From contig CAIUPH010000009.1 in assembly GCA_903901015.1 (NCBI GenBank), forward strand, positions 1 to 32,701: 32,701 bases of DNA. Direction: 5' to 3'. The notes under the pieces are model-generated. The model saw only the letters and a program-made list of their open reading frames with translations. It made no database searches and was not told the origin of the DNA. The stretch comes from Candidatus Bathyarchaeota archaeon (lineage in GTDB: Archaea; Thermoproteota; Bathyarchaeia; Bathyarchaeales; Bathycorpusculaceae). The position numbers and the translations under genes are program-made. This document shows, piece by piece, positions 1 through 32,701 of this stretch. Every line of letters begins with the position of its first letter. The first letter of the stretch is position 1.

Positions 1-837
1 GACTTCGCGGCAGATGCGGTCGTTTATGCGCACGGAGTCAGCGATGTCCTTGCCGAACGCTTCAAAACGGATGTCAAGCGCCTTCCAGCGGGCTGCAAAT
101 TCGCTCTTCCAAGTGAGTTTGCCCTCGCCGCTTTTAATATCCACTTCGCCCTCGTGTCCGCAGCCAGCGATGAGTTTGCCGCGGATTTCAAGTCCCTCAC
201 ATTTGTAGGAGACTTTGTCGGTTTTGGGGTCGAATTTGTAGGCTCTGGTAGTGTAGAGGTGCCCGCATTTTTCGCAGACCGCAAAGAAAGGCAGCACCTC
301 GGTGTAGGTTTCCTGTCCTACTTCTTCCTTGACGATTTCGCCTACTTTTTTAGCGTTAGTTAGTATGGTTCTTATCTCGTCTAAAATCAAGCCTTTTTCG
401 TAGACTTCCTTGGCTGAGTAGTACTTGTATTCTATGCCGCATTTATCCAAAGCTTCCAGCAATAGGGAGCTCATGTGTTTGCCGTAGCTTTCGTGGCATC
501 CGAACGGGTCAGGTATGCTCGAAACCGAGTAGCCGAGGTATTTCTCCAAATTTTTAGAGATTTCTTCGGGTAATCCAGCGGGAACTTTGCGTAATCCGTC
601 TTTGTCGTCGCAGAAGGCAACGAGTTCAGAGTTACAATCAAGGTTTTTGAGTGCCAGCGTGACGGTGTAGCTGCGGGATGCATCGCCTAGGCTGCCGATG
701 TGTGGGAATCCTGAGGCGCCAAGTCCCATCTCTGTGCGGACTCTGCTCATGTCTCGTTTTAGCGATTGTTCTCTTTCGATGACTTTCTTAGCCATCATGT
801 CGTACCATGTACCGTGGCCGATAGTTTCTTCACTCAT
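1..837 (-). CDS. lysS: Class I lysyl-tRNA synthetase, N-terminal part (runs off the window)
   Basis: Charges tRNA-Lys with lysine in the cytoplasm. I translated the minus strand from the ATG at 837. The 279 codons are open and continue past base 1, so the C-terminal half with the KMSKS loop and the anticodon-binding region is not visible. The protein starts MSEETIGHGTWYDMMAKK and has the class I HIGH-type signature as FPHIGSLGD near residues 44-52. A CEKCGHLY stretch and a later Cys-containing GCGHEG segment look like the zinc-binding insert of archaeal class I LysRS. A TATA-like TTCTATAC lies about 30-38 nt upstream inside the direct repeat at 851-894. The enzyme uses the product of the lysine operon at 16-22 kb, but the two loci are not adjacent. 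Confidence in the family is high; only the 3' end is missing. Confidence 0.93.
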   Translation of the reverse strand, partial: MSEETIGHGTWYDMMAKKVIEREQSLKRDMSRVRTEMGLGASGFPHIGSLGDASRSYTVTLALKNLDCNSELVAFCDDKDGLRKVPAGLPEEISKNLEKYLGYSVSSIPDPFGCHESYGKHMSSLLLEALDKCGIEYKYYSAKEVYEKGLILDEIRTILTNAKKVGEIVKEEVGQETYTEVLPFFAVCEKCGHLYTTRAYKFDPKTDKVSYKCEGLEIRGKLIAGCGHEGEVDIKSGEGKLTWKSEFAARWKALDIRFEAFGKDIADSVRINDRICREV

Positions 838-850
838 AACGCTGCCTTCA

Positions 851-894
851 GCAAGATGACTGTGTGAGGGTATAGAAAAATGTTTAGAGCCAAA
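851..894. repeat. Left copy of a 43/44-nt direct repeat flanking one gene
   Basis: This copy matches 2024-2066 in direct orientation. Shared blocks are GCAA, ATGACTGT, TATA and an exact 19-mer at 876-894 (AAAAATGTTTAGAGCCAAA). About 38 of 44 positions agree with one single-base gap. It lies 13 nt upstream of the lysS start and contains the TATA-like box of that gene on the minus strand. The rest of the 838-1182 gap shows no convincing gene. Confidence 0.8.
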
Positions 895-1182
895 CACAAA
901 GAAGCGCCAGTTGCCCACTCGGTTTTTCCTTTTCTATAGTAGATGATGGCAAGAGTCCCCTTACTCATCTTCTTCCAGCGGGCTTGGTTGTACTGTGCTT
1001 TTTTGTTTCTGTATCTGGTTTGGGTTGCTGGCTGGTTGTGGCGTATTTTGCAAGCGGCTTGGCTAAACAGCAAAGATGCAATAGAGAATCGCTTTTCATC
1101 CAATTGTTCTTTTTGTGGAACAGGCTGTTCTCTAGGGAGAGCTATATCTGACTTTGCAGGCATTGTCTTTGAGTAAGTAGAA

Positions 1183-1935
1183 ATGCAATTGATGAAACGC
1201 CAAAAGATTGTTATCGCTTTTATTGTGTTTGCACTGCTTTTAAGTTCAATCTTTGCTGTGGTCTATGGCAACTTGAGCATTCATCAATCTACAGCCACAT
1301 TAGAAATGCCAATCTCTCTGCCGTTTCAAGTTCAGGTTCTCTCCCCATTAGATAACTACACGTATGGCACCTACATTAGACCGAACAACGTTACCTCCGA
1401 GGAAGAAGCACATGAAACTACATACAGCCTGATACTACCGCTGAACATAACCGCAAACCAAGAAACCTCAAGAATCACTTACTGTTTGGATGGGTCTGAC
1501 AATATGATTTTCAACGAAAACACAACTGCTTCTTTGACTTTGAACTATGGCGTTCACAACTTGACAGCCTATGCCACTAATATCGAAGGCATAACTACTG
1601 AATCTTGCATAACATTTACTGTGGGTTACGATTATCCTTTAAGCATGAAAATAACCATGGAACAGGTGCAGGAAGCCACCCGTTATTTTGAAAGCAGAGG
1701 CTTAAAGGTCCAAGCCGAAGCACCCATAGACGAAAGTAAATTGCAAAATATTTGGTCCTTACTATACAGTGGTTCGGTAGATGTGGTTTCAAAAGAGAAC
1801 TTTGCAGATATTGTTATTGCCCATGGCATAGACACAATTTGGGTGTACCAAGATTCCAACCAGGTTAGTTTTTACAGAGTTTATGGTGAGTCTTGGTTAC
1901 CGATATTCTACGCTTATTCTGCAACCTTAGTCTAA
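1183..1935 (+). CDS. Membrane-anchored or secreted protein with an Ig-like domain, unknown function
   Basis: 250 residues. Residues 4-8 are basic (KRQK) and are followed by a hydrophobic segment at about 9-29, so this is a signal peptide or N-terminal anchor and the rest is probably outside the cell. The middle (about 85-150) has the rhythm of an archaeal Ig/PKD-like surface domain: YCLDGSDN, then a run of N-x-T/S sequons, then GVHNLTAYATNIEG. The C-terminal 100 residues are mixed alpha/beta and unrecognised. ATG 1183 and ATG 1192 are both possible starts. A TATA-like GCTATATC is near 1141. The gene is alone on its strand and sits between the direct repeats at 851-894 and 2024-2066, which suggests that it was inserted upstream of lysS. 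No function can be assigned. Confidence 0.75.
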   Translation: MQLMKRQKIVIAFIVFALLLSSIFAVVYGNLSIHQSTATLEMPISLPFQVQVLSPLDNYTYGTYIRPNNVTSEEEAHETTYSLILPLNITANQETSRITYCLDGSDNMIFNENTTASLTLNYGVHNLTAYATNIEGITTESCITFTVGYDYPLSMKITMEQVQEATRYFESRGLKVQAEAPIDESKLQNIWSLLYSGSVDVVSKENFADIVIAHGIDTIWVYQDSNQVSFYRVYGESWLPIFYAYSATLV

Positions 1936-2023
1936 TCTCTTTAGCACCATTCTTTCAATTTCACCAACGATAAAAGTGGAGAAAACTTTTCCCCACAAAA
2001 CATACATTGACAAAAGGCTCTTT

Positions 2024-2066
2024 GCAAAATGACTGTACGAATGTATAAAAAATGTTTAGAGCCAAA
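2024..2066. repeat. Right copy of the 43/44-nt direct repeat
   Basis: Partner of 851-894. It reads GCAA, one mismatch, ATGACTGT, a 7-nt divergent stretch, TATA, then the exact shared 19-mer at 2048-2066. On the minus strand it contains a better TATA box (TTTTTTATAC) than the left copy. This would fit the original promoter of the downstream minus-strand gene. Confidence 0.8.
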
Positions 2067-2074
2067 AAAGGCTC
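2059..2074 (-). terminator. Hairpin at the 3' end of the SPFH operon
   Basis: GAGCC-AAAAAA-GGCTC is a perfect 5-bp stem with a 6-nt loop, 10 nt past the stop of the gene at 2084-2422. On the minus strand it is followed by an A/T-rich stretch. It could act as a transcript end or processing site. Its left arm overlaps the direct repeat. Confidence 0.45.
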
Positions 2075-2083
2075 AAGACGGGG

Positions 2084-2422
2084 TTATTTGCGTCTCATTG
2101 AGGCTGCAATAGCTAAACCTGCAACTGCCAGCAGAATCACGACCAGCGAGTAGATCCAGTTGATTCCAAACAGGTACCATGCTGCGCCAAGCGCTATGAG
2201 ACCAAAGCCTGAAGCCAGTGTGCTGAAGGTTCCGCGTTCGTACTTCTGTGTTTTGCCTGCGCGCATACCAGCTAAAGCTATTGCCCACAAACCTGAAAGC
2301 ACCATTACCACTGGAACAAACAAGCCCCAGCCGATGACCCCTGAAACCGCCAGCAGTATTCCTGCAACTATGATGATGAGGAATACGCCAAAGCTTAACA
2401 GTTGATTATCGCTGTTGGACAT
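2084..2422 (-). CDS. Small multi-pass membrane protein of the SPFH operon
   Basis: 112 residues starting MSNSDNQLLSFG. I chose the ATG at 2422. The open frame continues upstream, but there it only shadows the zinc-ribbon end of the SPFH gene. Four hydrophobic segments are visible at roughly 7-29, 31-50, 66-85 and 86-105, separated by a short basic loop (RAGKTQKYERG), and the protein ends in MRRK. It lies 11 nt downstream of the SPFH gene stop and is surely cotranscribed with it. I do not recognise the family. A plausible role is the membrane partner of the SPFH and coiled-coil proteins, but that is inference from position only. Confidence 0.72.
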   Translation of the reverse strand: MSNSDNQLLSFGVFLIIIVAGILLAVSGVIGWGLFVPVVMVLSGLWAIALAGMRAGKTQKYERGTFSTLASGFGLIALGAAWYLFGINWIYSLVVILLAVAGLAIAASMRRK

Positions 2423-2433
2423 TGCTTTGCCTT

Positions 2434-3417
2434 CTAAGTGATTGTTGCTCCGCATTCGGGGCAGAACTTTGAGCCAGCTGGGATGTCGTGGCCGCATTTG
2501 GGGCATTTTATCGTTGCTTGCGATGGAGGTGTGAGGTTGGTTCCGCATTCTGGACAGAATTTGGATGTAGCTGGAACGTGTTCGCTGCATTTGGGGCAAA
2601 TCACCAGTGCTGCTGTGGGGGCTTGTGCCTGCACTTGACCTTGCTGATTCATGATTTGAGGTATAAGCACCATGCCTGTGCCTAATGCTCCTCCTCCGCC
2701 TCCTGATTGACCAAGCGACGCCGCAGCGGACTTGACTGTTTCCATGCGTAGTACGGTGTCTGCTGGGGTTCCGCCTGTTTTTAGCCAGAAGAGTCGTTCG
2801 CGGTATTCGGGTGTGGTGTCGATGCCTTCGAACCGCAAGTCAGTTAATTCGATGCCGAGGCGTTTGAAGTAGTCGAGGACTGAGTTTTTGACTATGATTG
2901 AGGTTTCTTGGAGTCTGGTGAAGACTGTTATGAGGTCGTAGTGGGATAGTTCGCTGATTATCTTTTCGTTTAGGAAGCCCCGTAGGAAGTTGTTAACGTC
3001 TTCGGTTGTGAATGCGTTTTGTCCGCCGACGACTTCGTTGACGAACAGGGATGCATCTTCGATTTTGAATAGGAATTGCCCAAACACTTGAAGCGGTGCC
3101 AGCTCGGTGGTTTGTGCTCGTGTGCCCCATTTGCCGTTGAAGACTTTGGTGCTGATGTAGAGGACGGCTGCTTTGAAGGGTTTGTTGCCGCCGAACCCCG
3201 CGATGCGCGTCAATAGGCTTGTGAGTAGCGGTAGATTCAAGGTTGTCAGTGTGTGTCTGCCTGCGTTGAAGACATCGTATGCTTTTCCATCACGGAAGAA
3301 CACAGCCATCTCGTATTCATGCACGATTAATTGTGTTCCCCAAGTGATGTCTTCGCTTGGGTACCGCCAAATTATATCTTCTGGGCGGGCGTTTGTCCAT
3401 TCAATTACTTGCGGCAT
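2434..3417 (-). CDS. SPFH-domain protein of the YdjI type with two C-terminal zinc ribbons
   Basis: 327 residues. Residues 1-235 match the SPFH / 'virion core protein' family typified by Bacillus YdjI: an N-terminal IIWRYPSEDITWGTQLIVHE stretch, then AVFFRDGKAYDVFNAGRHTL. A Gly-rich linker (about 239-250) leads to two zinc ribbons with ligands C274/C277/C288/C291 and C305/C308/C319/C322. There is no clear transmembrane helix, so membrane contact would be peripheral or through partners. SPFH proteins form oligomeric scaffolds on membranes, and YdjI belongs to the pspA operon in Bacillus (established knowledge). The start codon overlaps the stop of the upstream coiled-coil gene by one base (TAATG), which implies translational coupling. 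Confidence 0.85.
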   Translation of the reverse strand: MPQVIEWTNARPEDIIWRYPSEDITWGTQLIVHEYEMAVFFRDGKAYDVFNAGRHTLTTLNLPLLTSLLTRIAGFGGNKPFKAAVLYISTKVFNGKWGTRAQTTELAPLQVFGQFLFKIEDASLFVNEVVGGQNAFTTEDVNNFLRGFLNEKIISELSHYDLITVFTRLQETSIIVKNSVLDYFKRLGIELTDLRFEGIDTTPEYRERLFWLKTGGTPADTVLRMETVKSAAASLGQSGGGGGALGTGMVLIPQIMNQQGQVQAQAPTAALVICPKCSEHVPATSKFCPECGTNLTPPSQATIKCPKCGHDIPAGSKFCPECGATIT

Positions 3418-3956
3418 TATTGTGGCACTCCTAAGATTACTTCTTCTCTTTTATCGAAAGTGTCCTCGAGCAGTTCAAACTTGTCGGTTATAGCTTGGAT
3501 TTTGTCTTTGAGGTTTGCAAAGTTGTTGCTGAGCAGCTGTGTTTTTAGGTCTTCGATGGCGGCGGTTAAGGCATTTACTTCGTCGAGGAGCTGGTTGTCG
3601 AAGGTTATCATGCGGTCAAGGTTTTCTTCCTTGATTTTCACTATGTCATAGAACCCTGCGTAGCCGTACGAAGCATGGTTTACTTTTTCGGTTATGCGGT
3701 CCATTTTAGCGTTTAACCTGTCCACGTCGGTTAAAACGTCCATGTAGCGTTTATCGGCTATTTTCTGTGAAATACTTTTGACGCTGTCTTTATCTTTGGT
3801 GAGCTTGAGGGTTAAGTTGTTCCTGACGAGTTTGTCTGATTCGCGGCGAAGTTCCTTCTCTTTGTATCCACGGAACCCTGGAAGCGCCGCAGCTATGCGT
3901 TCTGAAAGCCTCATTTGGCTTTTTGATTGGGCGTATATATCTTTATTTTCGCTCAT
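3417..3956 (-). CDS. Coiled-coil protein coupled to the SPFH gene
   Basis: 179 residues, highly charged and almost wholly helical by eye, with heptad-like runs at about 30-60, 75-100 and 120-170 and no Cys or membrane helix. A motif RIAAALPGFRGYKEKELRRESD near residues 20-41 resembles the opening of small archaeal and bacterial coiled-coil proteins found next to SPFH/YdjI genes. I do not recognise it well enough to call it PspA, and it is shorter than PspA (about 220-230 residues). A strong GGAGG lies 12 nt before the ATG, and a TATA-like TTTTTATAAC is near 3986-3995, so the unit 3956-2084 has its own promoter. The likely role is a cytoplasmic partner of the SPFH protein. Confidence 0.75.
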   Translation of the reverse strand: MSENKDIYAQSKSQMRLSERIAAALPGFRGYKEKELRRESDKLVRNNLTLKLTKDKDSVKSISQKIADKRYMDVLTDVDRLNAKMDRITEKVNHASYGYAGFYDIVKIKEENLDRMITFDNQLLDEVNALTAAIEDLKTQLLSNNFANLKDKIQAITDKFELLEDTFDKREEVILGVPQ

Positions 3957-4026
3957 TCCTTAAATCCTCCAATATTTGTATTCCGTTATAAAAACGGAGT
4001 TACTTTTAAAGGTTATTAAAACTAAA

Positions 4027-4770
4027 TTAGAACTTGGAAGAGGGTATGTCGCCCTTCAAAACCATGCCTGTTGCACCATCAACAACCATCTGGTAGCTGC
4101 CGCCTTTGTACTCGTATTTAATGAACCAGACTGGCGCATGCAAATAAACCATCTGCTCCAAATTAATGGTCGTGGTGGCTTCAACGATTTTATCTACATC
4201 CTGCTGGAGTAGAAAACGGTGAAGCGCCTCAATCTGTTGCTTAGCAAGCTCCAAGGCTTCATCGCGGTCTATTTCGCTGTTCAGCAGCTTGGCGAAGCCC
4301 TCGATTTTTCTGAAGTCATACGGAATCTTGCCAGCAAGTGGAACGTTGTATTCGCGGGTTGGAAAATCCGATGCTTCGCGGGCTAAAACCAGCCAATTGT
4401 ATTCTTTCTGGATTTGCCCTTCCTTCACAATTGCGGGGGATATGCGCTCGAAGATTCCCTTGTACTTGGTTGTAGCGACGGCGGAAACAACCCAGAAAGG
4501 CAGGTAAACAAGGTTTTTCTCGGTTAACTTTGCTTTCTTAGCTAAATCACCCGGCTTCATGAAGCCAGAGCGCATCCAATCACGCACTAAATTTTCAATC
4601 TGCGCCTCAGAATAGCTGTTTAGCAGCAGGGAATGCTCAAAAGTGAATGCTTGCCCAGTCTCGATTACCGTGGTGAAGCCGCAGTACTTGCAAGTAGCTA
4701 CCAGCTCGCCAGGTTTGAATTCGACTGGAGCACCGCAGTGGGAACACTTGATTTCCTGGGCTATAGCCAT
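4027..4770 (-). CDS. Zinc-ribbon protein, YdjG-like context
   Basis: 247 residues. An N-terminal TFIIB-like zinc ribbon has ligands C9, C12, C27 and C30 (CSHC...CKYC). A helical region about 45-85 is followed by a larger alpha/beta part containing LPFWVVSAVATTKYKG and, near the C-terminus, HAPVWFIKYEYKGGSYQMVVDGATG, a pattern seen in zinc-ribbon proteins next to SPFH genes. There is no certain transmembrane span. It begins 4 nt after the stop of the FAD gene, so the two are cotranscribed. The coiled-coil/SPFH unit follows after 70 nt with its own promoter. Function unknown; the association with a membrane-maintenance module is inferred from context. Confidence 0.72.
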   Translation of the reverse strand: MAIAQEIKCSHCGAPVEFKPGELVATCKYCGFTTVIETGQAFTFEHSLLLNSYSEAQIENLVRDWMRSGFMKPGDLAKKAKLTEKNLVYLPFWVVSAVATTKYKGIFERISPAIVKEGQIQKEYNWLVLAREASDFPTREYNVPLAGKIPYDFRKIEGFAKLLNSEIDRDEALELAKQQIEALHRFLLQQDVDKIVEATTTINLEQMVYLHAPVWFIKYEYKGGSYQMVVDGATGMVLKGDIPSSKF

Positions 4771-4774
4771 GGGT

Positions 4775-6157
4775 TTAAGCCTTCAGTTTTTCACGTTTAA
4801 GAATTTCCCGTGCAACAATCACGCCTGAAGCCGACGCCTGAATTAGTCCGCGCGTGACGCCTGCGCCGTCGCCGATGGTGAACATGTTCTGGATTTTGCT
4901 CTCCAGTGCGTTGTTTAGCTGCAGGTGGGAGGAGTAGAATTTGACTTCGACACCATACAGCAGCGTTTCGGGCGAGGCGACGCCTGGAGCGATTTTGTCT
5001 AGTGCATCGAGCATTTCGCGTATGTCAGTTAAGTAGCGGTAGGGCAAAACGAAGCTGAGGTCGCCTGGCGTGGCGTTTTTGAGGGTTGGTGTGAGGACAC
5101 TATGGGCGAGCCGTTCAGGTGTGCTGCGTCTGCCGTGGTTGAGGTCGCCGAGCCGCTGAACCATGACGCCTCCGCTTAGCAGATTGGAGAGCCTTGCGAT
5201 GTATTTGCCGTAGGCGATTGGTTCCTTGAAGGGTTCGGTGAATGAGGTGCTGACGAGTATGGCGAAGTTTGTGTTGGAGGTTTTGGTTTCCGCGTGGCTT
5301 CCGCCGTTAACAGTTAAGACGCCGTCGTAGGATTCAGTTGTAACTTCGCCGTATGGAGATACGCAGAACGTGCGAATTTGGTCGTCAAAAGACCTTGAGT
5401 AATAGACCAACTTTGGTTCGTAGAGCGCTTTGGTCAAGTTTTCCATGACTGAAGCCAAAAGTTCCACGCGCACGCCAATGTCAACTGGATTGTTCACGGT
5501 TTTTAAACCGCGGATTTGGGCTTCGGTCTGGAGCCATTCAGCGCCCCCTCTGCCAGGGGCGATGATGACATATTTTGCGAGAAATTTGTCGCCATTGACG
5601 GTTTCGACGCCCTGGATGACGTGGTTCTCAGCGATTAAGCCTTTAACTTCAGTTTTAGGCAAGAAAGTGATTTTGTCGTTTAGGTACTTGCGCATCCGCT
5701 GGAGAGTTTCGAGACATTTGTCGGTGCCCATGTGGCGGACTTGTTGCTTGATAAGCTTAAGTCCCGCTAAGGATGCTTTGCGTTCAATTTCATCTATTTC
5801 CGCGTTTTGGCCGCCAAAAACTTGTTCGCTGGCGCCAAATTTAATGTAGATATCGTCACAGTACTTTACTAGTTCAGCCAATTCTTTGGTTGAAACGTAC
5901 TGGTTTAGCCATCCGCCGACTTCGGTGGATAGGGTGAGTTTGCCGTCGCTGTAGGCGCCTGCGCCGCCCCATCCTGAGAGGACTGAGCATGGTTCGCAGT
6001 GGACACATTCGAAGCCTCGGCTCGATGGACACTTGCGCTTGTCGATATCTAAGCCGCGGTCGAGGACTAAGACGTTAAGGTTTGTTTTCTCGGTTAGCTC
6101 TAACGCTGAGAAGATGCCTGCTGGGCCTGCGCCCACGATTATTACATCGTATTTCAA
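4775..6157 (-). CDS. FAD-dependent dehydrogenase, COG2509 family
   Basis: 460 residues. The N-terminal dinucleotide-binding fold is clear: VIIVGAGPAGIFSALELTEK with GxGxxG at about 8-13. A Cys-rich segment follows at about 43-60 (KCPSSRGFECVHCEPC), then SGWGGAGAYSDGKL. A second GD motif near the C-terminus (FTIGDGAGVTRGLIQASASG) completes the FAD site. This combination is typical of COG2509 'uncharacterized FAD-dependent dehydrogenases', whose substrate is not known to me. Length is normal. A TATA-like ATATATT at about 6206-6214 precedes the gene. It is divergent from the PadR regulator across a 174-nt region holding the palindrome at 6271-6286, so the regulator might control it. It is followed directly by the zinc-ribbon gene. 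Confidence 0.88.
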   Translation of the reverse strand: MKYDVIIVGAGPAGIFSALELTEKTNLNVLVLDRGLDIDKRKCPSSRGFECVHCEPCSVLSGWGGAGAYSDGKLTLSTEVGGWLNQYVSTKELAELVKYCDDIYIKFGASEQVFGGQNAEIDEIERKASLAGLKLIKQQVRHMGTDKCLETLQRMRKYLNDKITFLPKTEVKGLIAENHVIQGVETVNGDKFLAKYVIIAPGRGGAEWLQTEAQIRGLKTVNNPVDIGVRVELLASVMENLTKALYEPKLVYYSRSFDDQIRTFCVSPYGEVTTESYDGVLTVNGGSHAETKTSNTNFAILVSTSFTEPFKEPIAYGKYIARLSNLLSGGVMVQRLGDLNHGRRSTPERLAHSVLTPTLKNATPGDLSFVLPYRYLTDIREMLDALDKIAPGVASPETLLYGVEVKFYSSHLQLNNALESKIQNMFTIGDGAGVTRGLIQASASGVIVAREILKREKLKA

Positions 6158-6270
6158 GGAAATTTTCCCTCTTGGAACCCAGAGTTACATGTAGCAGGTG
6201 GCATATATTTGTAGTGCAGTTAGACTCTATGGCGGTTTCACTGGGATTTTGGGGTTTAATATAGGTATTT

Positions 6271-6286
6271 TTTAGATATATCTAAA
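6271..6286. promoter_or_regulatory. Perfect 16-bp palindrome, probable operator of the PadR regulator
   Basis: TTTAGATATATCTAAA equals its own reverse complement. It ends 4 nt before a TATA box (ATTTATAA, 6291-6298) that is spaced about 35-40 nt from the PadR-family start at 6332. A protein bound here would cover the TFB recognition element. PadR dimers bind dyad sites and usually autoregulate, so this is the likely operator (inference). Confidence 0.6.
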
Positions 6287-6331
6287 GAACATTTATAACC
6301 CAAAAACCATCCATTAAACGAAGACCACCAA

Positions 6332-6802
6332 ATGCCAAACGAATCGCAGCCCGCAAACATCGATGACTTAATCAGCGACTTCAGCCGCTTCTACATACTC
6401 ACCATCCTCTACGAAGGATCCGCCCACGGCTACAGCATAATCAGCCAATTCAAGAAACGAGTCAAAAAAGAAGTAAGCCCATCCCTAGTGTACCCGTTTC
6501 TGCAGCAGCTCGAAGAAAAAGGCTTAGTCACCCACACCCAGAAACCAGTCGGCGAGAAAGAAAGAAAAATCTTCGAGCTAACAGAGGAAGGCAGGGAACT
6601 CTGCACTGGTTTGTTCAAACGCTTTGCCACCCTCGTCGCCATCGCCATCGAACCAAGCCTCTATGTGTGCGCTCACTGCGGTTGCAAAGTCTACGAAGGC
6701 GGCTACCGCGAAGTAATAGACGGCAAAGAAACCGCTTTTTGCTGCATGCACTGCGCACGCTCATACAAAGAATGCAAAAAGTCTGTTAAACAAACAAAAT
6801 AA
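6332..6802 (+). CDS. PadR-family regulator fused to a TRASH-like metal-binding domain
   Basis: 156 residues. Residues 12-95 are a PadR winged helix: FYILTILYEGSAHGYSIISQF, then SPSLVYPFLQQLEEKGLV, then the wing and a helix with ELTEEGRELC. After a hydrophobic helix comes a Cys-rich tail with C113, C116, C118, C137, C138, C141 and C148. The spacing C118-x18-C137-x3-C141 fits the TRASH domain used in archaeal metal sensing and trafficking (C-x19-22-C-x3-C), within one residue. The protein could therefore sense a metal or redox signal and repress through the palindrome just upstream. Targets may include itself and the divergent flavoprotein gene. No metal P-type ATPase or chaperone gene is visible nearby, so the ligand is open. 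Confidence 0.85.
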   Translation: MPNESQPANIDDLISDFSRFYILTILYEGSAHGYSIISQFKKRVKKEVSPSLVYPFLQQLEEKGLVTHTQKPVGEKERKIFELTEEGRELCTGLFKRFATLVAIAIEPSLYVCAHCGCKVYEGGYREVIDGKETAFCCMHCARSYKECKKSVKQTK

Positions 6803-6844
6803 AACAAAAAATTTTAATTTAATATTAAACCTAAAGAGAAGCGA

Positions 6845-7123
6845 TTAGTCTTTTATGGCTTCTATGAAGCTCATGACGTTCCAGAGCTTAACTCGTGTGT
6901 ACGGGGGCATGTTGGGGTCTTGCAGAATCTCATCCAGCATCGAAACCGCGTTTGAAGCACGTACAGCAGGGGTGTATTCGCTGCCTTGCAATGCATTCAT
7001 GGCGTCTTTTGCGGAGCGACGAATGTTACGTGGAGTTGTGCTGTCTTCAGAGACTTCGCCAAGAACAACTAATGCTTGCTGAATCTTTGCTTCATATTCG
7101 TCTGATTTCTTTTTCCGCACCAT
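6845..7123 (-). CDS. UPF0147 family protein
   Basis: 92 residues starting MVRKKKSDEYEAKIQ. The body EALVVLGEVSED-like helix, then TTPRNIRRSAKDAMNALQ and PAVRASNAVSMLDEILQDPNMPPYTRVKLWNVMS is the characteristic sequence of the archaeal UPF0147 (COG1698) helical protein, whose function is unknown. I chose the ATG at 7123 because the longer frame to 7231 crosses the promoter of the divergent gene and adds a non-conserved leader. The full family length is present. Confidence 0.9.
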   Translation of the reverse strand: MVRKKKSDEYEAKIQQALVVLGEVSEDSTTPRNIRRSAKDAMNALQGSEYTPAVRASNAVSMLDEILQDPNMPPYTRVKLWNVMSFIEAIKD

Positions 7124-7160
7124 AAAACATTCCCCTTCCTGCCCTTTGGCAGTGACCAAG

Positions 7161-7168
7161 TTATATAA
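7161..7168 (+). promoter_or_regulatory. TATA box of the COG1645 gene
   Basis: TTATATAA centred about 36 nt before ATG 7200. Initiation about 25 nt downstream would fall near 7190, giving a nearly leaderless mRNA. This argues against the alternative TTG start at 7188. Confidence 0.6.
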
Positions 7169-7199
7169 GCATTGATATGTATTTACTTTGGGGTTCTCC

Positions 7200-7574
7200 A
7201 TGCAACACAAACCAGATAACACAGTCGTCAAACGCGGGGCAAACCTGCTGCTGCAGGGTGCGGCTTTAACGGATCTTTCCTGCCCTTCGTGCTATTCGCC
7301 TCTGTTTAGGTTAAAGGATGGCACGCTTTGGTGTGCAAAAGACGAGAAAAAAGTCGTAGTTGTTAAGGAAGGACAGGAAACGCCCAAACAAGCCGCGGCA
7401 CCAGCAGCCAGCACAGCCTATGATAAGCTGGAGGCAACGTTGATGGCGAAAGTAGAGGGCGTACAGGGCAAGATCGAGAAAACACAGGACATGGATGAAC
7501 TGCAAAAACTCACCTCTGCCCTCACGGAATTGCTGAATACCCTCGAAAAGATTAAGCAAATAAAAAAAGCCTGA
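7200..7574 (+). CDS. COG1645 zinc-ribbon protein (autoantigen p27 / SSSCA1-like)
   Basis: 124 residues starting MQHKPDNTVVKRGANLLLQGAAL. The pattern of a short helix, then LSCPSCYSPLFRLKDGTLWCAKDEK is the archaeal version of the Sjogren's syndrome/scleroderma autoantigen 1 family (COG1645), an uncharacterised zinc-ribbon protein. C28, C31 and C45 are present, but the fourth ligand position is D48, so zinc binding may be altered. The C-terminal half (residues 70-124) is a helical or coiled-coil tail rich in Glu and Lys after an Ala-rich linker. The next gene begins 11 nt after the stop and is likely cotranscribed. Confidence 0.85.
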   Translation: MQHKPDNTVVKRGANLLLQGAALTDLSCPSCYSPLFRLKDGTLWCAKDEKKVVVVKEGQETPKQAAAPAASTAYDKLEATLMAKVEGVQGKIEKTQDMDELQKLTSALTELLNTLEKIKQIKKA

Positions 7575-7585
7575 GCACGACATAT

Positions 7586-8110
7586 TTGACTCTGGGTTTA
7601 TACGAGAAATTCCCCGCCGGCGTCCACAGAATCGACAGCTTCAACAGTACGCTTTCTAGCAAGCAGCTCCAGCAAAAACTCATCCAGGTTTTCTTTGAAT
7701 TGAATCGCAGAGAGTTTAGTTTTGAGGAAGTAGCCAACCCTACGGTTCCAGATGGCACGGTGATTTTTGAGTTCGGAATAGCTGAAGGCGGCGACTTCAA
7801 CTACATTGACGAGGAAGAAGTTGAGAAAACCCTGACGGCTCTGGGTAAGGAGCGTTTGGGAGCAATGGATTTTTTCTGTTCCATACGTTACTACAAGGGC
7901 AGAGGCGAAGGCAGGTCGCCTTTGAAATTCGATTATTACATGCTCCGAACGCTTTTTAGCAAGGATATGTTTGAGGTGCAGGTTTTCCATGAACGGGGAC
8001 CCCGCTACATTTCGCCCGAAGAGTTAACGGAGTTTATTTTTAACAAAATAAACGAAACATCAAGCAGCAAAAGGAAAATTCTTAAAAAAACCGTTGACAA
8101 GTTTCCATAA
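7586..8110 (+). CDS. Conserved protein of unknown function
   Basis: 174 residues from a TTG start, 11 nt after the COG1645 gene, so probably in the same transcript. No other start is near without cutting into the well-formed N-terminus (LYEKFPAGVHRIDSFNS). It is soluble, mixed alpha/beta, with no signal peptide, Cys cluster or membrane helix. Segments such as VPDGTVIFEFGIAEGGDFNYIDEEE and the basic tail SSSKRKILKKTVDKF are visible, but I do not recognise the family. Codon use and composition look like those of neighbouring genes, which supports a real gene. Confidence 0.75.
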   Translation: MTLGLYEKFPAGVHRIDSFNSTLSSKQLQQKLIQVFFELNRREFSFEEVANPTVPDGTVIFEFGIAEGGDFNYIDEEEVEKTLTALGKERLGAMDFFCSIRYYKGRGEGRSPLKFDYYMLRTLFSKDMFEVQVFHERGPRYISPEELTEFIFNKINETSSSKRKILKKTVDKFP

Positions 8111-8150
8111 GGTTCAACAAAAGCAAGTTTTGTAAATTAATTATAGACGA

Positions 8151-8176
8151 AACTTATATGTCTGGCAAATTATAAC
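8151..8176 (+). promoter_or_regulatory. Promoter region of the ABC exporter operon
   Basis: Two TATA-like boxes, CTTATATG (8153-8160) and ATTATAAC (about 8169-8176), precede ATG 8227 by 50-75 nt. The second would give a leader of about 30 nt carrying AAGGAAC close to the start. Confidence 0.4.
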
Positions 8177-8226
8177 ATAGAAACGGCAGCAATTTGCAAC
8201 TTTAAAAACACAAGGAACAAACTAAT

Positions 8227-9186
8227 ATGTTACCCATCGAAGTTTCAGGCTTAAAAAAGCACTACGGTAACCTAAAAGCTGTAGACGGCATCTCCTTCAC
8301 CGTTAACCCAGGCGAAGTCTTCGGACTCTTGGGGCCAAACGGCGCAGGAAAAACCACCACCATCGAAATCATGGAGGGTCTGCGTGAACGAGACGGCGGA
8401 GACGTTAAAGTCCTCGGTTTTGACCCGTGGAAAAACGGTTATGAACTTCACAAGAAAATCGGGGTTATCCCTCAGGAATTTACTTTTTTTGAGAAAACTA
8501 CACCGCGTGAAGCCATCATTTACTATGCTGATCTCTTCAACGTTAAAGTCAATCCGGACGAGATTCTAAAAGAAGTCTTGCTGGAGGAATCCGCTAAAGT
8601 CAATTTTGACAGCCTCTCAGGTGGGCAGAAGCAGAAGACGGGGCTTGCTCTTTCACTGGTTAATTCACCTGAACTGCTCTTTTTGGATGAGCCAACAACG
8701 GGCTTAGACCCCAACGCACGTCGAGCTATTTGGGAAGTCATCCGCGGATTAAAAGCTAAAGGAAAAACCATAATCTTAACCACCCATTACCTTGATGAAG
8801 CCCAGCAGCTCTGTGACAGAGTGGCCATCATGGACCATGGACACATAGTAGCCATGGGAACCACCGAAGAAATCATCGAGCAACACGGTTCAGGCGAACG
8901 CTTAGAGATTCATGGAGACGAAAAACTCGCCGAATACCTCAAAGCAAACACTGACTTGCAAGTCGAGTTCAACAGTGCAAGGAGAGAAATTTTCATCACG
9001 CTACGAAAGAAGATTGACGCGCTCGCTGCGTTGGCGGCTGCTGAACAATCAGGAATGGAGTGGGGACAAATCCAAACCCGACAAGACAGCCTCGACGACG
9101 TGTTCGTGAAGCTGGTCACTGAACCCATAGGCGAACAGGGAGAAGCGTCAACGGAAGAAAAAACAGGCAAAAAACGGAGGCGGTAG
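8227..9186 (+). CDS. ABC-2 type transporter ATP-binding protein
   Basis: 319 residues. It energises export by the membrane partner encoded at 9189. All ATPase motifs are intact: Walker A GPNGAGKTTT at 36-45, Q-loop in VIPQEF at about 80-85, signature LSGGQ at 130-134, Walker B LLFLDEP at about 150-156, and the switch His in TTHYLDE at 187. The C-terminal 90 residues form the usual regulatory extension of CcmA/DrrA-type ATPases and end in a basic KKRRR tail. Substrates of such systems include drugs, lipids and peptides, and the sequence does not say which. The stop is 2 nt before the permease start, so this is a two-gene operon. Confidence 0.93.
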   Translation: MLPIEVSGLKKHYGNLKAVDGISFTVNPGEVFGLLGPNGAGKTTTIEIMEGLRERDGGDVKVLGFDPWKNGYELHKKIGVIPQEFTFFEKTTPREAIIYYADLFNVKVNPDEILKEVLLEESAKVNFDSLSGGQKQKTGLALSLVNSPELLFLDEPTTGLDPNARRAIWEVIRGLKAKGKTIILTTHYLDEAQQLCDRVAIMDHGHIVAMGTTEEIIEQHGSGERLEIHGDEKLAEYLKANTDLQVEFNSARREIFITLRKKIDALAALAAAEQSGMEWGQIQTRQDSLDDVFVKLVTEPIGEQGEASTEEKTGKKRRR

Positions 9187-9188
9187 AG

Positions 9189-10322
9189 ATGGTTAGTGGA
9201 AAACGTATCTTAACAGACTTCAAAGTGTTCAGCCGCGGATACCTTAGAAACAAATTTGGATTGTTCTTCGGCTTAGTCTTCCCAGTAATCTTGATCTTGA
9301 TTTTCGGCGCTATTTTCGCGGGCGGAAGCACGGGAAAAGTAAACATCTATGCTCAGAACCTGGACACAGGACCGTTTGCTTCACCGCAGTTGGATATAGC
9401 ATCTACTTTTTTAGCGACGCTTAACGATTCAAGCACAATTACAGTAATAACGGTGAATCCTTCGGAGAACTTTTCAAAGTACCTATCAGACCATTCGGTA
9501 TCTGACGGCATAGTTATTCCTGCAGACTTCTCGGCGAATTATTTAGCTGGCCAACATGTAAATGTGACAGTTTATGGCAACCCAACCTCAAGCACAAGCG
9601 GCATAGTAAGCGGAACAGTAGGCGGGTATGCCAATGGCTTCAACCTTAACTATTTCCAAACAAAATACAAAGACACCACACCAGCAATCATAAGCATAAC
9701 TCCTGCAACCGTGAACACACAGCAGACAAAATACATTGACTTCCTCATCCCAGGCTTAATCGGGTTCTCAATCCTTACCAGCCCAATGTTCTCGCTGGTC
9801 AACATTTCCTCTGAGTACAAGAAAACAAAGCTGTTCAAGCAACTCTCGCTTACACCGCTTACAAAGATGGAGTGGCTGGCATCGAAAATGATATGGTACA
9901 TCGTCCTCACAATCGCTGGTTTCCTCTTGATGGTTGGTGTGGGAGTTTTGGCTTTCGGCGCACACGTAGCCATAACCCCATGGCTGATACCTTTCCTCAT
10001 ATTGGGTCCAATGCTCTTCGCAGCCCTCGGCATGCTAGTGGGTACAGTAACGAAGAACCCCGAAACCGCAGGCGTCATAGGCAACATCGTAACGTTCCCC
10101 ATGATGTTCCTCGCAGGCACCTTCTTCCCAATCAGCAGCATGCCCCAGTACCTGCAGACCTTCGCCCATGTACTGCCACTGTTCTACGTTACAGAAGGAT
10201 TAAACAACGCCATGGTCTACGGAAACATCAGCGGCACAATCATCGACATCGCGGTCCTCGGAGTTATAACGTTGGTCATCTTCATCTTGGCAGTGAAGCT
10301 GTTCAAATGGAGAGAAGACTAA
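9189..10322 (+). CDS. ABC-2 type transporter permease
   Basis: 377 residues. One N-terminal helix (about 20-42, FGLFFGLVFPVILILIFGAIFAGG) is followed by an external domain of about 130 residues, then five hydrophobic segments from about 180 to 372. This is the YhgE/ABC-2 membrane topology of a half-transporter that dimerises and pairs with the ATPase upstream. GGAGGCGGTAGAG just before the ATG serves as ribosome-binding region inside the end of the ATPase gene. Length is typical. The transported substrate cannot be read from the sequence. It converges on the broken histidine kinase, with the repeat element 10385-10520 between them. Confidence 0.92.
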   Translation: MVSGKRILTDFKVFSRGYLRNKFGLFFGLVFPVILILIFGAIFAGGSTGKVNIYAQNLDTGPFASPQLDIASTFLATLNDSSTITVITVNPSENFSKYLSDHSVSDGIVIPADFSANYLAGQHVNVTVYGNPTSSTSGIVSGTVGGYANGFNLNYFQTKYKDTTPAIISITPATVNTQQTKYIDFLIPGLIGFSILTSPMFSLVNISSEYKKTKLFKQLSLTPLTKMEWLASKMIWYIVLTIAGFLLMVGVGVLAFGAHVAITPWLIPFLILGPMLFAALGMLVGTVTKNPETAGVIGNIVTFPMMFLAGTFFPISSMPQYLQTFAHVLPLFYVTEGLNNAMVYGNISGTIIDIAVLGVITLVIFILAVKLFKWRED

Positions 10323-10384
10323 ACCCCTCCCTTTCCCTTTTAGTTTTTTCTTATTTTAAAAATTAGTTTGTCGCGGCACACTTT

Positions 10385-10520
10385 TTTTTTGGCATATTTG
10401 GATCCTAATATCCAAGGTATGCACAGGACCTATAGAGGGGTCTATGCGCCACGAACCTATTTGGAGCCTATTAGGAACTCATTGCAGAAACCTAAGAGGG
10501 TAGGTCACTATTTGTGGTTC
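10385..10520 (+). repeat. Two-module repeat element, copy A (possible structured RNA)
   Basis: The first 81 nt (10385-10465) match the reverse complement of 30121-30202 with three substitutions and one single-base indel; the next 55 nt match at roughly 60-65%. Two related modules follow each other: TTTGGA at 10397 and 10460, each with AGAGGG 35-37 nt later (10434, 10495). Module 1 holds two hairpins: TTGGAT/ATCCAA (10398-10403 with 10410-10415) and ATAGA-GGGG-TCTAT (10432-10445). In copy B the first stem changes C to T, leaving a G-U pair, and the second loop becomes GGGA. It lies between convergent gene ends. No open frame, terminal inverted repeat or target duplication was seen. Confidence 0.8.
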
Positions 10521-10549
10521 TTAACTCCATTAACGGGTTAACTCAGGTT

Positions 10550-12404
10550 TTAAGAATCACTGGCTGAGAATTCAAGGGTGAATTTAGTTCCTTTGTTCTC
10601 TTGGCTTTCAAAAACAACCGTGCCTTTAAGCGATTCCACGAGACGTTTAACAACGGCTAAACCTAAGCCTTGACCTTTCGATTTTGTAGTGAAGAGCGGC
10701 GTGAACATTTTGGTTTTAACATGTTCTGGGATGCCAACGCCCGTATCTTGGACTGTGATGACAGTTTTGTATTTTTTCTTGAGAACGTTTATGGTTAGTT
10801 TGCCTTCGTTGGGCATTGCTTGAACCGCGTTGGTCATTAGGTTAGTGAGTATGCGTCTTAGGTAGGCAACGTCGGTTTTGAGCGTTTTAGCCTTTGGTTT
10901 GACGTCGGTTGTGACCTCTATTCGATTGGGAATGTTGATTGTCAGCAGAGTGCCCTCGATTAATTCAAAGAGGTTAATCTCCTGAATGCTGGGTTTTAGA
11001 GGCCTCGTGTAATCCTGCAGATCGCTGACTATCTTGTTGATGTAGGTCAAGTTTTCAGTGATTGAATCAATGCTCTCAAAGATTGCACGTTTACTCTCGC
11101 CGTCACCCATGACTTTTATTTCTTCCGTTATCAAGTACATGTCGCTAGTTATGGCTTGCAACGGATTACGAATGTCATGTCCAACCATCCCTGCGGTTTG
11201 ACCGATAGCTGCCATACGTTCCGCGTTTTTAAGTTGCTCAGCTCTCTGCTCAGCTAACTGCTCCATTTGGCTGGCGTATTCCTCAAGCATGATGGCGTTT
11301 TCTTCAAGTTTTTCCTGCGCTTTAATTCGAGCTTCCTCAGCCAGTTTTAACTCGTCGATGTCAATGTTGTAAACGCGAATCTGCTGGGACCCAGACACCA
11401 GATAGAACTGCTGGTGGTACCAATGTCCAGCAACTTTAACTTCTCTTCCTAACGTGGTGTTTGTTTGGTTTTTAAAATCTTTAGCGATGTCTTTCCAGTC
11501 AAACAGAAACGGATGGTTCGAACTAGAGATTTCAAGTTCAGGGAAGAGATTTTTTGTTGCAGGGTTAAAGTAGGTTATGTTTCCTTTAAAGTCAAGTTCA
11601 AAAATAGGGTTGGGATTAAGGGTTGGGAAAGTGGCTAAACGCGCGATTTCTTTTTCCGCCGTCTTGCGCTCGGTGAGGTCAACGTTTGATTCGAGAATAC
11701 TTGTGATTTCCCCATGATCGGCTTTTTCAGCAAGCCACCAACTCTGAACAATAACATCACGTCCATCCTTTGTTTTGTGGACAAGCTCACCCGACCAGCG
11801 TTTAGTAGCTTTCAGCTCGGCAATTATAATTTTGAGGGGTTGAGGAAAATTTGTTTCAAAAAGTGCATGGGTTGTTTTGCCGATTGCTTCAGCTTTTATC
11901 CACCCGTAGAGTTTTTCTGCCCACTTGTTCTAAAAAGTGATCGTGTCATCGAATGCCTTAACAATTATAGTGTCTGGGCTTAAGGTCGATTAAGTCAGCT
12001 TGGCGTTGGATTGCGGCTTCGGTTTTCTTGCGTTCAGTTATGTCCTCGAAAAGCGCCGCAAAGTAGCCTTTTTCGGGGCAGTAAGCAGAGATATTGTACC
12101 ATTTACCGAGGGCTTCAGAGTAATTCTCAAATTGGATAGATTCACAAGTGAGCGCAACTTTTCCGTAGGTTCCTAACCAATCTGCAGGGTCCTTCTCTAT
12201 GCCTTTGAGGACGTCGGTTACTTTTCTACCGATGATTTTTCTTTATTGAGCCCAATCATTTTTCAAAGGCGTTGTTAACTTCAAGAAAAAAGTAGTCAAC
12301 AGTTTTACCTGCCTTATCTACATGATCTTGTGGTATGCAAAGGCATCCATCATCCTCTCGAAAAACATGTTGAACTGTTTTCGGTCGGTGCTCCTGGCTT
12401 TGCC
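10550..12404 (-). pseudogene. Broken multi-PAS sensor histidine kinase
   Basis: The C-terminal 282 residues (10550-11398) are intact: coiled-coil linker, phospho-acceptor H-box GHDIRNPL (His 74 of that stretch), N-box NLMTNAVQAMP, DTGVGIP and GQGLGLAV. The frame continues upstream without ATG, GTG or TTG through two PAS-type domains (GHWYHQQFYLV; RWSGELVHKTKDGRDV) to a TAG at 11930-11932 in ITF*NKWAEKLYG, where Trp is expected. Further upstream another PAS domain is readable only by changing frame: an extra base near 11981, missing bases in T-runs at 12236-12240 and 12259-12263, and a further shift near 12320. Homology fades at a TGA at 12405. Either a recently decayed orphan kinase or, less likely given the nonsense codon, read errors. 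A truncated kinase starting at GTG 11398 remains possible. Confidence 0.85.
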
Positions 12405-12631
12405 TCAGGCTCTGGCTAAAACGTCGCTAGACAATATTCAATCACTTGTGTATTATGAAATTCTTGGCAGAGCGATATAAAAATAATTCAGTACCTTGGC
12501 TGCTGGCTTCTTGTCGGATGCTTTGCAGTTATAGAACATTCATATTAGCTTTTCCAATTTTTACTCCGCAGAATTCTGGATAATTCTTAAATCATTAAAC
12601 CGCATTCACCAACAGGGTAAGGTGTAAAAAA

Positions 12632-13567
12632 TTGGCGCAAATACCAAGTTATAAAACAGTTTTCGTTTTCCTAGACACAGACAAGTACTGCAGTCCATTC
12701 GACATGCTTGTAGCCATCGACGCGTTTCCCGACTCGATGATTTTCAAGTATGAGAACGTGACAGGTGAAGATGCCCCGAAAATCGTCTTCGACTTGCTTT
12801 TCCCTCGCGGACCCGAAGGTGCAAAACACACCAAGGTGTTCATCAACGGAAGCAACTTTGAAATGGTTGAAAAAGTAGTTGAAGCCACACAGAAAGCCAT
12901 GAAGTCAGCTCCATGGGGAACCAGCATCATCGTTGACCCAAGAGGCGGATACTCCACAGCAGCAGCCGCAGTAGCAAAAACCTTCGGCGCAGCAATGGAG
13001 AAAGGCTTTGGACCGCTCGAAGGCAAAAAAGTCACAGTCCTCGCAGGCACAGGACCCGTCGGTCAGACAGCAGCAAGAATCTACGCAGCAGAAAAAGCCA
13101 ACGTCGTCATCACCAGCCGTTCACTCGCAAAAGGACAAGTCGTCGCAGACAAAATCAACCAGGAATGCGGCGCAAAAAGAGTCACAGTCGTCGAAGTAAC
13201 AAAACCTGAACAGACAGCAGCAGCAATTAAAGGTGCAGAAATCGTTCTCTCAGCAGGCGCAGGCGGAATCCAGCTTCTCTCAGTAGCAGACATAAACAGC
13301 AGCCCCACATGCAGAATCGTCGCAGACATCAACGCCATCAAACCATTGGGCGTAGAAGGTTTAGCTCCAAACGACGACGGCAAAGAACTCAAAGCAGGCG
13401 TCTACGGCATCGGCGCATTAGCCATCGGCAAACTCAAAATCAAGACCGAGACAGAAATGATTAAACGCGCAACCGCCGAGCCATCAGGACTTTTCGACTA
13501 CGCAATCGCATACACCATCGCTAAAGACCAAATCCTAAAGAAACTCGCAAAAGCAGCTGCCAAATAA
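12632..13567 (+). CDS. mtdB: NAD(P)-dependent methylene-tetrahydromethanopterin dehydrogenase (MtdB type)
   Basis: 311 residues, TTG start with GGTG just upstream. The N-terminal half has the MtdA/MtdB family signature: VFLDTDKYCSPFDMLVAIDA, then YENVTGEDA, then FPRGPEGAKHTKVFINGSN. The second half is a Rossmann fold with VTVLAGTGPVGQTAARI (about 135-151), followed by TSRS, which favours NADP. The enzyme oxidises or reduces the C1 unit on tetrahydromethanopterin in the Wood-Ljungdahl methyl branch. Most archaea use the unrelated F420-dependent Mtd or FolD. It is intact and lies between two pseudogenes without pathway neighbours. The specific cofactor choice is inference. Confidence 0.85.
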   Translation: MAQIPSYKTVFVFLDTDKYCSPFDMLVAIDAFPDSMIFKYENVTGEDAPKIVFDLLFPRGPEGAKHTKVFINGSNFEMVEKVVEATQKAMKSAPWGTSIIVDPRGGYSTAAAAVAKTFGAAMEKGFGPLEGKKVTVLAGTGPVGQTAARIYAAEKANVVITSRSLAKGQVVADKINQECGAKRVTVVEVTKPEQTAAAIKGAEIVLSAGAGGIQLLSVADINSSPTCRIVADINAIKPLGVEGLAPNDDGKELKAGVYGIGALAIGKLKIKTETEMIKRATAEPSGLFDYAIAYTIAKDQILKKLAKAAAK

Positions 13568-13603
13568 GCAGCTATCTTCTATCTTTTCTTCTTTGTTTTT
13601 TAA

Positions 13604-13842
13604 TTAATCCTGTTCAATGACTAATTTTCCATTCTCAATTCTTGCAATTGAAGCTTCATTTTCTTTAAAGGGGAAACTTGCATCCTCGACCAGATAAATT
13701 GACAAGTTGCGAAGTATTTACTGTATTTTTTGCCTTTAGTGGTTGTCGGTTTGTCGATTAATTTTGCATTACCAAATTTTATGTTTTTATCCCTTTTAGC
13801 GCCACAATCGTGCCATAAAAACTGTAAACTCCTTGCTTTCAA
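13604..13842 (-). pseudogene. Broken small gene, possibly AbrB-like
   Basis: One frame gives FGNAKLIDKPTTTKGKKYSKYF. After a one-base shift near 13708-13711 another frame continues NLSIYLVEDASFPFKENEAS and then IARIENGKLVIEQD to a TAA at 13604-13606. Together they make a coherent small protein of about 70-85 residues, like short archaeal AbrB/SpoVT-type proteins with a KPTT...YF...LVED.FPFK...IENGKLVIE pattern (from memory). No start codon stands where the conserved part begins (ATA AAA TTT). The start at 13842 would add an unconvincing leader. The gene lies convergent with and close to mtdB. Confidence 0.6.
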
Positions 13843-13950
13843 GTATTATCTTATTTTCCGAACTACTTTAGGAATACTTTGTAACCACAAATTATTTATG
13901 TTGCCAAAACATACACCATTTGTCTGCCAATAAAGAGGAGGGGAAGAAAT

Positions 13951-14091
13951 ATGCACGCATGGATGTGCGAACCACAAACTCTAAGACGATGCGAATATAG
14001 GTCAAGCCTAATAGCATGGCGTAGAAAACTAGAAAAATTCTGCGATGCCCCCACTGAATACGATATTTGCAAAAACTATTACCAAAGGTAA
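13951..14091 (+). CDS. Small four-cysteine ORF, unknown
   Basis: 46 residues starting MHAWMCEPQTLRRC. A strong GAGGAGGGG at 13936-13944 sits 7 nt before the ATG, one of the best ribosome-binding sites in the window. Cysteines at 6, 14, 31 and 40 alternate with a basic, aromatic helix (LIAWRRKLEKF), compatible with a small zinc-binding or nucleic-acid-binding protein. I recognise no family. Confidence is limited because the region around it is decaying. Confidence 0.45.
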   Translation: MHAWMCEPQTLRRCEYRSSLIAWRRKLEKFCDAPTEYDICKNYYQR

Positions 14092-14209
14092 ACAGATCAA
14101 TTTTGAGAGACATTAATGTAAGAGCTACGCAAGAAAAGAAACAAATTTAGCTATAACGGGAAATATAGCTTAAAAAAATGCTTGTTATTTCCTTGGGAAG
14201 AAAAGCTAG

Positions 14210-14347
14210 ATGGAAAGAAAAGCGAATTCCGTAGTCGTTTGTCCTCAATCTGGAAAAAACATAGGTAAACCTCTACACGGAATAGATGCACCAAACTTCA
14301 AAATAGACGACTATAAATGCGAAAGCTGGGGTAAATGCTCCGCGTAG
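14210..14347 (+). CDS. Small cysteine-containing ORF, unknown
   Basis: 45 residues starting MERKANSVVVCPQSGKN and ending YKCESWGKCSA, stop TAG at 14345. A weak GGGAAGAAAAG precedes the ATG by a few bases. Three cysteines (VCPQSG, KCESWGKC) recall small zinc proteins, but I know no family. It is the second small Cys-containing ORF in 400 bp. Both could be remnants of one larger gene or independent small proteins. Confidence 0.3.
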   Translation: MERKANSVVVCPQSGKNIGKPLHGIDAPNFKIDDYKCESWGKCSA

Positions 14348-14532
14348 TAACTTAAAGTCGGCGGCAGCTCAAAAGTGAGTAAATCTAGTAAGTAACTCTC
14401 TCAAAAGCCCTTGGGCTAAATTCACACCCAATGCAGTATAGGATAATTAGTTATGATGTTGAAAACTTATGGGAACTTTGCAGGCCCGTTGCAAGAAATT
14501 TAAATATCTGCCCTGAATGTGAAAAATGCAAG

Positions 14533-15591
14533 ATGGCTACTCTCACAGAAAACCTCCAGCAACTGCTAAACTTAAACGCTGGTACAGCAGAAATATTAGC
14601 TTCCATCCTGCTGTTTGCCTTCACCGCCGTTGTAGGCTGGGACGTTTTACTTTGTTTTCAATAGGTACTTTTCTAAGTGGGCGGAAAAAACCGAAACCAC
14701 CATTGACGACGACATCATAGACGTCGTCAAGAGCTTGATAGTAGTTCTTGTAATAATCATCGGCATCGAATACTCGCTTACGCCACTCTCGTTCCTTCAA
14801 CCCTACAGCCAGACTTTAAACTCAGTGTTTCTTGTCATCGAGATCTTAGGCGCCTTCGTCGTCACCAGAGTCTCAAACCTAATAACGGAATACTGCGCAG
14901 ACAAAACTTCAAAACCCGGCGTAAACAAGCATAACCTCGTTTTTATGCTTAAAAAAATCATATAAGTAGCCGTTTACGCCTCAGCATTCATAGTAATCCT
15001 CTACTTGTTTAAAGTCGACCTCACGGGCGCAATCGTCGGCTTAGGCATATGCGGCATAGCATAGCATTTGCCCTACAAAGCTCGCTCAGTGACTTTTTCA
15101 GTGCATTCTCAATTTACACTGACCGACATTTTGAAATCGGCGACTTCATCGTCGTCGGCGAATACAGCGGCACCGTCACCAACATCAGCATCCGATCAAC
15201 ACGACTTAAACTCCTATCAGGCGAAGAACTCATCTTCCCAAATAAAGAACTCACGTCGGGAAGCGTGCGAAACTTTAGGAAATTGGAGAAAAGGCGCATA
15301 ACCTTCACGATAGGCGTGACCTATGATACGTCAACTGAGCAACTCAGAAAAAGCCCAACCATAATAAACGAAATTGTCAAGAACAACAAGTTCGCTGAGG
15401 TTGAACGGGTGCACTTCACAGAATTTGGGGATTTCGCATTAAAATTCCTCGTCAGCTACTACGTCACTGTAGCAGATTACACTGCTTACCTTGATACGCA
15501 ACAGAACATCAACTTAGCGATTAAAGAAGCCTTTGATCGGGAAGGCATAGAGATGGCGTTCCCAACTAGCACAGTCTACGTTAAAAAATAG
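14533..15591 (+). pseudogene. Broken MscS-family mechanosensitive channel
   Basis: Reassembled across frames, the product is a complete small-conductance mechanosensitive channel: MATLTENLQQLLNLNAG, several transmembrane helices, the pore-helix region GAIVGLGICGIAIAFALQSS, then the beta-domain FEIGDFIVVGEYSGTVTNIS and the alpha/beta C-terminus. Three lesions break it: one extra base near 14640 (after VVGW), a TAA at 14963-14965 where Tyr is expected (KKII*VAVYA), and one missing base near 15062 (GIA/IAFAL). The last 180 codons (15049-15591) are open but lack the membrane part. The channel normally opens under osmotic downshock. The open frame continues upstream from 14533 to 14431 with a Cys-rich leader that is not part of the family. 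Confidence 0.85.
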
Positions 15592-15724
15592 GCAACCACA
15601 AGTTTTGGGGGTTCGCCCCGTAATCTTTAGTGCACTATTTTTTTACTGGATTAATTTTTAATGGAACCGGCTCCACTTAGTAATTTATATTCAATTTCAA
15701 GCTTTACGAATAGTGTGGGTTTGG

Positions 15725-16189
15725 ATGACTCAAGAAAACCAAGAAGATAAGAGTCTTGAAGAAAAGACTTTTGAAGCGTTAGTGCACCCGAACAGAAGAG
15801 ACATCGTCAGGTTTATCGGCGAAAAGAAAAACCCTACATTCACCCAAATATTAACCGCGGCCAAAATCCAAGACAGCCCTACACTTGCATACCATTTAAG
15901 AAGCCTAAGCCAGTTTATAATTCAAGAAAACGGAAAATACCGCCTGACTCCAATGGGAAAAGATGCTTACAGCCTCCTACTTAGAACGTTAACCTGCAAT
16001 AAACTGTCTTTTCTGAAGCAAAAAAGCCACCGCGTCACTTTCGACAATGCGGTAATTTGGGGAGCGGTAATTGCTGGAACAATTGGTATAGGTTCACTTA
16101 CGCTTGTGCCAATCTTGTTGGCAGCCGCCACTGTCAGCTTAGTTGCAACCTACAGACTGTTCGATGAAACCGAAAGACGTTGTTTGTAG
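15725..16189 (+). CDS. Winged-helix regulator with C-terminal membrane helices
   Basis: 154 residues starting MTQENQEDKSLEEK. Residues 12-85 form an ArsR/archaeal-type winged helix: FEALVHPNRRDIVRFIG, then FTQILTAAKIQDSPTLAYHLRSLSQF and a wing IIQENGKYRLTPMGKDAY. Two hydrophobic stretches at about 107-140 (AVIWGAVIAGTIGIGSL, TLVPILLAAATVSLVATY) anchor it to the membrane. Such membrane-tethered HTH proteins are common in archaea and may respond to envelope state. A TATA-like ATTTATATTC at about 15680-15689 fits ATG 15725 better than GTG 15713. It converges on dapL. Targets are unknown. Confidence 0.82.
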   Translation: MTQENQEDKSLEEKTFEALVHPNRRDIVRFIGEKKNPTFTQILTAAKIQDSPTLAYHLRSLSQFIIQENGKYRLTPMGKDAYSLLLRTLTCNKLSFLKQKSHRVTFDNAVIWGAVIAGTIGIGSLTLVPILLAAATVSLVATYRLFDETERRCL

Positions 16190-16224
16190 TAAGCGATTGG
16201 CTTTCTTCCAAAGCGGAGAAAAGG

Positions 16225-17385
16225 TTAGAAAGCGTTGGCGATTCGCTCGCAGGCTTCCACAATGCGTTCTTTTGGCTGCGTGAACGTTATGCGTGCGTAG
16301 CCTTCGCCGAACTTGCCGAAGCCAACTCCAGGCGTTACAGCCACTCCAGCGTCAAGCAGTTTGGCGGCGAACTTCATCGAGTCACCCTTGCAGTTGACCC
16401 AGACATAGAAGGTTGCTTTGGGCTTCTCGCATTGGTAGCCGATTTTGCAGAGTGTATCAACTAGCAAATCGCGGCGCTCTTGGAGGATTTGGTTGTTTTT
16501 CTTGAGGAACAATGGCGCCTCAGCACTTGTGTAGGATGCGAGGGCTTTCACGGCGACTTTCTGAGTGTACACTGGCGGTCCCGAATCAATTTGGGATTTA
16601 ACCTTAGTTAAACCTGCAACGAGCGTTCTGTTTCCGACAGCGAAGCCGATGCGGTCTCCCGTCATGTTGAAGGTTTTGGAGAGCGAATGGAATTCTATGG
16701 CGACGTCCATGGCGCCGCCGATTTCGAGGATGCTTGGGGCACGGTAGCCATCGTAGGTGATTTCTGAGTAGGCGTTGTCGTAGCAGAGCATGATGTTGTT
16801 GTCTTTGGCGAAGTCAACTGCCTCTTTGAGGAATCTCTTGTCAACTATTGCGGCGGTGGGGTTGTTTGGGTAGTTGATGAACATCATCTTGGCGTTCTTT
16901 GAGTCGATTTTGTCGAAGTCAGGTCGGAAGTTGTTTTTCTCCAAGAGCGGCATGGATACTGCTTTTCCATCGCAAAGAATCGTGCTGCCGTTAGCGTAAA
17001 CTGGGTAAGCGGGGTCAGGCACCAAAACGTGGTCGCCTGGGTTTACGAATGCACGGGCGATGTTCGCTATGCCCTCTTTTGAGCCCAATAGTGCTACGAC
17101 TTGGTCTTGCTGCAGGTCAACGTTAAAGCGTTTCTTATACCATCCCGACACTGCCTGTCGGAAATCTGGTTCACCTTGGCTGAAAGAGTAATTGTGGTTC
17201 TTGACGTCGGCGGTTTCCTGCTTAAGCGCTTCAACGACAAAAGGTGGAGGCGGAAGGTCTGGGTCGCCGATACTCAGCGAAATCAAATCGATTCCCTGCG
17301 CTTTCTTTTCCTTGATGGTTTTCTCTATTTCCGCAAACAGGTATGGCGGCAACCGTTTAATTCGGTCAGCATACTCAAACGTCAT
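16225..17385 (-). CDS. dapL: LL-diaminopimelate aminotransferase
   Basis: 386 residues. A class I PLP aminotransferase that converts tetrahydrodipicolinate plus glutamate to LL-diaminopimelate in one step, bypassing succinyl or acetyl intermediates. Motifs: SLSIGDPDLPPP (about 36-47), NYPNNPTAAI (171-180), the tyrosine in CYDNAYSEITYDGY, and the PLP lysine K237 in SLSKTFNMTGDRIGF. I chose the ATG at 17385 (MTFEYADRIKRLPPYLF); the longer frame to 17415 overlaps dapF. It is the last gene of the operon, starting one base after the dapF stop. The specific DapL call rests on sequence feel plus position beside dapF; other DAP transaminases are not seen. Confidence 0.9.
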   Translation of the reverse strand: MTFEYADRIKRLPPYLFAEIEKTIKEKKAQGIDLISLSIGDPDLPPPPFVVEALKQETADVKNHNYSFSQGEPDFRQAVSGWYKKRFNVDLQQDQVVALLGSKEGIANIARAFVNPGDHVLVPDPAYPVYANGSTILCDGKAVSMPLLEKNNFRPDFDKIDSKNAKMMFINYPNNPTAAIVDKRFLKEAVDFAKDNNIMLCYDNAYSEITYDGYRAPSILEIGGAMDVAIEFHSLSKTFNMTGDRIGFAVGNRTLVAGLTKVKSQIDSGPPVYTQKVAVKALASYTSAEAPLFLKKNNQILQERRDLLVDTLCKIGYQCEKPKATFYVWVNCKGDSMKFAAKLLDAGVAVTPGVGFGKFGEGYARITFTQPKERIVEACERIANAF

Positions 17386-17386
17386 G

Positions 17387-18220
17387 TTATGGCTCCTTGA
17401 ATAGTGTTCCTTCATAAACTTTCTCGGCGGCGCCGCTCAGAAACATGGTTTTGCCCACTTCAACTTGGAGGTCTCCGCCCAGCACGTGAACGGTTACTTT
17501 GCTACCGACTTTGCCAAGTCTATTCGCTGCAGCGACAGCCGCGCAGGTTCCCGTGCCACATGCAAGGGTTTCTCCGCATCCGCGTTCCCAAACCCGAACC
17601 TTCAACTCGCCCTTGTTTAGGACTTGGACGAAGCCAACGTTGGTTCGCTTTGGGAAAGCACCGTGGTTCTCGATTATTGGGCCCACGTAGTCGACTGGGA
17701 ACTCATCTACGTTCTCGACGAATGTAACGCAGTGGGGGTTACCCATGGATAGGCACGTTATACTGCAGGGTTCTTTGTCAACTTCCAAGTTGCAGTTTAT
17801 ACAGGTGCCTTCGCCGAGCATGGGAAGCGACGTGCGTTCCCAGTTTGGCGCTCCCATATCCACCTTGACAACTTGAACCTCATCATTCTTGACAGTTAAC
17901 AAGATTTGCTTTAATCCCGACAGCGTCTCAACCATAAACTTGGTCTTCTTAACGACGCCGTTTTCAAAACAGTACTTGGCGAAGCATCGTATGCCGTTTC
18001 CGCACATTTCTGCTTCGCTGCCGTCAGAGTTAAAAATCCGCATTTTTACATCAGCAACCGTAGAGTTAGAAACCAACAGTAATCCATCAGCTCCAACTGA
18101 AAAACGGCGTTCACAAAGCTTCTTCGCCAACTCAGCCATGAGTGCTTCAATGATTTTCTGGTCCCGATTATCAACGACGATGTAGTCATTGCCTAAGCCA
18201 TGCATCTTCCAAAAACGCAT
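17387..18220 (-). CDS. dapF: Diaminopimelate epimerase
   Basis: 277 residues. Converts LL- to meso-diaminopimelate by a two-base cysteine mechanism without cofactor. The opening MRFWKMHGLGNDYIVVD is diagnostic. The two catalytic cysteines are in EMCGNGIRCFAKY and GCGETLACGTGTCAA. Near-normal length. The ATG at 18220 overlaps the lysA stop by one base (TGATG), so translation is coupled, and I prefer it to the TTG three bases upstream. Its product feeds lysA directly. Confidence 0.95.
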   Translation of the reverse strand: MRFWKMHGLGNDYIVVDNRDQKIIEALMAELAKKLCERRFSVGADGLLLVSNSTVADVKMRIFNSDGSEAEMCGNGIRCFAKYCFENGVVKKTKFMVETLSGLKQILLTVKNDEVQVVKVDMGAPNWERTSLPMLGEGTCINCNLEVDKEPCSITCLSMGNPHCVTFVENVDEFPVDYVGPIIENHGAFPKRTNVGFVQVLNKGELKVRVWERGCGETLACGTGTCAAVAAANRLGKVGSKVTVHVLGGDLQVEVGKTMFLSGAAEKVYEGTLFKEP

Positions 18221-19509
18221 CAAGAACCACTCTGCATCCGTTGGCTAGTCATCAAATCGCTCAGTTCCTCGCGTTTGCGAACCAACACGTCTTTGCCCTG
18301 CCGAATCATCACTTCTGCAGCCCGAGGACGCGAGTTGTACTGGGAACTCATGCTAAAACCGTAGGCGCCAGCATTAAGCACAGCAAGCAAATCGCCTTCC
18401 TCAACCTTTGGCAATTGTCGATCTTTGGCTAAGGCGTCGCCTGACTCGCAGATTGGACCAACTACATCGTATGTCTCTTTGTCCGCTTGTGCAACTTTGT
18501 TAGCGACTAGGATTGGGTGGTAAGAGCCGTACATTGTTGGACGTACAAGGGTGTTGAAGCCTGCGTCTACCCCGACGAATTTCTTGGTGGAAGTAACCTT
18601 GACCGTGTTGACTGAGGTTAACAGGATACTGGCATCGCAGACAAGGTACCTGCCGGGTTCAACACATAAGAACGGCTTACCGAGCCCGTACTCCTTGACT
18701 TTGCTCTTGAACGGAACCACTATTTTGCTTGAGAACTCCGCTAAATCCAGGTCTTTATCTTCAGGATTGTATGGAACGCCGAGTCCGCCGCCGATGTCGA
18801 TGAATTCGAATTCTACGCCGACTTGCTCATGTACACGTTTAGCTATTGAGAGCAGTTTTTCCACTGCTAAGACGTATGGCTCCACTTCGAGGATGCCTGA
18901 GCCAATATGCATGTGAATACCAAAGCGTTCAACCCTTGCCTTTTTGGCAGTTGCATAAGCTTTCACGGCGTCTTCTTCCATCAAGCCGAACTTTGAGTCG
19001 GGACCGGCAGTTATGCAGTGGCTGTGGTGTCCTGCACCGACTTCGGGGTTAACGCGCACTGATACTACTGGTGGGACAGCAATCTTGAGTAATCTATCCA
19101 GTTCTGACTGTGAATCTACGTTAACGGTGATGTTGGTGCCGACTAAGAACCTTAATTCGTCGTTCCTTACGCTGGTGCCCGTGAACAAGATTTTTTCGGG
19201 TGTATAGCCGCTGCTTAAACCCATGAAAACTTCGCCAGGGCTAACGGTGTCTAAGTAAGCGCCTTCCGACTGTAGAATCCTCAGCACCGTGAGGTTAGTG
19301 TTTGCTTTTACAGCGTAGTAAACGCGTACATGCTTGTAGTTGTTGATGAGCATGCTGTGCAAGCGGTTGTAGTTGTCTCTGATGCGTTTCTCGCTCAGCA
19401 CGTACAATGGTGTATCGTATTTTTCAGCTAACTCCTTAACTGAAAATCCATCAAATAAAAGGTTGCCTTTTCGGTCTTCTAAGGGTTCACGAAACTTTCG
19501 CTTAACCAT
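18220..19509 (-). CDS. lysA: Diaminopimelate decarboxylase
   Basis: 429 residues. The last step of lysine synthesis: meso-diaminopimelate to L-lysine and CO2, PLP-dependent, alanine-racemase fold. The PLP lysine is K68 in VYYAVKANTN. IHMHIGSG, FIDIGGGLGVPY, CVEPGRYLV and the active-site GPICESGDALAKD are all present. Length is normal. It begins 40 nt after the asd stop. The enzyme is complete with no missing catalytic residue, so the operon should make lysine rather than only diaminopimelate. Confidence 0.95.
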   Translation of the reverse strand: MVKRKFREPLEDRKGNLLFDGFSVKELAEKYDTPLYVLSEKRIRDNYNRLHSMLINNYKHVRVYYAVKANTNLTVLRILQSEGAYLDTVSPGEVFMGLSSGYTPEKILFTGTSVRNDELRFLVGTNITVNVDSQSELDRLLKIAVPPVVSVRVNPEVGAGHHSHCITAGPDSKFGLMEEDAVKAYATAKKARVERFGIHMHIGSGILEVEPYVLAVEKLLSIAKRVHEQVGVEFEFIDIGGGLGVPYNPEDKDLDLAEFSSKIVVPFKSKVKEYGLGKPFLCVEPGRYLVCDASILLTSVNTVKVTSTKKFVGVDAGFNTLVRPTMYGSYHPILVANKVAQADKETYDVVGPICESGDALAKDRQLPKVEEGDLLAVLNAGAYGFSMSSQYNSRPRAAEVMIRQGKDVLVRKREELSDLMTSQRMQSGS

Positions 19510-19549
19510 CCAGCATACACCAGACTCTACTGTAACTGTCGGAGGGGAT

Positions 19550-20608
19550 TTAAGCTAACCCGTTGGCCACGTACAGCTCCGCGCTAAGGATGCCTCCGCC
19601 TGCTGCGCCTCGAATTGTATTGTGCCCAAGGCACGTGTACTTGAAGGTCATGATAGGGTCTTTGCGTATTCTGCCGACGACAATGCTCATGCCGCAGCCT
19701 GCGTCGCGGTCGAAGCGTGGTTGAGGACGATTCTTTTCGTGGCGAACGATGATTGGGTTCTCGGGAGCAGACGGCAACTTGAGCAGTTGCGGTGCACCCT
19801 TGAAATCCTCAAACGCCGCCTCAATTTGCTCTATCGATGGGTCCTGGTCAAGCTTCACAAATATCGATTCCAAATGCCCGTCTTTAACTTGAACACGGTT
19901 GCAGCTTGCGCTAATCTGGAAATCCGCGTTCGTTACGTCTTTGCCGTTGTAAGTTCCAAGAATTTTTCGGGCTTCAGTTTCCATCTTGTCCTCTTCCCCT
20001 GAAATGAACGGAACCACGTTATCGATAATATCCAGCGAAGCAACGCCGGGGTATCCTGCGCCGCTCAACGCCTGCATCGTAGTAACCATAACCTGCTTCA
20101 ATCCGAACTGCATCAACGGCTTTAACGTAATTGCCATCTGGATAGTGCTGCAGTTGGGGTCAGTAGAGATAAAGCCTTTCCAGCCTCGAAGCTGCTGCTG
20201 AAACTTGATTAACTCAGCGTGGTCAGGGTTAATCTCTGGAATGATGAGCGGCACATCTCTTTCCATCCGGTGAGCGCTTGCCTTACTGAAAACTGGGTAC
20301 AATGCTGCAAATTCTGATTCAACCGACCCCGCCAAATCACCGGGCATAGACGAGAAAACCAAATCCACGTCGCCTGCCTTTTCCACGGATACCACGTCAG
20401 CGTTGACCACGGGCATTTCAGCGATTTCAGGGGGTAGGTTTGTCTCCATTAGCCAGTTGCAAGCATCCTTGTATTTTTTGCCTGCTGACCGTTCTGAAGC
20501 GGCAAGCACCTCAATATCGAACCATGGGTGACCCTGTAGGAGCTGGATGTACCGTTGCCCAACGGCTCCGGTTGCGCCTAAAATGGCTACTTTACGCTTG
20601 TTTGGCAT
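19550..20608 (-). CDS. asd: Aspartate-semialdehyde dehydrogenase, archaeal type
   Basis: 352 residues. Reduces aspartyl phosphate to aspartate semialdehyde with NADPH, the branch point for lysine, threonine and methionine. The N-terminal fold starts KVAILGATGAVGQRYIQLL (about 6-24). The nucleophile is C153 in STDPNCSTIQMAI. The catalytic His lies in VRHEKNRPQPRFDRDAG or LGHNTIRGAAGG near the C-terminus. The sequence is of the archaeal/fungal subgroup. No aspartokinase gene is in the window, so that step is encoded elsewhere. It begins 68 nt after dapB. Confidence 0.94.
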   Translation of the reverse strand: MPNKRKVAILGATGAVGQRYIQLLQGHPWFDIEVLAASERSAGKKYKDACNWLMETNLPPEIAEMPVVNADVVSVEKAGDVDLVFSSMPGDLAGSVESEFAALYPVFSKASAHRMERDVPLIIPEINPDHAELIKFQQQLRGWKGFISTDPNCSTIQMAITLKPLMQFGLKQVMVTTMQALSGAGYPGVASLDIIDNVVPFISGEEDKMETEARKILGTYNGKDVTNADFQISASCNRVQVKDGHLESIFVKLDQDPSIEQIEAAFEDFKGAPQLLKLPSAPENPIIVRHEKNRPQPRFDRDAGCGMSIVVGRIRKDPIMTFKYTCLGHNTIRGAAGGGILSAELYVANGLA

Positions 20609-20676
20609 GTTTGTTTTCTTCCTTGACCCTTTTCACTTAGTTTGTTGTGGATAAAAAAGTTAATGGTTTGGGCGGC

Positions 20677-21471
20677 TTAAGATAAACCCAAAACATCAGC
20701 CATACTGAAGACTTTGGGCTCGTTTTGCCTAGTTAACCATTCAGCTGCAACCACGGCGCCTTGGGCAAACACGTTACGCGAGAAAGCCGTGTGTTCCAAA
20801 CGCAGCATCTCGTATGGACCCGCAACGATTACGTCGTGGATTCCTGGAACGCCGCCCGCGCGCATCGCTACTGATTCGAGTTCAGTGGATTGACGTGGAC
20901 TGATGCCTTCTCTGCCGTAGACGGTTTTTGTGTAGCCGCGGGTTTTTGATAGGATTTGCTCGAGTTTCTTTGCTGTTCCGCTGGGTGCATCCTTCTTGCC
21001 TGTGTGGTGGATTTCGCTTAGGCTGAAATCGTAACCCTGTGGAAACGCTTTCAGTGCCTCGGCCAGCTTGAAGAGGATGTTTACGCCTACGCTGTAGTTT
21101 GGCGAGAACACTGCTGGAACTTTTCCCGACATTACCTCTATTACTTGTCGGTTTTGTTCCGGGTTGAAGCCTGTGGTGCCCAAGATTATTCGTTTTCCAA
21201 GGTTGGCGACTATGGGGATGTTGACGAGTTCGGCAGCTGGCACGGTGAAGCTTATGTAAACGTCGGCGTCTCTAACAGCTTCGCTTACTCTGTCGGAGCT
21301 AAAGATTTTTGTGTCGGAATTTGTTATGCCTAGTTCGCGAAGGCTCCTTCCAATGCTTGGAGAGTTGGGTGCTTCGATGGCGCCTACGATTTCATGCCCT
21401 GTGGCTGTGGCTTCAGAAATGATGGCGTTTCCCATCCTGCCCGATGCGCCAGCTACACAGAATCTAAGCAT
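20677..21471 (-). CDS. dapB: 4-hydroxy-tetrahydrodipicolinate reductase
   Basis: 264 residues. Reduces the DapA product to tetrahydrodipicolinate with NAD(P)H. The Rossmann motif VAGASGRMG is at residues 5-13, and the substrate/catalytic motif EIHHTGKKDAPSGTAKKL is in the middle. NYSVGVNIL precedes it, as in the family. I chose the ATG at 21471 (MLRFCVAG), preceded by GAGGGG. It overlaps the dapA stop by eight bases. Alternatives five codons upstream would add a short non-conserved leader. Length is normal. Confidence 0.94.
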   Translation of the reverse strand: MLRFCVAGASGRMGNAIISEATATGHEIVGAIEAPNSPSIGRSLRELGITNSDTKIFSSDRVSEAVRDADVYISFTVPAAELVNIPIVANLGKRIILGTTGFNPEQNRQVIEVMSGKVPAVFSPNYSVGVNILFKLAEALKAFPQGYDFSLSEIHHTGKKDAPSGTAKKLEQILSKTRGYTKTVYGREGISPRQSTELESVAMRAGGVPGIHDVIVAGPYEMLRLEHTAFSRNVFAQGAVVAAEWLTRQNEPKVFSMADVLGLS

Positions 21472-22501
21472 AGAAGAGCCCCTCAAGATACTTTTCGCTG
21501 TACAAGCGTTCTTTTAGGTCTATGTCGAAGTGGTCGGCGATTGGCTTTAGGATCTGCGGGTTGCTCTCGTAGATTTTCCGTGCATTTGCCAAGACCACTT
21601 CTAAGCCGCTGCGGGTCATCTTTCCCAGCGGCTGCCTGCATGGACCCGACGGCATACCAAGGACATTCATGAGCGTCTTGCAAGCGAGCGGGTTGCGGGC
21701 TTTGCATGAGACTGGTCCGTACGGCGTTTGTTCCTGTGTTTTCACTGTGACGATGTTGAAGAGTGGTTGGAGTGCTTGGGAGATTACGCTTGCAGCTTCC
21801 TCGTTGCCATCCAACACATAGTGCACCATGTCAACGACTGCCCCAGGGGCAATGTTGGAAACCACGGATATGACGCCGCTTGCGCGGATGTCGGGTGAAA
21901 TCATCATCGTGTAAGTTTTGTCGTCGTCGCCTGAGAGAATGTTGAAGTCTTCTCCGCAGAGCTGCCTTGTCAACTCCATGTTCTTAAAATCGCATGTGGC
22001 TTCCTTGACACAGTGAACGTTTGGGTACTGGTGGCTGAGGATGGCGAGGTCTTGGGGAAAAAGCTGCGTTCCCGTGCGCCCAGGGATGATGTAGGGGATA
22101 ACTTGGACTTCTGGAAACTGCTTTGCGATGGGCTCGATGTATTCCCTGCGAATCTCCATCGAACTGGGTCCGTTGTAGTATGGGTCCACGAGCAAAACGC
22201 AATTTACGCCAAAGTCGTGGGCGTGCGCGGTGCCGTCGATGGCTTCCTGGGTTGAGTTGCTTCCAGTGCCCGCGATGGTTAAGCATCTGCTGCTTGAGTA
22301 CTCGTGTACCTTTTCTATGACTTTTGTATGTTCATTCCAGTCTAACGTTGGGCTTTCGCCGGTTGTGCCGACTGCCAGTGAGCCATTGACGCCGTTTTTT
22401 ATTTGGAAATCTACCAGTTGCTGTAATCCTTCGTAATCGATTTGGCGGTTACGGTTCATGGGGGTTATTAGGGCTGTGTAACAACCGCTGAATGTTGACA
22501 T
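21464..22501 (-). CDS. dapA: 4-hydroxy-tetrahydrodipicolinate synthase
   Basis: 345 residues. Condenses pyruvate with aspartate semialdehyde, the first committed lysine step. The Schiff-base lysine is K166 in HCVKEATCD. The catalytic Tyr is Y137 in PYIIPGRTG, and the TTGESPTL loop is at 46-53. The TIM barrel is about 290 residues in standard enzymes. This one carries about 50 extra C-terminal residues rich in Pro, Lys and Arg (from about 290), perhaps an oligomerisation tail. First gene of the operon, with AAAGAGGAAC before the ATG and a TATA box at 22545-22554. No lysine riboswitch is visible in the short leader. Confidence 0.93.
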   Translation of the reverse strand: MSTFSGCYTALITPMNRNRQIDYEGLQQLVDFQIKNGVNGSLAVGTTGESPTLDWNEHTKVIEKVHEYSSSRCLTIAGTGSNSTQEAIDGTAHAHDFGVNCVLLVDPYYNGPSSMEIRREYIEPIAKQFPEVQVIPYIIPGRTGTQLFPQDLAILSHQYPNVHCVKEATCDFKNMELTRQLCGEDFNILSGDDDKTYTMMISPDIRASGVISVVSNIAPGAVVDMVHYVLDGNEEAASVISQALQPLFNIVTVKTQEQTPYGPVSCKARNPLACKTLMNVLGMPSGPCRQPLGKMTRSGLEVVLANARKIYESNPQILKPIADHFDIDLKERLYSEKYLEGLFYA

Positions 22502-22544
22502 TTTTCATGTTCCTCTTTATGGATGGGGGAACATTGGGTGGCAG

Positions 22545-22554
22545 AATATTTAAG
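22545..22554 (-). promoter_or_regulatory. TATA box of the lysine (dap) operon
   Basis: On the minus strand CTTAAATATT preceded by GTAAAC lies about 45-50 nt before the dapA ATG. Initiation about 25 nt downstream leaves a leader of about 20 nt, too short for a riboswitch. Confidence 0.5.
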
Positions 22555-22631
22555 GTTTACGTTTTACACACTATTTTTACTAAAAACGTAAGCAATCCAC
22601 GGCAAAGCGGCGCTAATGCAACCACTAACTA

Positions 22632-22949
22632 TCATTTTTCGGAAACAAGCAACGGCTCAACATAATAAGCCGTAAAAACCCCATCGTCGACCCCATAAAT
22701 CCCATGCAGGTAACCAATCGCATCACGTAGCATCGTAGCAGAAGGAATAACCGCCCCGAAATTATCAGAACGCAAGATTTCTGTCAGCTGCCCGGTTTCC
22801 GTCTTCACAACCTTCAACCTCAAAACATTGGGGCCCGATTGGAAAACAGCGATTTCGCCAGGTTTAGGGTTGCCTTTTCGTACGTCGATGGTTTTTTGGC
22901 CTTGAGCCAACCATTGGAACACTTCTTTTTTTGCGAGAAACCACGGCAA
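22632..22949 (-). CDS. ASCH-domain protein
   Basis: 105 residues. The pattern PWFLAKKEVFQWLAQGQKTIDVRKGNPKPGEIAVFQSG is the ASCH/PUA-like fold: a lysine helix, then K-T-I-D-R-K, then G-E/D before a hydrophobic strand. The C-terminal AIGYLHGIYGVDDGVFTAYYVEP completes it. ASCH proteins bind RNA, and some hydrolyse modified nucleosides such as N4-acetylcytidine (established for bacterial YqfB). Which applies here is unknown. It lies after the L7Ae-S28e-L24e operon, 119 nt downstream of L24e, and may be cotranscribed with it, which would suit an RNA-related role. Confidence 0.78.
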   Translation of the reverse strand: MPWFLAKKEVFQWLAQGQKTIDVRKGNPKPGEIAVFQSGPNVLRLKVVKTETGQLTEILRSDNFGAVIPSATMLRDAIGYLHGIYGVDDGVFTAYYVEPLLVSEK

Positions 22950-23068
22950 GTATTGAACACCTAAAGTTTGGTCGCTCCGCTAACAGATAAACGTTCAGTC
23001 AAAAAGCGAATAAACTAAAAAAGTTTAAAATAGGAAAAAATGGGTTGAAACGTAGAATACGTTGCTGT

Positions 23069-23266
23069 TTACCCTTTGCCTTTCTCTTCTTTACCGAAGT
23101 ACTTAGTCCACTTTAACTTGCGTGCGTCGCGATGGAATGCTATACTGCTTTTCTTGCATTTGCTGGAATCGAACCATAGTATTGAGCCGTCATTTTTAAC
23201 GTACATCATGCCTGTGCCAGCTGGGAAATCAGCACCACAGAACGAACATTTACGAGGTTTTGGCAT
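23069..23266 (-). CDS. rpl24e: Ribosomal protein L24e
   Basis: 65 residues, a large-subunit protein. MPKPRKCSFCGADFPAGTGMMY, then DGSILWFDSSKCKKS and a basic KLKWTKYFGKEEKGKG tail match the archaeal family. The zinc site normally reads C-x2-C...C-x3-C. Here C7, C10 and C37 remain, but the first residue of the second pair is D33, so one ligand is changed. Third gene of the L7Ae operon, 14 nt after S28e. Confidence 0.93.
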   Translation of the reverse strand: MPKPRKCSFCGADFPAGTGMMYVKNDGSILWFDSSKCKKSSIAFHRDARKLKWTKYFGKEEKGKG

Positions 23267-23280
23267 GACAAATTCTCCAG

Positions 23281-23499
23281 TTAACGTGTGATTTTCTTTG
23301 CTTCTCTTTCTGTTTCTCGCAGCATCAGAATATCTTGTGCGCGCACTGGTCCTTTAACGTTGCGTGTGATGATTCTGCCTTTATCCTTGCCTTCCATGAT
23401 GCGTACGCGGACTTGTGTGATTTCGCCAGTTACGCCTGTGCGACCGATGACCTGTATGACTTCTGATGGAATAAGTTCTTCAGCTGCGTCTTTACTCAT
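23281..23499 (-). CDS. rps28e: Ribosomal protein S28e
   Basis: 72 residues, a small-subunit OB-fold protein. [44 protein letters not shown] and the ending [11 protein letters not shown] are diagnostic. The start overlaps the L7Ae stop, so translation is coupled. The order L7Ae-S28e-L24e is a standard archaeal ribosomal cluster. Confidence 0.95.
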
Positions 23500-23879
23500 T
23501 ACTGAGTTCCTCGTTTAACCTGATCGATTCTGGTAACGATTTCTTTGAGCAAACCTGCTGCTTCGCCTTCTCTGATGATGACCGCTGCTGCGCATGGAAC
23601 GTCGATGCCGATGGATTTGCCGAGTGTTTCTTTGCTTGGAACGAACACGTATGGAATTTTTCTTTCGTCACAGAGTAGTGGTAGGTGCGCTATAACTTCT
23701 GGCGGGTCAACATCTTCTGCGATTACTACAAGTTTTGCTTGTGAGCGTTCAACAGCTTTTGTTGCCTCGTTTGTTCCTTTCCTAACAGATCCTGATTTTG
23801 AAGCAATCGTTAGGGCTTCATAGGCTGCATCTACGATTTCTTTCGGTACTTCATATTTTACATAAAATGGTTTAGACAT
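23499..23879 (-). CDS. rpl7ae: Ribosomal protein L7Ae
   Basis: 126 residues. Binds kink-turns in 23S rRNA and in C/D and H/ACA guide RNAs, and is also a subunit of RNase P. The family motifs [35 protein letters not shown] and [19 protein letters not shown] are complete. First gene of its operon, with a TATA-like TCTTAAATAA at 23921-23930. It is divergent from gar1, whose product works with L7Ae in H/ACA particles. Confidence 0.96.
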
Positions 23880-23988
23880 ATTAGCCTCACCCTTTTAAGG
23901 CACAGTCTTATCCACAGTTCTTATTTAAGAATCTTTCTCCCAAAAAAATCTGTCCTGAATCTTTCCGCTTATAAATCATCTCGAAAAC

Positions 23989-23998
23989 TTTATATAAA
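23989..23998 (+). promoter_or_regulatory. TATA box of the gar1-tfb unit
   Basis: TTTATATAAA, a near-perfect archaeal TATA box, 37-46 nt before the TTG start of gar1. An AGAAGGGG ribosome-binding site follows at about 24025-24032. Confidence 0.65.
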
Positions 23999-24034
23999 CT
24001 GTAACGGGTTCCTACATGTTTTCGAGAAGGGGAA

Positions 24035-24289
24035 TTGCGTTTGCAAAGATTGGGCAAAGTTTCAAATGTAACTCCATCACGAAACATGGTGGTTAAAGCA
24101 GAAAATACCCCGAAAATGGGTTTTGACGTTGTGGATGAAAACTTAAACGTTGTCGGCAGTGTTTTCGATATTATTGGCCCAGTCTCAGCTCCGTATGCAA
24201 TTGTTAAACCATGCATAAAAGAGCCTGAGAAACTACTGAATAAGCCAGTGTACTTGGTGCTCTCGAAGACAAAACGGAGCAAAAGATGA
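24035..24289 (+). CDS. gar1: H/ACA ribonucleoprotein subunit Gar1
   Basis: 84 residues, TTG start 3 nt after a strong AAGGGG. Gar1 helps Cbf5 release substrate during guide-directed pseudouridylation. The small beta-barrel pattern is visible: LGKVSNVTPSRNMVVKAENTP, GFDVVDENLNVVGSVFDIIGPVSAPYAIV, and a basic C-terminus KTKRSKR. The stop is next to the TFB start, a pairing seen in many archaea. Confidence 0.9.
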   Translation: MRLQRLGKVSNVTPSRNMVVKAENTPKMGFDVVDENLNVVGSVFDIIGPVSAPYAIVKPCIKEPEKLLNKPVYLVLSKTKRSKR

Positions 24290-25264
24290 ATGAGCAGAGC
24301 CAGCAAGTTAACTGAACCAATAAAACAAGAACAAGTTACACCGAAGTCAGAACCAGCCAAAGTTCAAGTATGCCCCGAATGCGGCAGCACCCGACTTATG
24401 CGCGATTATGAATGCGCCGAAATAGTCTGTATGGACTGCGGATTCGTCGTTGCAGCCAAAATTGCTGACCGCGGTCCAGAATGGAGAGCTTTCGATGATG
24501 AGCAAAGGTCCAAGAGAACCCGCGTTGGTGCACCGCTCACATACACAATTCACGATAAAGGATTATCAACAACAATCGACTGGCATGACCGAGACATCTA
24601 CGGCAAAAGCCTCTCGCCAGGACAGAAAGCACAGGTTTATCGTCTGCGCAAGTGGCAGCGGCGCATTAGGGTTTCAGATGCAACTGAACGGAACCTGGCG
24701 TTTGCGCTCTCAGAAATTACAAAGATATCCAATAACCTGAACCTTCCAAAGAGCATTCTTGAAACCGCTTCAGTGATCTACCGTAAGGCAGTAAAAGAGA
24801 AACTTATCCGCGGCAGGTCGATTCAAGGCGTTACCTCAGCTGCGATTTACTTAGCTTGCAGGCAATGCGGCTTACCCAGAACTCTGGATGAAATCGCCCA
24901 GTGCTCCGGAGTCAACAAGAAAGAGGTTGGCAGAAGCTACCGTTTCCTAATCAGAGAACTAAACTATTCCATCCCACCGCTGCGTCCAAGCCAATACATA
25001 ACAAAGTTCTCAAACCAGCTCACCATGCAGGGAAAAGTTGAGGAAATCGCCCATAAAATCTTAGCCGCTGCAAAGGAACTCAAACTCACCTCAGGCAGAG
25101 GACCCACAGGCATCGCAGCAGCAGCAAGCTACGTCGCATCAGTCTTAACGGGCGAACGCAAGACACAAAGAGAAATCGCCGAGATTGCACAGGTAACCGA
25201 AGTCACTATTCGCAACAGGTACAAGGAACTCGTTGAACGCTTAATGTTCGAAATAAACCTTTAA
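24290..25264 (+). CDS. tfb: Transcription initiation factor IIB
   Basis: 324 residues. TFB bridges TBP-bound promoter DNA and RNA polymerase. The zinc ribbon has C28, C31, C47 and C50. The B-reader region follows with [19 protein letters not shown]. Two cyclin folds occupy about 120-210 and 215-320, the second with the recognition helix [27 protein letters not shown]. All parts are present, so it is a full-length functional factor. It starts directly at the gar1 stop. It would recognise the TATA and BRE elements noted in this window. Confidence 0.96.
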
Positions 25265-25302
25265 CCTCATCATTTCTTATTTTTGTTTTTTAGGGTTCCA
25301 AC

Positions 25303-25590
25303 ATGGCTTCTTTCGACGAAAAAACTTCTGATAAATCTAAATTGGAAGATTCAATTGCTGAACTCGAAGAAATCCTATTGGGTCTTAGACAAAACCTTGG
25401 GAGCTTGCATAAGAAAATAGAGTTGCTCGAGTCCAAGCCCGAGTTGCAGAGCGGCATACTGAATTTGAAGAAGGCCGCTGATGTAAGAGCGCGCGACCTT
25501 GAAGCTGAAGTGAAGCGGTTGCGGGAAGAGCTATCGTCCATGCGGGAGCTTTTAGGTTTAAACCTTGATAAACGAAATTCAGGCAAATAA
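25303..25590 (+). CDS. Small coiled-coil protein, unknown function
   Basis: 95 residues starting MASFDEKTSDKSKLEDSIAEL. It consists of two heptad-bearing helices (about 12-45 and 55-88) rich in Leu, Glu, Lys and Arg, with no Cys or membrane segment. It follows tfb by 38 nt on the same strand. Function unknown; a structural or dimerising role is the most that can be said. Confidence 0.7.
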   Translation: MASFDEKTSDKSKLEDSIAELEEILLGLRQNLGSLHKKIELLESKPELQSGILNLKKAADVRARDLEAEVKRLREELSSMRELLGLNLDKRNSGK

Positions 25591-25642
25591 TGAACATCGG
25601 ATAAGCAATTTTTTTAAGCACCCACGTTGATAATGCTAAGTT

Positions 25643-26257
25643 ATGCCCTATAAATTCACTTTCGACCTCTCAAAGGTTCCAAGGTTCTTCTTCACCGAAA
25701 TCGCCATGATTAGTTACCAGAAGGGCATGCACAAGAGTTTCTTAACTACGCTCAACGAGTTGATTATAAAGTTTAAAATTCAAGAAGCAACAGGGCTGAA
25801 CCTTTCTGATGCCTGCGCGGTGCTTCAAGACCTAATTGATTTACAAGCCATCAACAGCATCGAGAGAAATAAGTTTTTACAGACCAAAAAACGCGCGTTG
25901 TTCCTGCCGCATTGCTCGCGAAAATACATGGATGGCCGTTGCAAAGCAACGTTCGACCCTGAAATTCCATGTTACACATGTGCGCATTGTTCGGATGATT
26001 GCATGGTAAACAAGGCAGACCAGTACGCCCGAAAGAAAGGCTACGACGTTTACTTGCTGCCCGGTGGCTCCTGCATACCTAAGATACTCAAGAACAGAAA
26101 TTACGAAGGCATCGTTGGGGTGGCATGCGGAGAAGAAATGAAAATCATGGGTCCGCTCATCAAAGACATGAAGATAACTGGGCAGGGCATACCTTTGCTT
26201 AAGAATGGGTGTTCAAGCACCGTTTTCAACATGGAAACCCTCAGAAAAGTCCTCTAA
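25643..26257 (+). CDS. DUF116 family protein
   Basis: 204 residues. An N-terminal helical part (residues 1-85) is followed by the DUF116 core: RALFLPHCSRKYMDGRCKA, CYTCAHCSDDCMVNKADQYARKKGYDVYLLPGGSCIPK, then GIVGVACGEEMKIMG and IPLLKNGCSST. More than ten cysteines suggest a metal or iron-sulfur site, though none has been firmly assigned to my knowledge. Length is typical of the short archaeal form. The start ATG at 25643 has no strong ribosome-binding site. Confidence 0.88.
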   Translation: MPYKFTFDLSKVPRFFFTEIAMISYQKGMHKSFLTTLNELIIKFKIQEATGLNLSDACAVLQDLIDLQAINSIERNKFLQTKKRALFLPHCSRKYMDGRCKATFDPEIPCYTCAHCSDDCMVNKADQYARKKGYDVYLLPGGSCIPKILKNRNYEGIVGVACGEEMKIMGPLIKDMKITGQGIPLLKNGCSSTVFNMETLRKVL

Positions 26258-26299
26258 CCCAATTTTTAACTGCAGTCTATTCGCTGGCGGTTAGCAAAG

Positions 26300-26307
26300 C
26301 TTATAAT
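26300..26307 (+). promoter_or_regulatory. TATA box of the small zinc protein gene
   Basis: CTTATAAT lies 31-38 nt before ATG 26338, so the transcript would start almost at the codon. This supports the short start over the 26209 start that overlaps DUF116. Confidence 0.5.
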
Positions 26308-26337
26308 GCTAAACCATTCCAAGAGATTACTTGTTTG

Positions 26338-26544
26338 ATGTTCATGCCAGAGAAAAAAGCAGTACCAAAAAAATCAAGCCAGAAATTTTTCCGGACTGGC
26401 GAGAAATGTCCAGAATCAGGGTTGTACGAGCATTTCTGTAAGAGTAAGGGTGAGAAATCCCGGATTCCCTTGTCGAAGACTGAGACTTTTCCGCCGTGCA
26501 GGACTTGCGGTTCGGTTAAATGGGTTTTATCGATTGCCGCCTAA
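26338..26544 (+). CDS. Small zinc-ribbon protein (YjzC-like)
   Basis: 68 residues from ATG 26338 (ATG 26344 also possible). Core: FFRTGEKCPESGLYEHFCK, then PLSKTETFPPCRTCGSVKWVL. This resembles the Bacillus YjzC-type pattern of F-x-G-E-K-x-P-x-S-G and L-S-x-x-x-x-F-P-P, here with four cysteines (KCPESG, FCK, PPCRTCG) that could hold zinc. Role unknown. The start choice follows the TATA box at 26300. Confidence 0.72.
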   Translation: MFMPEKKAVPKKSSQKFFRTGEKCPESGLYEHFCKSKGEKSRIPLSKTETFPPCRTCGSVKWVLSIAA

Positions 26545-26666
26545 GCCTTTACTTTCCCTAAAATACGTATTTTTAAGAAACTGTCAACTGTTTGGTTAAT
26601 CATGAGTTCACTTTTTGTTGAGTTCAAAAATTGAGGGGCAGGTCGTACAGAGCAGCAGGTGTTTAA

Positions 26667-27986
26667 TTATGGTGTTAATCTGACTCTGTCTCTTGGGTAC
26701 AGAGTTACTTCACGGATGTTCTTGTTGTCCGTTAAAATCATCGTTAACCTTTCCAAACCCATTCCCCATCCTGCGTGCGGCGGCATGCCGTAGTCGTAGG
26801 CTTGCAAATGGCATTTGAACGATTCAGGATTCAATCCCTTCTCCTGCAGCCGTTGGATGAGCTGTTCTTTTTGGGAAATTCTTGTTCCACCCGAGACCAG
26901 CTCGATGTAGCTATGCATCAAATCGAAGCCTTCGCTCACTTCAGGCTTGTCTTCGCGGGGTTTAATGTAGAATGCTTTGGCGTGTGTTGGCCAATCGGTT
27001 ATGAAGTAGAAGTAAGGGTAGATTTCGCCTAAAACCCGAAAAGCCTCGGTTGGGATGTCTTCGCCCCACGGAATGGTGACGTCGTGTTGTTTGAGGTCTT
27101 CGAGGACTTGGTCGTAGGTTAAACGTTTAAACGGAATTGTGGGAACTTCAAGGTTGTGCTTGAGCAGCGTCAACTCGTTGGCGCATTTCTCTTTAACAAC
27201 AGTGCAAACATGATTGATAACTTGTTCGAGAAGCGCCATCACGTCTGTGGCATTTGCAAAAGCTGCTTCGATGTCGATGGAGGTGAATTCGCTAAGGTGC
27301 CGTCTGGTGTGGGATTCTTCAGCGCGGAAGAATGGCCCAACCTCGAACACCCGCTCGAAACTCAAAGTTAATTCTTCCTTGTAGAGCTGGGGGCTTTGGG
27401 CAAGGTAGGCTTTTTGGCCGAAATAGTCAACGCTGAAAAGTTCTGCGCCGCCTTCTGTGGCGGAAGCGATTATTCTTGGAGTGTGAACTTCCAGAAAGTC
27501 CTTCTTGAAGAGGAAACTGCGTATTGCTTCGAGCGCTGTATGCTGGACTTTGAATGTGGCTAAGCTCTGTTCTTGGGTTAGGTCAAGTGGGCGTGCATCC
27601 AAGCGGGCTTCGATTAGAGCGGGGGTTTTGCCTGTTATGTCTATTGGTAGCTGCTCGGTGGCGACGTTAAAAATCTTTATCGCCGCAGGTATAACTTCGA
27701 TGCCTCTTGAGGTCATAGTGGTTTTTTTAACGTTTCCCTTGACGCCGAAGCTGAAGCGTTTCTGCAGTAAATCTGATTTCGTTAAAACTTCGGGCAAAAC
27801 ACGTTTTTTGGGGATGGTTAACTGGATTGTTCCTTCGCGGTCCTGAAGTATGATGAATCGGATTCCGCCTAGGTCGCGGACATCTTGGACCCAGCCGAAA
27901 AGGGTGACCTCTTGACTGTCGAGTTCAGGTGTCACTTGACTTGTATAGTGAGTTCTAGTCCAGTCTCCGATTGAATCCAAATTCAT
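26667..27986 (-). CDS. aspS: Aspartyl-tRNA synthetase, archaeal type
   Basis: 439 residues from ATG 27986 (a TTG four codons upstream is possible). The N-terminal OB fold (VTLFGWVQDVRDLGGIRFIILQDREG) binds the anticodon. The class II core has motif 2 FEVGPFFRAEESHTRRHLSEFTSIDIE and motif 3 GWGMGLERLTMIL, with the ending LYPRDRVRLTP usual for archaeal AspRS. At the place of Trp26 of the discriminating Thermococcus enzyme it has Gln, and at Lys85 a Ser or Arg by my alignment from memory, so it may also charge tRNA-Asn. It starts 14 nt after the KH-domain gene stop. Confidence 0.94.
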   Translation of the reverse strand: MNLDSIGDWTRTHYTSQVTPELDSQEVTLFGWVQDVRDLGGIRFIILQDREGTIQLTIPKKRVLPEVLTKSDLLQKRFSFGVKGNVKKTTMTSRGIEVIPAAIKIFNVATEQLPIDITGKTPALIEARLDARPLDLTQEQSLATFKVQHTALEAIRSFLFKKDFLEVHTPRIIASATEGGAELFSVDYFGQKAYLAQSPQLYKEELTLSFERVFEVGPFFRAEESHTRRHLSEFTSIDIEAAFANATDVMALLEQVINHVCTVVKEKCANELTLLKHNLEVPTIPFKRLTYDQVLEDLKQHDVTIPWGEDIPTEAFRVLGEIYPYFYFITDWPTHAKAFYIKPREDKPEVSEGFDLMHSYIELVSGGTRISQKEQLIQRLQEKGLNPESFKCHLQAYDYGMPPHAGWGMGLERLTMILTDNKNIREVTLYPRDRVRLTP

Positions 27987-28000
27987 GCTGCTTGCCAACT

Positions 28001-28510
28001 TTAACCTGCGATTTCAACGCGTAAGGACATTTTACGTACTTTACTGGCGATTTCCTTGAGTGCTTTAAGGTCAAACGGTAGCTGTGCGCCTCGTTTCCTC
28101 TTGAGAATTACGCGTGTTTCAGTGGTTCCGTCTGGAAGCCAGATGGTGTTGATGGTTAAGATGCTGAAGGGCACGAATAGGTCTTCGAGGAATTTGCGGT
28201 CGTCAACACCATGTTCTAGTACGCGCACGTTTTTGCCTGTTTCGTCGCCGAGGGTCTTGACGATTTTACCGCCGTAACCTAATAGTTTAGGGACATCTCC
28301 GTGTCCGACGAGTATGGCTAAGGTTTTTTCAACCTCAATGGCTTTGTAGAAGCACACGTTTTGCAGGGAAGGATACTTTTCTTCCATGGAGAGCAATATG
28401 CGAGCGACTTTCAAGTCTATGTCGCTGATTTCGCCAGCTTTAACTTTGGCTGAACATTTTTGGCAGAGAATGCCGCTTTTTAAGCAGAAACTACATAGTT
28501 CTGTTTTCAT
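28001..28510 (-). CDS. NusA-like KH-domain protein with N-terminal zinc knuckle
   Basis: 169 residues starting MKTELCSFCLKSGILCQKC, with zinc-type ligands C6, C9, C16 and C19. After a helix, a KH-like part contains ILVGHGDVPKLLGYGGKIVKTLGDETGKNVRVLEHG with the G-x-G-G loop (GYGGK). The sequence fits the archaeal family annotated as transcription elongation factor NusA-like or RNA-binding protein; its exact role is not settled. I chose ATG 28510 with AGGAAAAC upstream over a TTG seven codons earlier. Lies between alba and aspS on the same strand. Confidence 0.83.
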   Translation of the reverse strand: MKTELCSFCLKSGILCQKCSAKVKAGEISDIDLKVARILLSMEEKYPSLQNVCFYKAIEVEKTLAILVGHGDVPKLLGYGGKIVKTLGDETGKNVRVLEHGVDDRKFLEDLFVPFSILTINTIWLPDGTTETRVILKRKRGAQLPFDLKALKEIASKVRKMSLRVEIAG

Positions 28511-28558
28511 TTGTGTTCTGTTTTCCTGCAAAGAAGGAGTTAAGCTTCAAGCGTGAGT

Positions 28559-28846
28559 TTACCGTATCAGAGTAATTTCGATGGTGCTTACGTTGGTTGC
28601 AGTGGCGCCGTCTTCTTGGTCTTGCGGTAGGAATCGGTCTGTTCCGATGCTGATGCTTTTTATCTTTGCATCCGGCAGGAATCTGTGTCTGACAACTTCG
28701 GCGACGTCGATTGCTCGGCTGATGGATCTGCCGCGTGCTTTGATGCTGACTTCTTTTGCGCCGCTATGGAAGAAGGTGATGCATGCGAGGACATAGTTCA
28801 TTATTGGTTTTTTGCCGATTAAGACTGCACTGGCGTTTTCCGTCAC
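28559..28846 (-). CDS. albA: Alba chromatin protein
   Basis: 95 residues, GTG start with GGAGTGAAGC upstream. Binds DNA and RNA as a dimer. [44 protein letters not shown] and the C-terminal STIEITLIR are diagnostic. The lysine that is acetylated in Sulfolobus Alba corresponds to the K-K pair in [10 protein letters not shown]. First gene of the alba-KH-aspS group. Confidence 0.95.
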
Positions 28847-29218
28847 GGTTTCGCTTCACTCCTGGTTTACTTTAGTAGTTTGACTTAAGCTTTTTTTCAA
28901 AATAAATACATTGTGGTGGTTAGTTTGTCTGTTGTTGGAAACAAAAATAGTTAGTTTAGTTAAGTTTAGGAATGTTTTCTGTTTACATGTTTCTTGGTTT
29001 CTGGTCGGGTTTTGTTATTTGAATAAAGCGAAACTGAATGTTGAAAACACCAACGGCTCCTCTTTACGATGCCTGCGAAGCTACCGTTAAATGGCGCGGC
29101 AGACTGGGAACCGCCCTTAATTTTGCTTTTTTCGCAACTGAGGATCGCTTTTGATAGTCAGATTCTTAAGGAAGTTTGCAACTATTGTAAAGGTTTAAGT
29201 TAACAAAACAACACAAAA
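28847..29218. other. Intergenic region between alba and the HTH/AsnC-like gene
   Basis: No open frame of interest. A G+C-richer island at about 29065-29115 contains GCGG...CCGC inverted arms around CAGACTGGGAA, followed by T-rich sequence. This could be a small RNA with a terminator-like end, but evidence is slight. The rest is A/T-rich promoter sequence for the two divergent genes. Confidence 0.3.
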
Positions 29219-29686
29219 GTGACCAATTTGGAGCCATTAACTAAACGTTCAATCCAACTGCTAAAAACCCTCTACGAAAAAGGCAAATCCACAAACACCT
29301 ACACCCTCAAAGTTAAACAGGACGAGCTCTCAGCCCAGCTTGGCGTAAGCCGACAAGCCCTAAACGTTCACTTGCGTAAACTCAAAAACCGCGGCTACAT
29401 CCGCACGGGAAGAGGATTCATCGACGTCACCGAAAAAGGGTTAAGCGCCCTTGGAGTATCCACAACCCCAGCGTTCATACTTCTAAAAGTTTCACCCATC
29501 AAACGCATCCACGTCTACGAACAAATCCATGAACTCGCCGTCTCCAGGGCTTTTCGCATCGCGGGTGAAGTCGACGCACTCATCATCGTTGAACGCGAGA
29601 ACCTCGATGAAATCTTAAAGAAGCTCTACAGCATCGACGGAATAGAAGACACACGCTCCTACGTAACCATCGAAGTCATCAAATAA
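29219..29686 (+). CDS. Regulator with winged helix and AsnC-like C-terminal domain
   Basis: 155 residues, GTG start. N-terminal winged helix (about 8-75): IQLLKTLYEKGK, then VKQDELSAQLGVSRQALNVHLRKLKNRGYIRTGRGFIDVTEKG, which is closer to MarR/Crp HTH than to the classic Lrp HTH. The C-terminal 75 residues (FILLKVSPIKRIHVYEQIHEL, GEVDALIIVERENLDEILKKL, DTRSYVTIEVIK) have the ferredoxin-like pattern of the Lrp/AsnC effector domain. That domain binds small ligands, often amino acids, and forms oligomers. No operator can be identified. The domain order is usual for Lrp; the HTH subtype is less so. Confidence 0.82.
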   Translation: MTNLEPLTKRSIQLLKTLYEKGKSTNTYTLKVKQDELSAQLGVSRQALNVHLRKLKNRGYIRTGRGFIDVTEKGLSALGVSTTPAFILLKVSPIKRIHVYEQIHELAVSRAFRIAGEVDALIIVERENLDEILKKLYSIDGIEDTRSYVTIEVIK

Positions 29687-29788
29687 ACAATGGTTTTGTA
29701 TTCAGCGCAATAAGTCTAAGTTTAGACAAAAGGTATATTTGATACTTAACCATCAAAGACTTAGCCAAAACGGAAGGTTAACAATAAA

Positions 29789-29950
29789 ATGCCAATATTA
29801 GACCCAGTAAAAAAAGCCATAGCGCAAGAACACCGCTTGTACATGAAAATCTGCAGAGACTGTGGCTCACGCAACGCGGCAACAGCGCTAAAGTGTAGAA
29901 AGTGCAAGGGCAAGAACCTGCGCTGGAAGAAACGAGAAATAGTGAAGTAA
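29789..29950 (+). CDS. rpl40e: Ribosomal protein L40e
   Basis: 53 residues: MPILDPVKKAIAQEHRLYMK, a zinc ribbon ICRDCG...LKCRKCKG, and a basic end NLRWKKREIVK. This is the archaeal form of eukaryotic L40 without ubiquitin. A TATA-like GGTATATTT lies at about 29731-29739. Confidence 0.93.
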   Translation: MPILDPVKKAIAQEHRLYMKICRDCGSRNAATALKCRKCKGKNLRWKKREIVK

Positions 29951-30065
29951 CTAGTTTACTTTTTTTATTTTGTTTTAAAAATTTTTAAGCACTGTCTTAG
30001 TGCTCTTTTTGTATATAGCTCCCCTTATTTAAAGCACCCAAATTCAACCTGTTAATGGTTTCTGA

Positions 30066-30202
30066 AAACGCCAATACTGACCTACCCCTCTATCGTTTCA
30101 ACATAGAACCACTAATCGGATCCAAATAGGTTCGTGGCGCAATAGATCCCTCTATAGGTCCTGTGCATACCTTGAATATTAGGATCCAAATATGCCAAAA
30201 AA
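30066..30202 (-). repeat. Two-module repeat element, copy B (inverted)
   Basis: Reads on the minus strand as copy A does on the plus strand. Positions 30121-30202 match 10385-10465 nearly exactly; 30066-30120 match more loosely. The second hairpin is ATAGA-TCCC-TCTAT on the plus strand (30142-30155). It lies between the convergent ends of L40e and the broken peroxiredoxin gene, as copy A lies between convergent genes. Confidence 0.8.
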
Positions 30203-30220
30203 CTGAAACCGTCATTTTGG

Positions 30221-30698
30221 CTAAGGGATTTTTTCGAGATTTTTCTGGATTTCTACGTAGTTTGGCTCAACCGATGGGTCTTCCGAAATCCAAACGTACC
30301 TTACAAAACCAGCTTGGTTAAGGATGAAGATGGAACGTTTAGCAACCGTGTAACCTTTAAGACCCGCAAAATCAGGCAGTTCCAGATTCCATTGCTTTAT
30401 GACTCGCGTCTGTAATCGCCCAGCACCGGGAAGGGCAATCTGTTTTTCTCTGAAAAGGCCTTGTTTGAGAAAGGGTCAGTAACGGCGACTCCCACTACTT
30501 GAGCGTTCAAATCTGTTAGACGCGACATGGAATCGCGGAATTCACACGCTTCCTTAGTGCACGTTGAAGTGAAAGCTCCAACGAAGAAGGCTAACACAAC
30601 TTTTTTTCCTAAAAACTCATGGAGGCTTCGGGGATTCTTGTCTGTGTCGGGCATGTGAAATCAGGTGCTTTGTCTCCGACTTTAATTTTGTTTACCAT
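30221..30698 (-). pseudogene. Peroxiredoxin gene with two frameshifts
   Basis: Joined across frames it is an AhpC/Bcp-type peroxiredoxin: MVNKIKVGDKAPDFT, then PDTDKNPRSLHEFLGKKVVLAFFVGAFTSTCTKEACEFRD, then FPVLGDYRRE, then IKQWNLELPDFAGLKGYTVAKRS and VRYVWISEDPSVEPNYVEIQ. The peroxidatic Cys is in AFTSTC and a second Cys in KEAC. One base is missing near 30655 (after DFT) and one near 30404 (after YRRE). Neither lesion removes a catalytic residue, so the protein was recently functional, or the reads have errors here. Confidence 0.82.
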
Positions 30699-30753
30699 AA
30701 AAACCAGTCCTTACTATAAAAAAAGAGTTAACGCTTGTATAAATGGCTAATGC

Positions 30754-31377
30754 CTATCCGAATGTGAAGGCTGAAGGGCAAATCTTGTTGAGCACGCAGG
30801 CTTCACATTTAGGTTTCTTCGCCATACATACCTGTCTGCCGTGAAAAATTAACAGGTCAGTAACTTTCATCCACTTAGCTTTGGGCGTGATTTTCATCAG
30901 AGCCTGTTCTATCTTGTCCTGGTCTTTTTGCTGGGTTAAATCAAGCCGCTCCGTAAGCCTGCGAACATGTGTGTCCACAGCTATGCCAGCGACGGTGCCG
31001 TAAGCGTTGTAGAGTACGATGTTAGCGGTTTTCCTTGCCACACCAGGCAACTCGAGGAGTTCCTCCATGATTTTGGGGACTTGGGAATGGAATTTTTCTA
31101 TGAGGAGTTTGCAGCAATTTTGCAGGTTTTTGGCTTTGTTGTGGTAGAAGCCTGTGGAGTGTATGTCTTGTTCGAGTTGTTTTATGTCGGCGTTGGCGTA
31201 GTCTTCTGGGGTGTGGTATTTTTTGAACAAATTTTTAGTAACCATGTTGACTGTGACGTCGGTTGTTTGGGCGCTGAGCATGGTGGCTACAAGGATTTCC
31301 AGTGGGTTGCTGTAGTGTAGAGCGGTTTTGGCATTTGGGTACTGTTTTTCGAGGAGTTCGATTGTTTTCTCCATTCT
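30754..31377 (-). CDS. nth: Endonuclease III
   Basis: 207 residues from ATG 31377; the frame also allows GTG 31413 and TTG 31428. A base-excision DNA glycosylase/AP lyase for oxidised pyrimidines. The helix-hairpin-helix ELLELPGVARKTANIVL carries the catalytic lysine, and the catalytic Asp is in AVDTHVRRLTERL. The 4Fe-4S cluster ligands follow C-x6-C-x2-C-x5-C at residues 184, 191, 194 and 200. A TATA-like TTATAAAT at about 31440-31447 would start transcription near 31417, so the TTG at 31428 is unlikely. Length equals E. coli Nth (211). Confidence 0.92.
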   Translation of the reverse strand, partial: RMEKTIELLEKQYPNAKTALHYSNPLEILVATMLSAQTTDVTVNMVTKNLFKKYHTPEDYANADIKQLEQDIHSTGFYHNKAKNLQNCCKLLIEKFHSQVPKIMEELLELPGVARKTANIVLYNAYGTVAGIAVDTHVRRLTERLDLTQQKDQDKIEQALMKITPKAKWMKVTDLLIFHGRQVCMAKKPKCEACVLNKICPSAFTFG

Positions 31378-31572
31378 TTGTTTGGGTTCAAGGTTTATTT
31401 CTGGTGTTTTCACGGTGGGGTTCTCCAAGAAATCAGTTATTTATAATTGTTGGTTGTGGCTAAAAAAGCTTTGAATGTGTTGGGTGATGCTTTAGTATAC
31501 TAGACACTTGTTTAGAAGTATGTTAATTGAGTCTAAAACTGGTGAATAATAACCGTTTGTTACTGCGGAATG

Positions 31573-31582
31573 TTTATATAAT
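31573..31582 (+). promoter_or_regulatory. TATA box of the RHH gene
   Basis: TTTATATAAT, 45-54 nt before ATG 31627. Initiation near 31605 leaves a leader of about 20 nt with GTGGGAAC, favouring ATG 31627 over GTG 31612. Confidence 0.6.
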
Positions 31583-31626
31583 TTCCACTTATCTGAAAAT
31601 ATGTTAAACAAGTGACAAGTGGGAAC

Positions 31627-32184
31627 ATGGTAAACCCGACAAGAATCACAGTAGCATTCGACAAAACAACAGCAGACCTGCTCGAAAAAATAAGCACCGA
31701 AGGCCAAGTCTCACAGAGCGAAATAATGCGCCGCGCCCTAAAATTCTACAACGAAAACAAAGCCCTCGAAGATCCTGTAACCAAAAAGAAAATCCACGCT
31801 TACATAGATATGCTGCTTACAGGTGAGCACATAATCTTGGATGTTGACCACTGGCTCATGTTCCTGCGTCTCATCGCGTCCTCGCCCGAGAAAGAAAAAT
31901 TCTGGGCAGAACACAAAGAAGTCGCACGTTCCCACTGGGAACAATTAAAAACAAAGGTTCATTCTCCAGAAGAGATGTTGATGCGGCTGGAAATGTGTAA
32001 CTTTTACCGTTTAACCAAGAACGCTCCCAACGACTTCACGCTGGTGTTGGTTTCTGAGGTTTCGAAGGATTTTATCAGGGTTTTCCTTGAAGAGTACTTT
32101 GCGGCTATGGGTGTGAAGGCTGAGATTAAAGAGAACTTGACTAAGCTTCGAGTAACAATTAAACCTTCTAGCTCTAAAGTGTAA
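31627..32184 (+). CDS. Ribbon-helix-helix protein with an unknown C-terminal domain
   Basis: 185 residues from ATG 31627. Residues 1-42 are a CopG/MetJ-type RHH: NPTRITVAFDKTTADLLEKI, then QVSQSEIMRRALKFYNEN. The remaining 140 residues (DHWLMFLRLIASSPEKEKFW, VARSHWEQLKTKVHSPEEMLMRLEMCNFYRL, TLVLVSEVSKDFIRVFLEEYFAAMGVKAEIKENLTKLRVTI) form a helical then alpha/beta domain that I do not recognise beyond other archaeal RHH proteins. No antitoxin partner or toxin gene is adjacent, so a global or auto-regulator is more likely than a TA module. Strong TATA upstream. Confidence 0.82.
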   Translation: MVNPTRITVAFDKTTADLLEKISTEGQVSQSEIMRRALKFYNENKALEDPVTKKKIHAYIDMLLTGEHIILDVDHWLMFLRLIASSPEKEKFWAEHKEVARSHWEQLKTKVHSPEEMLMRLEMCNFYRLTKNAPNDFTLVLVSEVSKDFIRVFLEEYFAAMGVKAEIKENLTKLRVTIKPSSSKV

Positions 32185-32310
32185 ACGTTCAGTAAAGCAT
32201 CTGATATTCTGGATAAATAGCCAGCACTTCATAATTTTTATGAACAAATCTTAACTATCTTTATATCTTGTTGAACACACTATCCGTAGTAACCAAAGGT
32301 GTAATGTAAA

Positions 32311-32439
32311 ATGATTGAAGCAACAACTCAAATCTTGGGAATTTTCGGATTAAGTTCCCTCGCATTAGTATTCGTGTCTTTCTCCAGCACTATATACGTC
32401 GCGAAGAAATTCGGCAATGAAAATCCCGCAAAACAATAA
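32311..32439 (+). CDS. 42-residue single-pass membrane peptide
   Basis: MIEATTQILGIFGLSSLALV, then FVSFSSTIYVAKKFGNENPAKQ. One hydrophobic helix (about 8-34) with a Ser/Thr-rich face and a basic then polar C-terminus. AGGTG lies 9-13 nt before the ATG, and TTTATATC at about 32260-32267 gives a TATA box. Standing alone after the RHH gene, with both signals intact, it looks like a real small gene. Function unknown. Confidence 0.55.
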   Translation: MIEATTQILGIFGLSSLALVFVSFSSTIYVAKKFGNENPAKQ

Positions 32440-32701
32440 ACAACAAACGATTCCCCATTTGTATTGATGGCTATTTTTAATCGAGTTATCTGGAAATTAT
32501 TTTTTTTATTGAAAATCTCAATCTTTCTGCATGTTTTGAAAACTTGTTTTGCTCTTTGACACACATGTTGTGGTTGACTGCATAACATTTCATAACATTT
32601 ATGAATAAATCGGTTTCGCCGATACGCCGGGATGAGCCAGATTTGTACACTTAAGTGTTTCACGAGTATACCCGTTTATGGTATATCATCTTTGTGTAGG
32701 C

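Follow-up and report, generated by a model that had tools for sequence, protein, structure and literature searches.

What kind of element occupies the intergenic region at positions 10385–10520 of contig CAIUPH010000009.1, and why does it recur in inverted orientation about 20 kb away? The window, by which we mean the whole stretch of DNA analysed, comprises 32,701 nt from a Candidatus Bathyarchaeota archaeon (assembly GCA_903901015.1). The original prediction, made from the letters alone, proposed either a family of structured small RNAs or a non-autonomous dispersed element. The inverted recurrence was confirmed: 10385–10520 on the plus strand (copy A) corresponds to 30066–30202 on the minus strand (copy B), a match far above chance in a BLAST search of their own genome (E=1.6e-36). 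Three substitutions and one indel had been counted in the first 81 nt. A C/T substitution, a G/A substitution and the indel do lie within approximately 81 nt, and the remaining substitution, G/T, comes at position 83 of the alignment, placing the count within two bases of the alignment. The flanking genes of both copies were read and are convergent, as had been described. Copy A is situated between an ABC-2 permease gene (ending at 10322) and a histidine kinase gene (10550–11398), and copy B between an L40e-like zinc-ribbon ORF (29789–29950) and a convergent peroxiredoxin gene. The peroxiredoxin gene (30221–30654) shows an apparent frameshift near 30397, where the ORF stops early while the homologous frame runs to ~30221; this appears to be an assembly error or a pseudogene. 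We agree that copies A and B contain no terminal inverted repeats, target duplication or ORF.

Each copy had been divided into two modules about 62 nt apart, and these modules are two tandem units, each composed of a dyad and a box, with dyad starts 63–65 nt apart. Copy A extends over 10389–10546 (plus strand; nhmmer matches at 10392–10442 and 10452–10507, and own-genome BLAST). Its first unit contains the dyad CATATTTGGATCCTAATA (10393–10410), conserved at 85–89% across copies, and the box TGCACAGGACCTATAGAGGGGTCTAT (10420–10445). The inter-unit linker GCGCCACGAAC (10446–10456) includes the motif CACGAAC, with which many one-unit elements begin. The second unit contains the dyad CTATTTGGAGCCTATTAG (10457–10474) and the terminal box TGCAGAAACCTAAGAGGGTAGGTC (10483–10506), both, like the dyad and box of the first unit, located by nhmmer, and is followed by a degenerate 3' tail, TATTTGTGG...CCATTAACGGGTT (10507–10546), found in other copies as TATTGGCG...CATTAACATGTTGAAAA. 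Copy B lies on the minus strand at 30042–30198 (nhmmer matches at 30195–30145 and 30135–30078), with the unit 1 dyad at 30177–30194, the unit 1 box at 30142–30167, the unit 2 dyad at 30112–30129 and the terminal box TGTTGAAACGATAGAGGGGTAGGTC at 30079–30103, all located by nhmmer. Its degenerate tail is GTATTGGCG...CCATTAACAGGTTGAA (30042–30078). The 3' boundary given originally was too short, as the tail (CCATTAACrGGTT) runs on to ~10546 in copy A and ~30042 in copy B.

An iterated DNA profile, applied with a cut-off of at least 22 bits per unit, identified 201 units in 152 elements. The unit consists of an 18-bp dyad, CTATTTGG-NN-CCTAATAG, followed by 9–10 variable nt, a 25-nt box, TGCAGAAACCTATAGGGGGTAGGTC, and the looser tail. 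The dyad is near-palindromic, with one asymmetric position kept in 138 of 145 dyads. None of 112 boxes lacked a dyad, and beside each of the 15 dyads left unpaired by a regular expression a box was visible by eye; the spacing between dyad and box was fixed in 41 of 44 units. Loci carry one, two or three units, and tandem units are spaced 58–66 nt apart in most genomes and 91–103 nt apart mainly in one MAG. Some dyads (in L057, L095, L197 and L276) contain an additional 11-nt iteration of a half-site (CTATTTGGAGC CTATTAGGAGC CTAATAG), a length of about one helical turn. A further intergenic motif, CTTTAAATAAGGGGGnTATAGTCTC, is found beside many elements (L119 near 4944, L141 near 1995, L168, and L072 near 7078), and also without an element at the 3' end of the permease gene of genome G011.

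The element had been presented as a two-copy sequence, a view that did not survive a search of its own genome (G000; 2.05 Mb in 117 contigs). BLAST with copy A gave at least 40 distinct loci (the best 40 of 77 candidates scored), and about a dozen further loci are marked by a ~120-nt insert in the dyad. The family total in this genome is at least 50 loci, all such copy numbers being lower bounds. When 84,980 prokaryote genomes were scanned with a degenerate pattern, the matches listed were all in Bathyarchaeota/Bathyarchaeia MAGs. Within one GTDB family, 30 of 91 genomes carry the repeat, spread over 10 of the 33 genera; it was found in none of 16 genomes from other families of the same order, and a 161-genome sample of the class Bathyarchaeia gave no match outside this one family. 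One unit was located on an IMG/VR contig (L147:2827–2879, minus strand), adjoining an ORF (1093–2649) identified by eye as terminase large subunit-like, and the exact 18-bp dyad was not found on viral contigs. The open-access literature searched yielded no account of such a dispersed repeat in Bathyarchaeota.

The case for structured RNA had been built on hairpin-preserving differences between copies A and B, in particular a C-to-T change in the hairpin TTGGAT/ATCCAA and the unchanged stem ATAGA/TCTAT of a second hairpin. Across the family, 21 of 171 units retained an intact first hairpin and 20 of 201 an intact second one (about 10–12%), and in a set of 28 units the two hairpins paired in 53.6% of cells, compared with 52.9% in shuffles. 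RNAalifold predicted no pair on either strand for the 28 units, and a covariation test on 147 units (RNAalifold plus G-test, both strands) revealed no structure. Membership of a structured ncRNA family, judged by conserved structure with compensatory changes, was therefore rejected. It is true that the plus strand of copy A is more stably folded than its shuffles (z=-2.3) and that 7-bp helices are in weak excess in the tail (98/152 versus 75/152 shuffled). However, folding is at chance level for copy B (z=-0.2) and for single-unit copies, elements lie along the direction of transcription (31) about as often as against it (41), and an Rfam scan of the window gave no match. Given hairpins at shuffle level, the lack of RNA structure and the chance-level folding of copy B, its C-to-T change is ordinary spacer variation. 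The proposal that these loci encode structured small RNAs, or RNA elements of 3'-UTRs, is already largely refuted, and we consider it highly improbable. The other half of the original prediction, a non-autonomous dispersed element, fared better, as the copies proved to belong to a modular, high-copy intergenic repeat family. A persuasive argument for RNA structure drawn from two copies can fall once every copy is counted.

If not RNA, what keeps these sequences in the genome? Elements are mostly sited just 3' of genes, and the ratio of convergent to divergent sites is 39:20, against a background of 62:91 (Fisher p=0.001), convergent sites being over-used and divergent sites under-used. For an orthology test, 200-nt segments of the genes beside 30 elements of the window's own genome were searched in G013, with coding DNA that is ~80% identical, and 23 loci, the permease locus included, had a placeable neighbour gene. 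The same gene end was occupied in G013 (within 700 nt) at 15 of these 23 loci, with equal orientation in 14 of the 15; the other eight loci were unshared. Uniform placement of ~119 candidate elements in the 2.4 Mb of G013 gives a chance rate of ~3.5% per locus and, under this rough model, p~5e-17 for the conservation of position, although the true value is less extreme because elements cluster between genes. Conservation of orientation alone gives p~0.001. On the 3' side of the permease gene, an element is present in G000 and G013, degenerate in G014, and absent from the remaining relatives with a readable permease end, G005 among them. G005 lacks the family, though at the single permease gene compared it is as near to G013 as G000 is (81% identity), and the family is therefore dispensable.

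The orthologous loci also reveal which parts of the unit persist. In the aligned terminal units of the 15 orthologous pairs, identity was highest in the dyad (0.88) and box (0.85), ahead of the spacer (0.58), tail (0.48) and 5' flank (0.36). Values for non-orthologous pairs were nearly equal to these, and orthology brought no extra likeness. These identities indicate that the loci are old, and that spacer and tail have kept no locus-specific likeness while the dyad and box stayed; the apparent conservation of the core is inflated because the copies were detected by similarity. Unit number and type vary between orthologous loci, and two loci, L003 and L005, are 99% identical across 136 nt. Even with no host function, ectopic gene conversion might suffice to keep the copies of the core similar.

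The retention of dyad and box, when spacer, tail and flanks are not retained, suggests a DNA site that a protein recognises and that selection maintains. We favour, with a probability of roughly 0.58, a modular intergenic repeat, dispersed in genomes of one Bathyarchaeia family, that would act at the DNA level as a putative protein-recognised site under selection. The repeats are probably recognised by a putative protein rather than made into structured RNA. We envisage that a sequence-specific protein would bind the dyad plus box, that selection would hold these sites in place, for example as architectural or barrier sites at gene ends, and that the number and type of units at each locus may shift by recombination or by copying between loci. 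Any host function is something that we infer from these patterns.

A second element, found exclusively in the dyad centre, provides separate evidence that the dyad is recognised as a specific DNA sequence. This inverted-repeat element of ~120 nt, GAGCYCTGTGCA...TGCACACCCCTC, is present in G000 in 17 near-full and two partial copies. Every one of the 19 interrupts a dyad at its centre, as does each of the eight copies in G023, making 27 of 27 copies found in the two species; those in G000 have inserted in both orientations and into differing unit types. An exact 6-bp target duplication (GGANYC, such as GGATCC, GGAGTC or GGAGCC) accompanies some of the G023 copies; one example of the insert is L008:1379–1501 (minus strand). 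The insert, for which no autonomous partner was found, resembles a MITE, a likeness that belongs to the insert and not to the repeat that receives it. A parallel is known in REP repeats, which serve as targets of insertion sequences (PMC1525189).

The main rival to selection on a protein-recognised site is a purely parasitic, BOX- or MITE-like non-autonomous repeat, spread by a putative transposase, in which old insertions persist at tolerated sites 3' of genes and the core is conserved only as the recognition sequence of the mobilising enzyme. Such a history is consistent with the many copies and their patchy presence, with a near-identical copy pair that has a sharp 5' edge at CATATTTGG, with the preference for convergent sites shared with BOX, RUP and IS elements, with the unit on the contig bearing the terminase-like gene, and with the varying unit number at shared loci. 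However, 37 copies read with their flanks showed neither terminal inverted repeats nor target-site duplication, and no neighbour gene was dominant beside elements, nor did any transposase family recur there. Y1 transposase (PF01797) is not enriched in element-bearing genomes and is absent from the element-rich G007, G013 and G014, an origin from RAYT/IS200-605 elements being rejected for want of this association. Reverse transcriptase (PF00078) is likewise not enriched, being absent from nine of the ten element-bearing genomes of the genus, and SINE-like spread was discarded as a candidate. IS110 is rarer rather than enriched where elements occur (1/10 element-bearing genomes of the genus versus 15/21, Fisher p=0.002, the genomes not being phylogenetically independent), and was rejected as mobiliser. 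Dead insertions should moreover decay evenly, whereas position and orientation are conserved across species at loci with saturated spacer and tail. We judge the parasitic history unlikely, though it deserves to be taken seriously.

In a different form of mobility, the dyad would fold as single-stranded DNA into a hairpin on which a recombinase acts, in the manner of attC or IS200/605, and its conserved T.T mismatch would mark the strand. The asymmetric position kept in nearly all dyads would fit such a site, as would the lack of terminal repeats and target duplication; but several element-rich genomes have no Y1 transposase, the centre of the dyad is only 2 nt, and no cassette-like arrangement of genes was seen. 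This leaves the hairpin site with very little probability.

Returning to the favoured protein-recognised site, we put forward a more specific proposal tentatively, as one that we doubt more than we believe: the repeats may provide ~50–120 fixed sites genome-wide for a putative Bathyarchaeia DNA-binding protein whose role at gene ends would be to organize or insulate the chromosome, and a small transposable element would have adopted the dyad as its only insertion site. Dyad-exclusive insertion supplies a bait for finding this putative protein. As the loci are common to species in which spacer and tail are saturated, they offer a clean test of selection versus parasitism for short archaeal dispersed repeats.

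Among known repeat systems, prokaryotic MITEs share with the Bathyarchaeia repeat a short length, a non-coding nature and a high copy number, but the repeat lacks the terminal inverted repeats and target-site duplication of MITEs. REP/BIME sequences (PMC2817692, PMC1525189) are similarly palindromic, extragenic, located near gene ends and specific insertion targets of other elements. In contrast to these, the Bathyarchaeia repeat has no associated Y1 (RAYT) transposase, does not alternate in orientation and combines its dyad with a separate box. The gyrase/topoisomerase IV A subunit (PF00521) is absent from all 91 genomes of the family, and an analogy with the gyrase-binding sites of REP/BIME was rejected. 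The STAR repeats of Staphylococcus aureus (PMC3532100) are likewise interspersed intergenic direct repeats at stable loci, in which unit number expands and contracts; STAR locations, however, differ between species, whereas most Bathyarchaeia loci are common to the species compared, and the unit architecture is another one. The BOX repeats of Streptococcus pneumoniae (PMC3049150) were judged parasitic, and show a similar enrichment between convergent genes. They resemble the Bathyarchaeia repeat in being short, modular, non-coding and dispersed in intergenic regions, with variable internal unit number and stable insertions. The Bathyarchaeia repeat, dispersed and intergenic with one to three units per locus and over-represented between convergent genes, is BOX-like in kind, not by homology. 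It differs from BOX in sequence and domain of life, in having no stable RNA structure, in a core made of dyad plus box, and in positions that are conserved between species (~80% coding identity) and not only between strains. Its sequence places the repeat in none of these systems; in kind it is modular, interspersed and intergenic, with BOX and STAR as its closest counterparts.
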